From: Sphingobacterium sp. lm-10
GTDB lineage: Bacteria > Bacteroidota > Bacteroidia > Sphingobacteriales > Sphingobacteriaceae
Length of the DNA: 64,000 bases
Assembly (NCBI RefSeq): GCF_023554555.1
Contig: NZ_JAMJWC010000001.1
Span: 1,860,001 to 1,924,000 of the forward strand
Reading direction: 5' to 3'
Below are positions 1 to 64,000 of the stretch, piece after piece (positions within the stretch are counted from its first letter, which is position 1; the number at the start of each line of letters is the position of its first letter). The notes beneath the pieces were generated by a model that saw only the letters and a list, made by a program, of their open reading frames with translations, did no database searches and was not told the origin of the DNA. The translations under genes were made by a program, and so were the position numbers.

Positions 1-735
1 TGGATTGATAAGCCCTCCCACTCGATCAATAATACCCACTACACGAACGCCCATTCGTGCAAGATAGAATGCCGCAGAAGCAGCCACATTGCCCCATCCT
101 TGAATTATTGCCCGCTTGCCTATACACGATCCATCGTACAACGAAAAGAAATGCTGAATAGATTCGGCTACGCCGTATCCCGTGATCATATCGGCTATTC
201 TGTATTTACGTTTCAGATCAGGGCTGTACAAAGCATCTTCAATCACCTTAGAAACGCCGTACCGCAATTGGCCAATTTGATGAATGCGCGCATTTTCCCG
301 CACATTAAAATGCCCGTGCAATACACCTTCCTGCGGATGCCACAATCCGTATTGCTCCGTAAGGGGAATTACATCATGGATCTCATCTACGTTGAGGTCT
401 CCACCCGTACCATAGTAGGCTTTAAGTAAAGGTGTCACCACCTTAAACCATCGATCCAACACACCATAACGCCGAGGATCGGAAGGGTCGAAATTGATCC
501 CAGACTTCGCGCCACCAATGGCGGGTCCGGAAACCGTAAACTTCACCTCCATTGTCTTTGCCAGGCCGACCACTTCGTGCCGATCCAGCCCCAAACGCAT
601 GCGCGTGCCACCACCGGCGGCACCACCGCGAAGTGAATTGATAACAATCCATCCCTCTGCTTCTGTTTCGGTATCCTTCCACTCAAAAACGATTTCGGGA
701 CATTTGTCCTCGAAAGTTGACAATAACCCTTTCAT
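1..735 (-). CDS. Glu/Leu/Phe/Val dehydrogenase, N-terminal 245 residues (cut by window edge)
   Basis: NAD(P)-dependent amino acid dehydrogenase that reversibly deaminates an amino acid to its 2-oxo acid in the cytoplasm. The reading frame stays open from the ATG at 735 to base 1, so the 3' end lies outside. Visible family motifs are the substrate-loop lysine in GPAIGGAKSG, the GTGGDLNVDE block, and the start of the Rossmann fold (GWGNVAASAAFYLARMG). It begins 9 bases after the hppD stop, so the two are very probably one transcript. Substrate cannot be fixed from the fragment. Beside hppD and phhA, a role in branched-chain or aromatic amino acid degradation is a reasonable inference. Confidence 0.9.
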   Translation of the reverse strand, partial: MKGLLSTFEDKCPEIVFEWKDTETEAEGWIVINSLRGGAAGGGTRMRLGLDRHEVVGLAKTMEVKFTVSGPAIGGAKSGINFDPSDPRRYGVLDRWFKVVTPLLKAYYGTGGDLNVDEIHDVIPLTEQYGLWHPQEGVLHGHFNVRENARIHQIGQLRYGVSKVIEDALYSPDLKRKYRIADMITGYGVAESIQHFFSLYDGSCIGKRAIIQGWGNVAASAAFYLARMGVRVVGIIDRVGGLINP

Positions 736-744
736 ATCTTATAA

Positions 745-1872
745 TTATAGATTACCACGCTTTTCCTGTTCCCGTTCGATCGCCTCAAAAAGTGCTTTGA
801 AATTACCTGCACCAAAACTTTGTGCTCCTTTTCGCTGGATAATTTCATAAAATAAGGTTGGCCGGTCTTCTATTGGTTTGGTAAAGATCTGCAAGAGATA
901 ACCTTCCTCATCCCGGTCGACCATGATTCCTAAATCCTGAATGGTTTTCACTTCTTCTTCTATCGCGCCAACACGGTCTGGCAGCATATCGTAATAACTT
1001 TCTGGCGGAGCAGACAAGAACTCAACCCCTCGGGATTTCAGTTCCCGCACAGTAGACACAATATCATTGGTAGCCAATGCGGCATGTTGTACGCCCTCGC
1101 CTTCATAATAATCTAAGTATTCCTCAATCTGTGATTTCTTTTTACCTTCGGCAGGCTCGTTAATAGGAAATTTTACATAACCATTGCCATTGCTCATCAC
1201 TTTACTCATCAGTGCAGAATATTCGGTATTGATCTGCTTATCATCAAAGGATAAAATATTCACAAACCCCATCACATCCTGATACCATTCTACTGTCGCG
1301 TTCATGCGATCCCAACCCACGTTGCCTACACAATGGTCGATATAGAGCAGTCCCGTTTCTTCTGGATTATAATCGCTTTTCCAAGTCTGAAACCCAGGCA
1401 TAAAGGGCCCTTGGTAATTCTTGCGCTCGACAAACAAGTGAACAGTCTCCCCGTAGGTATAAATTCCTGCGGTTCGCACGACCCCATGCTCGTCGGATAG
1501 TTCCTGTGGTTCCTGATAGACGCGCGCTCCACGATTGACTGTTTCTTCGAAAGATTTGTAGGCATCGTCTACCCATAGCGCTAGAATTTTTACGCCATCG
1601 CCATGCTTCTTCACATGTTCTGATATGAGGTGGTCGGAATGTAGGGCAGTAGTGAGTACTAGTCGAATTTTATGCTGCTTTAAAACATAGGAACAGCGAT
1701 CCCGAACTCCGGTTTCCGGCCCGGCATATGCTTCGGATTGAAAACCAAAGGCAGTTTTGTAAAAATGCGCTGCCTGTTTTGCATTGCCTACGTAAAATTC
1801 GATGTGATCTGTGCCATTGATCGGCAAAAAATCTGCAGCGTGCGAGATTTTTTCGGCAAATGATTGTGCCAT
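745..1872 (-). CDS. hppD: 4-hydroxyphenylpyruvate dioxygenase
   Basis: Converts 4-hydroxyphenylpyruvate and O2 to homogentisate and CO2, the second committed step of tyrosine catabolism, in the cytoplasm. The 375-residue protein has the normal bacterial length and two VOC-fold halves. The three iron ligands expected for the family are visible as His180 (IDHCVGNV), His263 (VQHAALAT) and Glu343 (FYEIIQR). It lies downstream of phhA on the same strand and directly upstream of an amino acid dehydrogenase. The 306-base gap to phhA holds a promoter-like element, a small ORF and two inverted repeats, so separate regulation is likely. The homogentisate-cleaving enzymes are not in the window. Confidence 0.96.
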   Translation of the reverse strand: MAQSFAEKISHAADFLPINGTDHIEFYVGNAKQAAHFYKTAFGFQSEAYAGPETGVRDRCSYVLKQHKIRLVLTTALHSDHLISEHVKKHGDGVKILALWVDDAYKSFEETVNRGARVYQEPQELSDEHGVVRTAGIYTYGETVHLFVERKNYQGPFMPGFQTWKSDYNPEETGLLYIDHCVGNVGWDRMNATVEWYQDVMGFVNILSFDDKQINTEYSALMSKVMSNGNGYVKFPINEPAEGKKKSQIEEYLDYYEGEGVQHAALATNDIVSTVRELKSRGVEFLSAPPESYYDMLPDRVGAIEEEVKTIQDLGIMVDRDEEGYLLQIFTKPIEDRPTLFYEIIQRKGAQSFGAGNFKALFEAIEREQEKRGNL

Positions 1873-1906
1873 AATAATGGATTTATAGTGAATTGGTGTA
1901 TAGAAA

Positions 1907-1923
1907 TTAGTGATTTACACTAA
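1907..1923. promoter_or_regulatory. inverted repeat before hppD, possible operator
   Basis: TTAGTG-ATTTA-CACTAA is a perfect 6-base inverted repeat with a 5-base spacer, 35 bases upstream of the hppD start. A second one, AGATA-AGCGC-TATCT, lies at 1938-1952. Neither is followed by a T run, so they look more like protein-binding sites or leader RNA stems than terminators. The regulator is unknown. Confidence 0.35.
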
Positions 1924-1983
1924 GAATACTTTGCTTAAGATAAGCGCTATCTGGTAAGAGAGCCAGACAAAGAAATTTTGTGA

Positions 1984-2082
1984 TTAGTATTGTGCAAATA
2001 CCAAATCTGCTAGCAATGCTTTGCGAAGCAAGGCTAAACCTAGCGAAAATAAGACAGCAGCTAATATGTGTGTACTGTTCAT
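1984..2082 (-). CDS. possible 32-residue leader or small membrane peptide
   Basis: A short open frame between phhA and hppD. ATG at 2082 lies 18 bases after a TATATTTG promoter box, and the frame closes with TAA at 1984-1986, 111 bases before the hppD start. The peptide begins MNSTHILAAVLFSLGLALL, a strongly hydrophobic run, followed by a basic pair (RK) and a second mostly hydrophobic part ending in QY. It could be a single-pass membrane peptide or a leader peptide that tunes hppD. It has no recognised family. The promoter placement is the main support; chance is possible for so short an ORF. Confidence 0.4.
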   Translation of the reverse strand: MNSTHILAAVLFSLGLALLRKALLADLVFAQY

Positions 2083-2100
2083 AAGTGGTTCATTCTTATC

Positions 2101-2132
2101 CAAATATAGCTAAGAGGAATCTAAAATACAAG
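2101..2132 (-). promoter_or_regulatory. Bacteroidota-type promoter for the hppD transcript
   Basis: On the minus strand TATATTTG (2108-2101) matches the TAnnTTTG -7 consensus of Bacteroidota. CTTG (2132-2129), 20 bases upstream, approximates the TTTG -33 element. Predicted transcription would start near 2095, giving hppD a leader of about 220 bases that contains the small ORF and the inverted repeats. Confidence 0.5.
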
Positions 2133-2178
2133 TTTTAACCCCAAATTAACATCTCCATTGAAAAGAGAAATAGACTAC

Positions 2179-3936
2179 CTACAACAAGATCTCCATTTCC
2201 TTATTTTTTGCTAAGCGAATGCCATCCGAAATGAGTTTTTTCCAAGATGGATTTGCCTTTGACAATACGTTTAGCTCACGCTCTATGGTAGTTGCGGCCT
2301 CTTTTTGGCAGTCGTCTACCGCTAGCTCCAATAATTCGATTAATGCCAACCAATTTTTAGACAACTCCTGATCATTTCCGTTATAAAAATGCTCAAGATC
2401 TATCCAATCACCCTTTTCGCGCATTATACGGATCTTCTCGTAAAGTTGTATTTTCTGATGCCTTTCCGTACTCTCCGCAGCGACGATCGTCTTATGTGCA
2501 GACATAGCTACCTTAGATTCAAAAGCAGTCTTATCGGCTGCACCAGAAAATACAGAAATGATTTTCTGCCCCACTGCCATATCGTATCTTCCCCATGTGG
2601 GTTCAAAATAGAGTTCTCCGCTAATTGTATCCTCTACAGTACAATCGCTGAAGCTCAGCAAACATAACTTTGATTCTTTAAAAACTTGATCAACTAATTG
2701 GCCGCGAACGGTTATGCCCGATTCTAAATGTAGCACAACAGAGTTCCCTGATATCCATCCGCGCTCTGCCAAATCCTTTGCACTACAATCTTCCAACTCA
2801 GTTTCCAATCCTACGACAGCACCAACCGGACTACCAAAACCATTCGGATGTGTCAACTTATCATGCCCTGATAACTGTTGATCGTCATATGCCAATGCAG
2901 TTGGGCCTTCCGTACGGATATATGATAGCATATCTGCTCGCCCAGATTTCTGAAATGTACCAGAAATCTGCAATCCTGAGCTGTACACGATCGTACAGGT
3001 ATTCCCACTGGCAATTGCCTTATCAACACCGTGTTTCCCGCCGATTCTAAAAGCCATCGTATCCGCAAAGTCATCTAAAACTGCACGCAGATGTGCGAAA
3101 TCTGGCGTTACAAATAATTGTGGTTGTGCCGTGGTAATATCGTATGTGTACTGCAAGGCTTCAATGGTATAATCGAGCTTAGGTATGCTGGGTTGCATGC
3201 AACTGGCACTCTCACCAATAGAAGATAACAGCCCTGCCCCATAAATTTTGGGATTTTCTACCGTTCCTATCAATCCATATTCTACCGTCCACCAATGTAA
3301 CCTGCTCAGCAACGTCATCTCCGATGGTTCGCCCATATTTTGCTGAATATCCGCCAAGGATTTTTCTGCTGTTGCCAGTTCGTCGGAAGTAACATCTGTA
3401 CGTTCCTTTAAAATGGACAATTGCCTAATCGCTTCATATAGCTGGAAATCCTGTGCTGAAAACATGGCCTTGCTACCAATCTCTCCAAAGTATTGTAAGT
3501 AATCGGCATATTCTGGTTCGCCGATAATTGGCGCATGGCCAGAAGACTCATGGATAATATCTGGAGCTGGCGTATATTCTATGTGTTCAAGCTGCCGTAT
3601 ATCCGCTGCAATCACCAAAACGCGATGTGCTTGAAATTCCATAAAGGCCGATGGCGGAATAAACCCATCCACGGTGACGGCTCCCCAGCCTATCTGCGAC
3701 AGGCTATCATTCATTGCTTGCAAATCGGGAATACGCTCTATTGATAATCCCGCTTTGCGCAAACCAGGAATATAAGGGTAATAGGCTACATCTTTCAGAT
3801 ACGCATAGTTCTGTCGCATAACGTACCGCCACACTGCCTGATCTATAGAAGAATAGCGCGAGTAGCATTGTGGCACGACAAACTGTCTTAGATGTGTTGG
3901 TAATGCGTCCAACACCGGGTTATTATACGTCTCCAT
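2179..3936 (-). CDS. phhA: phenylalanine 4-monooxygenase (aromatic amino acid hydroxylase), long form
   Basis: Hydroxylates phenylalanine to tyrosine using O2 and a tetrahydropterin. The catalytic domain occupies about residues 1-290, and the iron triad is visible: His129 and His134 in HESSGHAP, and Glu219 in WTVEYGLIG. At 585 residues it is about twice the length of the compact Pseudomonas-type enzyme. The C-terminal ~280 residues contain no motif I recognise. With hppD downstream it forms the upper phenylalanine-to-homogentisate route. A TAGATTTG -7 box at 3955-3962 lies 18 bases before the ATG, so the gene probably has its own promoter and a short leader. Confidence 0.93.
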   Translation of the reverse strand: METYNNPVLDALPTHLRQFVVPQCYSRYSSIDQAVWRYVMRQNYAYLKDVAYYPYIPGLRKAGLSIERIPDLQAMNDSLSQIGWGAVTVDGFIPPSAFMEFQAHRVLVIAADIRQLEHIEYTPAPDIIHESSGHAPIIGEPEYADYLQYFGEIGSKAMFSAQDFQLYEAIRQLSILKERTDVTSDELATAEKSLADIQQNMGEPSEMTLLSRLHWWTVEYGLIGTVENPKIYGAGLLSSIGESASCMQPSIPKLDYTIEALQYTYDITTAQPQLFVTPDFAHLRAVLDDFADTMAFRIGGKHGVDKAIASGNTCTIVYSSGLQISGTFQKSGRADMLSYIRTEGPTALAYDDQQLSGHDKLTHPNGFGSPVGAVVGLETELEDCSAKDLAERGWISGNSVVLHLESGITVRGQLVDQVFKESKLCLLSFSDCTVEDTISGELYFEPTWGRYDMAVGQKIISVFSGAADKTAFESKVAMSAHKTIVAAESTERHQKIQLYEKIRIMREKGDWIDLEHFYNGNDQELSKNWLALIELLELAVDDCQKEAATTIERELNVLSKANPSWKKLISDGIRLAKNKEMEILL

Positions 3937-3954
3937 TTACAATCGGTTGAAAAA

Positions 3955-3962
3955 CAAATCTA
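3955..3962 (-). promoter_or_regulatory. -7 promoter box for phhA
   Basis: Minus-strand TAGATTTG fits TAnnTTTG exactly and ends 18 bases upstream of the phhA ATG. No clear TTTG -33 element is seen at the expected spacing. Confidence 0.45.
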
Positions 3963-3992
3963 CAGACTTTTTAACTCAATTGTAAATTAAGT

Positions 3993-4472
3993 TCATAAGA
4001 GTTTTTGTATCTCCGCTTCCAACGCCTGTGGTTTGGTAATCGGTGAAAATCTTTTAACAGGTTTTCCATTTTTATCTACTAGGAATTTGGTAAAATTCCA
4101 TTTGATACGAGCACCCAAAAACCCAGATAGATTCTTTTTAAGGTATTGAAATATAGGATTTGTGTCGGCGCCATTCACATCTGACTTTGCCATCAGCTGA
4201 AAAGTGACCCCGTGATTAATTTGGCAAGTGGTCTCCATATTTTGGTCGGTTTCGGGTTCCTGATTACCAAATTGATCGCAAGGGAAGCCAAGTACAACCA
4301 ACCCTCGCTTGCCATATTTTTGATGCAGCTTTTCTAAGCCCTCAAACTGGGGTGCTAGGCCACATTTAGTAGCTGTATTCACAATCAAAACCACTTGACC
4401 GCGTAAGCTGTCCATAGCCAGTGTCTCACCATTAGGCTTGTGGGCACTTAAATCATAAAATGTTTGCATCAT
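3993..4472 (-). CDS. glutathione peroxidase family thiol peroxidase
   Basis: Reduces hydroperoxides; bacterial members usually draw electrons from thioredoxin. The peroxidatic cysteine is in NTATKCG, followed by the resolving-cysteine block FPCDQFG and the WNFTKF tryptophan/asparagine motif. These are the complete catalytic signature of the BtuE/BsaA-like group. The frame stays open to 4517, but that extension runs through a terminator hairpin (4487-4526), so translation from the ATG at 4472 or 4469 is far more likely and gives the usual ~158-residue protein. No signal peptide, so cytoplasmic. Probably transcribed alone. Confidence 0.92.
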   Translation of the reverse strand: MMQTFYDLSAHKPNGETLAMDSLRGQVVLIVNTATKCGLAPQFEGLEKLHQKYGKRGLVVLGFPCDQFGNQEPETDQNMETTCQINHGVTFQLMAKSDVNGADTNPIFQYLKKNLSGFLGARIKWNFTKFLVDKNGKPVKRFSPITKPQALEAEIQKLL

Positions 4473-4486
4473 CTTAATGGATAAGT

Positions 4487-4526
4487 AAAAGAGCCGGAAA
4501 TCACAAAATAGTGACACGGCTCTTTT
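4487..4526 (-). terminator. intrinsic terminator after the stress protein gene
   Basis: AAAAGAGCCG pairs with CGGCTCTTTT, with a further inner stem TCAC/GTGA. It is U-rich on both ends, so it may work in both directions. It separates the FMN-binding stress protein gene from the peroxidase gene and decides the peroxidase start. Confidence 0.75.
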
Positions 4527-4556
4527 AAATTTAGAAATAAATGTCGGAAATATTCG

Positions 4557-5063
4557 CTAGATACTTAGATCTCCCTGGCGTCCTATGTCTTTCTTAGCGC
4601 CAGTCACTGCGCTCGCTGCTACTTTAAAAAAGGTAACGAGTTTATTAGACTTGTTATCCCAATAGTGCGCTTCACTGGGTGCTACACGTAATACGCGTAT
4701 GCGCGGATCTTCTTTTCCTTTCTCAAACCATCCCTCGACCATTTTATTCCAATACTTATCGATTCGGCTTTGATCTCTTGACACTTCTGCATGTCCGTTG
4801 ATACTTAGAAAGCTATAGTTGCTGACATCAGCATATAAAAGACTGACCTGATCATTTGCTTCGAGATGTGAATGTGTGTCACTTTCAGAAGAAAATAGAA
4901 ACCAAATGTTTCCAGACTCATCGACTTCTTGGCGGCTCATCGGCACTGCATGTACATAACTACTTCCCGAAGGATAACTACCTAACATACCGATATCAAT
5001 TTTATCGACCAATTCTTTTAGTTTATCTATAGCTTCTTGGTTGTGAAGATTTTCTGTACTCAT
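4557..5063 (-). CDS. pyridoxamine 5'-phosphate oxidase-fold, general stress protein 26-like
   Basis: Small split-barrel flavoprotein family typified by general stress protein 26; members bind FMN or FAD but the physiological reaction is mostly unknown. The 168 residues match the family length. Characteristic blocks are the VHAVPMS strand, NIWFLFSSESDTH, QVSLLYADVSNYSFLSINGHAEV, and the YWNKMVEGWFEKGKEDP helix. No signal peptide, so cytoplasmic. The TAGATTTG box at 5066-5073 ends only 2 bases before the ATG, suggesting a leaderless or nearly leaderless mRNA. Divergently transcribed from the small unknown gene at 5182. Confidence 0.88.
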   Translation of the reverse strand: MSTENLHNQEAIDKLKELVDKIDIGMLGSYPSGSSYVHAVPMSRQEVDESGNIWFLFSSESDTHSHLEANDQVSLLYADVSNYSFLSINGHAEVSRDQSRIDKYWNKMVEGWFEKGKEDPRIRVLRVAPSEAHYWDNKSNKLVTFFKVAASAVTGAKKDIGRQGDLSI

Positions 5064-5065
5064 AT

Positions 5066-5073
5066 CAAATCTA
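5066..5073 (-). promoter_or_regulatory. -7 promoter box abutting the stress protein start
   Basis: Minus-strand TAGATTTG ends at 5066 and the ATG begins at 5063. If used, transcription would start at or just before the A of ATG. A GTTG about 17-20 bases upstream is only a weak -33 match. Confidence 0.4.
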
Positions 5074-5181
5074 TTTGTTTGATATTACAACAACTGGCGT
5101 AGGCATTTGTTAGGTTGCATTTAAAAAAATCAAATACGGTAATTGGTTGTTTATCCTGTGTAAACTATAAACCTAGAAAAC

Positions 5182-5469
5182 ATGACGCAACAAGAAGCAA
5201 TCAACAAAGGCAAAGCGTATTACCAGGATCGCGTAGCTGGCAATAGTATCGAGGAAGACAAAGGCTTTCACTTAGTAGATGAGAATGAGGAATTTTCTAT
5301 TTTTTTGGATAATAATACCGCAGACGTAAGTGATCCTGCCCTATTATCAATAAGCGATGCCGATGGACACGAAAAATTCATGGAGCGGTATAAAAAAATT
5401 GAGGAAAATGCTTCCTACTGTGAAACGATCGGATCGAGCACATATAGAGTGTGTGCCATACCTAAATAA
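5182..5469 (+). CDS. small acidic protein of unknown function
   Basis: A 95-residue cytoplasmic protein beginning MTQQEAINKGKAYYQDRVAG, rich in Glu and Asp, with no signal peptide or membrane segment. Two cysteines sit near the C-terminus (YCETIG and YRVCAIPK). I recognise no family. It is a lone gene, divergent from the stress protein gene and closed by a strong bidirectional terminator, so it is probably expressed as its own unit. The clean ATG, a frame filling the interval, and the terminator six bases after its stop codon begins support it as real. Confidence 0.7.
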   Translation: MTQQEAINKGKAYYQDRVAGNSIEEDKGFHLVDENEEFSIFLDNNTADVSDPALLSISDADGHEKFMERYKKIEENASYCETIGSSTYRVCAIPK

Positions 5470-5514
5470 TACTAACAAAAAAGATGGGGCTTTACCCCAT
5501 CTTTTTTGTTAGTA
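5470..5514. terminator. bidirectional terminator, 20-bp perfect stem
   Basis: A perfect 20-base stem (5470-5489 with 5495-5514) around the loop CTTTA, with A6 and T6 tracts at the stem's outer part. It lies between the convergent genes ending at 5469 and 5536 and can serve both. Confidence 0.9.
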
Positions 5515-5535
5515 CAAATATTGAACTATTGTAAA

Positions 5536-6015
5536 TTATTCGGTCGGTAGCTCCGCCTCCTTGATTTTCTTCAAAACATAGTGCTCAGCCAGAGCACCAG
5601 TTATCTCCTTCTCATCTTCACCCAGCTGTTTCAAATTATCTTTACCAACTTTGAATTTAGTATCGATAGTCGTACCCTTTAGGTGAGCCACTTTACCTCC
5701 GTCATGCCACATAATGCGCCCATTATCGTCCACTTTATAGTCGCTATCTGCGTAATCCTCTGTAATGCGAAACGTGTCGTTGCTATTTAATACTACCGTA
5801 GTTTTGATACCAGAGCAATCTGCACAAGGTAATACGCCTTCATACGTACCGGGCCATTCGCCCGTAGTTTCGGCGATTGGCGCTGCTCCCTCTTCTGAAG
5901 AAGTGGCTCCCATTGATTCTTCTGACGTAGCTGCGTCATTGGCTTTATCTGTATTAGACTGCCCGCATCCTGTTAAGACGGCTATTCCTATTAAGTAACT
6001 GAAGATGTATCTCAT
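5536..6015 (-). CDS. NlpE-like copper resistance / envelope stress lipoprotein
   Basis: Predicted lipoprotein starting MRYIFSYLIGIAVLTGCG, with lipobox LTGC; the frame extends upstream, but the signal peptide starts cleanly at the ATG at 6015. After an acidic, Ser/Ala-rich linker comes the NlpE N-terminal beta-barrel domain with its signature LPCADCSGIKT, whose two cysteines form the CxxC of the family, then WHDGGKVAHLKG. NlpE proteins sense envelope or copper stress. It sits just before the histidine kinase gene stop (113 bases apart, same strand); a functional link is possible but not shown. Confidence 0.88.
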   Translation of the reverse strand: MRYIFSYLIGIAVLTGCGQSNTDKANDAATSEESMGATSSEEGAAPIAETTGEWPGTYEGVLPCADCSGIKTTVVLNSNDTFRITEDYADSDYKVDDNGRIMWHDGGKVAHLKGTTIDTKFKVGKDNLKQLGEDEKEITGALAEHYVLKKIKEAELPTE

Positions 6016-6128
6016 ATCATTTGTTTTTCCTATGTGTTTTGCAAATTCCTTGCCATAATCTATAAATTCCTTTCCATAAGATAAATCATGTTTTTTCGCC
6101 ACAAAACCCAATGTTGATTTTCTAATGC

Positions 6129-7412
6129 TTATCCATCCAGCAAAATAGGAAAACCAACTGTAAACCGACTACCGCTGCCAAGCACGCTATCCACGTGCAC
6201 GATGCCGTTATTATGTTTGATCAATTCACTGCAAAGTAGCAAACCAAGCCCAGCACCAGGCTCATTATCGGTCCCTACAGAACGCTGCTGAATGGTATGG
6301 AACAAATATTCTGCCTGATCTTTATGCATTCCTATACCGCTATCCGTAACATGAATAAATCCGTACCCCAAATCGTGGGAAACCGAAATTTTTATGACAC
6401 TATTTGTATGACTAAATTTAACAGCATTGCTTAGTAGATTTCGTAGAATGATTATGAGGTGATCTCGATCCACATATACATGAAAAACTTTATCGATCTC
6501 CACCAAAAGCTCAATTCCTTTCATATCACAAGCTGATTTAAAAACAAGCACTAGTGTTTCTATAACATCTGCAACACGAGTAGTCACGCTAGGTTTAGGC
6601 ACTCCGAGCATGCTGCGACTACTCCAGCTCAAGATATCATCCAACACTTCTTTCTGCTTCGCAATTTGTCGTTGTAGCTGTAGAATGTATTCTTCGGATA
6701 CGGCGCCGTCGATCACTTGTTTATGCAGCAAATGCACCATCCCATCCAACGTAGACAGCGGACTCCGAATATCATGTGCTACAATGGAAAAAATACGTTC
6801 CTTATCATGATTGAGCAATTGTAGTTTTTGCCGCTGCTCTTCTATCAGCATCATGTTATTGTAGATAATATTTTTGAAGAAGTGCACCGCTATAACAATG
6901 AAAACGAGAGAACTAATCGTGTTGATTAATACCCGACTTTGGGGCACATGGTTGGTGAACAACACTTCTTTTGGAAATAGTTTGATAGAAACGATGCCTG
7001 CTATCACTAAAATACCGACAGACCATTGTACAACGCGACTATCGTACAACAGCATGCAAACAATCATGATGCAGAGCAGGAAATTCTCACCGGCATTACC
7101 ATAGAATAGCGCTCCAAAGTAGAAGAAAAAAAAGCTCACCCCCAACAAGATGATTTTAGCCAACTCCTGCCGTTTATAGTGTTGAAGAAATAAAACAGAA
7201 AGACAAAAAAGGGAGTTGGCCATGTTGATCAATGACAAGAAATAACGGCCTTCGAAAAAATTGACGATGGAGAAAAAAAACATAGCAGGTACGCAGCTAA
7301 TGGCAATCAGGTTTACCATATGCACACGCTTAATCTCCATATAAGTCATTTGAGGATCGACCCCCAGATGAGAAAGAGCTCGCCAAAGGCGAGAAAACGT
7401 CATCTTATCCAT
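6129..7412 (-). CDS. membrane-bound sensor histidine kinase (orphan)
   Basis: Two-component sensor kinase. The N-terminal ~190 residues form about six hydrophobic membrane segments with little periplasmic sequence. The cytoplasmic part has the H-box HDIRSPLSTLDGM with the phospho-His, the N-box LRNLLSNAVKFSH, G1 DSGIGM and G2 GAGLGLLLCSEL, so the kinase core is complete. No response regulator lies nearby. The open frame begins at a TTG inside the promoter box at 7425-7432, so the ATG at 7412 (or 7403) is the likely start. The signal sensed is unknown; the membrane region may detect bilayer or transport state. Confidence 0.92.
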   Translation of the reverse strand: MDKMTFSRLWRALSHLGVDPQMTYMEIKRVHMVNLIAISCVPAMFFFSIVNFFEGRYFLSLINMANSLFCLSVLFLQHYKRQELAKIILLGVSFFFFYFGALFYGNAGENFLLCIMIVCMLLYDSRVVQWSVGILVIAGIVSIKLFPKEVLFTNHVPQSRVLINTISSLVFIVIAVHFFKNIIYNNMMLIEEQRQKLQLLNHDKERIFSIVAHDIRSPLSTLDGMVHLLHKQVIDGAVSEEYILQLQRQIAKQKEVLDDILSWSSRSMLGVPKPSVTTRVADVIETLVLVFKSACDMKGIELLVEIDKVFHVYVDRDHLIIILRNLLSNAVKFSHTNSVIKISVSHDLGYGFIHVTDSGIGMHKDQAEYLFHTIQQRSVGTDNEPGAGLGLLLCSELIKHNNGIVHVDSVLGSGSRFTVGFPILLDG

Positions 7413-7424
7413 AATTCCAACGGG

Positions 7425-7432
7425 CAAAAATA
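7425..7432 (-). promoter_or_regulatory. -7 promoter box for the histidine kinase gene
   Basis: Minus-strand TATTTTTG fits TAnnTTTG and ends 12 bases before the ATG at 7412. It overlaps the upstream in-frame TTG, which argues against that TTG as a start. Confidence 0.4.
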
Positions 7433-7580
7433 GCTAATATTACTATATATTATCTATCCAAAATCAATGATCATTCAAAACTCGTATAAAGTAATGTAGC
7501 CAGCAAGCCCGGTGTCTCTATGTACCTTATACGAAAACATATTGAGGTCATGGTCGTTGTACATAATAAACGGAGAAGCC

Positions 7581-7886
7581 ATGAAAAAAGAGATCAATAT
7601 TAACGTCGCCTCATTTTACGAATCAGACTACAAACAGCTTTCGTGGAGTATCGAAGGCAGCAGCCAATCTGGCACCTCGACCTTAGATGAACAGCACTAC
7701 GACAAAATTGCTATCAGCAATGCGGTAGAAAAGCATTTACAACAGATTAGTAAATCACTGCCGGAAGGAGACAATTTCAGTGATTACGAGATGTCTTTAC
7801 TTTTCGAGGATGGCTTAGAGGCTGCACAGAAAGAAGAGTTTACTGCCGCATTTAATGATTCCAATACGCGAGATGAATCATTTTAA
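7581..7886 (+). CDS. small protein of unknown function
   Basis: A 101-residue protein from the ATG at 7581 (MKKEININVASFYESDYKQ). An upstream in-frame ATG at 7512 adds 23 residues that look non-coding, whereas GGAG lies 8 bases before 7581. It is acidic, has no signal peptide or membrane helix, and I recognise no family. It ends in a polar tail (NDSNTRDESF). A strong terminator follows 27 bases downstream. It has no neighbours on the same strand. Confidence 0.65.
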   Translation: MKKEININVASFYESDYKQLSWSIEGSSQSGTSTLDEQHYDKIAISNAVEKHLQQISKSLPEGDNFSDYEMSLLFEDGLEAAQKEEFTAAFNDSNTRDESF

Positions 7887-7912
7887 AATGAAATAAAATC
7901 AGAGATATGACT

Positions 7913-7963
7913 ATTACATCATTAAGCCGCCTGCTGTTGGAGCAGGCGGCTTAATGATGTAAT
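7913..7963. terminator. bidirectional terminator, 23-bp perfect stem
   Basis: A perfect 23-base stem (7913-7935 with 7941-7963) around GTTGG, GC-rich in the loop-proximal half. It lies between convergent genes ending at 7886 and 8045. The distal part is AT-rich rather than a pure T run. Confidence 0.8.
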
Positions 7964-8044
7964 TTATATTTGTACAATAGCGCTATCACACTAATTAATA
8001 TTCACAAACGATCTACCGGTTAAAGATACATGATAAGCTAAATT

Positions 8045-9472
8045 TTATGCGGGATTGTAACCTGGATTTTGCACCAAGGTACGATCTACCTGAAATTGTG
8101 CCGCTGGAATAGGATAGATAAAATAGCGTTCATCTGTTAGTGTACTATATTTTGTGAGTGCTAAACCTGTCCTACAATAGTCAAACCAGGTCTCTCCTTC
8201 AAACATCAGCTCCTTTTCTTTCTCTTCCTGAATCGCGATAATGTAAGCGGCAAGACTGGTATATGTGCCTATTGGCTCGGATACACCAGCTCGTGTTTGC
8301 ACGGCCGATAGTGAGGCGTAAGACGCTGTACTAACGGCGTTATCGATACGAGCACGCGCTTCCGCATGAATCAGGTATATCTCTGCCAGGCGGATAATGG
8401 TAAAGTTTTGAGTTGCTGGCACGAGGTTAGGGTACTTAGCAATGTACCAGCGATCGGTCAAGCCTGTCCGAGTGCCCAGCCAAACGGTTGCCGCCCTACG
8501 TAGATCCAAAGAATCATATAAGTTAGATACAATATTTCCACGCGCAAAGGTGCGGTTGCCATCGTTATCTCCCATCTCATTGGCCCAGGGGTTGGTAGCT
8601 TGTTCTTCAAACTGTAGTTCGAAAATAGATTCTGTCGTATTTTCTGATTGCCAGATATTGATAAAATTATCCACCAGACTAAAAGGCCCATTATTAATGA
8701 CATCCTCCGCTAATCGAGCGGCCTCCGTGAAATCATTACTAAAAAGGCTGGCATGATACAGCTGAACTTTAGCCAGTAATCCTTTTGCTGCCCAGCGCGA
8801 AGCTCTTCCTTTTTCTGCCAGACCTGAACCTGCCGACAAAGGCAAGAGCTCCACTGCCCGATTGAGATCGGCTATAATTAGTTCATAAATTTCTTCTGTA
8901 TTTGCTTGGGCAACGTATACATCCGTTTCTTCACTGGTAGGTTCTATCTCTAAAGGGACGTTCCCAAATGCCCTCGCCAAAAAGAAGTAATGCAATGCTC
9001 TGATAAATCTTGCCTCTCCTTCGTACTGACTTTTTCTTTCATCACTGATTACTGCGGCATCCATCTGCGGAACTAATGCAATAATTCCATTGGCAGCATT
9101 GATGGTCGCATAGGTAGCTTGCCACATGTTTGCCAGCCAGATATTGGAAGGCGGCAAGGGCTGAGGTGTGGTACCACCGGCATCCAGAATTCCGTGTGTG
9201 GCAAAATTTTCAAATTCTGGAAAACTGCTGACATGCGCCAGGTGATTGGCCGAAAACTCTGGAATCATTAATATCGCTTGCCCATAGGAAAAGCTGTTCA
9301 TCATCGAGCGGTACATGCCGCTAACCGCCGCATTGGCACTCTCCTCAGAGGTAAAAATATTATCCGGAGAACGTTGTGCTACAGGCATTCTATCCAGAAA
9401 ATCGTTGCAGGATGTCGCAAAAGTCGTCAATACAACGGCTAAAAATAAGGGTATGATATAGCTGGTTTTCAT
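8045..9472 (-). CDS. SusD/RagB-family nutrient-binding lipoprotein (pair 1)
   Basis: Outer-membrane lipoprotein that caps a SusC channel and captures substrate at the cell surface. The signal peptide ends in the lipobox-like TSC with Cys22 (TSCNDFLDRMP), followed by the SusD hallmark FLDR and a TPR-rich helical body (GEARFIRALHYFFLARAFGNVPL). The C-terminal FDYCRTGLAL and LVQNPGY blocks are typical. The 475 residues are the usual length. It lies 22 bases downstream of its SusC partner. No hydrolase or regulator is beside this pair, so the substrate cannot be inferred. Confidence 0.95.
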   Translation of the reverse strand: MKTSYIIPLFLAVVLTTFATSCNDFLDRMPVAQRSPDNIFTSEESANAAVSGMYRSMMNSFSYGQAILMIPEFSANHLAHVSSFPEFENFATHGILDAGGTTPQPLPPSNIWLANMWQATYATINAANGIIALVPQMDAAVISDERKSQYEGEARFIRALHYFFLARAFGNVPLEIEPTSEETDVYVAQANTEEIYELIIADLNRAVELLPLSAGSGLAEKGRASRWAAKGLLAKVQLYHASLFSNDFTEAARLAEDVINNGPFSLVDNFINIWQSENTTESIFELQFEEQATNPWANEMGDNDGNRTFARGNIVSNLYDSLDLRRAATVWLGTRTGLTDRWYIAKYPNLVPATQNFTIIRLAEIYLIHAEARARIDNAVSTASYASLSAVQTRAGVSEPIGTYTSLAAYIIAIQEEKEKELMFEGETWFDYCRTGLALTKYSTLTDERYFIYPIPAAQFQVDRTLVQNPGYNPA

Positions 9473-9494
9473 ATTGTTGAAATCTGGATGTTTG

Positions 9495-12400
9495 TTAAAA
9501 TGTTAAATTGATACCTGTTGTAAAAATCCGTGGTTGTGGATAACTACCGTAGTCATATCCATAAATCAGACCTGTGTTAGCACCGCCATGACTAGATGCT
9601 ACTTCTGGATCATAGCCACGGTACTTAGTGAATACAAAGGCATTCTGTACCGTGAAGTACCAACGCAAGCCTTTAGTACGTAGGCGTGAGTTCAATCCTT
9701 CGGAGAATGTGTAACCTAATGTGATATTGCGTAAGCGAAAGAAAGATCCATCTTCTACGAAGCGGTCGGATACAGTTGCATTGTTCAGATCTCCAGGAGA
9801 TACTCGCGGCACATCGGTAATATCACCTGGCTGGCGCCATCTGTCTACCCAGTCCACTAAACCATTGCTACTATTATTGAAACCCGATAAAGCGGTGAAG
9901 AGATTGTAATTGAAGATATCGTTACCGTAAGAGAATTGTCCCATGATGCTAAGATCAATGTTCTTATAATAGAAGTTATTGGTAATTCCGCCAAAGAAAT
10001 CTGGATTGGGATCGCCAATAACGGTACGGTCGCGGTATTCAGTTGGTAGTACTACGTTTCCGTCTACACCCAAGTAGTCGATCATCCCTGTTTGTGGATT
10101 CACACCAATGGTTTGCCAGCCTGAAAACGATCCTAGCGGCAACCCTGGCCGAGCTATATTTAAGTCGCCAACACCACCAAGCATCTCATCCACACCATCT
10201 GGCAGAGACAGTACTTTATTGCGGTTAAATGTCATGTTGAAAGAGGTCGTCCACCGGAAATCACCTACTAAGTTGCGGGAAGTCAATTCAAACTCAAAAC
10301 CCTTGTTTTCGATCTCTCCAAAATTGGTAAAACGGTTGGTAAAGCCCAAGCTATGGCGTACCGGAACACTGATCAACAGGTCTGACGTGCGCTTGTAATA
10401 ATAGTCTGCCAAGACAGAAATGCGGTTATTAAACAAACTAAAATCCACGCCGATATCTGTCTGCGTAGTGGTTTCCCACTTCAACTGCGTATCTCCCAGA
10501 ATATTCGGTATGAAACCTGGAGAACCTATGTAGTTATTGCCGGCAGAATAGAGTGTGTAGCTAGCGTAGTTTCCAATATTCTGGTTACCCGTCTTTCCCC
10601 AGCTGGCGCGAAGTTTCAAATCACTCAGCGTTTGCGAATCCTTTAGAAAATCCTCTTCGGAAATACGCCATGCGGCAGCGAACGCTGGAAATACTGCCCA
10701 GCGGTTGTCGGCACCAAAGCGCGAAGAGCCATCCCATCGAATATTTGCATTTAGGATATACCTATCTTGTAACACATAATTAACACGTCCGAATCCAGAA
10801 GCAATAGCCCACTCTTCAGGAAAGGCATTTGCACCAGTAATAATTCCGCCTGCCACAATTTGATTGACATCGTTGTCCACAAAGTTGGATCGCTGTCCGT
10901 GCACAAATTCCAAACGGGACTCTTGCAGTGAAAAACCAGCCAAAGCATTGATATGATGATCACCATATTGCTTATCGAAAGTTAACGTAGTTTCATTAAT
11001 CCAGAGCTGATCGCGGGTATTACGCCGCGCACCGACGCCGCGTTGAGCCGTGAACGCACGCAAACCCGTAGGTGGCATAAAAAACGTTTCATCTATAAAA
11101 CTCACATCCACTCCGAAACGCGTCATTAGAGTTAAAGAAGGGATGAAGTTATAATCAACCTGTCCATTGGCCAGAATTCTAAATGTTTGCGCTTCATTGG
11201 TAGGGAGTTGTAGCATGGCTACCGGATTCTCTCGAGAAGTGATCACTTCATCGTATACATATCTGCCCGCTTCGTCGAAGACAGGTAGGTTTGGTGGAGA
11301 TACAAATCCACTTTTGGTGGCTCCTTCACGGGAGTTTTCTTCTTGCACACGAAGGTTCATCGCTCGGGTTACATTCACGGCAGTAGAAAAACGCAGTTTG
11401 TCATTGTGCTGGTGATCCAGATTTAAGCGTCCGCTTAACCTGTTAAAGTCCGAGTAAAGTAGGGTACCGCCCTGGCGCATGTATCCAAAGGAAGTATAGT
11501 ATTGTGTTCGTTCGCTGCCACCCCTGGAAGAAATTTCATAATTACGTGTAGGTGCCGTTCGGAAGATTTCATCTTGCCAATTGGTATTTATATTAGAATT
11601 ACTGAGTATCTGTTCTGGAATAGTGACGACAGCATTAGGATCCAGCACTTGTGCTTGCCGCTGCAATTGTGCATAAAAGTCACGCATATAATCCTGATAC
11701 TGACTGGTATTCATCATATCATAATAGCGTTCACGTGGAACTTGCGAGAAACCTTCGTACATATTAAAACTAAATTCACTGGTACCGGCGGTACCTTTCT
11801 TAGTCGTAATCAATACCACACCATTTGCCGCTCTTGCACCGTAGATGGATGAGGAGGCGGCGTCTTTTAGAATTTCCACGGATTGTACATCCGAAGGATT
11901 GATGGACGCTAAGATATTGATCCCCTGAGTACCACCACCAAAATCGAATGTAGACCCACCTGTAAAGTTCGTGGTACTATTGACAGGAATACCATCTACC
12001 ACATATAATGGATCTGAGCTGGCGTTGATCGAAGTAGTACCACGCACCCGGATATTTAGTCCACCACCCGGCGATCCGGATTTTTGCGTAACCTGTACAC
12101 CTCCCGCTTTTCCTTGTATTGCTTGAGAGATACTCGGTAAAACTTCATTTTCTATCTCATCAGACCCGATGCTGGAAACTGCTGTTGGCAAGGTTTCTCG
12201 GCGCATCGTACCATATCCCACAGCGACGACATTCACCGATTCAATGGTGTTAGTCTCTGGCGTCATGACGACTTGAATAGTAGCACGATCACCTACAGGC
12301 TGCCGCACAGGTTGGAAACCTAAAGAGGTGAATTCCAAAATTTGCTCGCTACTCGCGGTTAATTGAAAACGCCCCTCGCTATCGGTTGATACCGTGTTAG

Positions 12401-12965
12401 AAGTACCCTGCACTTGTACACTAACACCACCGAGTGGGCCAGAGGGCCCTGATACAACGCCGCTTCTGCTGGAACCAGCAATGACGGTATCTGTCGCAGC
12501 AACTGGTGTAGATACCCTAGTGCTATCCTCGGATTGTGCGGCTACTGCGCTGACGGTATCTGTCACATTTCGGATGCTGTCTGCTCGTGCTTCTGCGGCT
12601 AATTGCTCTGCGGCAGCGGTAACAGTCAAGGCAAAATCGAGCTGTCTTTGGTTGTTTATGAACACCTCCTTTACTGCGTAGGGAGATTTTAACACTAGCA
12701 AAGCACCATTAGGGTTGGCGTCGATTTTAAACTCACCTGCGGCATTGGAAGTAACTGAATTGGAGGTCCCTTTTTCAGTGATTACTGCTCCGGCGATAGC
12801 CATACCTACGGAATCTGTTATTTTTCCCTGTACCTGAATTGAATCTGCCAAAACAGTCGACCCGAGCGGAGGTAAGGCATGAGCATGTAGTGTATTGAAG
12901 GCCCACACAAAAATGCAGGTCAATAGAATGATGGGATAGCTGTGTTTCGCCATGGTTCGTTTCAT
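9495..12965 (-). CDS. SusC/RagA TonB-linked outer-membrane transporter with doubled N-terminal domain (pair 1)
   Basis: TonB-dependent importer of the SusC family, 1156 residues. After the signal peptide (ending near residue 30) come two carboxypeptidase-regulatory-like domains, about 43-112 and 168-235, joined by a ~55-residue Ala/Ser/Thr/Asp-rich linker. Then follow a TonB-box-like VNVVAVGYGT, the plug (QGKAGGVQVTQKSG, LKDAASSSIYGARAANGVV) and a 22-strand barrel ending NLTF. Most SusC proteins have a single such N-terminal domain. It forms a transcript with the SusD downstream; a clear promoter box was not found in the 170 bases upstream. Confidence 0.95.
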   Translation of the reverse strand: MKRTMAKHSYPIILLTCIFVWAFNTLHAHALPPLGSTVLADSIQVQGKITDSVGMAIAGAVITEKGTSNSVTSNAAGEFKIDANPNGALLVLKSPYAVKEVFINNQRQLDFALTVTAAAEQLAAEARADSIRNVTDTVSAVAAQSEDSTRVSTPVAATDTVIAGSSRSGVVSGPSGPLGGVSVQVQGTSNTVSTDSEGRFQLTASSEQILEFTSLGFQPVRQPVGDRATIQVVMTPETNTIESVNVVAVGYGTMRRETLPTAVSSIGSDEIENEVLPSISQAIQGKAGGVQVTQKSGSPGGGLNIRVRGTTSINASSDPLYVVDGIPVNSTTNFTGGSTFDFGGGTQGINILASINPSDVQSVEILKDAASSSIYGARAANGVVLITTKKGTAGTSEFSFNMYEGFSQVPRERYYDMMNTSQYQDYMRDFYAQLQRQAQVLDPNAVVTIPEQILSNSNINTNWQDEIFRTAPTRNYEISSRGGSERTQYYTSFGYMRQGGTLLYSDFNRLSGRLNLDHQHNDKLRFSTAVNVTRAMNLRVQEENSREGATKSGFVSPPNLPVFDEAGRYVYDEVITSRENPVAMLQLPTNEAQTFRILANGQVDYNFIPSLTLMTRFGVDVSFIDETFFMPPTGLRAFTAQRGVGARRNTRDQLWINETTLTFDKQYGDHHINALAGFSLQESRLEFVHGQRSNFVDNDVNQIVAGGIITGANAFPEEWAIASGFGRVNYVLQDRYILNANIRWDGSSRFGADNRWAVFPAFAAAWRISEEDFLKDSQTLSDLKLRASWGKTGNQNIGNYASYTLYSAGNNYIGSPGFIPNILGDTQLKWETTTQTDIGVDFSLFNNRISVLADYYYKRTSDLLISVPVRHSLGFTNRFTNFGEIENKGFEFELTSRNLVGDFRWTTSFNMTFNRNKVLSLPDGVDEMLGGVGDLNIARPGLPLGSFSGWQTIGVNPQTGMIDYLGVDGNVVLPTEYRDRTVIGDPNPDFFGGITNNFYYKNIDLSIMGQFSYGNDIFNYNLFTALSGFNNSSNGLVDWVDRWRQPGDITDVPRVSPGDLNNATVSDRFVEDGSFFRLRNITLGYTFSEGLNSRLRTKGLRWYFTVQNAFVFTKYRGYDPEVASSHGGANTGLIYGYDYGSYPQPRIFTTGINLTF

Positions 12966-13135
12966 AATCTGTAGTGCGTGTCTGAACGGAGGTGGTAATG
13001 GGTATTGCTACTTTATTATTCTGAAATATCCTAATGGATGTTCAGAGGTCCTCTCGACTATATCTAAATTGTTACGTTAGTATGTTTTCCTATCACCTAA
13101 CCAATTAACAATTACTTTGTTTGATTTTTTCGCAT

Positions 13136-13178
13136 AAAAAAACACCTGAACCGAGCGAGGTGTGCTCCGTGCAGGTGT
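13136..13178 (-). terminator. intrinsic terminator of glmM
   Basis: On the minus strand ACACCTG pairs with CAGGTGT around an inner GAGC/GCTC stem and is followed by a run of six or more T. It lies 42 bases after the glmM stop and isolates glmM from SusC pair 1. Confidence 0.75.
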
Positions 13179-13220
13179 ATGATAAAATTAGCCCTGAAGA
13201 AGGCCAATCCCTAAAAAAAT

Positions 13221-14603
13221 TTATGCAATAATAGCATGGATCTCGTTGATGATTTTTTGCGCAATAGCCTCAGCTGATTCTTTGGTCGCCCCTTCGCTAT
13301 AAATCCGAATAATCGGCTCTGTATTAGATTTGCGCAAATGCACCCACTCCTGCTCGAAATCAATCTTTAAACCATCAATGGTACTGTGCGTTTCGTGTGC
13401 ATATTTTTCTTGCATATTTGCGAGCAACCCATCAATATCAAGCCCTGGTGTTAACGTGATTTTATTTTTAGACATATAATATTGTGGCAACGAAGCGCGG
13501 TAAGCAGAAGGTTTCTGTTGCAATTGAGCCAAATGTGTGAGGAACAGAGCTACCCCCACCAACGCATCCCTACCGTAATGCGAATCCGGATAAATAATAC
13601 CACCGTTTCCTTCTCCTCCGATCACCGCATTTACTTCTTTCATTTTGGAAACCACATTTACCTCCCCAACCGCAGCAGCATAATATTGTCCGCCATGACG
13701 AAGGGTTACATCTCTTAACGCACGCGTAGAAGATAAATTGGAAACCGTATTGCCCGGTTGTTTTGACAAAATATAATCAGCTACAGCAACTAAGGTGTAC
13801 TCCTCTCCAAACAATTCACCATCTTCCATCATGAATACCAGGCGATCTACATCTGGATCTACAGCGATTCCTAAATCAGCATTTTGCTCAGTCACTGTTT
13901 GAGACAGATCGACCAAATGCTCCTTTAGTGGCTCCGGATTATGTGGAAACTCTCCATTTGGCGTACAATGAATCGGATAGATGGTATGTACTCGCAATGC
14001 TTCTAACAGCGCCGGGATGTAAATTCCGCCGGAGCTATTTACCGCATCGACTGCCACCTTAAAATTGGCTTGGCGAATAGCATCTGCATCTACCAGCGGC
14101 AACGCTAGCACAGCATCAATATGTTTTTTCAGGTAACTATCGTCTGCACGCACATGACCTAACTGGTTATATTCCGCAAAATCGAACTCCAGACTTTCTC
14201 CCAAAGAAAGCACTTCCTGTCCTTCTACATCATTTATAAATTCACCTTGTGCATTCAATAATTTTAAAGCATTCCATTGGCCAGGGTTATGAGAAGCGGT
14301 CAGGATGATGCCTCCAGCAGCAGATTCCAATGGCACCGCCAACTCTACTGTTGGTGTAGTAGATAAACCAAGATCTACCACATCTACCCCGATGCTTTGC
14401 AGAGTACCAATAACCAATCTGGCGACCATATCTCCGGAGACGCGTGCATCTCTTCCGACTACAATCGTGCGTGATGTACTGTTTTGGATAATAATCTTAC
14501 CAAAAGCTGCTGTAAACTTTACAATATCAATCGGTGTAAGGTTATCTCCCGCCCTACCGCCGATAGTACCTCGTATTCCCGATATAGACTTTATTAATGT
14601 CAT
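13221..14603 (-). CDS. glmM: phosphoglucosamine mutase
   Basis: Alpha-D-phosphohexomutase that interconverts glucosamine-6-P and glucosamine-1-P for peptidoglycan and LPS precursor synthesis. The phosphoserine loop TASHNPGQW holds Ser104; the metal loop DPDVDRL, the sugar-binding GEGNGG and the C-terminal phosphate loop RKSNTEPIIRIYSEG are all present, so the enzyme looks intact. The 460 residues fit the family. In Bacteroidota this branch is generally assigned as GlmM, but a phosphomannomutase or phosphoglucomutase activity cannot be excluded from sequence. It stands alone, divergent from the PAP2 gene, with its own terminator. Confidence 0.88.
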   Translation of the reverse strand: MTLIKSISGIRGTIGGRAGDNLTPIDIVKFTAAFGKIIIQNSTSRTIVVGRDARVSGDMVARLVIGTLQSIGVDVVDLGLSTTPTVELAVPLESAAGGIILTASHNPGQWNALKLLNAQGEFINDVEGQEVLSLGESLEFDFAEYNQLGHVRADDSYLKKHIDAVLALPLVDADAIRQANFKVAVDAVNSSGGIYIPALLEALRVHTIYPIHCTPNGEFPHNPEPLKEHLVDLSQTVTEQNADLGIAVDPDVDRLVFMMEDGELFGEEYTLVAVADYILSKQPGNTVSNLSSTRALRDVTLRHGGQYYAAAVGEVNVVSKMKEVNAVIGGEGNGGIIYPDSHYGRDALVGVALFLTHLAQLQQKPSAYRASLPQYYMSKNKITLTPGLDIDGLLANMQEKYAHETHSTIDGLKIDFEQEWVHLRKSNTEPIIRIYSEGATKESAEAIAQKIINEIHAIIA

Positions 14604-14666
14604 ACGTAATTAAATAAGTTTTAGGGCTAAAATACACGAAATATTCCTACAAACTGAAACTTTAAT

Positions 14667-14696
14667 TTTGAAATTCGAATTGTCGGAGTATCTTTG
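14667..14696 (+). promoter_or_regulatory. promoter for the PAP2-ZIP transcript
   Basis: TTTG (14667-14670), 18 bases, then TATCTTTG (14689-14696): a strong match to the Bacteroidota TTTG/TAnnTTTG promoter. Transcription would start near 14701, leaving a leader of about 100 bases before the ATG at 14802. Confidence 0.6.
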
Positions 14697-14801
14697 TCGC
14701 AACATTGTTTCATTTGAAGCCCAAAAGGTAAATTGCAATGAAATATTTTATAGATTTGGATCCTTATAGATCCAGCTACTATCTGTGAAATTGTTATCAT
14801 T

Positions 14802-15404
14802 ATGCTTGAAAGAATCATACAAATAGATCAAGAAGTTTTTCTGATGTTCAATCAGGGCGCCAGCAATCCAGTTTTCGACTGGCTATTGCCGATCCTGCGA
14901 AACCCTTTTACCTGGGCGCCGCTCTATTTATTCCTGGTTATATTTTTCATCAAACACTATGGCAAGATGGGGATCCTGATTGTCGCAATGACTTTAGTAA
15001 ACTTTGGTATATCGGACGGGGTATCCTCTCACTTGATTAAGAAAACGGTGAAACGCGTACGCCCCTGTAACGACGAAACATTTAAAGAGAGTATTAATCT
15101 GAGGGTACGTTGTAGCGGTGGTTATAGCTTTACATCCTCACATGCCACCAATCACTTTGCCATGGCTTTCTTTTGGATTGTCTTGTTTCGCCGACGCTGG
15201 AAACACATTTTTTGGTTAGGCTTTCTGTGGGCATTTATGATTTCTATTTCTCAGGTCTATGTAGGCGTACATTACCCCTTAGATATTCTTTTTGGGGCAC
15301 TATTAGGCACGGGCATTGGAGTACTCAATGGCTACCTATTTCATCGCTTTTTCCCCACGTTTCTTACGCCTAAACAGCAAAATACAGTAACTACATCTAT
15401 ATGA
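14802..15404 (+). CDS. PAP2-family membrane lipid phosphatase
   Basis: Integral-membrane acid phosphatase of the PAP2 superfamily, acting on a lipid phosphate or diphosphate on the periplasmic face (undecaprenyl diphosphate or lipid A are typical substrates). The three catalytic motifs are visible: KKTVKRVRP, SFTSSHATNH (with the motif-2 His) and SQVYVGVHYPLDILFG with the nucleophilic His. About five to six hydrophobic segments fill the 200 residues. The stop overlaps the start of the ZIP gene by 4 bases (ATGA), so the two are translationally coupled. The lipid substrate cannot be told from sequence. Confidence 0.9.
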   Translation: MLERIIQIDQEVFLMFNQGASNPVFDWLLPILRNPFTWAPLYLFLVIFFIKHYGKMGILIVAMTLVNFGISDGVSSHLIKKTVKRVRPCNDETFKESINLRVRCSGGYSFTSSHATNHFAMAFFWIVLFRRRWKHIFWLGFLWAFMISISQVYVGVHYPLDILFGALLGTGIGVLNGYLFHRFFPTFLTPKQQNTVTTSI

Positions 15405-16216
15405 GTCCGGCATCTATTGTCTCTATTCTTTTTATCTCCGCCTTTGCAGCTGGGATCAGTGTGTTTTTCGTGAAGAGAGACAATGCACAGTTTTTAAAAC
15501 TAATATTATCTTTTAGTGGTGCTTATTTATTTGCCATCACCGTATTGCATCTGATACCACATGCTTACATGGGCGGGCAGACTGCACCAGAGATTATCGG
15601 ACTATATATTTTAGGAGGATTTATTTTTCAGCTGCTGTTGGAGCAATTTTCACAAGGCATCGAGCATGGGCACATACATCAGCATGATTACAAAATATTT
15701 CCGTTAGGAATTTTGATAAGTTTGTGTTTACACGCCTTTTTGGAAGGAATGCCGCTTGTGGCGGGTCATCAGAATCAATTGGTATTTGGCATTGCGATTC
15801 ACCATGTGCCTGCGGCCTTTGCTTTAGGAAGCTTATTATTGAATACCAACTTATCCAGAGCAAAAATCATGTTGTATCTCGGTATCTTCGCCGCCATGAC
15901 GCCACTTGGCTTTATGACTAGCAAGACCATCAGTTCGGGGGGTGTTGGAGAGATTTCACAGCATTTCGATAAATTGATGGCTATCGTTATTGGTATATTT
16001 TTGCATATTTCTACTACGATACTTTTTGAATCCGGCTCTGCAGATCATCACAAATTCAACCGCAAGAAGCTGATTGCCATCATTGTGGGCATATTGGTAT
16101 CACTGGCTAATTTCTTATTTGATGGTCATGATCACTCGCTTCACGGCCAGGATGGCCATGAAGGACACCAGCATGAGCATCACGATCATCACGAAGGACA
16201 TGACCACGTCCATTAG
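15401..16216 (+). CDS. ZIP-family divalent metal transporter with His-rich tail
   Basis: Imports zinc or a similar divalent cation into the cytoplasm. About eight hydrophobic helices are seen in 271 residues, with the family metal-site motifs HLIPHAY in helix 2, HAFLEGMPL in helix 4 and HHVPAAFALG in helix 5. A short His-rich loop (EHGHIHQHDYK) precedes helix 4. The last ~30 residues carry 13 histidines interleaved with Asp/Glu/Gly, an extension beyond the transport core. It is coupled to the PAP2 gene by a 4-base overlap and its 3' end overlaps the convergent MarR gene by 4 bases. Confidence 0.92.
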   Translation: MSPASIVSILFISAFAAGISVFFVKRDNAQFLKLILSFSGAYLFAITVLHLIPHAYMGGQTAPEIIGLYILGGFIFQLLLEQFSQGIEHGHIHQHDYKIFPLGILISLCLHAFLEGMPLVAGHQNQLVFGIAIHHVPAAFALGSLLLNTNLSRAKIMLYLGIFAAMTPLGFMTSKTISSGGVGEISQHFDKLMAIVIGIFLHISTTILFESGSADHHKFNRKKLIAIIVGILVSLANFLFDGHDHSLHGQDGHEGHQHEHHDHHEGHDHVH

Positions 16217-16677
16217 GGCATATCCTTACCCCGAAACTTATCGAGCAATTTATTGAGTTCTAAGCACTGCTTTTCGGTTAGATTATGCGGGAGCACGTCA
16301 ACCAGCATCATCTGATCTTCAATCTCTTCCAGAAGATCTAATCCCTTTTGGGTAATCAGGAGGTCTACCGCACGTTTATCTTTTTCGCACGACGTGCGAG
16401 AGACCAATTTTTTTGCTATAATTCTATCAATCAATCGTGAAATATCGGAAGTCTTAGTGAGCATACGTTCACGTAAAAGTGAATTCTTTACAGGCAAGGG
16501 GTATTGTCCACGCAGAATACGTAACACATTAAATTGCTGTAGCGTCAGATCATGCTTACTCGCACGCTCTTCTAGCAGATTGGTCAACCAATTGTGGGTA
16601 TACACGATATTGATTGTGGCCTTATGCCACTCGCTGCTAAACTTCTTAGCCTGAATCTTATCTTCCAATCTTGCCAT
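16213..16677 (-). CDS. MarR-family transcriptional regulator
   Basis: Winged-helix dimeric regulator, 154 residues from the ATG at 16677; the frame runs to 16722, but the first 15 residues are non-homologous and cross the promoter region of feoA. Family blocks are LTLQQFNVLRILRG, the recognition helix region RMLTKTSDISRLIDRIIAKKLV and the wing CEKDKRAVDLLITQKG. It is divergent from feoAB and convergent with the ZIP gene, so metal or oxidative control of either neighbour is plausible but unproven. The 3' overlap with the ZIP gene leaves no room for a terminator. Confidence 0.9.
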   Translation of the reverse strand: MARLEDKIQAKKFSSEWHKATINIVYTHNWLTNLLEERASKHDLTLQQFNVLRILRGQYPLPVKNSLLRERMLTKTSDISRLIDRIIAKKLVSRTSCEKDKRAVDLLITQKGLDLLEEIEDQMMLVDVLPHNLTEKQCLELNKLLDKFRGKDMP

Positions 16678-16727
16678 AGTTAGATTATATATACGTGATT
16701 TAAAATAGCAAATAGTGGGCATTTATT

Positions 16728-16735
16728 TATATTTG
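16728..16735 (+). promoter_or_regulatory. -7 promoter box for feoAB
   Basis: TATATTTG fits TAnnTTTG, 42 bases before the feoA ATG. No TTTG is found at the right spacing upstream. The interval between the MarR start and feoA is only 100 bases, so a regulator binding here could affect both. Confidence 0.45.
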
Positions 16736-16777
16736 CATAGGTAGTCTGCCATTCACGAAGTACTAAAATAACAAAAA

Positions 16778-17017
16778 ATGCAAAAGAATGTTAATCTGGG
16801 AAGTTTAATTTCTGGTGAAAGAGCAAAAATAAGTCAGTTAGACACCGAGTCTTTACCCGCTAAATTTTATGAGTTGGGCTTTGTACCTGGCGCGCTGATT
16901 GAGATAAAACACAAAGCACCATTTCACGGACCTATCTGTATCAATATTATCGCGAATAACACACTTATTGCATTACGCAAATCGGAAGCATTACGCATTA
17001 CTGCAGAAAGAATATAA
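16778..17017 (+). CDS. feoA: ferrous iron transport protein A
   Basis: Small cytoplasmic SH3-like protein required for full activity of the FeoB ferrous iron channel. The 79 residues carry the family pattern: LPAKFYELGFVPGALIEI, the hydrophobic strand GPICINIIANNTLIALRKSEA, and a final ITAERI. The TAA stop shares one base with the feoB start (TAATG), so the two are translationally coupled. Confidence 0.95.
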   Translation: MQKNVNLGSLISGERAKISQLDTESLPAKFYELGFVPGALIEIKHKAPFHGPICINIIANNTLIALRKSEALRITAERI

Positions 17018-19119
17018 TGAAGAAAAAAGTCATCGCTTTACTTGGGAATCCAAACGTAGGGAAAACCTCTCTATTCAACCGATTGACCAAATTAAATCAA
17101 AAAGTTGGAAATTACCCTGGTGTTACTGTCGAGAAAAGAGAGGGTACACTGGTTCATCAAGACAAAAAGTATCAGATTGTAGACTTACCCGGTACCTATA
17201 CCATTTATCCCAACTCTTTGGACGAAGAAGTGGTGTATGATACACTCTCCGATCCAAATGGACCGTATTATCCCGACTTAGTAGTGGTTGTTGCAGAACC
17301 AGCGACTCTGAAACGTGCTATCGTGTTGTATCAGCAGGTTAGAGAGATGGGATTGCCCGCCATTTTCGTGTTAAATATGGTCGATGAAATGGTCGAGAAG
17401 GGCATAAGTATTGATTTTGAAGCATTACGGCAACTTCTCCGCACAGACATATATCAGACGAATGCCCGAACGGGTAAAGGTATTCCTGAATTGATCGAAG
17501 GCTTAGACAATGAGCCGTCTTTGTATATCAGTTCTTTTCAAGTACCTGCAAAATATGCGACTGCACTAACGGAAGCAAAAAGACTTTTCCCGCTAGCAAA
17601 AGAGTATGGAACTTGGCTCTATCTGGCGAAAGAAAACTCTAAAGCACTGACTAGCGATCAACGAACGGCTATTCTACAAATCCGTCAGCAGCACTCGATT
17701 GCAGCACAACAACTGCAACGAGACGAATCGCTGATTCGTAATCAAGAATTAGAACAGGCACTAGAGCCTATCGTAACGCGTGGCGAAAGTAAAGCATTAA
17801 AAACTACCGATCAAATTGACAGGTTCTTAATGCATCCTCTGGTAGGTTACGCGATTTTCCTAGGAATTTTGTTACTGATCTTTCAAGCAATATTTGCCTG
17901 GTCGGCACCATTAATGGATTGGATCGACAATACCTTTAGTGACTTCGCGGCCTACCTGAGCGTACAGCTTCCGGAAGGGCCTTTGAGTTCACTACTTACT
18001 GATGGCATCGTGACCGGTATTGGTGGCATCGTCATCTTTCTTCCACAAATTGTTATCTTGTTTATTTTCATTTCATTCATGGAGGAAACCGGCTACATGA
18101 GCCGGGTCGTATTCCTAATGGATCGATGGCTTCGCCCATTCGGACTCAACGGGAAATCAGTGATTCCTTTGATGTCTGGAGCCGCCTGCGCAATTCCGGC
18201 GGTCATGTCGGCTCGAAATATTGAGAATCCGAAAGAACGCTTACTAACCATGTTGGTCACTCCTTTCATGACTTGTTCTGCAAGACTTCCAATTTACATC
18301 GTAATTATTGGATTGGTAATTCCCGAAGGAACTTTCTTAGGATTTAATATCCAAGGCTTAGTATTGTTTGGACTATACTTACTAGGCATTGTCAGTGCCT
18401 TGGCTTCGGCCTGGTTACTGAACATCTTTATTAAAAGTGTTCATAAAAGTTATCTCGTATTCGAAATCCCTACGTACAAAGTTCCGGATTGGAAGAATGT
18501 AGTGACGAATGTATGGGAAAAATCATCTGGCTTCCTAATCGGTGCTGGTAAAATCATTCTTGCTATTTCTATTATTCTTTGGGTTTTAGGAAACTTTGGA
18601 CCGAATGATCGTTTTTACGACGCAGAAAGTTATGTAGCAACGGAACAGCCAGAGCTGGAAGGTGAAGAGTTAGAGACAGCCGTAGCGTCTTACCAGTTGG
18701 AGCATTCTTTTTTAGGGTATATTGGCATGGGCATCGAACCAATCGTGCGGCCACTCGGTTACGACTGGAAAATGGGTATCGGTCTGATTTCTTCTTTTGC
18801 GGCGCGCGAAGTATTTGTAGGGACGATGGCGGTGGTTTATAGTTTGGGCGACGATGTAGACATTGAAGATGACGGGGAGCGCGCGACACTTTTTGAGCGT
18901 ATGAAAAATGAAACAAACCGCAATACCGGACGCCCTGCATACAACTTTGCGTCGGGCATCTCTTTATTACTCTTTTATGCATTTGCTATGCAATGTATGG
19001 CGACAATCGCGGTAGTAAAGAAAGAAACGGGTTCTTGGAAATGGACGCTAATACAACTTGGTTTTATGACCGGAATCGCCTATATTGCAGCATTAGTTGC
19101 CTATCAGCTATTAAAATAA
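17017..19119 (+). CDS. feoB: ferrous iron transporter B (GTPase and membrane channel)
   Basis: Inner-membrane Fe(II) importer. The N-terminal G-domain has the P-loop GNPNVGKTS, the G3 DLPGTYTIYP and the G4 LNMVDE, and is followed by the helical GDI-like segment. From about residue 270 there are two Gate domains with conserved cysteines (SGAACAIPAVMSARN and MTCSARLPIY) and roughly eight or more membrane helices. The 700 residues are normal. It follows feoA with one shared base and precedes a small Cys-rich protein gene in the usual order, so the cluster is complete. Confidence 0.97.
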   Translation: MKKKVIALLGNPNVGKTSLFNRLTKLNQKVGNYPGVTVEKREGTLVHQDKKYQIVDLPGTYTIYPNSLDEEVVYDTLSDPNGPYYPDLVVVVAEPATLKRAIVLYQQVREMGLPAIFVLNMVDEMVEKGISIDFEALRQLLRTDIYQTNARTGKGIPELIEGLDNEPSLYISSFQVPAKYATALTEAKRLFPLAKEYGTWLYLAKENSKALTSDQRTAILQIRQQHSIAAQQLQRDESLIRNQELEQALEPIVTRGESKALKTTDQIDRFLMHPLVGYAIFLGILLLIFQAIFAWSAPLMDWIDNTFSDFAAYLSVQLPEGPLSSLLTDGIVTGIGGIVIFLPQIVILFIFISFMEETGYMSRVVFLMDRWLRPFGLNGKSVIPLMSGAACAIPAVMSARNIENPKERLLTMLVTPFMTCSARLPIYIVIIGLVIPEGTFLGFNIQGLVLFGLYLLGIVSALASAWLLNIFIKSVHKSYLVFEIPTYKVPDWKNVVTNVWEKSSGFLIGAGKIILAISIILWVLGNFGPNDRFYDAESYVATEQPELEGEELETAVASYQLEHSFLGYIGMGIEPIVRPLGYDWKMGIGLISSFAAREVFVGTMAVVYSLGDDVDIEDDGERATLFERMKNETNRNTGRPAYNFASGISLLLFYAFAMQCMATIAVVKKETGSWKWTLIQLGFMTGIAYIAALVAYQLLK

Positions 19120-19138
19120 TGACCAACTATTATTATTT

Positions 19139-19279
19139 ATGATTGTACAATACATTATTATCGGCATCTTATTTTTAATAGCACTCCTCGTAGTAGTTCG
19201 TCATGTATTCCCTAAAAAGTCTACTGATGCGGGTTGTGGTGGGAATTGCAAATGTGATACGGGACTTCAGAAGAAATAG
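19139..19279 (+). CDS. FeoB-associated small Cys-rich membrane protein
   Basis: A 46-residue protein starting 20 bases after the feoB stop. One membrane helix (YIIIGILFLIALLVVV) is followed by a basic cytoplasmic stretch and a cysteine cluster, GCGGNCKCD. This matches the FeoB-associated Cys-rich proteins found at the end of many feo operons; the cysteines probably bind Fe(II) or an iron-sulfur cluster, though their exact role is not established. Position, length and motif all agree, which is why the short frame is accepted. Confidence 0.88.
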   Translation: MIVQYIIIGILFLIALLVVVRHVFPKKSTDAGCGGNCKCDTGLQKK

Positions 19280-19288
19280 CTAACTAAC

Positions 19289-20716
19289 GTGCAAGAACAA
19301 AACGACAACCAGCTTAAGCGCGGCTTAAGCAACCGCCATATCCAATTGATTGCGCTAGGGGGCGCTATCGGAACAGGCTTATTTTTAGGTGTTGGCCAAG
19401 CGGCCATACTTGCAGGGCCCGCCGTAATCTTAGGATACGGTATTGCCGGAATTATTGCTTTCCTAATTATGCGCCAGCTCGGTGAGATGGTGGTGCACGA
19501 ACCGGTATCCGGTTCATTTAGTTATTTCGCAAACCGTTATTGGGGATCCTTTGCCGGATTTGCCTCAGGATGGAATTATTGGATACTTTATATTTTGGTC
19601 AGTATGGCAGAGTTAACTGCAATTGGTAAATACATGAATTATTGGTGGCCAGAGTTGCCACTATGGGTTTCCAGCCTAGTATTTTTTGTGATAATCAATC
19701 TGATCAATTTGGCCTCTGTCAAGATTTATGGAGAAACAGAGTTTTGGTTCTCCATCGTTAAAGTCGTCGCCATCATTGGTATGATTCTTTTCGGCTCTTA
19801 CCTATTGATTAGCGGTACGGGTGGCGATCAAGCTTCTATCAGCAACTTATACCAAGATGGTGGATTTTTCCCCAAAGGTCTCATCGCGCAGCTGCCGGAC
19901 GGATCCTATGAAGGTTTGCTGGTCGCCCTAGTCGTGATTATGTTCTCTTTTGGGGGATTGGAATTGGTGGGCATTACCGCTGCCGAGGCAGAGAATCCCG
20001 AAAAAAATATTCCAAAAGCAACGAATCAGGTTTTGTTTCGGATCCTTATTTTCTATATCGGAGCATTAGTGATCTTGTTCTCTTTGCTCCCTTGGCAGCA
20101 GATCGATCGAGATACCAGTCCATTTGTAACGGTATTTGCTTCATTGGATGCCATGAAATTCAGCTTCTTTGGCCATATGGTTTCTTTTTCGAACCTAATT
20201 GCTAACGCGCTTAATATGATTGTGTTGACTGCAGCATTGTCGGTATACAACAGCTGTGTATACAGCAATTCTCGCATGCTTTATGGCCTGGCCAAACAAG
20301 GGAATGCTCCCAAATTTTTGACTAAACTCAATAAGAGCCACTCTCCGATCAATGCAATTCTGGTGTCAGCGATATTTGTCGCTGTTACGGTATTGATTAA
20401 CAAATTGATTCCAGAACAGGCTTTGGAAATTCTGATGTCCTTGGTGGTATCCGCATTGGTCATTAACTGGATCATGATCACGCTGACGCACATATTCTTT
20501 CGGAAAGAAATGAAAAAGCAGCAAACCGTTACCCGGTTTCCGACCATCTTTTACCCGTTTACCAATTACTTATCTCTTATATTTCTAAGTGGGGTATTGG
20601 TGATGATGTGCTTCACCGTGTTCAAAATCTCTGTATTCCTGATGCCAGTATGGATCTTAATCCTCTGGATCTGCTATCGATTTATTGTACAAAGAAAATC
20701 GAAGGTACAACAGTAA
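19289..20716 (+). CDS. APC-family amino acid permease
   Basis: Proton-coupled amino acid importer with 12 predicted helices in 475 residues. The start region LKRGLSNRHIQLIALGGAIGTGLFLG is the classical AAT/CycA-type signature, and EAENPEKNIPKATNQV is the typical cytoplasmic loop motif. The start is GTG at 19289; the signature lies just downstream, and no ATG precedes it, so GTG is accepted. It follows the small Feo protein by 9 bases and may be read through from the feo promoter, although transport of amino acids and iron have no obvious link. Specificity (Ala/Gly/Ser or other) is not determinable. Confidence 0.93.
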   Translation: MQEQNDNQLKRGLSNRHIQLIALGGAIGTGLFLGVGQAAILAGPAVILGYGIAGIIAFLIMRQLGEMVVHEPVSGSFSYFANRYWGSFAGFASGWNYWILYILVSMAELTAIGKYMNYWWPELPLWVSSLVFFVIINLINLASVKIYGETEFWFSIVKVVAIIGMILFGSYLLISGTGGDQASISNLYQDGGFFPKGLIAQLPDGSYEGLLVALVVIMFSFGGLELVGITAAEAENPEKNIPKATNQVLFRILIFYIGALVILFSLLPWQQIDRDTSPFVTVFASLDAMKFSFFGHMVSFSNLIANALNMIVLTAALSVYNSCVYSNSRMLYGLAKQGNAPKFLTKLNKSHSPINAILVSAIFVAVTVLINKLIPEQALEILMSLVVSALVINWIMITLTHIFFRKEMKKQQTVTRFPTIFYPFTNYLSLIFLSGVLVMMCFTVFKISVFLMPVWILILWICYRFIVQRKSKVQQ

Positions 20717-20750
20717 TTACTTTCAGATTGTGTTGAAACTCTCCTAATCA

Positions 20751-20834
20751 GGAGGTACGACAAAGCAATCTATTTAATTTACAGCTATAGAAAAAGATTG
20801 CCACAGCCTTCGTGCCTCGGCTTCGCAAGGACGT
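20751..20834 (+). repeat. dispersed hairpin repeat, copy 1 (left end eroded)
   Basis: An 84-base unit nearly identical to the copy at 20912-20995 (three mismatches seen by eye, around the TATTTAATTT stretch). It starts GGAGGTACGACAAAGCAATC and ends with GCTTCGCAAGGACGT. The outer part present in copy 2 (CGTCATTGCG) is missing here. Confidence 0.85.
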
Positions 20835-20900
20835 CCACTCTCATTCAAGGAATTGAGCGCAAAACAACCACTGAAGACAAACCGTGCTATTAAAAACCTT

Positions 20901-20995
20901 CGTCATTGCGCGGAGGTACGACAAAGCAATCTATCTAAATTACAGCTATAGAAAAAGATTGCCACAGCCTTCGTGCCTCGGCTTCGCAAGGACGT
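20901..20995 (+). repeat. dispersed hairpin repeat, copy 2 (complete)
   Basis: The 95-base copy folds as one imperfect hairpin: CGTCATTGCG near the left end pairs with CGCAAGGACG at the right, and AAGCAATCT pairs with AGATTGCC towards the middle. Elements with these ends are, from memory, scattered in many Bacteroidota genomes in a REP-like fashion. No transposase is present. The two copies fill the 361-base gap between the permease and the TPR gene. Confidence 0.85.
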
Positions 20996-21010
20996 GGCAA
21001 ATAAAAAGAA

Positions 21011-21042
21011 AAAGTGCCTGATGTGAAACATCGGGGCACTTT
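21011..21042. terminator. intrinsic terminator of the TPR gene
   Basis: A 14-base stem (AAAGTGCCTGATGT with ACATCGGGGCACTTT, one T-G pair) around GAA. The minus-strand tail reads CTTTTTCTTTTTAT, so it fits termination of the TPR gene; it may also stop the permease transcript. Confidence 0.75.
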
Positions 21043-21077
21043 AACGTTTATTGGATTTTAATTGTTGACTGGTTGAT

Positions 21078-21716
21078 CTATTTCAAGTTGTCGCGGTATA
21101 CTTTCGCTTTCTTAACTTCTGTTTGGATGTCTTTGCGTGACGCATCAAACGTTAATACCTTCTCGAAATCCGTTACTGCTTTATTATATGATTCAGCAGC
21201 CACTGCTTTATTGTAACCGGCACCTGAATTCCCTCTCAAAATTCCCAAGTCACGGTAAGCTGTACCTCTGTTTTGGTACAATTTTGCGTCTTGCGCGTCC
21301 ATCGCTATTGCTTTTGTGTAATCAGCGATCGCTGACTCTAGCAAGGCTTGACGTTGCTTCGCATCTATCTTCTCCTCATTATTAACCGCTACTGCATTGT
21401 TTGCTTTAGCTTTGTAATAGTAAGCAGACGTATTTTTAGGGTTTAATGCTACTACCTTCGTAAAAGACTCTGCCGCTTTCTTAAAATCTCCATTTTGGAA
21501 TTGTGCATATCCCAACAAATAGTGTACATCTGCATCCGCTGCTTCTGCAGGCAGAGACTTCTGCAAGTGAGTTATTGCGGTTTTAAAATCTCCACCCATC
21601 AAGGCCTTCTCTCCCGCACGTACATTCGGGTTTTTATGTTCTGCTTGCTGTGCTTCCGCCGAGTAAACAGATAATGCAAGCGCTAAGGCTGCCATTCCAA
21701 TTTTTAATTTTCTCAT
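21078..21716 (-). CDS. secreted TPR-repeat protein
   Basis: A 212-residue exported protein. The ATG at 21716 starts a standard signal peptide (MRKLKIGMAALALALSVYSAEA, cleavage near AEA-QQ); the frame opens two codons earlier at a TTG. The rest is about four tetratricopeptide repeats (GGDFKTAITHLQKSLP, NGDFKKAAESFTKVVALNP, LESAIADYTKAIAMDAQ, NKAVTDFEKVLTF), a helical scaffold for protein-protein contacts in the periplasm. The partner is unknown. It is a lone gene, divergent from lon, with a terminator just downstream. Confidence 0.85.
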   Translation of the reverse strand: MRKLKIGMAALALALSVYSAEAQQAEHKNPNVRAGEKALMGGDFKTAITHLQKSLPAEAADADVHYLLGYAQFQNGDFKKAAESFTKVVALNPKNTSAYYYKAKANNAVAVNNEEKIDAKQRQALLESAIADYTKAIAMDAQDAKLYQNRGTAYRDLGILRGNSGAGYNKAVAAESYNKAVTDFEKVLTFDASRKDIQTEVKKAKVYRDNLK

Positions 21717-22046
21717 ATTCAATCACTTACTTTAGTTACAAAACACCTTCAAATAAATCCCCTGTATGGAGTAAAAATGTGGCAAATAGTTTAATCGTCC
21801 AATCAATATTTATAAACATTTCCACATTCTTCCTATCAGGCATTTAACCATACTTGCAATTCACGTCAATCCGTCTGACATCAGCGCGAACAAAACTGAC
21901 GATATTGCAGTTATTAGAGAGGGTATAAGCATAAATAGTACCAAAATAAACTTTGGCACTCCGGTTGCAGCATCTGCATTTTACAATTTAAAGATTCGCA
22001 GCAGCATTTTCACGAAGACAAGATGTCAGCAAGCGTAAGCTAATAT
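21717..22046. other. intergenic region between the TPR gene and lon
   Basis: About 330 bases without a convincing gene; it must hold the divergent promoters. A weak candidate for lon is TTTG (21952-21955), 19 bases, then TGCATTTT (21975-21982), only a partial match to the consensus. No hairpin or repeat of note was seen. Confidence 0.3.
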
Positions 22047-24524
22047 ATGAGCAAAGACAACACTTTCGATTTTAATAACGTACTACCTATCATAAACGAA
22101 GAAACAGAGTTTTTCCCACTTCTTAGTCAGGAAGATGAGGAAGAAATGAGTAATGCCGATATTCCTGAAGTATTGCCCATTCTTCCATTGCGAAACACCG
22201 TATTGTTTCCAGGCGTGGTCATACCGATTACAGTAGGCCGTGATAAATCTATCAAATTAATCAAAGAAGCGTACAAAGGCGATCGCACCATTGGTGTTGT
22301 AGCGCAAAAAGATATGACGGTCGAAGACCCTGCCTTCGAAGAATTGAATACGGTAGGTACGGTGGCCAATATCATAAAATTGCTACAGATGCCGGATGGC
22401 AACACAACGGTCATCATTCAAGGTAAACAACGCTTCAAATTGAATGCGGTGGTGCAGACAGAACCGTATATGCTGGCGCAAGTAGAGCGTTACGATGAAG
22501 AGAAGCCGAAAACCAGTAGTAAAGAGTTCAAAGCGTTGATCTCTTCTATTAAGGAATTGGCTCAGCAGATCATTCAGCTCTCTCCAAACCTTCCAAGTGA
22601 AGCAGGCATTGCGATCAAGAACATCGATAGCCCGACGTTCTTGGTAAACTTTATTTCATCCAACCTTTCGCTGGAACTAACCAGTAAGCAAGAATTGTTG
22701 GAGAAAGTGGATTTCGTAAAACGTGCGAAATTGCTTTTGGAGCATCTGACTACAGAGATTCAGATGTTGGAGCTGAAGAACCAGATTCAAAACAAAGTGC
22801 GTGTCGATCTGGACAAACAGCAGCGAGATTATTTCTTACACCAGCAGCTTAAAACCATCCAGGAGGAATTAGGTGGGAATACCCCAGATCTGGAAATAGA
22901 TAGCTTGCGAACCCGTTCAAAATCCAAAAAATGGCCGAAGGATGTAGGAACTCATTTCGATAAAGAACTGGAAAAGTTAGCCCGTATCAATCCTGCAGCA
23001 GCGGATTATTCCGTACAACTCAATTACTTGGAGTTGCTATTGGAACTTCCATGGCATAGCTATACCAAGGATAATTTTGATTTGTCGCGCGCACAGAAAA
23101 CGTTGGACAAAGATCATTATGGCTTGGAGAAAGTAAAGCAACGTATTGTAGAATACTTAGCGGTACTCAAGCTAAAAAATGATATGAAAGCGCCAATCTT
23201 GTGTTTGGTAGGGCCTCCGGGAGTGGGTAAAACCTCTCTGGGTAAATCCATTGCACGGGCATTGGGCCGTAAATATACACGAATGGCATTGGGTGGCGTA
23301 CGCGACGAAGCAGAAATAAGAGGCCATCGCAAGACGTACATCGGTGCGATGCCAGGGCGTATCATCCAGTCATTGAAAAAAGCAGGTTCGTCCAACCCAG
23401 TATTTGTACTGGATGAGATCGACAAAATTGGCTCCGACTTTAAAGGAGATCCATCGTCCGCACTTTTAGAGGTGTTGGATCCAGAGCAAAACACCAACTT
23501 CTATGACCATTATGTGGAAATGGAATACGACCTTTCTAAAGTGATGTTTATCGCGACAGCAAACTCGTTAAGCAGCATTCAACCGGCCTTGCTCGATCGG
23601 ATGGAAATCATTGAGGTGAATGGTTACACCATTGAAGAGAAAGTAGAAATTGGTAAGAAACACTTGTTGCCGAAACAAAGAGAGATGCATGGCTTGAAAA
23701 CCAAAGATATCTCTCTGAATGCAAAAACTATTGAAAAAATCATTGAAGAGTATACCCGGGAATCGGGCGTGCGCGGTCTTGAGAAAAAGATAGGTAGTGT
23801 AGTACGCGGTATCGCAACGAAAATCGTGATGGAGAAACCCTACCAGACGGCTATTTCTGCTACGCAGGTCGAAGAGATTTTGGGAGCTCCGATTTTTGAT
23901 AAAGACCTTTATGAAGATAATAGTATTGCCGGAGTAGTCACCGGATTGGCATGGACTGCAGTAGGGGGTGATATTCTGTATATTGAGTCTAGCCTGAGCC
24001 GTGGAAAAGGCAAGCTGAGCCTTACCGGAAATTTAGGCGACGTCATGAAAGAATCTGCCGCAATTGCAATGGCATACCTGCGTTCGCATGCGGAAGACTT
24101 TGGCATTGACTACCGTATTTTCGACGAATGGGATGTAAATGTCCACGTACCTGCAGGAGCCACACCAAAAGATGGGCCATCGGCCGGAGTAACGATGTTG
24201 ACCGCCTTGACTTCCTTATTTACGCAACGTAAAATTCGGGAAAAGCTGGCTATGACTGGTGAGATAACGTTGCGAGGTAAAGTATTGCCAGTAGGTGGTA
24301 TTAAAGAAAAGATTTTAGCGGCAAAGCGTTCTAACATTGATACGATCATCCTGTGCAAATCCAACGAGAAAGATATCTTGGAGATCAAAGAAGATTACAT
24401 AAAGAACATGAACTTCCATTACGTAAAAGATATGCGCGATGTCATCAAGATTGCACTTCTAGACGAAAAGGTAACACATGCTAAAGACCTGACCTATGTG
24501 GGACTAGATCAAAGTAAGAAATAA
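22047..24524 (+). CDS. lon: ATP-dependent Lon protease
   Basis: Cytoplasmic AAA+ serine protease that degrades misfolded and selected regulatory proteins. The N-terminal substrate-binding domain spans about residues 38-235, followed by a coiled-coil stretch, the ATPase with Walker A GPPGVGKTS and Walker B VFVLDEIDKIG, and the C-terminal protease with the catalytic dyad Ser712 (DGPSAGVTM) and Lys755 (GGIKEKILAAK). The 825 residues are standard. It is monocistronic, bounded by a strong terminator. Regulation is not evident from the promoter region. Confidence 0.98.
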   Translation: MSKDNTFDFNNVLPIINEETEFFPLLSQEDEEEMSNADIPEVLPILPLRNTVLFPGVVIPITVGRDKSIKLIKEAYKGDRTIGVVAQKDMTVEDPAFEELNTVGTVANIIKLLQMPDGNTTVIIQGKQRFKLNAVVQTEPYMLAQVERYDEEKPKTSSKEFKALISSIKELAQQIIQLSPNLPSEAGIAIKNIDSPTFLVNFISSNLSLELTSKQELLEKVDFVKRAKLLLEHLTTEIQMLELKNQIQNKVRVDLDKQQRDYFLHQQLKTIQEELGGNTPDLEIDSLRTRSKSKKWPKDVGTHFDKELEKLARINPAAADYSVQLNYLELLLELPWHSYTKDNFDLSRAQKTLDKDHYGLEKVKQRIVEYLAVLKLKNDMKAPILCLVGPPGVGKTSLGKSIARALGRKYTRMALGGVRDEAEIRGHRKTYIGAMPGRIIQSLKKAGSSNPVFVLDEIDKIGSDFKGDPSSALLEVLDPEQNTNFYDHYVEMEYDLSKVMFIATANSLSSIQPALLDRMEIIEVNGYTIEEKVEIGKKHLLPKQREMHGLKTKDISLNAKTIEKIIEEYTRESGVRGLEKKIGSVVRGIATKIVMEKPYQTAISATQVEEILGAPIFDKDLYEDNSIAGVVTGLAWTAVGGDILYIESSLSRGKGKLSLTGNLGDVMKESAAIAMAYLRSHAEDFGIDYRIFDEWDVNVHVPAGATPKDGPSAGVTMLTALTSLFTQRKIREKLAMTGEITLRGKVLPVGGIKEKILAAKRSNIDTIILCKSNEKDILEIKEDYIKNMNFHYVKDMRDVIKIALLDEKVTHAKDLTYVGLDQSKK

Positions 24525-24544
24525 GAATATTTGCACCGAAAAAG

Positions 24545-24576
24545 AAGAAGACCCGGCGGAAACGTCGGGTCTTCTT
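24545..24576 (+). terminator. intrinsic terminator of lon
   Basis: A 14-base stem (AAGAAGACCCGGCG with CGTCGGGTCTTCTT, one G-T pair) closed by a GAAA tetraloop, 20 bases after the lon stop. The tail GCTTAG is short of T, so strength rests on the stem. Confidence 0.8.
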
Positions 24577-24919
24577 GCTTAGTAAAGGGCTAAATTGGGG
24601 TAAAAATGTATACGCTAGTACCCAAAAGACTACATCATCTCCTCTCAAAGCCGCGTGTTATTTCGTTCTTACCATAAATACTCCTTCAAACACTAATTAA
24701 ATTTATAACTCTGAAAATCAGAATTTTAAAAATAAAATTAGAAACATTACTATCTTGAAAAAATCGTGTGTGTAGTAATGTGAAGCCAATAATACTCCTC
24801 ATTCGACCTGCTCATGGGGAACATTAGCTAACTACCTACTTATATTTGTTTTGTTGACTGCCATACAGATCAACATACCAATATAAACTAATACAAACCA
24901 ATAAACCAATAACTATCAA
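24577..24919 (+). promoter_or_regulatory. AT-rich leader and promoter region of SusC pair 2
   Basis: About 340 bases with no credible gene. The box TATATTTG at 24841-24848 fits the -7 consensus and would give a leader of about 65 bases before the SusC ATG at 24920. A small inverted repeat TCTGA-AAA-TCAGA lies at 24710-24722. No regulator gene sits beside this locus. Confidence 0.4.
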
Positions 24920-27900
24920 ATGAGAACGTTATTCCTATTAACATTCCTAACTTTTTGGGCTTATACCGCTGTGTACGCACAGACCAGACCCATTACAGGT
25001 TTGGTCAAAGACGTAGCTACCCATACTCCAATCTCTGGCGCCACCGTTCGCGTAACACGAACAGGTCAGGCTGCACAGACCGATGAGCTAGGTCAATTTA
25101 CCGTTCAGGCTAGGTCTGGCGATGAATTACAATTCAACTACGTAGGATATACACCCTACACGCTGGTTATTCGCGATCAAACTGCGTTGGAGATTGCATT
25201 GACCTCTGCCGAAACTCCCATGGACGAAGTCGTCGTTATCGGCTATGGTACTGCCCAAAAACGCGATCTTACGGGCTCAATCACACAAATTAAAGGATCT
25301 GAGATTGTTGACAGGCCCGGCACAAACCCCGTGGCAGGTTTGCAAGGTAAGGTAGCAGGTTTGCAGGTTACTAACTCTGGAAGACCAGGACAGGAACCGG
25401 ATATCCGCATCCGCGGAACCAATTCCATTAACGCAGTAAAACCATTATACGTAGTAGATGGCTTACTAAATGATAACATCGATTTTCTAAACCCTTCGGA
25501 TATTGAAAACATTGAAGTGTTAAAAGATCCTTCTTCACTAGCCATCTTTGGTGTACGTGGAGCCAACGGTGTCATTGCGGTAACGACAAAACGCGCACGT
25601 AACGGACAATTAAATTTTGAGTTCAGTTCCCGTATCGGTATTAAAGACGTGAATCATCGAATGAAGTTAGCCAACGCCTCCCTATTTAAAGAGTTATATG
25701 ATGAGCAGCTTTTTAATCAAGGCAACCTGGGTTACGACTATACTAACTGGACTGGCGATACGGATTGGCAGGATCAGATTTTCAGAAATGGTATCATTAA
25801 TTACAATAACCTCAGTGTAGCCGGTGCCACAGAACGCAATACATTCCGTTTAGGCGTTGGTTATGCACACGATGAGGGTATTATCGCGCACGAAAGACAT
25901 AAGCAATTTACCTTTAATTTATCCGATGAGCTACGTCTTACAGATAACTTCCGTACAGGTATTGTAATGAACGGTTACCGTGCACAATTGCCTCAAAATA
26001 GAGATGTATTCGGCGCTATACTGGCAAGTCCGATTGCACCCGTATACAATGAGGCTTTTGGACTGTATCATAGCCTTCCAGACTTTCAGCGTGCACAAGT
26101 TAATAATCCATTGGTATCTATTGAAGATCGTAAAAACACTTTTATTGGCACCAATTATCGTATCGTAACCAATGGCTTCGCGGAGATCGATTTCTTAGAA
26201 AATTTCTCCTTCCGTGCCAACCTATCAGCGGACTATGGCTTCAACCAATTTCGTAACTATCAAGGCTTGGTGTCGGTATACAATCCAGATATCCCGGGTG
26301 ATGACAAGTCGGAGCCCATCGGTAATTTGCTAACAAGTTTGAGTCAGGAACAAAACAAGCATTACAAATATCAGACTGATTGGTTACTGAACTACAAAAA
26401 CCAAATTAATAAACATAGTATCAATGCTTTGGCCGGATATACAACCTACCTGCAAGGTGTAGAGAGCGTAAGTGCCTCCAGAACCCAAGGGCGAGGTATG
26501 GAAATTCCGAACGATCCAAATCAGTGGTACGTAGGTATTGGCGATCCGGAAACTCAAACAGGCAACGGTACAGGATCTGAATTCAGGACAGTATCTTACA
26601 TGACACGTGCCTTGTATAATTACGATGGAAAATATTTGTTAAATGCATCATTCCGTCGCGATGGTTCTTCCGCCTTTGCAAAAGGGGGTAGGCCATGGCA
26701 GAATTTCTATGCCGTAGGTGGTGCATATGTACTTTCCAACGAAGCATTTATGCAAAATCAATCGATGATTGATAATCTTAAATTCAAAGGTTCTTGGGGT
26801 TCACTGGGCAATCAGAATGTAGGCGGCAATCGCTATCCTATGTATCCTCAATTAGTAGCCGGAAACTCTGCTGTATTTGGTGATCAACTGATCCCTGCTT
26901 ATTCTCCGGCCTACATTCCAGATCCTAACTTGACTTGGGAGATCGTTAGTTCATGGGAAGCCGGCTTTGAATTGACAGCATTAAGCAACCGCTTGAACAT
27001 GGAAGTGGTATATTACAAGAAAGAAACGGATGGCCTATTGGTAACCGTTCCAGGATTATTGGGAAGTGTACCAGGACTTAGCAACCAGGGGAAAATCGAA
27101 AACAAAGGATTAGAAGCCTCTGCGAGCTGGAATCAACGCCTCTCTGAAAACTGGACATTCCGCGCCGGCGGTAACATCACGACGGTAAAAAATACAGTGA
27201 AAGAACTCGTACGAGATGGGCATGAAATTATCAGCGGCCCTTCACGCACTACAGCAGGATATCCAATTGGCTATTTCTTTGGGCATATTCACGATGGTAT
27301 CTTCCAGACCCAAACCGAGATTGATCAAAGTCCAACCAATGGATTGGGCGGCGGGCCGTTTATTCCTGGTGATATTCGCTACCGCAACATTACACTTAGC
27401 GAAGATTGCAATGAGGTAATCGATGCAAATGACCGCACCATGATCGGAAATCCGACTCCCGATTTTTACTATGGATTATCTTTGGCAACCTCCTATAGGC
27501 GTTTTGATTTAAGTATGGAATTTCAAGGCGTATACGGTAATGAAATTATGCGTACGTGGAATCAGAATCAGTTTGCTACTTACAATTTCTTGCAAGATCG
27601 TGCCGCACGTTGGAATGGGCCAGGCACCAGCAACTGGGAGCCCATTTTGCATGAGGGCCGTGCTTCAAACCGAGTGTACTCAAGCTATTTTGTGGAGGAT
27701 GGAAGTTTCTTCCGTTTACGTGACATCACCATTGCTTATACTTTTCCCACAGCAACTGTATCGCGCATGCGCTTGACTAATTTACGTCTATTTTTCAACG
27801 CGCAAAACGTGAAAACATGGTCCAACAACACCGGATTCACACCAGAAATCGGTGGCAGTGCGATTTCCTTTGGCGTAGACAACGGCACCTATCCCGTGCC

Positions 27901-27937
27901 TGCAATCTATACATTCGGCTTAAACCTCAATTTCTAA
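24920..27937 (+). CDS. SusC/RagA TonB-linked outer-membrane transporter (pair 2)
   Basis: TonB-dependent importer, 1005 residues. Signal peptide to about residue 21 (AVYAQ), one carboxypeptidase-regulatory-like domain (about 24-100), TonB box DEVVVIGYGT, plug with LQGKVAGLQVTNSG and FGVRGANGVIAVTTKR, then a barrel ending in LNLNF. It has no STN domain, so it is not expected to signal through an ECF/FecR pair. It is followed by its SusD after 13 bases and by an SGNH-type lipoprotein, the only enzyme candidate in the locus. Confidence 0.96.
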   Translation: MRTLFLLTFLTFWAYTAVYAQTRPITGLVKDVATHTPISGATVRVTRTGQAAQTDELGQFTVQARSGDELQFNYVGYTPYTLVIRDQTALEIALTSAETPMDEVVVIGYGTAQKRDLTGSITQIKGSEIVDRPGTNPVAGLQGKVAGLQVTNSGRPGQEPDIRIRGTNSINAVKPLYVVDGLLNDNIDFLNPSDIENIEVLKDPSSLAIFGVRGANGVIAVTTKRARNGQLNFEFSSRIGIKDVNHRMKLANASLFKELYDEQLFNQGNLGYDYTNWTGDTDWQDQIFRNGIINYNNLSVAGATERNTFRLGVGYAHDEGIIAHERHKQFTFNLSDELRLTDNFRTGIVMNGYRAQLPQNRDVFGAILASPIAPVYNEAFGLYHSLPDFQRAQVNNPLVSIEDRKNTFIGTNYRIVTNGFAEIDFLENFSFRANLSADYGFNQFRNYQGLVSVYNPDIPGDDKSEPIGNLLTSLSQEQNKHYKYQTDWLLNYKNQINKHSINALAGYTTYLQGVESVSASRTQGRGMEIPNDPNQWYVGIGDPETQTGNGTGSEFRTVSYMTRALYNYDGKYLLNASFRRDGSSAFAKGGRPWQNFYAVGGAYVLSNEAFMQNQSMIDNLKFKGSWGSLGNQNVGGNRYPMYPQLVAGNSAVFGDQLIPAYSPAYIPDPNLTWEIVSSWEAGFELTALSNRLNMEVVYYKKETDGLLVTVPGLLGSVPGLSNQGKIENKGLEASASWNQRLSENWTFRAGGNITTVKNTVKELVRDGHEIISGPSRTTAGYPIGYFFGHIHDGIFQTQTEIDQSPTNGLGGGPFIPGDIRYRNITLSEDCNEVIDANDRTMIGNPTPDFYYGLSLATSYRRFDLSMEFQGVYGNEIMRTWNQNQFATYNFLQDRAARWNGPGTSNWEPILHEGRASNRVYSSYFVEDGSFFRLRDITIAYTFPTATVSRMRLTNLRLFFNAQNVKTWSNNTGFTPEIGGSAISFGVDNGTYPVPAIYTFGLNLNF

Positions 27938-27950
27938 TTTTTTTAAAAAC

Positions 27951-29444
27951 ATGTTTAGGATGAAAATCACGATATACACCACCCTACGTCTACTAACGCT
28001 GCTAATTTCCACCATCCTACTGGGGAGTTGCGGCACCGATTGGCTGGACATTCAGCCAAAAGGGCGATTTACAGAAGAAGACCTGCCCTCTGGTAATCTG
28101 GAAGGACAGGTATTCGCAGCTTATTCTGGCTTGCGCAGCGAAGCAACCAGCGGCTTGCCGTATGTCGCTGCGCACAGCATCCGCGCCGACGATGTTCATT
28201 TAGGAAGCAATGCCGGAGATTATGCGGCGGCTGGCCCCATCTACGATGAATTCAACTATCCGCTGCAACACTGGCTAACCAACAGCTACTGGACTGGCCA
28301 TTATACGCTCATCAACCTAACTAACAATGTTATTGCGGCAGCAGACTCGATTGATAATATCACGGATGTGACAATGACAAATGTTGGCGAGGCCAAATTT
28401 ATTCGCGCTTGGGCTTATTTCAATCTGGTACGCACCTTTGGTGAAGTCCCGCTGATTGATTTTCGGATCATCGAGCAGGCAGATGCTAACAGACCGAAAT
28501 CCACTATCGACGCGATCTACCAGTTGATTGATGCCGATCTGGCTCATGCCATCACGCACCTTCCAGACACCTGGCCCAATCATCCTGGGCGAATAACGCG
28601 CGGTGCTGCTCATGCGGTCAAAACAAAAACCTTGATGGCCAGACAACGCTATAGTGAAGCACTATCTCATGCACAAGCCGTAATCCAATCTGGTGTGTAC
28701 GATTTAAATACCCCATATAACATGATTTTTCGAGAAGAAAGTGAGAATAACCGAGAATCCATTTTCGAAATCCAGGCGCTGTTCGATGGTGTTCAAAATT
28801 TCGGCGTAACCTATGCTAGTAGACAGGGTGTTCGTGGATCCGGACAATGGGATATGGGTTGGGGATGGAACGTGCCTCACCAGCGATTGATAGATGCATT
28901 CGAAGCGGGCGATCCTCGTTTAGAAACCACGGTATTGTACAGCGGACGCACCAATACACCTTATGGTGAAAACCTTCCAGATAACCTACCACGGCCGTAC
29001 TGGAACAAAAAAGTATATACCAATCCAGCATTACGTGCGAGATATGGTAGCCGAATGGGGCAATGGTTCAATGTGCGTATCATCCGTTATGCCGATATCG
29101 TCTTGTTAGCTGCCGAAGCAGCGAATGAAGTCGGTAATACAGATCTAGCGCTGAACTATCTTGAAATGGTTCGTGCACGCGCTAGAGGAACTAATCAGGC
29201 AATCCTTCCTGCGATAACCACGCGCGATCAGGAACCATTGCGCCAAAACATAAGACATGAGAGGCAAGTGGAGTTAGGCATGGAAAATGAACGTTTTTAC
29301 GATTTGATACGCTGGAATGTCGATGTAGCTACGATGCACGCTGCAGGGCATAACAGCTACCAGTTGAGACACCGCTTCTTCCCTATCCCGCAACCGGAAA
29401 TCGACCGTTCGAATGGCGTTTTGATCCAAAACCCCAATTATTAA
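27951..29444 (+). CDS. SusD/RagB-family nutrient-binding lipoprotein (pair 2)
   Basis: Surface lipoprotein partner of the preceding SusC. Either ATG at 27951 or the one at 27960 may be used; both keep the signal peptide with lipobox LLGSC, followed by GTDWLDIQPKG, a SusD N-terminal hallmark. TPR-like helices follow (GEAKFIRAWAYFNLVRTFGEVPL), and the C-terminus has ERFYDLIRW and LIQNPNY. The 497 residues fit the family. It is 33 bases upstream of the SGNH-type lipoprotein gene and is very likely on the same transcript. Confidence 0.95.
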   Translation: MFRMKITIYTTLRLLTLLISTILLGSCGTDWLDIQPKGRFTEEDLPSGNLEGQVFAAYSGLRSEATSGLPYVAAHSIRADDVHLGSNAGDYAAAGPIYDEFNYPLQHWLTNSYWTGHYTLINLTNNVIAAADSIDNITDVTMTNVGEAKFIRAWAYFNLVRTFGEVPLIDFRIIEQADANRPKSTIDAIYQLIDADLAHAITHLPDTWPNHPGRITRGAAHAVKTKTLMARQRYSEALSHAQAVIQSGVYDLNTPYNMIFREESENNRESIFEIQALFDGVQNFGVTYASRQGVRGSGQWDMGWGWNVPHQRLIDAFEAGDPRLETTVLYSGRTNTPYGENLPDNLPRPYWNKKVYTNPALRARYGSRMGQWFNVRIIRYADIVLLAAEAANEVGNTDLALNYLEMVRARARGTNQAILPAITTRDQEPLRQNIRHERQVELGMENERFYDLIRWNVDVATMHAAGHNSYQLRHRFFPIPQPEIDRSNGVLIQNPNY

Positions 29445-29477
29445 TCAGCTGATTTATTCAAGCGAAATAAGAATAAC

Positions 29478-30974
29478 ATGAAAAAACATAGCATACTTAG
29501 TCTATTTGCAGGGCTAACCATGGCGCTGCTAAACATAGGACTTGGCGGTTGCCAAAAGATGGATAGGCCGCAGATGGCCGAAATTATCCCCGATCCGGCA
29601 GATGACGGCAGCATCCGTATACTGACCGTTGGAAACAGCTTTTCTGAAGACGCAGTGGAACATCATTTATCCGGACTAGCGCAGGCAGCGGGCATTCCAT
29701 TGACTATTGGCAACTTGTATATCGCAGGAGCTTCGCTTCTACAACACGAGAATAATATTCGGCAGAATGCCGGCGCCTACAGCTATCGGAAAATAAACAG
29801 AACAGGTGAGAAAACAATAACGGCTGGCTACTCCATCGCGCGTGCACTGGCAGATGAAAACTGGACGCACATTAGCTTCCAGCAGGTTAGCCAATTATCT
29901 GGGCAGTATCCTACATGGGAAACATCGCTCCCTTTAATCTATGAGTATACAGCACCTCGTGCGAAGAATACGTCCGCAAAATTCCTTTTACACCAAACAT
30001 GGGCTTATGCCAAAACATCTACACACGATGGTTTTGTGCAGTACAACAGGGATCAAGATGTGATGTATAAAGCGATCGTGGAAGCCGTAGAAAAAGCAAA
30101 ATCACTAGTACATATCGATCAAGTGGTGCCTGCAGGTACGGCTATTCAAAATCTTCGCACAAGTATCATCGGCGACAATGTCACTTCCGATGGATACCAT
30201 CTCGATCCCAATATTGGTCGTTATACTGCTGCCTGCACCTGGTTTGAAGCATTAACTGGGCAAAGCGTCATAGGCAATAGTTACATGCCCGCAGGCATGT
30301 CTAAGTACGAAGCGGAGATTGCTCAGCAAGCAGCGCACACCGCCTTAGCCACACCACTACAGGTTACCGATATGGTGAATTATAAAGATTGGGGTGGTAG
30401 TTTTGATTTTACGCGTCCCATCTACCTGGATTTTGGCCAGTCTGTTGCTGCGAGTGGCTGGAATGGAGTAACCGGATTTATGGCTGGGTTTGCCATCTCC
30501 AACTTAAAAGATAGGAATGGTGATTTTACGGGCATTTCATTCAGCATAGATTCCAGATTTAACGGCGTCAATAATAACGGGGTTTTGAATACAAGTACAG
30601 GATTTAATATGCCGGAAAGCGTCGCGCGAAACTCACTATTTGGAAATGCTGGGACAGCATTCAACGGGATGGTGGTAGAGAAAAGCATATTGCGCCTATT
30701 TGGACTTGACCCTGCCAAATCCTACGACATATGTTATTATGGCTCTCGAGATGCGGTGAACGACAACCGAGAAACAGCCTTCACATCAACCGGAGCAAAT
30801 GAGGCAACAGTCTATTCCAATACCTCCAGAAATCGTTCGGAAGTAGTTTGTACCAATGGTATTCGTCCGAATGCGAAGGGAGAAATACTTGTTACCGTAG
30901 GTGCTGGCCCCAATAATAATAATGCTAATAAATTTTACTATATCTCTGCAATGCGGATTCAACCGGCAACATAA
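29478..30974 (+). CDS. SGNH-hydrolase-like (DUF4886) lipoprotein
   Basis: Putative surface or periplasmic esterase of the SGNH/GDSL fold, 498 residues. The lipobox is LGGC near residue 25. The first half (about residues 50-290) begins ILTVGNSFSEDAVEHHL, where the Ser of GNSF is the likely nucleophile, and ends SDGYHLDPNIGRY, where Asp and His would complete the triad. The second half (about 300-498) is a beta-rich module with no motif I recognise, possibly carbohydrate binding. Being third in the SusC/SusD operon, it may remove acyl groups from the imported glycan. A terminator follows 45 bases downstream. Confidence 0.78.
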   Translation: MKKHSILSLFAGLTMALLNIGLGGCQKMDRPQMAEIIPDPADDGSIRILTVGNSFSEDAVEHHLSGLAQAAGIPLTIGNLYIAGASLLQHENNIRQNAGAYSYRKINRTGEKTITAGYSIARALADENWTHISFQQVSQLSGQYPTWETSLPLIYEYTAPRAKNTSAKFLLHQTWAYAKTSTHDGFVQYNRDQDVMYKAIVEAVEKAKSLVHIDQVVPAGTAIQNLRTSIIGDNVTSDGYHLDPNIGRYTAACTWFEALTGQSVIGNSYMPAGMSKYEAEIAQQAAHTALATPLQVTDMVNYKDWGGSFDFTRPIYLDFGQSVAASGWNGVTGFMAGFAISNLKDRNGDFTGISFSIDSRFNGVNNNGVLNTSTGFNMPESVARNSLFGNAGTAFNGMVVEKSILRLFGLDPAKSYDICYYGSRDAVNDNRETAFTSTGANEATVYSNTSRNRSEVVCTNGIRPNAKGEILVTVGAGPNNNNANKFYYISAMRIQPAT

Positions 30975-31018
30975 CATGCAAATTAGATAAAGAGGTTGAG
31001 AAACTAGCGTAATGTAGC

Positions 31019-31049
31019 ATGGGCTAATCTTAATTGGTTAGCCCATTTT
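31019..31049 (+). terminator. terminator of the SusC/SusD pair 2 operon
   Basis: ATGGGCTAA pairs with TTAGCCCAT around a 10-base loop and is followed by TTT. It ends the SusC-SusD-SGNH transcript. Confidence 0.8.
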
Positions 31050-31151
31050 GTTGTAATTACTTCTCCTGATGATGCTTGGCTAGGAAGCATCACCTGCTTT
31101 CAAAGCCAATAATTTTCAAAACCTAAAACGAACTATCCATGTTTATTCGGC

Positions 31152-32654
31152 ATGGATAACACACAGGTTTGCCTCATCTTTCCGCATCAGCTTTTTGCTA
31201 AACATCCAGCGATTAAAAAATCCCGAGCAATCTACCTGATAGAAGAAACGCTGTTTTTTAATCAGTACGCATTTCATAAGAAAAAGCTGATGCTACACCG
31301 TGCAAGTATGCAGTATTACGCCGATCGCTTAAAAAAGGATGGTTATGAGGTACGGTATATGGAGGCAACGGATGAAAATTCAGATGTGCGTTTTCTACTG
31401 AAGCAACTCAAAAAAGATGGCGTAGAAATTGTTTTCTATGCTGACGTAACCGACAATTGGCTTGCGAAACGGATTGTAACAACTTGTGAAACAGAAGGTC
31501 TTGCCCACGAAAAATTTAAGACTCCAAATTTCCTCAACGACGCTTCAGAACATGATTTCTTTGATCAGAAAAAAAGATATTTTCAAGCAGATTTCTATGC
31601 CGCAGAACGAAAGTTAAAAGGTATACTACTGGAGCAAGATCAAACACCATTGGGAGGAAAGTGGTCCTATGATCAGGAGAACAGAAAAAGATTCCCCGCA
31701 AAGCAACCAATCCCCTCTTTGGGAACCCTTGCGGAAAACTCATTCGTTAAAGAAGCAGGCCAATGGGTAGAAAAGCACTATCCAAACAATTACGGCTCGT
31801 CCACCGATCCGCTGAATGATCAAGTCAACTTCTATCCGGTAACCCATGCTGACGCGAAAAAATGGCTACAAAATTTCTTCGAGAATCGCTTCGCTCAATT
31901 CGGAGACTATGAGGATGCGATGGTCGTATCTGAAGGTTTCTTGCATCACTCGGTACTGAGCCCCATGCTCAACATCGGATTGCTAGACCCTCAACAAATC
32001 ATCGATGAAGCCTTACTTTATGCTAGCGAATACGAAATTCCGCTCAATTCCCTAGAAGGCTTTATCCGCCAGGTTATGGGTTGGCGAGAGTTCATCCATC
32101 TGGTTTATGAGAGAGAAGGTTCGGTTCAGCGCACTAAAAATTTCTGGAACTTCAAGCGGAAGATTCCCAAGTCTTTTTGGACGGGCAATACGGGTATACA
32201 TCCTGTAGATACTGTCATTAAAAGGGTATTGAAATATGGTTACTGCCATCATATCGAACGGTTAATGGTACTTGGAAACTTTATGTTATTGTGTGAGTTT
32301 GATCCCGACGAGGTGTATCGCTGGTTTATGGAACTGTTTGTAGATAGCTACGACTGGGTGATGGTACCTAATACTTACGGTATGACGCAATATGCCGATG
32401 GCGGACTGATGACAACAAAACCCTATATATCCGGCAGCAATTATTTACTTAAGATGGGGAATTGGGAAAAAGGGGAATGGCAGGAAGTATGGGATGGGCT
32501 TTTCTGGCGTTTTATGCACCAACATCGAGCCGTATTCAGCAAAAATCCGCGCCTCGGCATGCTATTGAGCACGTTCGACAAAATGGACAGCGAAAAACGC
32601 AAAAAACATCTGGATCGGGCTGCTGGATTTTTGCGGCAGCTATCGCTTGATTAA
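31152..32654 (+). CDS. cryptochrome/photolyase-related flavoprotein lacking the FeS cysteines
   Basis: Member of the DPRP / FeS-BCP branch of photolyases, which bind FAD and repair (6-4) photoproducts or act as light sensors. The N-terminal Rossmann-like domain runs from CLIFPHQLF to about residue 190. The helical FAD domain has GFIRQVMGWREFIH, HHIERLMVLGNFMLL, PNTYGMTQYADGG and KPYISGSNYL. In the well-studied Agrobacterium PhrB four cysteines hold a [4Fe-4S] cluster. Here the first is replaced in EVYRWFM, and the loop with the others is shortened to MGNWEKGEWQEVWDG with no cysteine. So a cluster-free variant; function uncertain. It stands alone. Confidence 0.88.
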   Translation: MDNTQVCLIFPHQLFAKHPAIKKSRAIYLIEETLFFNQYAFHKKKLMLHRASMQYYADRLKKDGYEVRYMEATDENSDVRFLLKQLKKDGVEIVFYADVTDNWLAKRIVTTCETEGLAHEKFKTPNFLNDASEHDFFDQKKRYFQADFYAAERKLKGILLEQDQTPLGGKWSYDQENRKRFPAKQPIPSLGTLAENSFVKEAGQWVEKHYPNNYGSSTDPLNDQVNFYPVTHADAKKWLQNFFENRFAQFGDYEDAMVVSEGFLHHSVLSPMLNIGLLDPQQIIDEALLYASEYEIPLNSLEGFIRQVMGWREFIHLVYEREGSVQRTKNFWNFKRKIPKSFWTGNTGIHPVDTVIKRVLKYGYCHHIERLMVLGNFMLLCEFDPDEVYRWFMELFVDSYDWVMVPNTYGMTQYADGGLMTTKPYISGSNYLLKMGNWEKGEWQEVWDGLFWRFMHQHRAVFSKNPRLGMLLSTFDKMDSEKRKKHLDRAAGFLRQLSLD

Positions 32655-32703
32655 TCCTATTCTAGTGATGATACTTCCCATCAAAACATTCATTACTCTA
32701 CGT

Positions 32704-33198
32704 TTATTGTCTTGACAACCTCAACTTCTCGGTAGGCAAGTCATCTTCTGTACCTATAAAATAGCTTTCAAACCCGGCCTTCTGCAAGATGTATTTCGAC
32801 GCGACGTTCGCAGGATCGATGATTCCGATAATATCCGCTTCAGGCTTTATTGAATCTGCCAATTCCAGCATTCTCTTACAAAGCACCGTAGCATATCCCC
32901 TACCCCAGAATACTTCTTTTAGGATATACCCTACTTCTAGGCAGCGCCTGTCCTGCGGATAAGGTTCGAGCTTACAGTCTCCGATAAATAACCCTTCCTC
33001 ATTTATCGCTTTGAAATACCCCAACCGATTGTTTTCAGCATTTATTTTCAATATACTATCAAACTTATCTCGCGCTTCTTCCTCGCTCAAAGCCTTTTCA
33101 GTAATGTACCTCATCACCGCATATTCCCCAACCATGCTATAATAATCAGCAAAATCCGCAGATTCGTATTTTTTTAAAGTAATTAGGTTATTATCCAT
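32704..33198 (-). CDS. GNAT-family N-acetyltransferase
   Basis: Acetyl-CoA-dependent acetyltransferase of the RimJ/RimL-like group, 164 residues from the ATG at 33198; the frame starts seven codons earlier but MDNNLITLKKYE is the normal family start. The acetyl-CoA-binding strand and loop are seen in VGYILKEVFWGRGYATVL, and the C-terminal NVASKYILQKAGFES block is typical. The acceptor (ribosomal protein, other protein or small molecule) cannot be told. It is alone and convergent with the photolyase-related gene. Confidence 0.9.
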   Translation of the reverse strand: MDNNLITLKKYESADFADYYSMVGEYAVMRYITEKALSEEEARDKFDSILKINAENNRLGYFKAINEEGLFIGDCKLEPYPQDRRCLEVGYILKEVFWGRGYATVLCKRMLELADSIKPEADIIGIIDPANVASKYILQKAGFESYFIGTEDDLPTEKLRLSRQ

Positions 33199-33327
33199 GT
33201 TAGTATATTTTGGAAACACACTAATTTACTATCTTTTTTGCACCTACGAAAAATTGCAGGATATTACTGTAGCAGAAACAATCTCATTGCTCAATTATGC
33301 GATAATTTATGCCCCCATAAGAGCCCA

Positions 33328-34182
33328 CTATTGATCAAGCAATAGCGGAATTCCCTGCAAAAAAGAAATTAATGCGACATCCATATGTCCCAGTCCAGTA
33401 TACACTTGACTATGTAAATTTTGGCTTGCCGTTAATTCTTCCAAGCCCTGTACTATTTGATCAAAGGGTTTCAATCCCCATTCCGCATCTTCTTGCCCTC
33501 CTACAGTCAGAAAAATTTCCTGATCACCCGATACAGATAGCTGCTTGGTCAGCAGTTTTGAAAGATAAAAGTCATGATACCACAAAGAAGGACTAGCCGA
33601 TAGAAAGCCAGCGAAATCCTGTCTCTTCAATTCAGCCTGTCTCAAATAAGCATACAAGGAAAAATATCCTCCAAATGAATGTCCCATTAACATCCGTTTC
33701 GGATGCGTTAGTCCATCCCCCTTCAATTTAGGAATCAGTTCCTGAGTGAGGAATTGATAAAAATCTTCTCCTCCAGCATGTCCTGTAATTTCGTCGGATG
33801 CTAATGCCTCCGGATAGAGATAATCGCGATTTCGCAGAGAATCCATCCGCTCAAAAGATCCATAACCAATTCCAACCAGAATTATGGGAGGCCAAATACC
33901 CACCTCTTCATATTGGTGAAGAATGGGCGCTAGTAACGGAAAATACAGATCAGCGTCTGTAAGTACTACAACCGGATAGTTACTTAAAGAGTCTTTATCA
34001 TATGCTTTAGGGTATTGAGTGCTGATGGCAAACGTATCTCGCACATGTGTTGAGTAAACAAGTTCTGTAACCCGTATTGGTTCTTGCTTCGTTTCATTTC
34101 CGGCCTCCTTTTCCTCGCGGCATGCGCTGTTACCTAAAAATAATAGTAGCAGAAAGCTAAAGATTATTGGTTTACCTATCAT
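33328..34182 (-). CDS. secreted alpha/beta-hydrolase, esterase D / Fes-like
   Basis: Predicted exported esterase of the putative-esterase family (PF00756), which includes siderophore esterases and feruloyl esterases. The signal peptide ends FLGNSAC, a possible though imperfect lipobox. The nucleophile elbow is MGHSFGGYFSLYA; the acid is likely in the GGQEDAEWGLKPF region and the His in YTGLGHMDVA. The 284 residues fit. Its start overlaps the end of the upstream unknown gene by 11 bases, so they are co-translated. Substrate unknown. Confidence 0.88.
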   Translation of the reverse strand: MIGKPIIFSFLLLLFLGNSACREEKEAGNETKQEPIRVTELVYSTHVRDTFAISTQYPKAYDKDSLSNYPVVVLTDADLYFPLLAPILHQYEEVGIWPPIILVGIGYGSFERMDSLRNRDYLYPEALASDEITGHAGGEDFYQFLTQELIPKLKGDGLTHPKRMLMGHSFGGYFSLYAYLRQAELKRQDFAGFLSASPSLWYHDFYLSKLLTKQLSVSGDQEIFLTVGGQEDAEWGLKPFDQIVQGLEELTASQNLHSQVYTGLGHMDVALISFLQGIPLLLDQ

Positions 34183-34798
34183 AGTACTTGGTTTTAATAT
34201 GTTTCATAAGTTCGTAAACAATCGTATCTGAGAGATCATCTGCCGATGGCCGATTTATCCGGACAAATTCGCTTATAGCATCACCCGAAAGTCCGGTCAA
34301 TTGCTTGACCAAGGTGGAATCAAAATGCTGCTCAATGTAGCGCTCCTTCTCATCCAGCAGAGATTGATTTTCAACTTTCGACCTTTTCTTTTTTGCAATT
34401 CCTCCGATTAAAGTTAATAGGTCTACATATACCAAACTGGAAGTAGTGCCGGTTCGATTTGGCAGAACAGGGGTTTTCAGGGAGGAGCGATTTATAAAAA
34501 CCTTCTTCCAGCTCGGTGATGATCCTTTGGACAAATTTTTAAGATAATCATGCACTTGAAGACTATCCGGATGGATGATCTTACGATGTATATGTATCTC
34601 TTCCAAGATCACAGTATCTGCATAACTTTCTGATGATGCTGAACTCTTAAACACGCTGAATGAAAAAGGCTGGGCGGTAAATTCTGGAAAAGTCCCGGCG
34701 GCTCCTGATATCAACACGCGATGTGCAGCATCTTTTGCGAGCAACGTCGTAAAAGATAAGACTATAAAATAGTTACAAAGGATCAATAGCTTTTTCAA
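34172..34798 (-). CDS. exported protein of unknown function paired with an esterase
   Basis: A 208-residue protein with a signal peptide (MKKLLILCNYFIVLSFTTLLAK). The middle holds a VILEEIHIHRKI block, and the end (LTGLSGDAISEFVRINRPS, ELMKHIKTKYYDR) resembles the C-terminus of Bacteroidota exported proteins that otherwise carry an N-terminal carboxypeptidase-regulatory-like domain; that domain is missing here. I give it no function. The 11-base overlap with the esterase gene suggests that the two act together. Confidence 0.72.
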   Translation of the reverse strand: MKKLLILCNYFIVLSFTTLLAKDAAHRVLISGAAGTFPEFTAQPFSFSVFKSSASSESYADTVILEEIHIHRKIIHPDSLQVHDYLKNLSKGSSPSWKKVFINRSSLKTPVLPNRTGTTSSLVYVDLLTLIGGIAKKKRSKVENQSLLDEKERYIEQHFDSTLVKQLTGLSGDAISEFVRINRPSADDLSDTIVYELMKHIKTKYYDR

Positions 34799-35109
34799 TA
34801 GGTCGTGATAATTTCAATGAAGATAACAGCATAGTATACTGATTAAAAGAATTTTAACCATCATTAACAAAAATGAGTAATGCGGGTATGGAACGGAGTA
34901 TACCTGCATAGCTTGCGCTCAAAAACGCTTAGTGTTATTTTGTAATTCTTCAAAAAAATTACCTAGATTTATAACAATACAAATGAAACTAACGACCGTT
35001 CCGGATAGCGGAATTATGAACACGTCACGTTATTATTAATATAAACTTAACGCAATGGTGAAGCCGTTGGGTTTAAGATAATGGTACTTTTGTGACGCTC
35101 TATCTACTG
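34799..35109 (+). promoter_or_regulatory. ECF sigma promoter region with inverted repeat
   Basis: About 310 bases without a gene. TACTTTTG at 35085-35092 fits the -7 consensus and overlaps the upstream GTG at 35092, so translation of the sigma gene should start further on. TTCCG-GATAG-CGGAA at 34999-35013 is a perfect inverted repeat about 75 bases upstream of the box, a possible operator. Confidence 0.4.
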
Positions 35110-35706
35110 ATGAAAACGATGCTAAAGCGACATCAAATGCAAAAAAATCTGACGGCTATCTCCAAGGGAGATGAATCGGCATTTGCAGCTTTCTATCACG
35201 CTCATTTCTACCGACTGGCAACCGAAGTTTTTCATATTTTAAAAGATAAAAGCCAAACCGAAGAAGTATTGCAGGATGTATTTACTACGATTTGGAATAA
35301 AAGAGAAGGTATTCTTTCTATCGCTAACCTGGAGGGCTACCTATTCGTATTAGCACGAAATGCTTCGTTAAATCAATTGCGGCGCAACATACGTAGAGCC
35401 AAAGTAGAAATAGATTTCGTCCAGCAGCAAGATCTTTGGGAAGAAGATACCGACGAGACTTCCGCGGAAGAGCGTTACCTACCTTGGATCGATCAAGCAA
35501 TAGCGCAATTACCTGCGCAACAACAAAAAGCCTTTATTCTTTGCCAGTTTAAACGAAAAAAATATTTAGAAATTGCGACTGAAATGAATATCTCCCGAGA
35601 GTCGGTTAAGAAATACCTGCAGCTTGCGCGCTTATCTATCAAAACCTACCTCACCAAGCATCGTGACTCCATAGTTAGTCTTTTTTTTACTTTTCTTATT
35701 TTTTAA
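35110..35706 (+). CDS. ECF sigma factor of the SusC-linked type
   Basis: Group IV sigma factor that redirects RNA polymerase to an adjacent SusC/SusD locus. Region 2 is seen in FAAFYHAHFYRLATEVFHIL through GYLFVLARNASLNQLRRN and region 4 in LPAQQQKAFILCQFKRKKYLEIATEMNISRESVKKYL. The frame opens at a GTG at 35092, but that codon lies in the promoter box, so the ATG at 35110 is the more likely start (35119 and 35137 also possible). The next gene is a FecR-type anti-sigma factor and then an STN-bearing SusC, the full trans-envelope signalling set. Confidence 0.94.
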   Translation: MKTMLKRHQMQKNLTAISKGDESAFAAFYHAHFYRLATEVFHILKDKSQTEEVLQDVFTTIWNKREGILSIANLEGYLFVLARNASLNQLRRNIRRAKVEIDFVQQQDLWEEDTDETSAEERYLPWIDQAIAQLPAQQQKAFILCQFKRKKYLEIATEMNISRESVKKYLQLARLSIKTYLTKHRDSIVSLFFTFLIF

Positions 35707-35768
35707 TACCCCCTTTTCTCGAATAGCATTGTCCTCTAAGTGTAAAGCATCAGCTTGAACACCAATAC

Positions 35769-36980
35769 ATGCATCAAGAGAAAAAAGAATTTATTGATTT
35801 AGTACAGAAACAAATTGACGAAACGATTACACAAAAAGAATCGATTCGCCTCAAACACCTTTCAATCCAAATTCCTGAGTTGGAACAAGCAGCCTTGTTT
35901 GAGATCGTTTGGGATCGAACTATAGAAAAAGATAAACCCCTGAATCAACCCTTTTCTTCGGCAGAATCTCATCAATTGTTCCACAAAATTATCGATGCAG
36001 GCAATAATCAAGTCAAACCTCGTAAAAAGACTATACCCTCTCAGAAAATAGTGAAATGGATTTCTACTGCTGCTGCATTGATCCTAATAAGCTTTGGTGT
36101 GAAGTTTATGTACTCCACACATAGTAACGAAGATGTGATCCCTCAACCCTTTGCGCAAAAACACACCAATCAACAAGACGTAGAACCCGGTCGTAATCGC
36201 GCGTTATTCCTAACGGAAGATGGGGAGCAAATCGCATTAGATAGCAATCAGGTCGGCATTATTGAGGCTGGAGAAACCTTCTCTATTGTAAGATTGGAAA
36301 CGGGCGAAATTCAGTATACAAACTCCGACAATACTCAAATAGAGCAGCATACCGTAAAAACGCCACGTGGCGGACAAATAAATTTTCTATTACCTGATGG
36401 CACAAAAGTATGGTTGAATGCAGAATCTTCTATCCGTTTTGCTTCTAATTTAGGTACGGCAGATCGGGTAGTACACATGACCGGTGAAGTATATTTTGAA
36501 GTGACCAAATCGGAAGGTCGCAATTTTCTGGTGCAAGGCCAATTCGGAGCGATCGAAGTTTTGGGAACAAAATTTAACGTAAACGCGTATGATAAGAACC
36601 TAACGACAGCTGCATTATTGAGCGGTGCTATTCGCTTAGAAACCGCCACAGGTGCGGTACAAATGTCACCAAATCAATTAACGACCATTGCGGCAAATGG
36701 CAACATGAAAACAGCCTATAACCCGAATGTAAAAGATATGACACGGTGGAAAGATGGATACTTCCATTTTGATCGCGCTGATGTCAGTACAATAGCCAGT
36801 CAATTGGAAAGATGGTACGATATCGACGTGAAGATTACTGGAAAACGCAAGCATACAGCAATCAACGGAACCATATCGCGCAACGTGAAGCTTTCAAAAA
36901 TGCTTGAAATGTTGGATTACCTGGGATTACAATCGAGTTACAAAAACAACAACCTCACTGTTAATATTAAAAATCCTTAA
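35769..36980 (+). CDS. FecR-family anti-sigma factor
   Basis: Inner-membrane protein of 403 residues that holds the adjacent ECF sigma factor and releases it when the SusC receptor binds substrate. The cytoplasmic N-terminus is about residues 1-95, the single membrane helix is WISTAAALILISFGVKFMY, and the periplasmic part has the FecR domain (TPRGGQINFLLPDGTKVWLN, HMTGEVYFEV, VLGTKFNVNAY) and a C-terminal DUF4974-like STN-contact domain (FHFDRADVSTIASQLERWYDI). It lies 62 bases after the sigma gene and about 145 bases before the SusC it should sense. Confidence 0.95.
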   Translation: MHQEKKEFIDLVQKQIDETITQKESIRLKHLSIQIPELEQAALFEIVWDRTIEKDKPLNQPFSSAESHQLFHKIIDAGNNQVKPRKKTIPSQKIVKWISTAAALILISFGVKFMYSTHSNEDVIPQPFAQKHTNQQDVEPGRNRALFLTEDGEQIALDSNQVGIIEAGETFSIVRLETGEIQYTNSDNTQIEQHTVKTPRGGQINFLLPDGTKVWLNAESSIRFASNLGTADRVVHMTGEVYFEVTKSEGRNFLVQGQFGAIEVLGTKFNVNAYDKNLTTAALLSGAIRLETATGAVQMSPNQLTTIAANGNMKTAYNPNVKDMTRWKDGYFHFDRADVSTIASQLERWYDIDVKITGKRKHTAINGTISRNVKLSKMLEMLDYLGLQSSYKNNNLTVNIKNP

Positions 36981-37024
36981 GCCTATGAAATAAAACCCCT
37001 ATTTAAAATGCTAGGCAGTATGAT

Positions 37025-37055
37025 AAAAAAACAGAAGGTGCAGCAACACCTTCTG
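37025..37055 (-). terminator. minus-strand terminator-like hairpin between fecR and susC
   Basis: CAGAAGGTG (37032-37040) pairs with CACCTTCTG (37047-37055). Read on the plus strand it is followed by A6, but on the minus strand it is followed by T7. It therefore looks like the terminator of an RNA running antisense to the start of the downstream susC. No minus-strand gene explains it. Confidence 0.55.
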
Positions 37056-37124
37056 AAAAAATGATCTGTTCCTAAAGCAACTGTACCAATCACCTATTTA
37101 ACGAACAAAAATCCATTTAAAAAT

Positions 37125-40100
37125 ATGCATTTTGATTTGAATGTGTGTGGAAGTGTAAAAAATATATTTTATCGCTTCCTAGAAATTACAAAATATGTAG
37201 TGCTAGCGCTTTTGCTATCCATTTCAAATGTTGGCGCCACCAGTTACGCACAGCGATTTACGCTACGAGAGCCACAGACCAAACTCACCATCTTGCTTAG
37301 CAAGATTGAAAAGCAGATTCCACATCGATTCGTATATGACCATTCAGAGATCGGAGAAATCTATATTCCAGCTACCGACCTCCAGTCGGTAGCCCTAACG
37401 GAAGGATTAGATAGGTTACTTCCTGAGCAGGGTCTTGATTACAAAATTTTTGATGACTACATCATCATCCGCCGCGGAAAGGGCTCAACGACACGTAAAT
37501 TCCAGACGCAACAATATACCATAAGAGGTGTTGTACTTGACCAGGCAGCTCAGCCTGTTGAGGGAGTAAATATTGCCGTAAAAGGTCAGGCAAGCCAACG
37601 TACCGGAAGCGATCAGGATGGCAGATTTAGTCTTGCAGTAAGTCAACCTAATGCAACCTTGGTGTTTCAGCATATCTCCTTTGTCACAAAAGAGCAAGCT
37701 GTGCAAGGATCAGGCGAAATGAATGTGATTTTGCAGCCAGGCAATGATAATATCGACGAGGTCGTCGTTGTGGGTTACGGAACACAGAAAAAAGCAAATT
37801 TGACGGGTTCGGTAAGCTCGATATCTGGCGAAGCACTGGAAAGCAGACCACTTGCTAATATCGGACAAGGCCTGCAGGGGCAGATGCCGGGTTTGACGGT
37901 AAGAAATACAGGCAATACAACACCGGGCAACCGTGCACCGCAATTTCGTATTCGTGGAGTCGGCACTTGGGGAGATGCGAATCCATTAATCGTTATAGAC
38001 GGTATTCCGGGAGGAAACATCAATATCTTAAACCCGGATGATGTAGAAAGTATTTCCGTATTGAAGGACGCCGCTTCTTCCTCTATTTATGGGGTACGAG
38101 GTGCAAATGGTGTCATCATTGTTACCACGAAAAAAGGTAAATCCGGCCAAACTAATATCAGCCTGAATAGCTATTTCGGGCAGCAAACACCTACGGCTCT
38201 GCCTAAGTTTCTAGGTTCGGCAGATTACATGACTTTGCAAAACGAAGCCAATATCAATGCCGGCACTAACCCAACCTACACAGAAGAGCAAATTGCCATG
38301 GCACGCGATGGTAGCGACCCCAATTACTTCGCTAACACAAATTGGATTGACGAAGTATACCGGGCAAGTGCTCCACAGCAAAACCACAACCTAAGTCTGA
38401 ACGGTGGAAGCGACAACACGCAATATTATGCATCATATGGTTATCTCAACGAAGGGGGATTAGTAGTAGGCGACAATTTTAAAGCGCACCGTCACAATGC
38501 GCGTATCCGCCTGAACACACAAATTGGAGATCGCCTTAAAATAGACGGTAACCTTGGATATGTAGATCGCTCTAATGATGGCAGTGCATCGGGCACAGGA
38601 GCACTTTCAGCTGCATTAAGCATTCGCCCGCTCGTGCCAGTTCGGTTTACTAATAATAGCTGGGGTTACCACGGTGGACAAAGCAATCCAGTCGCCATTG
38701 CGACAGATGGCGGTACAAATAGTTTTACCTCGCAGGAAATAACCGCCAATTTGGGTGCTACATTAAACATCGCAAAAGGTTTGGATCTGAAAGGCCAGTA
38801 CGGCCTAGTGAAGTACAATTCAAAAAGAACGACGCTTCTTAAAACCATCAACTATTATAGTCCAGATGACGACCAGCTGATCTACCAAACCAATTTTCCG
38901 AATAGAATTAATATGGATCACTATTCTGGCACATACCAAACCTTTATTGGAACAGCCAACTATGACCGAACATTTCAGGAAAAACATCACCTGACCGGCT
39001 TATTGGGTTATTCTGTCGAAGAAAATGTGGGAGCAGATTTTGGTGCATCACGTACACATCTTCCGGTCGATCTCCCTTCGTTAGCGCTAGGTACCGAAAA
39101 CCAGCTAAATCAGAGTTCAAGCAGTCAAAATGCCTTGATGTCTTTCTTCGGTCGCGTGAATTATGACTATGAAGGCCGTTACCTTTTGGAAGGTAACTTC
39201 CGCCGGGATGGTTCTTCTCGGTTTCATCCGGATGTTCGCTGGAACTGGTTTGGCTCCTTTTCCGCGGGATGGGTATTTACAGAAGAAACCTTCTTTGAAA
39301 GCTTGCGCGACACATGGAATTTCGGTAAAATCCGGTTCTCTTATGGAACGCAAGGCAATGACCGCGTTGGGCGCGATCATCCTTTTATGGCTATTCTATC
39401 TTCTGCCCAAGTCAACTCTAATAATCCAATCGGTAATATCGGTCGCGTTGGCTTTCGGCAGTCTTTTATTCCAAACCAGCTCGTGTCTTGGGAGTCTTCC
39501 GAAAAGATGAATATCGGTATGGACCTCGCCTTCTTCAGTCAGCGATTAAACGTAACGGGAGAATATTTTGTCAACAATACCCGTGATTTGTTGCTCAATA
39601 CACCATTACCTGATGTGATCGGTGTGGGCACCGGTTATCCTGCCCAAAATGCAGGAGCCATGCAAAATAAGGGCTGGGAAGTGGTCGTCGGATGGCAAGA
39701 TCATATCGGTGATTTTAGTTATCGCGCCAACTTCAACCTATCCGACGTCAGAAATAAAATTACCCATTTAGACGATTACGCGGTAAACCTCGGGGATCGT
39801 GTCCGTCTGGTCGGCCATCCATTAGATGCTTTTTATGGATTCAAAGTAGACCGTATCGCACAGGAAAGCGACTTCAGCATCGTCAATGGGCAGCGGGTTC
39901 CCAACTTCCCGTTTCAGCGCGGAGATCTTGTGGGACCGGGCGATTTGATCTACGTACCGACAGATCCCGAAGCAACAGAAATCACAGTAGGTAACGATCG
40001 CCATGTATTGGGTAGTGATATTCCACGCTACACGTATGGTTTCCGTGGCGACTTATCCTATAAAAACATAGATTTCAGTTTTTTCCTACAAGGCGTAGGT

Positions 40101-40502
40101 AAGGCTGATGGATACCTCGCCGGTAACGCGCGACACCCATTTATGAACAACAGTGCCATGCCACAGGAGGTGCACTTGGATCGATGGACCCCGGATAATC
40201 CAGATGCTTCCTATCCTCGATTGGTATACCTACGTGATCATAATACGCGGTTGTCTTCCAAATGGATTGAAGATGCTTCGTATTTAAGACTGAAGAATAT
40301 ACAGATTGGATATACCTTCTCTCCGGAGTGGATGGAAAGATTCCGCGTCAGCAAATTGCGCTTGTATGCTTCGGCAGATAATCTACTGACCAGAACTGAC
40401 TTTTTCTATGGATATGACCCAGAGGTTCCTGTCGGCAATACGGGCGGATACTATCCGCAAGTAAAGACGTATGTATTGGGTATTAATTTAAATTTAAGAT
40501 AG
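37125..40502 (+). CDS. SusC TonB-linked transporter with STN signalling domain (pair 3)
   Basis: Outer-membrane importer and signal transducer, 1125 residues. A longer than usual N-terminal region leads to a hydrophobic signal segment at about residues 24-43, then an STN domain (about 45-121, KIEKQIPHRFVYDHSEIG through DDYIIIRRG) that contacts the FecR protein, a carboxypeptidase-regulatory-like domain (about 128-210), TonB box DEVVVVGYGT, plug (LQGQMPGLTVRNTGN) and the barrel ending LGINLNLR. It is the receptor of the sigma/FecR pair upstream and forms an operon with SusD 6 bases downstream. Confidence 0.96.
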   Translation: MHFDLNVCGSVKNIFYRFLEITKYVVLALLLSISNVGATSYAQRFTLREPQTKLTILLSKIEKQIPHRFVYDHSEIGEIYIPATDLQSVALTEGLDRLLPEQGLDYKIFDDYIIIRRGKGSTTRKFQTQQYTIRGVVLDQAAQPVEGVNIAVKGQASQRTGSDQDGRFSLAVSQPNATLVFQHISFVTKEQAVQGSGEMNVILQPGNDNIDEVVVVGYGTQKKANLTGSVSSISGEALESRPLANIGQGLQGQMPGLTVRNTGNTTPGNRAPQFRIRGVGTWGDANPLIVIDGIPGGNINILNPDDVESISVLKDAASSSIYGVRGANGVIIVTTKKGKSGQTNISLNSYFGQQTPTALPKFLGSADYMTLQNEANINAGTNPTYTEEQIAMARDGSDPNYFANTNWIDEVYRASAPQQNHNLSLNGGSDNTQYYASYGYLNEGGLVVGDNFKAHRHNARIRLNTQIGDRLKIDGNLGYVDRSNDGSASGTGALSAALSIRPLVPVRFTNNSWGYHGGQSNPVAIATDGGTNSFTSQEITANLGATLNIAKGLDLKGQYGLVKYNSKRTTLLKTINYYSPDDDQLIYQTNFPNRINMDHYSGTYQTFIGTANYDRTFQEKHHLTGLLGYSVEENVGADFGASRTHLPVDLPSLALGTENQLNQSSSSQNALMSFFGRVNYDYEGRYLLEGNFRRDGSSRFHPDVRWNWFGSFSAGWVFTEETFFESLRDTWNFGKIRFSYGTQGNDRVGRDHPFMAILSSAQVNSNNPIGNIGRVGFRQSFIPNQLVSWESSEKMNIGMDLAFFSQRLNVTGEYFVNNTRDLLLNTPLPDVIGVGTGYPAQNAGAMQNKGWEVVVGWQDHIGDFSYRANFNLSDVRNKITHLDDYAVNLGDRVRLVGHPLDAFYGFKVDRIAQESDFSIVNGQRVPNFPFQRGDLVGPGDLIYVPTDPEATEITVGNDRHVLGSDIPRYTYGFRGDLSYKNIDFSFFLQGVGKADGYLAGNARHPFMNNSAMPQEVHLDRWTPDNPDASYPRLVYLRDHNTRLSSKWIEDASYLRLKNIQIGYTFSPEWMERFRVSKLRLYASADNLLTRTDFFYGYDPEVPVGNTGGYYPQVKTYVLGINLNLR

Positions 40503-40508
40503 ACGGCA

Positions 40509-42185
40509 ATGACATTACGATATAAAACATACAATAGGTTGGCATTCGCTATTTCGGCAATCAGCCTAATCAGCATGGCAAGTTGCAGCGATTTTCTGGA
40601 CCGAGTGCCGCAAGATGAGATTGTCAATGAGACTTATTGGAAAACGCAGGAACATCTGGAGATGGCAGCGACCGCTATTTACTCTCGAGTAAAAGCGAAA
40701 AACTTCGTGGACATGGAAAACTTAGCAGAGAATACCATGTGGCCAACAACCAATCAATACAAGGATATTGGTTCTGGAGTATTTCCGGTTACACAACCTA
40801 CGGTGAACAGCGAATGGGCTAATATGTACCGAGATGTTCGGGAATGCAATGCATTCTTGGAGAATTACGCCGGAGCGAGCGAAAACCAACCTGGTGCCAA
40901 AGAACGATTAGCAGCAGAGGTGCGTGTGATTCGTGCACTGGCCTATAGCTTCTTGACCTCCTTCTATGGCGATATTCCCTTGCTCACAAAAACATTAAAT
41001 CCCGACGATCCAGAGCTATACGACGATCGTACTCCGCAATCAGAGGTAGTCGATTTCCTATTAGGGGATTTGGATGCTGCAGCCGCAGCACTACCTAGCG
41101 CTATTCCTACCGGACAGAATCTTGGTCGCGTAAGCAAGGGCACGGCTTTAACACTGAAATCACGCATCGCACTTACTTACGGACGCTATGAAGTGGCTGA
41201 ACAGGCTGCTAAAGCCGTAATGGATTTAGGCGTTTACGAACTGTACAATACGGGTGATCCACAAACGAATTATTGGGAGTTATTTACCCGTGCGGGTAAA
41301 CTGGCTGGAGGACGAAATAAAGAAACCATCTTTGCGCGCCTACATTTGACGGATGTGATTATGCATAACCTAAGTAGGGAAATCCAGGTACCTGACCAAT
41401 TTGCACGTTTTGTGCCGACACGTTCACTCGTAGAGTCCTATCTATGTGCCGATGGACTTCCTATTGATAAGTCTCCGTTATACAGCGATGCCGCCTATGC
41501 AGATGTGTTTAAAAACAGAGACCCCCGCATGACCCAAACCATCTTAGTCCCGGGTGACAAGTGGGGTGGCAGATTTGATGGTAGACCGGTAGCACAAAAT
41601 CCAGACCCGACCATCTTTCAAGTGCCAAAATTTAGCCAAGACGGTCGCGGATCGGTCACGACAACGGGTTATTATTACAAAAAATATGTGGAGCCTTCTG
41701 CCGTAGGGTTGGTGAGTAGAGATGATAATGACATCCATCATATGCGTTATGCGGAGGTATTGCTCAACTACGCAGAGGCTAGACTGGAGCAAAATAAATT
41801 GACACAAGCTGATCTCGACATCTCCATTAACCTACTGCGCGATCGCGTCGGTATGGTTCACATGAACTTAAGCTTTCTGGCACAGCATGGTATGGATATT
41901 CGTGCAGAAATCAGGCGCGAACGTCGGGTAGAATTGGCGTTGGAAGGACACCGCTATTTTGATGTGCGACGTTGGCAACAAGGAGAATTGCTGGGTCGTG
42001 ATATTGAAGGCGTAAAAGCAAGCTGGTTCCCTCAATTGAATGCTGCTACCTATAGAAAAAGTACCGATGGGCATTTAGTCGTTCAGTGGACGCGCGCCTT
42101 TGAAAGTCCAAAAAATTACCTGTGGCCAGTACCGCAAACCCAGTGGGAACGAAATCCTAATTTGGGCCAAAATCCCGGTTGGTAA
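40509..42185 (+). CDS. SusD/RagB-family nutrient-binding lipoprotein (pair 3)
   Basis: Surface lipoprotein, 558 residues, partner of the STN-bearing SusC. The lipobox is MASC with SDFLDRVPQDEI following. The SusD pattern continues with AEVRVIRALAYSFLTSFYGDIPLL and RRERRVELALEGHRYFDVRRWQQG, and ends NPNLGQNPGW. A hairpin 24 bases downstream may limit read-through to the enzyme genes that follow, which would keep transporter mRNA more abundant than enzyme mRNA. Confidence 0.95.
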   Translation: MTLRYKTYNRLAFAISAISLISMASCSDFLDRVPQDEIVNETYWKTQEHLEMAATAIYSRVKAKNFVDMENLAENTMWPTTNQYKDIGSGVFPVTQPTVNSEWANMYRDVRECNAFLENYAGASENQPGAKERLAAEVRVIRALAYSFLTSFYGDIPLLTKTLNPDDPELYDDRTPQSEVVDFLLGDLDAAAAALPSAIPTGQNLGRVSKGTALTLKSRIALTYGRYEVAEQAAKAVMDLGVYELYNTGDPQTNYWELFTRAGKLAGGRNKETIFARLHLTDVIMHNLSREIQVPDQFARFVPTRSLVESYLCADGLPIDKSPLYSDAAYADVFKNRDPRMTQTILVPGDKWGGRFDGRPVAQNPDPTIFQVPKFSQDGRGSVTTTGYYYKKYVEPSAVGLVSRDDNDIHHMRYAEVLLNYAEARLEQNKLTQADLDISINLLRDRVGMVHMNLSFLAQHGMDIRAEIRRERRVELALEGHRYFDVRRWQQGELLGRDIEGVKASWFPQLNAATYRKSTDGHLVVQWTRAFESPKNYLWPVPQTQWERNPNLGQNPGW

Positions 42186-42208
42186 CCCCTTCGTGTTTAC
42201 ATCATCAT

Positions 42209-42238
42209 TGGCACGGCAGATTTCATACTGCCGTGCCA
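42209..42238 (+). terminator. hairpin after susD, possible attenuator
   Basis: TGGCACGGCAG pairs with CTGCCGTGCCA around an 8-base loop. The tail TTTATAAC is only partly T-rich, so partial termination or mRNA 3'-end protection inside the operon is likely. Confidence 0.55.
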
Positions 42239-42266
42239 TTTATAACTAATCATCAAAAAGACCAAT

Positions 42267-43082
42267 ATGAATCAAATAAACCAATTTCTGATCCTATGCT
42301 TACTATTGTCAACCGCATCTGCGGCTTTGCATGCAAAGCAAAAAGCCATGAATACAACAGGAAAGCAGTTGAAGATTATGTCGTACAATATTCATCACGC
42401 CAGCCCACCGAGCACACCCGACAAAATCGATATAGAGGCGATTATTGCCGTAATTAGAAATGAAGATCCAGATCTAGTTGCTTTGCAAGAAGTGGATGTA
42501 CGCACCAAACGTAGTGGTCACATTGATCAGGCAAAGCAGATAGCGAAAGCGTTGAGCATGCATTATTATTTTGCAAAAGCCATCGATTTTGATGGAGGTG
42601 AATACGGACAAGCGATACTTTCCAAACGACCATTTAACAATCCGCAGATACACCATCTTCCTTCTATCGCCAGCTCCAACGCTGAACCTCGAATCTTGGC
42701 GACTGTTGATATCGATTTGGGAAATCAGCAATTAATTACTTTTGCGACCACCCACTTAGATGCACAAAGAGACCCGCAAAACCGCACTTTGCAGGCAAAA
42801 GAATTAGTTCGTATCGCAAGAGACAGCAAGCATCCGATGGTAATCGCCGGGGATCTTAATATGACGACAGATCAAGAGGCATTTGCACTATTCGAAAAGG
42901 TACTCAAACCGACTTGCACTACCTGTGGATTCACTATCCCCGTTATCACTCCGAAGAAAACGATTGATTTTATCTTGTTAAGAAATCAAGATTCTTGGGA
43001 AGTCGTGTCACATCATGTCGTACAGGAGCATTACGCGTCCGATCACCTACCTGTCACAGCCCTGTTGCGATGGGTTCTTTAA
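42267..43082 (+). CDS. exported endonuclease/exonuclease/phosphatase-family hydrolase
   Basis: Metal-dependent phosphodiesterase-fold enzyme of 271 residues with a signal peptide (LLLSTASAALHA). The active-site blocks of the EEP superfamily are all visible: MSYNIHHA, LQEVDVRT, ATTHLDA, AGDLNMT, DFILLR and the terminal ASDHLPVTA with the catalytic Asp-His. Members at SusC/SusD loci may act on phosphodiesters, sugar phosphates or sphingolipid-like substrates; the substrate here is unknown. It lies between susD and the oxidoreductase gene and probably shares their transcript. Confidence 0.9.
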   Translation: MNQINQFLILCLLLSTASAALHAKQKAMNTTGKQLKIMSYNIHHASPPSTPDKIDIEAIIAVIRNEDPDLVALQEVDVRTKRSGHIDQAKQIAKALSMHYYFAKAIDFDGGEYGQAILSKRPFNNPQIHHLPSIASSNAEPRILATVDIDLGNQQLITFATTHLDAQRDPQNRTLQAKELVRIARDSKHPMVIAGDLNMTTDQEAFALFEKVLKPTCTTCGFTIPVITPKKTIDFILLRNQDSWEVVSHHVVQEHYASDHLPVTALLRWVL

Positions 43083-43150
43083 CTTTTTGTAATATTTTTT
43101 CTATCTTAATACATTCATTTAGTACAATCTACTTCTACACCAATAGTAAA

Positions 43151-43164
43151 CGAACGTATGTTCG
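43151..43164. promoter_or_regulatory. perfect palindrome before the oxidoreductase gene
   Basis: CGAAC-GTAT-GTTCG is a 14-base dyad ending 15 bases upstream of the ATG at 43180. There is no T run after it. It could be an operator or a leader stem covering the translation start. Confidence 0.35.
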
Positions 43165-43179
43165 CAAAATATCTAAAAC

Positions 43180-44448
43180 ATGACATCAACGAAAATAATA
43201 AGACGCGATTTTATCAAAAAAGCATTGGTAGGTGCCGCGGCATTCACCATCATACCCCGCCACGTACTGGGAGGTAATGGTTTTCTGGCGCCAAGTGATC
43301 ATCTTACTAAAGGAGTAATTGGTGTGGGATCCATGGGTCGCGGACATTTTGATTATGCCGGCACCAAGACGGTAGCCATATGCGATGTAGACACACGCCA
43401 TCTAGCCATCGCCCAAAAACAATTGAAAGATCGGGCAACCGAATACCGGGATTATCGCGATCTCATTCAAGACTCCAAAGTGGATCTTGTACACATTGCT
43501 ACACCGCCACATTGGCATGGTATCATGGCGGTGGATGCCGCACGCGCAGGCAAAGACATCTGGTGTGAAAAGCCAATGACGCGGACTATTGGCGAAGGAA
43601 AAAAAGTAAAAGAAGCCATCGCACAGCATGGCAATATGTTTCGTTTGAATACCTGGTTTCGATACGATAGAGATTTCTATGGCATGCAGGTACCTGTCAA
43701 AAAAATTAAAAAACTGGTCGATACCGGTATGTTAGGATGGCCACTAAAGGTAACAATCAGTAAGCACACCGGCTTTGACTGGAAGTTTTACTGGGTGGGC
43801 AATGAAAATCTGCCAGAAGAAAACGTACCAGCAGAGTTAGATTATGACCTATGGTTGGGGCCAGCGCCTTACAAACCATACAGTGCGCATCGCGTACATA
43901 CTACCTTTCGCGGTTATTGGGATTACGATGGTGGCGGTCTCGGCGATATGGGGCAGCATTATTTAGATCCAGTACAATATTTCTTAGGAAAAGACAATGA
44001 GAGTCCGATCAAGATTGAAGTAGATGCACCACAACAGCACTACGATGCCGTCGGCACCTGGCGGAAAATCATCTACACTTATGCTGATGGTTGCCAGATT
44101 ATCTTGGACGGAGCAGGATCAGAAGTAGGAAAACCGTATATAGAAGGCCCGGATGGAAAACTATTCAAAGGTTTTGTTTCCGATATTCCTGACTTAGAGC
44201 GGAAGTTATCACAGTATCCAGATCCCGCTCCACAGGTAGATGATTTTATGGAATCTTGTAGATCGCGACAGAAGTTCGCACTGAATGAGGAAAACGGATA
44301 CTATTCGGCCACGCTGGTTAATCTTGGATTGGCCGCACTACGATTGAACCGTACCCTACATTACGATTCCGACAAACAAGAATTTGTAGGAGATCCAGGT
44401 GCAAATCGCCTGATTAATCAACCGATGCGAGGACCTTGGACTATTTAA
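43180..44448 (+). CDS. Tat-exported Gfo/Idh/MocA-family oxidoreductase
   Basis: NAD(P)-dependent sugar oxidoreductase, 422 residues. The Tat signal RRDFIKKALVGAAAF places the folded, cofactor-loaded protein in the periplasm. The Rossmann domain has GVIGVGSMGRGHFDY and the family hallmark WCEKPM at about residues 127-132; the C-terminal domain has GGGLGDMGQHYLDPVQYF with the catalytic-site Asp/His. Members paired with DUF1080 proteins oxidise the C3 hydroxyl of glycosides or reduce the 3-keto sugar. The stop is 9 bases before the start of the HEAT/DUF1080 gene, so the two are surely co-expressed. Confidence 0.93.
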   Translation: MTSTKIIRRDFIKKALVGAAAFTIIPRHVLGGNGFLAPSDHLTKGVIGVGSMGRGHFDYAGTKTVAICDVDTRHLAIAQKQLKDRATEYRDYRDLIQDSKVDLVHIATPPHWHGIMAVDAARAGKDIWCEKPMTRTIGEGKKVKEAIAQHGNMFRLNTWFRYDRDFYGMQVPVKKIKKLVDTGMLGWPLKVTISKHTGFDWKFYWVGNENLPEENVPAELDYDLWLGPAPYKPYSAHRVHTTFRGYWDYDGGGLGDMGQHYLDPVQYFLGKDNESPIKIEVDAPQQHYDAVGTWRKIIYTYADGCQIILDGAGSEVGKPYIEGPDGKLFKGFVSDIPDLERKLSQYPDPAPQVDDFMESCRSRQKFALNEENGYYSATLVNLGLAALRLNRTLHYDSDKQEFVGDPGANRLINQPMRGPWTI

Positions 44449-44457
44449 AAGACACTC

Positions 44458-47400
44458 ATGAAAAGAATTAACTATACCCTACTCGTATTCCTGTTGTTAA
44501 GTACAGTGGCCAATGCGCAACTTCCTAAAGATAGAACAACAGCCACCAAGATAGCTGACCTACTCATGCAGCAGCCTGCCGAAGACCAAGTTGCATTCTC
44601 CACAGCAATGCAAGAGATGGAGCATTTTACGGCGGCAGAAATCGGGAGCATGGTGCAAGAGATCGAAAGCAAAAACACGAACATTAGCCCCATCACTTAC
44701 GCGCTCAACTCCTATGCTTATTATGTGATGCAAGAGGGCAAAGAAAGCTCGCGGAAGGTCTATGCAGACGGACTGTGCTCGGGCCTCGCGCTATTGAAGC
44801 AAGACGAGAAAAAAGCATTTGTATTGGAGTTATTGAAAAAGGTTGCCAATTCAGTAAATATACCCGCTATCGCTCCCTATTTGTCTGACGACAAGTTGGT
44901 CGATGATGCCGCGCTTGCACTTCATGCTATCGGTACCCCCGAAGCTGTAGATGCGCTGATGACAGCTTTGCAAAATGCCAAAAACGAAAAGCAAGCCACC
45001 GCCACAATAACTGCGTTGGGTGATCTAAAAGCGAAGCAAGCAGAATCTGATATCATCGCCAGCATTAATCAGTACGATAATACCACTTTTCGGCGCAATG
45101 CTTACATCGCGCTGAGCAAAATCGCTGGTGAACAATCCGAAAAATTGTTTTTGGATAAAGCGGCAGAAGCTGTATACGCGTATGAGCCGACTAATGTAGC
45201 TTCCCTCAGCTTAGACTATGCGGCAAATCGCCTAGCTGAAGGGGATAAGAAAGGCGCTGAAAGAATAACGAATACCATCTTCCAAAAAGCGAATAGTACG
45301 ACATCAACAGCACTGAAAGGACGAGCATTAGCCATAGCTAGCTCGATAAACTATGGAAAAGCTAAAAAAGAAATATTGCTTGGAGTTCAATCTCCTGATG
45401 CCATGTACCGCGATATTGCACTAAACTTGTTGCATAAATACGGTAAAGACAAAGAAAACCGTGCATTGCTCGCTATGACAAAGAATGCCTCGCCCGATGT
45501 GCAGGAAAGCTTATACAATTATCTAGGTCGACAAGGAGAAGTAAAATATGGCAAACAAATAGAAGACAACCTCCGCAACATCCAAGATAGCCGTCCGAAG
45601 GTGGCTGCTTTACATGCGCTATCCCGGTTGGAAAATGCCTCAGCAGCAAAGCTGATGATTCAGCAATTGCCACAGGTGGATCAGGAAGGCAAAGCAGCCA
45701 TAAAAGGTTTACTTTTGAGTGTCCAAGATCCAACGACAGTACAAGCGGTACAAGCTGCGCTGCCTAATGCAGATCCAAAAACACAGGTTATTTTGTTGCA
45801 GTTTTTGTCTACTCGCTCGGACGAAGAATCCACGCTAGCTGTATTACCATTACTTTCCTCGACAGATTCCCTGGTACACCAAGAGGCCTACAAAACATTG
45901 CCTTCATTAGCAAGAGCTGAAAATCTAGATACGCTTCTGTCGCTTTTCAACCATGTTTCTGCAAAGGATCTTCCTTATGTGCAAGAGGCATTGGTGATTT
46001 CGCTGAAGGCGCGTCCTGATAAAGCGGAAAAAATACAACAATTAGCCTCAAACGTTTCCTTGGAAGATCAGGCACATATGTCTCTCCTCTTCCCTGTATT
46101 TGCCGGTGTTGGTGATGATCATGCCCTATCGCGTGTACAACAAGCGTTAAACCAACCACAAACCCGTAAAATAGCAATACAAACCTTAGCTAGTTGGTCT
46201 GCACCAACTACTTTACCGGACTTGATTACACTCTCCCGTCAGGAAAAAGGAGCATCGCTTGATCTAGTTTTAACGGGTTTAATTCATCAAATTAACCGCA
46301 GCTCCGCCACACCTGACCAGAAAACCCTTTATTTGAAGGACGCTTTCGAGCGATCAGAAAGCAGCGCTCAAAAACGTAGGGTCTTGCAAAGCTTACAAGC
46401 AACCGGTACATTCCAAGCCCTAGTCTTTGCGGGTCAATTTTTAACCGACCCCGAATTAAAACGCCAGGCGACTGGTACGGTGATGAATATTGCATTGGAT
46501 AATCGTCAATTTTCGGGAACGATTGTTAAAGAACTGTTGACTCAAGCAATGACTAATCTGGCGGGCGATGAAAGTGCTTATCTTTCTGCAGCAATCGAGC
46601 GCCACTTGGCGGAAATGCCTTCCACAGAAGGTTACTCCAAGTTGTTCAACGGAAAGGATTTAAAAGGTTGGAAAGGGTTGGTTGAAAATCCAGTTAAACG
46701 AAATACCCTATCTGCCCAAGAGTTGGCCAAAAAGCAGACGGCAGCGGATCAGGATATGCGAGCCAACTGGACTGCCGAAAAGGGCATGTTAGTCTTTCGT
46801 GGTAAAGGCGACAATATCGCGACAGATAAGCAATACGGTGATTTCGAGATGTTAGTAGACTGGAAGCTTGATCCTCAAGGAGAAGAACCCGATGCAGGCA
46901 TCTACCTCCGTGGAACACCTCAAGTACAAATTTGGGATACTTCTCGCGTGAACGTTGGAGCGCAGGTAGGCTCTGGCGGATTATATAATAACCAATCGCA
47001 CGCAAAAGATCCGTTAAAAGTGGCCGATAATCCCCTTGGCGAATGGAACACCTTTAAAATTAAGATGGTGGGCGATAAGGTATGGGTTTGGTTAAACGGC
47101 GAACAAGTTGTAGACAGTACCGTACTGGAAAACTACTGGGATCGAAGCAAACCTATTTTTCCAATGGAACAAATTGAACTGCAGGCTCACGGCTCTAAAG
47201 TTTGGTATCGGGACATCTATTTAAAAGAGCTGCCACGTAAAGAAATATTTCAGGTAACAGGCATTGAACAGCAAGAGGGCTTTGAGATGCTGTTTGATGG
47301 CACGAACTTAGATAAATGGACCGAATCCACCGCTTATGAAATCACCCCAGAAGGTTATCTACGTGCTAATCCAGATGCCAAGTTTGGAAAAAACTTGTAC

Positions 47401-47850
47401 ACCAAAGAAGAGTTTGCAGATTTCGTGTACCGTTTTGATTTTAAGTTGACACCAGGCGCCAATAATGGTGTAGGTATTCGTACACCTTTAGAAGGAGATG
47501 CAGCCTATGTAGGTACGGAAATCCAAATTTTGGACAATGATGCCGATATCTATAAGAATTTGAAAGAATATCAATATCATGGATCTGCTTACGGAATCAT
47601 TACCGCAAAACGTGAAGGGATGAAACCCCTTGGCGAATGGAATACGCAAGAAATCTATGTGAAGGGCAATCAGATAACGGTGACACTGAATGGCCAGGTA
47701 ATCTTAGAAGGCGACCTTGCCGAAGCTTCCAAAAACGGAACGCTAGATGGGAAAGACCATCCAGGCCTTAAAAATAGTAAAGGACACCTCGGCTTTCTAG
47801 GCCACGGATCGGAAGTTTTTTTCCGAAACATCCGAATAAAACGCCTATAG
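44458..47850 (+). CDS. HEAT-repeat protein with two 3-keto-disaccharide hydrolase (DUF1080) domains
   Basis: A 1130-residue exported protein (signal peptide ending VANAQ). About residues 100-700 are HEAT/ARM-like helical repeats (AIGTPEAVDALMTALQNA, AALHALSRLENASAAKLMIQQL and similar). The first DUF1080 domain starts near 723 (KLFNGKDLKGWKG) and the second near 939 (EMLFDGTNLDKWTES); both show the GEWNTFKIKMVGDKVWVWLNG-type strand and close with RDIYLKEL or RNIRIKRL. This fold is now known as 3-keto-disaccharide hydrolase. With the Tat-exported oxidoreductase it suggests C3 oxidation followed by eliminative cleavage of a glycoside. The HEAT part may bind the polymer or a partner. Confidence 0.92.
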   Translation: MKRINYTLLVFLLLSTVANAQLPKDRTTATKIADLLMQQPAEDQVAFSTAMQEMEHFTAAEIGSMVQEIESKNTNISPITYALNSYAYYVMQEGKESSRKVYADGLCSGLALLKQDEKKAFVLELLKKVANSVNIPAIAPYLSDDKLVDDAALALHAIGTPEAVDALMTALQNAKNEKQATATITALGDLKAKQAESDIIASINQYDNTTFRRNAYIALSKIAGEQSEKLFLDKAAEAVYAYEPTNVASLSLDYAANRLAEGDKKGAERITNTIFQKANSTTSTALKGRALAIASSINYGKAKKEILLGVQSPDAMYRDIALNLLHKYGKDKENRALLAMTKNASPDVQESLYNYLGRQGEVKYGKQIEDNLRNIQDSRPKVAALHALSRLENASAAKLMIQQLPQVDQEGKAAIKGLLLSVQDPTTVQAVQAALPNADPKTQVILLQFLSTRSDEESTLAVLPLLSSTDSLVHQEAYKTLPSLARAENLDTLLSLFNHVSAKDLPYVQEALVISLKARPDKAEKIQQLASNVSLEDQAHMSLLFPVFAGVGDDHALSRVQQALNQPQTRKIAIQTLASWSAPTTLPDLITLSRQEKGASLDLVLTGLIHQINRSSATPDQKTLYLKDAFERSESSAQKRRVLQSLQATGTFQALVFAGQFLTDPELKRQATGTVMNIALDNRQFSGTIVKELLTQAMTNLAGDESAYLSAAIERHLAEMPSTEGYSKLFNGKDLKGWKGLVENPVKRNTLSAQELAKKQTAADQDMRANWTAEKGMLVFRGKGDNIATDKQYGDFEMLVDWKLDPQGEEPDAGIYLRGTPQVQIWDTSRVNVGAQVGSGGLYNNQSHAKDPLKVADNPLGEWNTFKIKMVGDKVWVWLNGEQVVDSTVLENYWDRSKPIFPMEQIELQAHGSKVWYRDIYLKELPRKEIFQVTGIEQQEGFEMLFDGTNLDKWTESTAYEITPEGYLRANPDAKFGKNLYTKEEFADFVYRFDFKLTPGANNGVGIRTPLEGDAAYVGTEIQILDNDADIYKNLKEYQYHGSAYGIITAKREGMKPLGEWNTQEIYVKGNQITVTLNGQVILEGDLAEASKNGTLDGKDHPGLKNSKGHLGFLGHGSEVFFRNIRIKRL

Positions 47851-47903
47851 CATTTAACACAAAAAAGGAGCATCTATAGATGCTCCTTTTTTGTGTTAAA
47901 TGC
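47850..47903. terminator. 54-base perfect palindrome, terminator of the pair 3 operon
   Basis: A perfect dyad with no unpaired centre: 27 bases on each side of TCTA-TAGA, with A6 and T6 tracts. It starts at the last base of the stop codon of the HEAT/DUF1080 gene. Confidence 0.9.
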
Positions 47904-48195
47904 ATTTGTACTGTATTCTACTACGGTGCTTGTGTGGAAACAGATCCCTTTTATACTATTTATACCTCAATTTACTGCTTCCTTTTACAAGATCAATAAG
48001 CCTTCACTATGCTCCATCTGATCTAAAAAAAATATACCCGTATTATAAATAGTCTCGCAAACTTTTATAAAATTCCCATATACGAGGTCATAAACTTCTT
48101 AAAATTTTTAAATAGCGTTTTGATTTATAAGATTTATCAATAGTTTTGTTACAACCGTTATTAATGAATTGTCTTTAAGCTAAGACCCTATATCT
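47904..48195 (+). promoter_or_regulatory. promoter region of the ROK-SusC-SusD operon
   Basis: About 290 AT-rich bases. TTTG at 48119-48122, 18 bases, then TAGTTTTG at 48141-48148 is an excellent Bacteroidota promoter, the same spacing as the PAP2 promoter. Transcription would start near 48153, about 43 bases before the GTG start. Nothing else was recognised in the region. Confidence 0.6.
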
Positions 48196-49359
48196 GTGAG
48201 TCAAACCAAAATCTCCATTATGAAAGCCTTATGCTTTCGACCCTTACAATCTGTAAGCGAAATTGCCTCGACCATAGATCGGAGTATCCCTAGTGCGACC
48301 AAGATTTTAAATGAATTGGCTACAGAGGGCTTAGTAGACACGGTTGGATTGGGTCCATCTACTGGGGGTAGACGTGCCTTGCAATACCAACTCCAGGTAA
48401 ATCAGCTCCCCCTTATTCTATCGGTAGCAATTGATCAATATTACAGCAGTGTCGCACTTTTGAATTTCGACCATTCGTACTTCAGCCCTGTAAAAACGAT
48501 AAAAAATGCACTGACTGATCCTTTAGCTTATGATAAGCTAGTATCCCTAATTACCGAAGTGAAAGCGATCGCTGGTTCCCGTAGAATATTCGCAATCGGG
48601 TTAACTTCTCCTGGTTTTGTGAATGCTGATCAAGGAATTAACGCATCTTATCCTCCAGGGAATCCATTTCATAATATCAAAAAACAACTAGAAAAGACCT
48701 TCGGTATACAGACTTTGTTAGAGAACGATTCTGCGGCAATAGCTATTGCCGAAAAACGTTTTGGTCGGAATCGGGAATCGAAAGATATTCTTGTGGTCAA
48801 TTTAAACTGGGGTATAGGTTTAGGTATGATCATCGATGGAAAGCTTTTTCGGGGACATAGTGGTTTTGCTGGAGAATTCAGTCATATTCCCCTTTCCGAC
48901 AAAGGCACACTTTGCTCTTGTGGCAAGAGAGGTTGTTTGGAAGTAGAAGCATCCCTTCTTTCTGCAGTCAGTTACGCCACTGAGCGACTAGCAAACGGCG
49001 AACCATCTCTACTAGCCGAAGCATATACTCACCGAGGATATATAACGGGTGAGTGTATCATTGATGCCGCCAAACGAGGTGATCAATTGGCTTTATCTGC
49101 TGTAGATCAGATCGCCTATGCTATTGGTAAAGGGTTAGCAACCTTAATCCACATCATTAACCCAGAACATATCATTCTTAGCGGCCGAGGAGCTCGGTTA
49201 GGAGATATTCTTCCTGGTACGATACAAACTTCCTTAAGAAAGTACACGATAGAACGACTGCGGATGCAGACACAATTTTCTATGTCGGAAATAGAAAACC
49301 CTCAAATATTGGGTGGTGCCTGCCTGGCCATAGAAAACGCAGACTTTCAAAGTTTGTAA
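48196..49359 (+). CDS. ROK-family sugar-responsive regulator
   Basis: NagC/XylR-type repressor, 387 residues. The N-terminal winged helix (SVSEIASTIDRSIPSATKILNELATEGLV) is followed by the ROK domain with GLTSPGFVNADQG, the zinc motif CSCGKRGCLEVEA and IHIINPEHIILSG. The usual ATP-binding DxGGT near the domain start is replaced by VAIDQYYSS, so it should sense a sugar rather than phosphorylate it. The start is GTG at 48196; an ATG at 48220 would trim the first eight residues. It lies 37 bases upstream of SusC pair 4, which it probably controls. Confidence 0.92.
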   Translation: MSQTKISIMKALCFRPLQSVSEIASTIDRSIPSATKILNELATEGLVDTVGLGPSTGGRRALQYQLQVNQLPLILSVAIDQYYSSVALLNFDHSYFSPVKTIKNALTDPLAYDKLVSLITEVKAIAGSRRIFAIGLTSPGFVNADQGINASYPPGNPFHNIKKQLEKTFGIQTLLENDSAAIAIAEKRFGRNRESKDILVVNLNWGIGLGMIIDGKLFRGHSGFAGEFSHIPLSDKGTLCSCGKRGCLEVEASLLSAVSYATERLANGEPSLLAEAYTHRGYITGECIIDAAKRGDQLALSAVDQIAYAIGKGLATLIHIINPEHIILSGRGARLGDILPGTIQTSLRKYTIERLRMQTQFSMSEIENPQILGGACLAIENADFQSL

Positions 49360-49396
49360 TTGAAAAAGAACTTAACTATACCAAACAATAATCAAT

Positions 49397-52300
49397 ATGA
49401 GTAAATTTTACATCACTTGTTGCAACATGCTGCTCGTTATGCTTATTAGCATATCAGCCGCCTATGCACAGCAAACTGTTACTGGGAGGGTGACAGATGC
49501 AAATGGACCGATGGCGGGTGTCACAGTGAGTATCACTGGCACGGATCGGCAAACACAAACAGATGCTAATGGCAATTATAGTATCCAAGCTGCCAACGGT
49601 TCAGTCGTTCGGTTTTCCAGACTGGGTTATTCAGCCAGAGAAGTAATGATAACATCGACAAGGCAAGATGTATTGCTTAGCGAGGATACGGGCGACATCG
49701 GGGAAGTAGTCGTTACCGCATTGGGCATCAAACGTGAGCGAAAATCTCTAGGCTATGCCGTGCAAGAAATCGGTGGTGCTGAATTATTGGAAACGCGCGA
49801 AGCCAATTTGGCCAATGCGCTTTCTGGTAAAGCTGCAGGCTTGCAGGTCGCTCGTTCGAGCAACGGAGCTGGAGGGTCTGCAAAGATTGTCCTACGTGGT
49901 TTTAGTTCTCTTACGGGCGACAATCAACCCCTAATTGTAGTCGATGGTATTCCGATGAATAACTTTACCGGAACGACAGAAAACGGCTATTTCGGAGCAG
50001 GCCTGGATATGGGGAATGGCTTAGGCGATATTAGCGCTGATGACATTGAAAGTATGACCGTACTAAAAGGTGGATCAGCGGCAGCTTTGTATGGCACGCG
50101 CGCAGGTAATGGCGTCATTTTAATTACCACTAAATCTGGTCGCACAAAAGCTGGATTGGGCATTACGGCTTCGTCCAACATGGGGGTCGAGACAATTTTT
50201 ATGCAACCAAAATTTCAAAACTCTTTTGGCCAGGGAGATGCTGGGGCTTTTGACCCTACAAGTCCTTTAAGCTGGGGTCCACGTATTGAAGGGCAGACGG
50301 TCACAAAATGGAATGGGCAGGAGGAAGCATTAGCAGCTCGCGACAATTTGAATGCCTATCTGCAAAATGGTACTACACAAAACCACAATGTGGCATTTCA
50401 ACAGCAGTACGGAAACACCAGTGTCTATACTGCTATTAACAGGCTTGACAATCGCAGCATCTTGCCAACAAACCGCTTCACTCGAACAAATTTAACAACT
50501 CGGATGGGAACTAAATTTGGTGCTGATGAACGTTGGACGACGGATGTAAAGGTACAATATAGTAATACACAAGGAGTAAATCGCCCGATTAATGGTCGTG
50601 ACTGGAGTAGTATTTATGCTTTACAAATGATGCCTAGATCATTGAATATTCTGGATTTTGAAGACAATGTCAATGAATTCGGCCAGATGATCTGGTACAG
50701 AGGCGGGGCAGCCACTTTCAACCCCTACTGGCGCTTAGATAATGATCGCAACGAAGATCAACGCGATCGTTTCCTATTAAACGGATCTTTGGGATATCAG
50801 TTCAATGATTGGTTAAAAGGTGAATTTAAGGCAGGAGCCGATTTGTATACCAATAACACACAAACGCGCGTGCGTGCTGGTGGACCATCCTCTGTAAATG
50901 GAAGCTTCAGTACCGGAAAAAATGTATTCCGAGAGACTAACTATCAAGCGTTACTTATCGCTCAAAAGGATAATATCTTTGGAAAATTCGGAGGTAATGC
51001 CACTTTTGGAGGCAACTTAATGCATCAAAAGTCTGACGGTCTGAATGTCAATGTGGGTGAATTGCAAATTCCAAACCTATTCACTCCCAACAATTCTGTT
51101 GGAGCGCCAAGCATATCGCCATTTTATTCTGAACGAAAAATCAACTCGGTGTTCGGGTCGTTCGGAATTAATTACGATTCCTTTATTTTCCTAGAATCAA
51201 CACTTAGAAATGACTGGACTTCTACCTTGCATCCAGACAACCGTTCCTTCTTCTACCCTTCGTTCAACCTATCGTATGTGTTAAGCGAACAAATCACCAA
51301 AGCAGGTGGAAACCTTCCTTCTTGGTTAAGTTTCACGAAATTACGTGCGTCATACGCCGAGGTGGGTAACGATATGGGGCCATACCAATTGTATAATGTA
51401 TATGGTATCGGAGGTGATCCTAATGGCAATGTTACCGCTAATCCACAGTCAGTTTTTTATGATCCAATGGTAAGAAGTGAGCTGATTCGTAATATTGAAT
51501 TTGGTGGAGAATTGCGTCTATTTAACAACCGTTTATCGTTAGATTTAAGTTGGTATAAATCCAATGCATTCAATCAGTTGATCAATTTACCACTCGATCC
51601 GTCAAGCGGTTTCGAAAGTCGGAAAATTAATGGTGGAAATATCCAGAACAAGGGCTGGGAGTTGATGGCCAACGCTAACATTATAAATAGAGAAAGTTCA
51701 TTTCGATGGGATGCTACACTCAATCTAAGCCGTAACATTAACTCTGTAGAGGATATCGCAGCAGAATTTGATATAGATCGTTATCCGATAGGAGGATTTG
51801 ACGATTTAGCTTTTATTGCCAGAACCGGTGGAATGTACGGGGAGATTTGGGGACACCGCTATCGTCGGGTTGACGACGTGGCAAGTCAATATGCGGGACA
51901 GCTCTTGCTGAACGCTCAAGGACTCCCAATCCGTGCACAAGATCCTGAATATTTGGGGGAGCAACAAGCACGAGAAATGGTTAGTTTAATTAACAATATC
52001 TCCTACAAGAACTTTGGATTGTCGTTTCAAGTGGATGCGCGATTTGGAGGGATGATGTATCTTGGGACGCATCGGGGGATGCAAAGTGTGGGTACTGCCG
52101 AGATCACTGCAGCTAATGGCGCTAGGGAAAATTTTGTTGTGCCAGGCGTAGTAGGATCTAATGGCAACTATACCCCAAATGAAACCTCTGTAACTCCTCA
52201 ACAATATTACAATGCCATCGCGACCGCTAATAACTTAGGTATACATGAGGAATACCTATATGACGCAACAAATATCCGCTTACGTAATGTGCAACTGAAC

Positions 52301-52510
52301 TATAATTTTCCTAGAAAGGTATTAGGTAATTCTGTATTTCAAAGTGCACGCGTGTTCGCGTCGTGCAATAATGTTTGGATGATCCACAGTAAGACAGACG
52401 GTATAGATCCGGAATCTACCTTTGCTACTGGCTCCAACGCCATTGGCTTTGAAAATGGTGCTCCTCCAACAATGCGCTCATTTATCTTCGGTTTTTCACT
52501 AGGGTTTTAA
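49397..52510 (+). CDS. SusC/RagA TonB-linked outer-membrane transporter (pair 4)
   Basis: TonB-dependent importer, 1037 residues. Signal peptide ending AAYAQ near 25, a carboxypeptidase-regulatory-like domain (about 27-100), a TonB box of the GEVVVTALGIKRERKSLGYAV type, plug with LSGKAAGLQVARSSNG and LKGGSAAALYGTRAGNGVI, and a barrel ending FIFGFSLGF. The TonB box and plug belong to the SusC subgroup that pairs with the second SusD subfamily, which agrees with the SusD downstream. No glycan-degrading gene is in the operon. Confidence 0.96.
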   Translation: MSKFYITCCNMLLVMLISISAAYAQQTVTGRVTDANGPMAGVTVSITGTDRQTQTDANGNYSIQAANGSVVRFSRLGYSAREVMITSTRQDVLLSEDTGDIGEVVVTALGIKRERKSLGYAVQEIGGAELLETREANLANALSGKAAGLQVARSSNGAGGSAKIVLRGFSSLTGDNQPLIVVDGIPMNNFTGTTENGYFGAGLDMGNGLGDISADDIESMTVLKGGSAAALYGTRAGNGVILITTKSGRTKAGLGITASSNMGVETIFMQPKFQNSFGQGDAGAFDPTSPLSWGPRIEGQTVTKWNGQEEALAARDNLNAYLQNGTTQNHNVAFQQQYGNTSVYTAINRLDNRSILPTNRFTRTNLTTRMGTKFGADERWTTDVKVQYSNTQGVNRPINGRDWSSIYALQMMPRSLNILDFEDNVNEFGQMIWYRGGAATFNPYWRLDNDRNEDQRDRFLLNGSLGYQFNDWLKGEFKAGADLYTNNTQTRVRAGGPSSVNGSFSTGKNVFRETNYQALLIAQKDNIFGKFGGNATFGGNLMHQKSDGLNVNVGELQIPNLFTPNNSVGAPSISPFYSERKINSVFGSFGINYDSFIFLESTLRNDWTSTLHPDNRSFFYPSFNLSYVLSEQITKAGGNLPSWLSFTKLRASYAEVGNDMGPYQLYNVYGIGGDPNGNVTANPQSVFYDPMVRSELIRNIEFGGELRLFNNRLSLDLSWYKSNAFNQLINLPLDPSSGFESRKINGGNIQNKGWELMANANIINRESSFRWDATLNLSRNINSVEDIAAEFDIDRYPIGGFDDLAFIARTGGMYGEIWGHRYRRVDDVASQYAGQLLLNAQGLPIRAQDPEYLGEQQAREMVSLINNISYKNFGLSFQVDARFGGMMYLGTHRGMQSVGTAEITAANGARENFVVPGVVGSNGNYTPNETSVTPQQYYNAIATANNLGIHEEYLYDATNIRLRNVQLNYNFPRKVLGNSVFQSARVFASCNNVWMIHSKTDGIDPESTFATGSNAIGFENGAPPTMRSFIFGFSLGF

Positions 52511-52530
52511 TGGTTTAAAGAGATTTTGAT

Positions 52531-54450
52531 ATGAAAATAACAATAAAAAGAGGAATGGTTTCGATGTTAGCATCGCTAGCATTACTGTCCTCCTGTAAAG
52601 ATTTTGAGGAATTGAACATTGATCCCAATGGAGCAAATTCTCAACAGGTGCAAGTAGAATACTTTATCAACGGTTCTATTATTGGTGCGCAACAGGACCC
52701 CCACATCGCCGAACGGATATTTGTACTATACTGGAAAACAGCAGGACGCCAACAATTGGGTGGTGGCATCGTGAATGGTGCTCATAACGATGGGTGGTCT
52801 TCCGATTACTATGGCCGCAGCTATATGTCTGGATGGTTGGCTGGAATTAATAGTGCTATTACCGTTGCTAATGAGCAGACGGCGGCAGGTACGCAACAAA
52901 CTTACACAGCAAATATGTTGCAAGTGGCCAGGATCTGGCGCGCTTATTTGATGAGCGAATTAAGTGACACGTTTGGCCCTATTCCTCTAGACGGATGGCA
53001 AGGTGAAAATCCCAGCTATTCCAGTGTGCAGGATGTGTATAGCTTTTTGCTGACCGAATTGAGAGAAGCCAGCGAATCACTGAATACAGCAGTGGTGGTA
53101 CCTTCTAATATACGTCGATTCGATCCCGCTTACGAATTTGATTTCGCTAAATGGCAGAAATATGCGAATTCCATGCGCATGCGTTTGGCAATGCGCATGT
53201 CTGAGGTTGACGCGGCCAAAGCACGCAGTGAATTCGAGGCAGCAGCTTCTCAACCGTATATTACCGCTGCAGATGACATGTTTGCTGTTGCGGAGTTGGG
53301 TACTGCGTACAGTCCTTTAGCAGGAGTTATGACACGTACTTGGAATCCATTTGTACTAAGTTCCACACTAAATAATTTATACCTTGGTCTTGGGGGCATC
53401 AATACATCCACTTCTTTGGGAGCTTCGTATGCAGAGCATATTAAACCAGAAAATTATATTGGGATTTACTATCCTAATCACTTCGCTACCGCAACGAATG
53501 ATCCATCAGCGGGGTATTGGTTGGATGGCCTACCAGCCGTGATTGATCCGCGTGCTTATGCCAGCTTTGCGATTCCAGGCGACTTCAATAACGCGCAATT
53601 CAATTTCAATCCAGATCAAGCAACAGCGCGTGCGACGACACGTAATTTGCTGAACAACGATGGAACGACGACTTTCCGCGCCATAAATGCTTCATTTACC
53701 TGGAATGCTTTTGCTCCAGGCGACTGGGCAGCCAAAGCTTCGCGTAACCAGGTCAGATCTTGGCCAGGTACCATGCCACGTCTAATCAATAAATTTAGAA
53801 ATGGATCTGAGCGTCGTGTATTTTTTGCCAATTGGGAGTCTAATTTCTTAATTGCAGAAGCAGCCGTTCGCGGCTGGACAGTACCTATGTCTGCTCAAGC
53901 GGCCTATGAAGCAGGTGTTACCGCCAATTTCAATTACTGGAACCTGTCGACACATGCGGCGACTTACCTAACCAGTACTGGATACAACCGTGTCGGAACA
54001 TCTGTCGCTTGGGCACATACTGTTGAGCCAGGAAATACACACGCGATGCAGTTCGTCAATGGAGAAAGTGGTGCTACGGGAACAGTACAGATTCGCTATC
54101 CATCAAATGGTTTGTATCGTGATGGTGCATTTCGGAATGACCAATTGACAAAAATTATTACTCAAAAATTCATTGCGCAAAATCCATATTTGCCACTGGA
54201 AACCTGGAGTGATCATCGTCGTCTGGGATTGCCATTCTTCGAAAATCCAGCTGTCGAGCAACCTATTATAACCATGCCCGATTTGAACGCTAACAATTTT
54301 ATGACGAGTAGTGTGCGGTTCTTCCCACAACGTGTAAACTATCCATCTACCTTACGTAATAACAACGAAGCTGGATATAATCAGGCTGTGGCTGCACTTG
54401 GTGGACCAGATGCTGTACTTACCCCTCTTTGGTGGGCGAAAAAGCAGTAA
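52531..54450 (+). CDS. SusD-like lipoprotein, SusD-like_2 type (pair 4)
   Basis: Surface lipoprotein, 639 residues, partner of SusC pair 4. The lipobox is LSSC (Cys about 22), followed by KDFEELNIDPNGAN, the N-terminal hallmark of the SusD-like_2 group. The middle helix RIWRAYLMSELSDTFGPIPLDGW and the region KWQKYANSMRMRLAMRMSEV are typical of that group. It is longer than usual by roughly 80-100 residues. It lies 20 bases after SusC and a terminator follows 26 bases downstream. Confidence 0.94.
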   Translation: MKITIKRGMVSMLASLALLSSCKDFEELNIDPNGANSQQVQVEYFINGSIIGAQQDPHIAERIFVLYWKTAGRQQLGGGIVNGAHNDGWSSDYYGRSYMSGWLAGINSAITVANEQTAAGTQQTYTANMLQVARIWRAYLMSELSDTFGPIPLDGWQGENPSYSSVQDVYSFLLTELREASESLNTAVVVPSNIRRFDPAYEFDFAKWQKYANSMRMRLAMRMSEVDAAKARSEFEAAASQPYITAADDMFAVAELGTAYSPLAGVMTRTWNPFVLSSTLNNLYLGLGGINTSTSLGASYAEHIKPENYIGIYYPNHFATATNDPSAGYWLDGLPAVIDPRAYASFAIPGDFNNAQFNFNPDQATARATTRNLLNNDGTTTFRAINASFTWNAFAPGDWAAKASRNQVRSWPGTMPRLINKFRNGSERRVFFANWESNFLIAEAAVRGWTVPMSAQAAYEAGVTANFNYWNLSTHAATYLTSTGYNRVGTSVAWAHTVEPGNTHAMQFVNGESGATGTVQIRYPSNGLYRDGAFRNDQLTKIITQKFIAQNPYLPLETWSDHRRLGLPFFENPAVEQPIITMPDLNANNFMTSSVRFFPQRVNYPSTLRNNNEAGYNQAVAALGGPDAVLTPLWWAKKQ

Positions 54451-54476
54451 TTAACGTTACCCAATAATATACAGTC

Positions 54477-54510
54477 AAGCCCATCTATCTTCGATAGATG
54501 GGCTTTTTTC
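54477..54510 (+). terminator. terminator of the ROK-SusC-SusD operon
   Basis: AAGCCCATCTATC pairs with GATAGATGGGCTT around TTC and runs into T6. A textbook intrinsic terminator. Confidence 0.92.
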
Positions 54511-54573
54511 GCAGCTATCTACACAGCAATGTAAAGTTTAAATATAATATTGGAATATCGGGAAAGGTCGATA

Positions 54574-54581
54574 TATCTTTG
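54574..54581 (+). promoter_or_regulatory. -7 promoter box abutting the arsR-type start
   Basis: TATCTTTG fits TAnnTTTG and ends 4 bases before the ATG at 54586; ATTG at 54549-54552 is a possible -33 element 21 bases upstream. The transcript would be leaderless or nearly so. Confidence 0.5.
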
Positions 54582-54585
54582 TCAT

Positions 54586-54888
54586 ATGGATCGAGTGAAA
54601 GTATTTAAAGCCCTATCAAATCAAACACGATTAGATATTTTGAATTGGCTTAAAGCACCTGCGGAACATTTTCCACATCAATCAAACGCAGACTTTGAAG
54701 TGGTCGGCGTGTGCGTTGGTCAGATTCAGGCAAAGACAGGTTTATCCCAAAGTACGGTATCCGAGTATCTTTCTATTCTACAACGTGCAGATTTGGTCAT
54801 TGCGTCCCGGGTTGGACAATGGACATATTATAAACGTAATAAAATCGGATTAGAAAATTTAAGCAAAATTGTTAATACGGAATTATAA
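54586..54888 (+). CDS. ArsR-family winged-helix regulator
   Basis: Small dimeric regulator of 100 residues. The start MDRVKVFKALSNQTRLDILNWLK at 54586 is the normal ArsR N-terminus; a TTG-initiated extension to 54550 crosses the promoter and is rejected. The recognition helix lies in IQAKTGLSQSTVSEYLSILQRADLV. The insert ADFEVVGVCVGQIQ holds one cysteine, but no metal-binding CxC of classical ArsR is present, so it may sense a small molecule or redox state. It is 13 bases upstream of the Old Yellow Enzyme gene and very likely controls it. Confidence 0.9.
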   Translation: MDRVKVFKALSNQTRLDILNWLKAPAEHFPHQSNADFEVVGVCVGQIQAKTGLSQSTVSEYLSILQRADLVIASRVGQWTYYKRNKIGLENLSKIVNTEL

Positions 54889-54901
54889 AAAATAGCGTAA
54901 T

Positions 54902-56002
54902 ATGAATACAGATAGTTTATTTAAACCGTTCAAATTAAAATCTTTGAACATAAAAAATAGAATCGTGATGGCACCCATGACCAGATCGTTTTCTCCAAAT
55001 GGCATACCTACGGATGATGTTGCTGCATATTATGCGAGGAGAGCCGCTGCCGAAGTAGGCTTAATCTTATCTGAAGGAACGGTAATAAATCGTCCTTCTT
55101 CATCTGCTGATCCGAATATTCCACATTTTTATGGTGATCAGGCATTAGCAGGATGGCAGAAAGTAATCAACGACGTGCATGCTTCGGGAGGACAAATGGG
55201 GCCCCAAATCTGGCATCAGGGCGTGATGGAAAATCACGCATCAGGATGGCTGCCATCTACACCTTTCGAAGGACCTTCTAGTTTACAAAGACCCGGCTTT
55301 GAGAATGGCGTTCCTATGAGCGACGCTGCAATTGCCGACACCATCTCCGCATTCGGACAAGCAGCGGCCGATGCAAAAGCGTTAGGTTTCGACACGGTAG
55401 AGATCCATGGTGCACACCAGTATCTGATAGATCAGTTTTTCTGGGATGGTACTAATACCCGTACGGATATTTATGGAGGTAAAACCCTGGCGGAACGCTC
55501 ACGTTTTGCAGTCGAGGTCATCAAAGAAGTACGAAAACGTGTTGGCGAAGATTTTACGGTAATCATTCGTTTGTCGCAGTTCAAACCTTCTGACTACAAC
55601 TTTAAATTGGCTAAAAACGAAAAAGAAATGGAACAGTGGTTAACACCATTGTCAAGTGCCGGAATTGATATTTTCCATTGTTCACAACGTCGTTTTTGGG
55701 AGTCTGAATTTGAAGGTTCTGATTTGAATTTTGCAGGTTGGGCTAAAAAAATTACAGGTAAAGCCACTATTTCTGTTGGCTCTGTCGGTTTAGACGGTGA
55801 CTTTTTTGGTGCTTTTGCCGGACAGAGTTCGCAACCTAGTTCTTTAGATGAATTGGTTCGCAGAATGGATCGTGGTGATTTTGATTTAATTGCTGTTGGC
55901 CGCCCATTGTTAGCAGATCCAAATTGGGTTGAAAAAATTAAAAATAATCGTACGGACAAACTGAAAGGATTCACTAAAGACGCCTTTGCAACATTAGCAT
56001 AA
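54902..56002 (+). CDS. Old Yellow Enzyme-family alkene reductase
   Basis: FMN-dependent NAD(P)H oxidoreductase that reduces activated C=C bonds or nitro compounds, 366 residues, TIM barrel. The FMN-binding start is KNRIVMAPMTRSF, the active-site pair is seen in VEIHGAHQYLIDQFFWDGTN (a His-His pair), followed by RTDIYGG, and ISVGSVGLDGDF and DLIAVGRPLLADPNW near the C-terminus. This is the NemA/YqjM-like bacterial group. It is co-transcribed with the ArsR-type regulator, the common arrangement for inducible detoxification of reactive electrophiles. The natural substrate is unknown. Confidence 0.94.
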   Translation: MNTDSLFKPFKLKSLNIKNRIVMAPMTRSFSPNGIPTDDVAAYYARRAAAEVGLILSEGTVINRPSSSADPNIPHFYGDQALAGWQKVINDVHASGGQMGPQIWHQGVMENHASGWLPSTPFEGPSSLQRPGFENGVPMSDAAIADTISAFGQAAADAKALGFDTVEIHGAHQYLIDQFFWDGTNTRTDIYGGKTLAERSRFAVEVIKEVRKRVGEDFTVIIRLSQFKPSDYNFKLAKNEKEMEQWLTPLSSAGIDIFHCSQRRFWESEFEGSDLNFAGWAKKITGKATISVGSVGLDGDFFGAFAGQSSQPSSLDELVRRMDRGDFDLIAVGRPLLADPNWVEKIKNNRTDKLKGFTKDAFATLA

Positions 56003-56023
56003 AATTTCTATCTTAATAGAGGC

Positions 56024-56052
56024 AAAAGGCATTCGTAAGGATGCCTTTTTTT
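56024..56052 (+). terminator. terminator of the arsR-OYE operon
   Basis: AAAAGGCAT pairs with ATGCCTTTT and is followed by further T. It lies 22 bases after the oxidoreductase stop. Confidence 0.8.
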
Positions 56053-56107
56053 ATGTCGGTTAAAGTTCAAAATCGACGCCTTAAACTATGTAAGATCTGT
56101 TTAGAAT

Positions 56108-56139
56108 AAGAAAGGCCATCTTAACAGATGGCCTTTCTT
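56108..56139. terminator. bidirectional terminator, 14-bp perfect stem
   Basis: AAGAAAGGCCATCT pairs with AGATGGCCTTTCTT around TAAC. It lies 29 bases beyond the end of the minus-strand hydrolase gene and can stop that operon. Confidence 0.8.
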
Positions 56140-56167
56140 CGTACACTATTTAATTCTATAGTTGTAA

Positions 56168-58765
56168 TTAATCACTATCCTTTAACGACCAATCGTTATC
56201 GAAAAAACCCACATTAATCAATCCCGACGCGCCATTAGTTAACATATCGACAGAGAAAAACATGTAATCAGGGAATCCGCTGGCGCCGGCAAAGTATTGA
56301 TTTGCTGTGGCCGCTTTCATACCTTGTATACCGGTTCCAGTAATCACACCTACCGAATGAATATCGCTTCCTGACCTTGGCCATACAAAATAACCACCCA
56401 GATCGTTGGCTGTGTGCACCTTCTCTCCCATCTTCAATTCTCCGGTTCTAACTTGAATAGGACAATCAGCCAGCAAAGAGTTCCAGGCACTGTTTGTTTT
56501 AGCATTTCCGATCAGGATAATATTACGATCTGCATAGTCTTTCAGATCAAAATCCTTATCCGACACGATATCAAAAGCACCATTTCCCCGATAATACCAA
56601 GACTCCGCATCATAGCGTGCCTTTTCCCAAGCCCAAGCATTCTCTTCTGCGGTGCCCTTCGTGCCATAAACGTAAACCATAGTATGTTGAAAAGCATCTT
56701 TAAAGGTACCATTCCGATTTGGGCCTTTTTCCCTTAAGCTTGGCGCATCGGCGATTTGCCATGCTTCTGCTTGCTTTTTAAGATAGATAGTGCCATCTTG
56801 TTGCTTCGACAAAGGTACCTCTAATGCATCCAAACTATCCAAATGCAAGACCAACACCCCTTCTCGACCAAAACCCGAGATATCCAATTTCAACAATGCC
56901 ACGTTATCCGTACGTCCGGTAATTTGCTTGCCTTCGAGATCACGCCACAATTGGATGTGAGAATATGCCAAAGCCTTTTGCTGCTGGTGGATTGCTGCCC
57001 AATAATAGCTGGCCGAAATGCCTGGGTTAGATGTCTTGAAATCTATTTCCTGCACCTCATCCGCAGATTTACGCTTGTGCCATTTGAAATAATCAAAAAG
57101 CGGCTTCCAGTCTACGCTTTCGTTGCTATACCAATGCGATCCCCCCGGGTACTCGTAGTAATTGAAATCCGGATGAAAACCACCTAATATGTCACGCATC
57201 TGACGGGCATAATGAACCGGTACAGTACGATCTGCATCTCCATGCAGCACGTATACGCCTAATGGTTTGTAATTCGTTGCGTAAGCGACTACATCACTTT
57301 GGTTACTGGATCTCAACAAGGTGTTTTCCATCACATTTCTGCCCTGATCGGGAATTATGCCATCTGCCGATCCATATCCTTTCAAGGTTGGGTAACCAGC
57401 ACAGGGTGCTATGGCCGCCCATTTGTCAGGGTATGTAGCGCCCAGAAACCAAGTACCGTGTCCACCCATCGAGTGACCGGTCAGATAAACTCGTGCCGGA
57501 TCATGTTGTATTGTTTTTTGTGCTAAACCCAACACTTCCAATGCGTCCAGTCGACCCCAGTCTTCCCAATTAAAGCCTCTTGGTCTGCGATTGGTTGGAG
57601 CTACCAGCGTCCCCCATTCTTTAGATTCATAGGCCTGTGCCTGGCCGAGTGCTTCTACGCCAGCTCCATGCACAGAGAAAAATAAAGCTTTCTCCTGGGC
57701 ATCGCCACCCTTCGCTGGATTCACTGCGTAATACTGCAAACTGCCATCAATGCTACTGATAAAAGTCTGTCGATAGGACTGATTTTTCTCTACGGATCGT
57801 AACTGTAGCATTTGCTCATCCTGCACTTTCCCAGCTTGCACTAAGGCAATAGATACTGGGATGTCTCCTAGTTCGTTCACGGCAGACGCATCAATCGTTG
57901 CAAGTACTTTTCTAGCACTATGCGCCGCAATAGCAGGGATCTCTTGTTCAGAAATCTTCTCGCCTACGGTAGTTCTAATGATCGTTTTCGTTGTTGGCCT
58001 TCCCGAGGAATTGACCACGTTCACTCCGATTTTCAACGCCGAATTATACTGCCCTTTTACGATATCTGCTAGCGTAACATCTTCCATAGCCAGCGATAGT
58101 GGCTTTTCTGGGAAAGACAACTCTGCCGCTACCAATACGCCCCGCACATAGAATTCATTCTTTCCTTTCTTAAGACGTACCGGGATATGCAACCAACCCA
58201 TGCGGTAAGGGTCACCGGCGTGTAATTCTCCGTTGACCAACACGGCACTATTGCCTTTAATATTGAGCACCGCGTCCTGACTTTTCAAGGCATCATATGT
58301 CAGGTACAAATACCCCGAACCAAAGCCACGACGTTGTGGTGGCGGCGTTGTCGAACTAGCATTGGTCATTCTGGCAGTTTGTTGGTCGATACGTCCTGGG
58401 CCGGGCGGATTGTTTGGGTTGTTGAGATTGCCTCCGGCATTTCGTTGTGGACGAAAGAAGCCTGACGTGTCTGCCGAGATCTTCATCCAAGAATTGCCTT
58501 CTTCGGCAGATTTGCTCCAAGCCTGTCCTTCTGCCGGGCTACTAAAACCTTGTTGATAAAACTGTCCTAACAAAGGGTCGGCATATACCGCTTCACGTCC
58601 ATAATTAAATGGAACCTGGAGTAAAAGTCCTTCGGTAAAGATGTGTTTTTCCTGTGCTTGAACGGAAAGAGCCAGACCGACAGCACAGATCCATGTCAGG
58701 GTGGGCTTAAAGATGGCTAAGTCCCAAATGCGTGTTGTATTCATAGATAGTTTATGGTTAATCAT
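56168..58765 (-). CDS. large exported alpha/beta serine hydrolase (prolyl oligopeptidase-like)
   Basis: An 865-residue exported enzyme. An N-terminal hydrophobic signal precedes AVGLALSVQAQ; start at 58765 overlaps the previous stop as TAATG, while the ATG at 58744 is also possible. About residues 40-330 are beta-rich with a Pro/Gly/Asn-rich insert. The catalytic alpha/beta-hydrolase domain follows with the nucleophile elbow LTGHSMGGHGTWFLG near residue 430 and a likely catalytic His in YPGGSHWYSNESVDW. About 600-865 is a separate domain of unknown fold. The layout fits S9-like peptidases or polysaccharide esterases of Bacteroidota. It is the last gene of the redoxin-cytochrome/monooxygenase operon. 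Confidence 0.88.
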   Translation of the reverse strand: MINHKLSMNTTRIWDLAIFKPTLTWICAVGLALSVQAQEKHIFTEGLLLQVPFNYGREAVYADPLLGQFYQQGFSSPAEGQAWSKSAEEGNSWMKISADTSGFFRPQRNAGGNLNNPNNPPGPGRIDQQTARMTNASSTTPPPQRRGFGSGYLYLTYDALKSQDAVLNIKGNSAVLVNGELHAGDPYRMGWLHIPVRLKKGKNEFYVRGVLVAAELSFPEKPLSLAMEDVTLADIVKGQYNSALKIGVNVVNSSGRPTTKTIIRTTVGEKISEQEIPAIAAHSARKVLATIDASAVNELGDIPVSIALVQAGKVQDEQMLQLRSVEKNQSYRQTFISSIDGSLQYYAVNPAKGGDAQEKALFFSVHGAGVEALGQAQAYESKEWGTLVAPTNRRPRGFNWEDWGRLDALEVLGLAQKTIQHDPARVYLTGHSMGGHGTWFLGATYPDKWAAIAPCAGYPTLKGYGSADGIIPDQGRNVMENTLLRSSNQSDVVAYATNYKPLGVYVLHGDADRTVPVHYARQMRDILGGFHPDFNYYEYPGGSHWYSNESVDWKPLFDYFKWHKRKSADEVQEIDFKTSNPGISASYYWAAIHQQQKALAYSHIQLWRDLEGKQITGRTDNVALLKLDISGFGREGVLVLHLDSLDALEVPLSKQQDGTIYLKKQAEAWQIADAPSLREKGPNRNGTFKDAFQHTMVYVYGTKGTAEENAWAWEKARYDAESWYYRGNGAFDIVSDKDFDLKDYADRNIILIGNAKTNSAWNSLLADCPIQVRTGELKMGEKVHTANDLGGYFVWPRSGSDIHSVGVITGTGIQGMKAATANQYFAGASGFPDYMFFSVDMLTNGASGLINVGFFDNDWSLKDSD

Positions 58766-60096
58766 TACGGTAAGTGCCGCAATGAAGTGAGTTGCTTTTC
58801 GTCGTTCGGCTGATAGGGTAAATAAATCATTAAAAGGGTCATCATTTCCTGATCGGACTTCATATTTGAATAAGAGAATATATTTTGTGGCGGTACAAAT
58901 GGATTGAATGGATTGTTCGCCGTGTTATCGTAGGCACATTCCATGTGAATAACTGCTCCTTTTGGAATTTTCTTAAAATGCTTGTAGCGATACATTTCTT
59001 GCCATCGATAGTCCCAATCAGGGATATTGACAAGCGGGATAGTATCGTTATTTTCTAGCGTAGCATAGACCTTAAATGATTTGCCGATGTAATGCATGTG
59101 TGGCCAGATATATAAGAGTGACAGATCTTCCCCTGGATTTTTAAATTTCAGAGTGTAATGACTTACCTTATCTGCCGGAATCATAAAAAATGACGGCTGT
59201 ATATCAAGTTCCCCAATACCACCAGATCCAAAGCTGACTACCTTTACTTCTCGTTCGACTGGAACATCTGTAAAAAATAAATGAACGCCATTTACCGAAA
59301 ATTCATCGATCGGTGTAGCGGAAAAATGTACCGTGAGCAGAATCACGCCACGTTTTGGCATTTTCCAACCTACCTTTGGAGGATAAGCCTCCGCGGCCGC
59401 GCCTGGAATCCATCCTCCATAGTACGCCATTTTTTGCTTAAATCTTTTATAAGGATCAGTATATCTCACCTCACCATCGGTGTGGTTTGCCATAGCGGGT
59501 GCAGCATTAATATCTACCGTAAGATCTTCAATAACCTGTACCGCATAGTTAACATGGTGAATTAGTTTTTTATTATTGGAATAGAATTCTATCGCTTCCA
59601 CATCAAATGATTGGTCTAATTCAAATGGGATTTTAAATTCTACAAATCGTTCGCGGTTATTGCCCTTTACTAAAAAGGTATCCGCAGTGACCAATGTCAT
59701 ATCGGCGGCACGACCATAGTCGGTTGATCGATTTATTGCTTGATTTTTTTCACGCCCTTTTCTTTTTCCTTCTTTTACACCAGCATCTACCCAAGATACA
59801 ATCGTCTGAATATCTTTTTCTGAAAGTGTACGATCATTATCAAAATGCACGTAATCATTATCTGCCCGCCAAGGTGGCATGTATCTAGACTGAACGACTT
59901 CTTTAATGAATGAGGCACGTTTAGCGACGTCCTCATACGTCAACAAATTAAAGGGTGCGGCTTCCCCATCGCGATGGCATCCTGCACATTTGCTTTGTAT
60001 AATAGGCGCTACATCCTGCACATAAGTTTGTGCAGACACCGCACTATGTCCTAATAGTGCAAGCAACCAACAAATAAGGATAGGGAGTCGTATCAT
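58765..60096 (-). CDS. exported fusion of c-type cytochrome and PHM-like dicopper monooxygenase
   Basis: A 443-residue exported protein (signal peptide ending SAVSAQ). Residues 24-105 are a cytochrome c domain with the single haem motif CAGCH (Cys37, Cys40, His41) and the distal-Met region RYMPPW. Residues about 130-440 match the copper type II ascorbate-dependent monooxygenase fold: His180-His181 (LIHHVNYAV), His257 (LTVHFSAT), His333 and His335 (WPHMHYIG) and Met418 or Met419 (SDQEMMTL) line up with the CuH and CuM ligands of peptidylglycine monooxygenase. So a hydroxylase fed by haem is suggested. Start codon and stop are coupled to the neighbours by 2-base and overlapping junctions. Confidence 0.88.
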   Translation of the reverse strand: MIRLPILICWLLALLGHSAVSAQTYVQDVAPIIQSKCAGCHRDGEAAPFNLLTYEDVAKRASFIKEVVQSRYMPPWRADNDYVHFDNDRTLSEKDIQTIVSWVDAGVKEGKRKGREKNQAINRSTDYGRAADMTLVTADTFLVKGNNRERFVEFKIPFELDQSFDVEAIEFYSNNKKLIHHVNYAVQVIEDLTVDINAAPAMANHTDGEVRYTDPYKRFKQKMAYYGGWIPGAAAEAYPPKVGWKMPKRGVILLTVHFSATPIDEFSVNGVHLFFTDVPVEREVKVVSFGSGGIGELDIQPSFFMIPADKVSHYTLKFKNPGEDLSLLYIWPHMHYIGKSFKVYATLENNDTIPLVNIPDWDYRWQEMYRYKHFKKIPKGAVIHMECAYDNTANNPFNPFVPPQNIFSYSNMKSDQEMMTLLMIYLPYQPNDEKQLTSLRHLP

Positions 60097-60098
60097 AA

Positions 60099-60680
60099 TT
60101 ATCGCGTATGTATATAGCAGCCTTTCGCTTCGGTTTTAGTGATCAGAATCGGGCGACCATGCAGTACACTTTCTACCGCATCCTGTAGATAAAATTGTGT
60201 CACCACTACTCGCTTCTTCCCTAGCTCGGGCACAGCATTGTCAATGGCACCAATATACTGCAGTACGCCTTTAGTATACAATGCAGCTGAGGGAGTTACC
60301 GATGCTCCAACTTCTTGAGTTAGTTTAAAATCTGGATCTAGATACATCGGTATCCCTAGTTTGTATTTATCAGCAAATTGTTTGATATCATCACTTCGAT
60401 GCGACTTGCCAGAAAATATCCCCATAAATTTTACCTCTGAACCAAATTGGCGCTGCAGTTGATTGATCGTCTGTGTATAACCTTGACATAGCGGACATTC
60501 TGGAGACAGAAAGAGCAACACCATCGGTTCGTCTGTCTGAATCGTGTATCCTTGGTTGGTATTTATATCCAACAATTGATGTTGATGCAAATTATTTTTC
60601 TGAGCGTAACTGGTACCGCAGAAAAATAATGAAAAACAAACAGCTAGTAACAAGTAATATAAAAATCTATGCATCGTCAT
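60099..60680 (-). CDS. exported thioredoxin-fold protein (redoxin/AhpC-TSA type)
   Basis: A 193-residue exported thiol-redox protein. The frame extends to 60791, but through a terminator and into the upstream gene; the ATG at 60680 (or 60674) directly precedes a signal peptide (HRFLYYLLLAVCFSLFF). The thioredoxin-like domain has the active site SPECPLCQ (Cys62, Cys65 counted from 60680) and the cis-Pro region GASVTPSAALY. Its partner is probably the copper/haem protein encoded 2 bases downstream, where it could keep cysteines or copper in the reduced state, as Sco-like proteins do; this is inference. First gene of a three-gene operon. Confidence 0.88.
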   Translation of the reverse strand: MTMHRFLYYLLLAVCFSLFFCGTSYAQKNNLHQHQLLDINTNQGYTIQTDEPMVLLFLSPECPLCQGYTQTINQLQRQFGSEVKFMGIFSGKSHRSDDIKQFADKYKLGIPMYLDPDFKLTQEVGASVTPSAALYTKGVLQYIGAIDNAVPELGKKRVVVTQFYLQDAVESVLHGRPILITKTEAKGCYIHTR

Positions 60681-60719
60681 ACTATTCGATGTACGCGTGA
60701 AGTTTAAAATAGGTAAAAT

Positions 60720-60749
60720 AATAGCACCGATAAGTATATCGGTGCTATT
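60720..60749 (-). terminator. terminator of the SusC/SusD pair 5 operon
   Basis: AATAGCACCGATA pairs perfectly with TATCGGTGCTATT around AGTA, 13 bases after the SusD stop. The minus-strand tail reads TATTTTACC, T-rich. It separates SusD from the redoxin operon. Confidence 0.75.
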
Positions 60750-60762
60750 GCTAGTAGTTAAT

Positions 60763-62457
60763 TTATTGTTTATCCCACCAGATTCTTCCAAGAATATTGG
60801 ATGGCTCTCCGAAATCTGGATCGCGCATCATCTCGTCCAATGCGGCTTTCTTATTATCAAAATTATACTCTCCTGTTACCGGAAAGCCGATATTGAAACG
60901 ACGTGGCATTTGCGAAACGCTACCCGTATTGGTCCAATCTTCGAATACCAATGCCGTAGTCTTATTTGGCATTCCAGTCCGTTTCACTAAAGCCCATGCC
61001 TCGTTGAAGTTACGATAATAATTCAAATAGGATTGCAGAACAATTTGCTCCAAGCCCGTTGCTGCATTATAAGCTATACCCGGTTTAGTCTTAAAGGCAT
61101 TGATTTCTGCATCTGTCAAGGGTACATAATCCACAATGTGTGTCGATTCAGCCAGCTTATCGTAAAAGCGAAGTGATGCTTCGACACCTTTAGTATACCA
61201 TTCCCCAGCATTCTCATTAGACCATCCTCGTTGTGCGATTTCTGCTCTGATAAAGCAAAGGTCCGCATAGGTAAGTACTGGAAAGATACCAACACCCGTT
61301 CCACCATCATTTTCTGGTTGAAATAGGCGGTCCTGTATACGCGAAACGGTATCTAGCGTAATGGTATTTTCGCCATCACGGATCTGCAGTGGTGCAAAGA
61401 AACGTGCTTTCGTTGGATCTTCTGCTGCTTCTGGATTGGAGAATTGTCCGTAATACCTTCTTGGGTTGAATACCGCTGTCGCTGGAATAACACCCTGATC
61501 TTTTGCACGTTGAAAATTCAACTCACTCCACTGGTTTGGCCGGAAGAAGAAACGCAATCTTGGATCCTCATTATTCCACATATAATCCACTACACCCGAC
61601 TCGCCCACGAAAAGACGACCATTACCTGTAATGTTCCAGTTTCCGCCTTGAGTAAAGTTGATTCGAGCTTTCAAACTCCAGTCTTCCTCACTACTTGAGA
61701 TCAATCCGGCAGGGTGGCTCAACACATCCTGCACAATAGCTTGTAATCTTGCAGGATCACGCTTCATGAGGCGCAAAGCGATCATCAATCGCAATGAATT
61801 GGCCGCTTTTGCCCATTTGGCAGCATCCCCTCCAAAATAAAGATCCTGATTGCCGTAGCTGAATTGTTCTACAGGTTGTGGCGTGCTCAATATGGTTGCC
61901 GCTTCTTTCAGCTCACGGTCAAAAATGGTAAAAAGCTCATCTTGAGTTTCGTACTTAGGCCGTAAGGTACCGCCATAGCGCGATTGGAACGCTTCTGTAT
62001 ATGGAATACTACCGTTCACGTCAGACACATACCATGCTTGCCATGCTTTTACTACGCTAGGAATTGCTCTTTTATACGTATTTCTTGCTCTTTCGTCGTC
62101 CGGCATACGATCGATCATCCGTTGTACGTCTTCTAATAATGGACCTACATCTTCAAAAAACTTACCGTAGCGATTGTTCGCGTTGGCGGCATTGTCCGTC
62201 ACGCCCAGACTATTTCCAGTAACCTGTAAAAAGACCCGTGACCATCTGCTGACGTAGCTATAATTATCATAAAAGGCCTCCATATCATTATCTTGACTCA
62301 TGATGACGGCCTGGGTAAACAAATAATCTACCGGCGGATTTAGCACCGCATCGGGATCTGTATTGTACTCTGCAAACTTGTCGCGGCTGCACCCCATAAT
62401 GGTTGCTTGAGCCACCAGCGCAAATGTAAAGTACTTGAATATTTTTAATGTTGTCAT
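60763..62457 (-). CDS. SusD-like lipoprotein, SusD-like_2 type (pair 5)
   Basis: Surface lipoprotein, 564 residues. The lipobox is IMGC (Cys about 23), then SRDKFAEYNTDPDAV, the SusD-like_2 hallmark. Further family blocks are VVKAWQAWYVSDVNGSIPY, AKWAKAANSLRLMIALRLMK and the terminal GRIWWDKQ. It lies 10 bases after its SusC. The 81 bases after its stop hold the terminator that separates it from the redoxin operon, so the two units have different transcripts but may share a physiological role. Confidence 0.94.
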   Translation of the reverse strand: MTTLKIFKYFTFALVAQATIMGCSRDKFAEYNTDPDAVLNPPVDYLFTQAVIMSQDNDMEAFYDNYSYVSRWSRVFLQVTGNSLGVTDNAANANNRYGKFFEDVGPLLEDVQRMIDRMPDDERARNTYKRAIPSVVKAWQAWYVSDVNGSIPYTEAFQSRYGGTLRPKYETQDELFTIFDRELKEAATILSTPQPVEQFSYGNQDLYFGGDAAKWAKAANSLRLMIALRLMKRDPARLQAIVQDVLSHPAGLISSSEEDWSLKARINFTQGGNWNITGNGRLFVGESGVVDYMWNNEDPRLRFFFRPNQWSELNFQRAKDQGVIPATAVFNPRRYYGQFSNPEAAEDPTKARFFAPLQIRDGENTITLDTVSRIQDRLFQPENDGGTGVGIFPVLTYADLCFIRAEIAQRGWSNENAGEWYTKGVEASLRFYDKLAESTHIVDYVPLTDAEINAFKTKPGIAYNAATGLEQIVLQSYLNYYRNFNEAWALVKRTGMPNKTTALVFEDWTNTGSVSQMPRRFNIGFPVTGEYNFDNKKAALDEMMRDPDFGEPSNILGRIWWDKQ

Positions 62458-62467
62458 AACGCTGTTA

Positions 62468-64000
62468 TTAAAAATTGGTGTTGATAGTGAAATTGAAATT
62501 TCTCATTAACGGCGAACCACCACCTAACATAGATGCTGCCGCAGAGGTAGATCTCAAATCTTCTGGATTCAAATTATCAGGCAATGAATTGTATAGGAAG
62601 CCTAAGTTGCGACCATTGACAGTCAATCTCAAATTGTTCAGTTTAAGCCTGTTTGCTACAGTTTGTGGCAAATCGTAGCTTACAGATACATCACGCACCA
62701 TAATCCATGATGATTCAAATGCCGAACGCTCCCGAATACCAGTACCCCACCCGTAAGACGAATTATAAAAGTTCACATCACTGACAGGCACTGTTACACC
62801 TTTATCGACAGTCTCCTGATACGTTAAGCCGCCTACATCTTGACCTCCGATACGCGTACCTTGTGCAAAAACACCGTCAGGAATGATACCCCAAGCTTGA
62901 TTTCCGGCTGCATTCGTAAATTCTACACTACCTTCAGTTCCCGGTCTACCATACAGCGAACTTGCGATTTGACCAGTCTGCATACCGTAGTTGTAAGTTG
63001 GAGAGTATACATAACCGCCGAATTTAGCATCTAGCATAAAACTAAACGAAAATGACTTGTAGTTGAATCGATTGATAATACTTCCCATAAAGCTTGGCAA
63101 GACCGAACCAATAACCTTTTCGCGTTCTAATCCTGATGCATAATCTTGTGAGCGGACAAACCTTCCGGTATTAGTTCCTAACAGTGTCATCACATTTTTA
63201 CCATTATTCACATGATCAATCGGATTGCCACTAGCGTCACGTGCTTGGAAAAGCGCGTGACCATAATTAGACACCATCGTCCCATACGATCCGCCTACTT
63301 TAGCAATGGTACGGATACCATCATCCGACTCTAACTCGTGAACATCTACGCCAGGAGCCAATGCTAATATCTTATCGCGGTTACGTGTGAAGTTGAAGAA
63401 AGTATCCCAAGAGAAATCACCTATTTTTACTGGCGTGCCGTGTAATCCAAGCTCCACCCCGTAGTTACGAATGTGTCCGCTATTGATCAACGCTCTTGTT
63501 ACACCACTTTCGCGAGATACAGGTAGGTCAATGATCTGGTCACGTGTATCGCGACTATAATAGGTGGCATTAATACCAAAGCGGTTGTTAAACATTTTCA
63601 CTTCTGTTCCCACTTCCCAAGTGCTACTCCGTTCTGGGCGAAGATCACTATTTCCTAATCGCTTGGAGTCAAAGTTATACACAGAGATACCCGCCGTATA
63701 AGGATCGCGAGGCGTGTAGAAGCCTGTCATCGCGTTGTATACATTAGTTCCTTTACCCACCTGATTGAAGGATGCACGCAATTTACCAAATGATAGAATA
63801 TCTCCGGTAAGGCCTAACATATCCGAAAATACCCAAGCCGCATCCGTTCCGTAGTAGAAGTAGGAATAGTTACCAGTTCCATCTGGATACACCAAGCTAG
63901 AATCCCAATCATTACGTCCGTATAAGTTGAGCGTTAATCCATTTTTGTAATCGACCGCTGTCTGAAAAATAGCCGACACTGTACGCTGCTGATTAGGTTT
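62468..64000 (-). CDS. SusC TonB-linked transporter, C-terminal part (cut by window edge, pair 5)
   Basis: The frame is open through base 64000, so the N-terminal domains and plug are outside the window; an in-frame GTG at 63979 is not a start. The visible ~510 residues are beta-barrel strands of the SusC family: TLNLYGRNDWDSSLVYPDG, KLRASFNQVGKGTNVYNAM, RPERSSTWEVGTEVKMFNNR, and the terminal RNFNFTINTNF. It is followed by its SusD after 10 bases. Confidence 0.93.
   Translation of the reverse strand, partial: KPNQQRTVSAIFQTAVDYKNGLTLNLYGRNDWDSSLVYPDGTGNYSYFYYGTDAAWVFSDMLGLTGDILSFGKLRASFNQVGKGTNVYNAMTGFYTPRDPYTAGISVYNFDSKRLGNSDLRPERSSTWEVGTEVKMFNNRFGINATYYSRDTRDQIIDLPVSRESGVTRALINSGHIRNYGVELGLHGTPVKIGDFSWDTFFNFTRNRDKILALAPGVDVHELESDDGIRTIAKVGGSYGTMVSNYGHALFQARDASGNPIDHVNNGKNVMTLLGTNTGRFVRSQDYASGLEREKVIGSVLPSFMGSIINRFNYKSFSFSFMLDAKFGGYVYSPTYNYGMQTGQIASSLYGRPGTEGSVEFTNAAGNQAWGIIPDGVFAQGTRIGGQDVGGLTYQETVDKGVTVPVSDVNFYNSSYGWGTGIRERSAFESSWIMVRDVSVSYDLPQTVANRLKLNNLRLTVNGRNLGFLYNSLPDNLNPEDLRSTSAAASMLGGGSPLMRNFNFTINTNF

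Follow-up and report, generated by a model that had tools for sequence, protein, structure and literature searches.

Gene organization of the locus

The locus lies in a stretch of 64,000 nucleotides (the window) from the 3.8 Mb genome of Sphingobacterium sp. lm-10, a soil-type member of Bacteroidota whose nearest named relatives are S. chungjuense and Sphingobacterium sp. CFCC 11742. Three consecutive genes code for a redoxin, for a protein joining a c-type haem domain to a predicted dicopper fold, like that of the PHM domain of peptidylglycine alpha-amidating monooxygenase and of dopamine beta-hydroxylase (DBH), which we have named Cyt-PHM, and for a large hydrolase (Table 1). Their tight packing had been pointed out in the original prediction and was found as described, with a gap of 2 bases (60097-60098) between the redoxin and Cyt-PHM genes and a TAATG at 58765 shared by the Cyt-PHM stop and the hydrolase start. 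Likewise, the signal peptides attributed to the three proteins agreed with our direct reading of their N-termini, which are all signal-peptide-like. A SusD-like and a SusC-like gene precede the three genes. L024, which extends the reading past the edge of the window, holds the complete SusC, in turn preceded by a gene for a ROK-family regulator. On the other side, an ArsR-type regulator and an OYE-family flavoprotein are encoded at 54550-56002, between a convergent second SusC/SusD pair and the hydrolase; both are missing in L003, a locus otherwise similar to that of the window.

Table 1. Features of the Cyt-PHM locus (positions in the window)
Feature	Position	Strand	Description
Redoxin gene	60099..60680	-	Secreted, ResA/TlpA-like thioredoxin fold; CPLC motif and C-terminal GC motif; Pfam AhpC-TSA, E 1e-7
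Cyt-PHM gene (443 aa)	58765..60096	-	c-type haem domain (residues ~25-110) and PHM/DBH-type dicopper fold (~128-430)
Hydrolase gene (865 aa)	56168..58765	-	Secreted alpha/beta hydrolase of large size with a GHSMG serine; the central domain resembles CE1 feruloyl/PHB-depolymerase esterases
SusD-like lipoprotein gene (PF12771)	60763..62457	-	Cognate upstream partner; near Cyt-PHM in 29 loci
SusC/TonB-dependent transporter gene	62468..64000	-	Runs off the window; complete in L024 (1102 aa)
Stem-loop 3' of SusD	60720..60749	-	Probably attenuates within the operon or stabilises the 3' end
Haem c attachment motif CAGCH, residues 37-41	59974..59988	-	C37, C40 and H41 invariant in 32 homologues
Met73 of YMPPW	59878..59880	-	Candidate sixth (axial) haem ligand; invariant in 32
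His180-His181	59554..59559	-	Predicted CuH-site ligands; align with the DBH HH pair; invariant
His257	59326..59328	-	Predicted third CuH-site ligand; aligns with the DBH EVHY histidine; invariant
His333-Met334-His335 (HMH)	59092..59100	-	Predicted CuM-site His ligands; align with DBH HTH; His invariant
Met418	58843..58845	-	Predicted CuM-site Met ligand; invariant; assigned from the EM motif that follows the HxH strand, beyond the part aligned with DBH

The stem-loop that follows SusD had been taken as a terminator isolating the downstream genes. The structure itself is real and terminator-like (MFE of -19.5 kcal/mol, z of -5.2). A comparable hairpin was present in all 29 gaps between SusD and the next gene and in 14 of the 77 other same-strand gaps of the same loci, counts that include near-identical species. 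Since it was found after SusD in every gap tested, the hairpin marks no operon boundary, and an insulating role was ruled out. Its stem sequences differ between genera, and the U tail after SusD is weak. A general element placed after SusD is the better reading, one that perhaps keeps SusC/SusD at higher levels than the enzymes.

The Cyt-PHM model resembles PHM and DBH

Searches with the single Cyt-PHM sequence were little informative. Pfam returned sub-threshold matches to Cytochrome_CBB3, Haem_bd and Cu2_monoox_C, with PF03712 scoring 19.8 bits (Pfam cut-off of 23) and PF01082 giving no match for the window protein, and the PDB search yielded no useful match. Among 32 Cyt-PHM relatives, PF03712 and PF01082 were matched at E<0.01 by 29 and 13 sequences, respectively, and a profile built from the 32-sequence alignment (A3) retrieved DBH by sequence with an E-value of 5e-11. 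We have then compared the AF2 model of Cyt-PHM (pLDDT of 80.6, alignment of 21 sequences) with solved structures. PHM and DBH chains occupied Foldseek ranks 1 to 31, with best E-values of 4.8e-13 for PHM and 1.4e-12 for DBH, and VIA comparison over 257-278 residues gave Z-scores of 21.3 for DBH (4zel), the best match, and 20.1 for PHM. As modelled, the middle protein is a two-domain double jelly roll of the PHM/DBH superfamily, in line with the PHM-like fold that had been anticipated.

PNGase F, which has the same fold, reached a VIA Z-score of only ~7-8. The invariance of all six copper ligands among the Cyt-PHM homologues led us to discard a PNGase F-like glycoamidase role. PHM is described as widespread among eukaryotes, and PNGase F among bacteria (PMC8812541). 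Our literature search, confined to open-access PMC papers, found no description of a bacterial cytochrome-PHM.

Predicted haem and copper ligands are invariant among homologues

The alignment of 32 Cyt-PHM homologues, which reach down to 23% identity, contained 24 invariant columns. These include C37, C40, H41, M73, H180, H181, H257, H333, H335 and M418, that is, all ten predicted metal ligands. The CAGCH haem motif and the full PHM ligand pattern (HH, H, HxH, M) foreseen for the middle protein are present; the invariance of the latter in the 32 homologues is far beyond chance. Met73 was read as the candidate sixth haem ligand on account of its invariance. The invariant CxxCH and Met73, the signal-like N-terminus and a CcsA-type assembly gene in the genome are features expected of a c-type cytochrome. 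From this ligand set, Cyt-PHM would be loaded with both haem and copper.

The fusion of haem and copper domains is the rule in Bacteroidota

In a sample of 395 genomes of the phylum, PF03712 was matched in 35, in 31 of them above the Pfam cut-off. A haem c motif precedes the copper domain in all the full-length loci read except L132, so that the fusion is the rule in the phylum; the L140 locus is interrupted by a contig end. Most proteins have CxxCH; a second subfamily, observed at L113, L118, L119, L124, L125, L131, L133 and L136, has an unusual CX4CH motif such as CATSGCH instead. The one clear exception, at L132 (886-1809), is a lipoprotein-like protein with a PHM domain and no haem domain.

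Cyt-PHM is patchily distributed: among the 19 listed genomes of the sampled genus only that of the window has it, and other Sphingobacterium species from a separate genome collection do have it. A type IX secretion tail was present in about 13 of the 32 relatives and a lipobox-like start in several, pointing to a cell-surface location of the family in those organisms.

The redoxin is a dedicated partner of Cyt-PHM

The redoxin profile (A2) found a single match in its own genome, at the window locus, which makes this protein the only close family member there; in the PDB, the profile matched ResA and other thioredoxin-fold chains. The PHM tree has 50 rows, including some near-duplicates; in 32 of these rows the redoxin adjoins or is fused to Cyt-PHM, and its linkage required 7 changes, versus 15 under shuffling. 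It lies mostly upstream of Cyt-PHM, downstream in L086 and divergently in L085, and is fused to its N-terminus in L022 and L091, two distant relatives in which the redoxin has lost the second active-site Cys. Such variety in how the two parts are arranged argues strongly that they are functionally linked, and supports the redoxin as a dedicated Cyt-PHM partner. Given that it is missing in 5 of the 29 SusD-linked loci, it is not essential everywhere.

One of the roles originally assigned to the redoxin, keeping the thiols of the PHM protein reduced, is improbable as a broad disulfide function because, beyond the signal peptide, the two haem cysteines are the only conserved cysteines in most Cyt-PHM sequences. 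For the same reason, a thiol role of the redoxin would most simply target the haem site. Copper delivery and peroxide removal are possible roles as well.

The hydrolase is an exchangeable accessory

The conserved unit is SusC-SusD-redoxin-Cyt-PHM, present in 24 of the 29 SusD-linked loci. A ROK regulator usually heads it, and SusC, SusD and this regulator are the most constant neighbours of Cyt-PHM. The locus thereby has the hallmark of a polysaccharide utilisation locus (PUL), a SusC/SusD pair with linked enzymes and a regulator; in the window's own cluster the enzymes of this kind are limited to one esterase-like hydrolase, and relatives have GH29 and GH3. Downstream of Cyt-PHM the partners vary. 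Many PHM loci that lack the hydrolase carry FG-GAP/ASPIC and PAP2/vanadium-haloperoxidase-type proteins beside Cyt-PHM, followed by GH29 and GH3. Hence, the constant part is SusC, SusD and Cyt-PHM, and what follows downstream can be exchanged. The FG-GAP/ASPIC and PAP2 pair recurs in L007-L023, L073, L074 and L079-L081.

The original prediction treated the three genes as one conserved unit. This arrangement would fit a single dedicated pathway in which the hydrolase acts directly on the product or the substrate of the monooxygenase, and some of the data point that way: the TAATG overlap in the window, the direct adjacency of the genes in five Sphingobacteriaceae-type loci and the spacing of within ~2 kb in all four genomes of the family sample that have both the hydrolase and a canonical Cyt-PHM. 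However, when the gene neighbourhoods were checked, the hydrolase was directly 3' of Cyt-PHM in only 5 of the 29 SusD-linked loci (the window, L002, L003, L005 and L006), a few genes away in 5 others and absent nearby in the remaining 19. Moreover, 12 of the 16 family-sample genomes with the hydrolase have no canonical Cyt-PHM, and in the phylum sample G300 and G391 each carry the two genes on different contigs, with ~35 kb between them in G190. This distribution ruled out a plain three-gene conserved operon and makes the single-pathway reading improbable. The hydrolase is an exchangeable accessory, commoner in clusters without Cyt-PHM than beside it.

In the genomes of the same genus that lack Cyt-PHM, the hydrolase was found within ROK-SusC-SusD-hydrolase-GH29 clusters, whose SusC is distant from that of the window (~30%) and whose SusD had no match to it at the threshold used. 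Such an association with a different SusC/SusD pair and glycoside hydrolases points to fucosylated glycoconjugates as the material that the hydrolase serves, and to an oxidative module tied to a SusC/SusD pair of its own. GH20, GH35, Asparaginase_2 and CutC are present in some of these clusters as well. In L099 (1286-14206) and L108 (5907-6908), the hydrolase family is accompanied by GH35, GH29, GH20, a glycosylasparaginase-like Asparaginase_2 and CutC, a set that suggests the breakdown of N-glycans or glycoasparagines. An FG-GAP-repeat protein was also observed in clusters of this kind, in L098 (5669-7210, with a CxxCH stretch before the repeats) and as gene 2 of L103; it is possibly another redox component in the slot of Cyt-PHM.

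Regarding the hydrolase itself, its matches to NF050058 (E of 1e-17, 63 bits) and TIGR01840 (E of 1e-14, 52 bits) fell below the curated cut-offs of 150 and 108, respectively, and the closest solved chain was LC-Est1C (3wyd, E of 1.5e-21). It thus bears a family resemblance, and only that, to CE1/PHB-depolymerase-like esterases. The AF2 model obtained from 9 sequences had a pLDDT of 55.6 and its catalytic domain could not be read.

Proposed function of the oxidative module

The core of the system would be a two-gene oxidative module, redoxin and Cyt-PHM, set in a PUL-like locus composed of ROK, SusC, SusD, the module and exchangeable hydrolases. The presence of this module in a nutrient-uptake cluster suggests an oxygen-using step in the digestion of a sugar-containing compound. 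The N-terminal c-type haem would take up electrons one at a time from donors in the periplasm or at the surface and pass them to both copper sites. With O2, the PHM/DBH-type fold would then hydroxylate a C-H bond in the compound that the SusC/SusD pair handles. The redoxin would most likely ready or guard Cyt-PHM by keeping the CxxC thiols of the haem site reduced for haem attachment, in a ResA-like manner, or alternatively would handle copper or peroxide. The hydrolase and, in relatives, the fucosidase, GH3 and further esterases may strip acyl and sugar groups off the same compound, which, considering the GH29, GH3 and ROK genes of the PHM loci, is probably a fucosylated and acylated glycoconjugate. 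A haem-fed copper monooxygenase is our best reading of Cyt-PHM, and a reasonably likely one.

Electrons could also flow the opposite way, with the copper centre oxidising the substrate and the haem draining electrons, so that Cyt-PHM would be a surface oxidase or dehydrogenase feeding respiration. A c-type haem domain can work in either direction, similar cytochrome domains are electron acceptors in bacterial dehydrogenases, and the L098 cluster has its CxxCH-bearing FG-GAP protein where Cyt-PHM would be. Yet Cyt-PHM keeps the exact six-ligand PHM set, including the His-His-Met of CuM, which PHM and DBH use with O2 and an external reductant, and we therefore regard the reverse flow as rather unlikely.

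The monooxygenase that we favour is like the PHM domain of peptidylglycine alpha-amidating monooxygenase (1phm, 3mll) in its two-domain double jelly roll and HH/H/HxH/M ligands. It differs in its low identity (~14%), in lacking the conserved disulfide cysteines and the PAL domain, and in having an N-terminal haem c domain as presumed electron donor where PHM uses free ascorbate. This kinship, and the match of the window SusD to the Pfam SusD/RagB model PF12741 as well, would suit a PAM-like enzyme amidating peptides imported by a RagB-like SusC/SusD pair. Nevertheless, at the positions of the peptide-carboxylate anchors of PHM, which we take to be Arg240, Asn316 and Tyr318, Cyt-PHM has W331, T420 and L422, so that the anchors are apparently not retained, and both the sugar- and ester-directed neighbour enzymes and the ROK regulator argue against a peptide substrate. 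Among the genes beside Cyt-PHM, as read, none was recognised as coding for an amidating lyase. Peptide amidation is thus very improbable.

Relation of the Cyt-PHM system to known systems

PHM and DBH have been studied as animal enzymes, in which electrons come from ascorbate and pass between two distant coppers. DBH, a eukaryotic secretory-granule enzyme, has a DOMON domain at the N-terminus, whereas that of Cyt-PHM is a c-type cytochrome. In the cellobiose dehydrogenase/LPMO system, a secreted copper monooxygenase that aids polysaccharide enzymes receives its electrons from a haem domain. The folds are unrelated to those of Cyt-PHM, however, and the haem there is of b-type and placed on a separate flavoenzyme, in contrast with the c-type haem and dicopper fold combined in one chain. 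The redoxin shares fold and CPxC motif with the ResA/TlpA thiol-disulfide oxidoreductases, of which ResA reduces apocytochrome CxxCH, but it is genetically dedicated to Cyt-PHM and has an extra conserved C-terminal GC motif. As in other Bacteroidota PULs, ROK, SusC and SusD are followed by secreted enzymes, with GH29 and GH3 in relatives; here, the most constant enzyme is a putative oxygenase and not a glycoside hydrolase.

Most of what is known about the copper oxygenase fold of Cyt-PHM comes from enzymes of animal hormones and neurotransmitters. If the proposed function is correct, a bacterial form with covalent haem in the same chain would offer a tractable and optically readable system for the question of electron transfer between distant coppers, and a dicopper oxygenase would join the oxidative tools of polysaccharide-type uptake loci, of which LPMOs are the usual example. 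More tentatively, haem-powered, ascorbate-independent monooxygenases of the PHM type may operate phylum-wide in glycoconjugate-uptake loci of Bacteroidota, each with a redoxin dedicated to its maturation or protection. Spread by plasmids was considered and set aside, as PLSDB gave no match. Locus L019, on a contig labelled Beijerinckiaceae, has SusC, SusD and Cyt-PHM and probably is a misbinned Bacteroidota contig.
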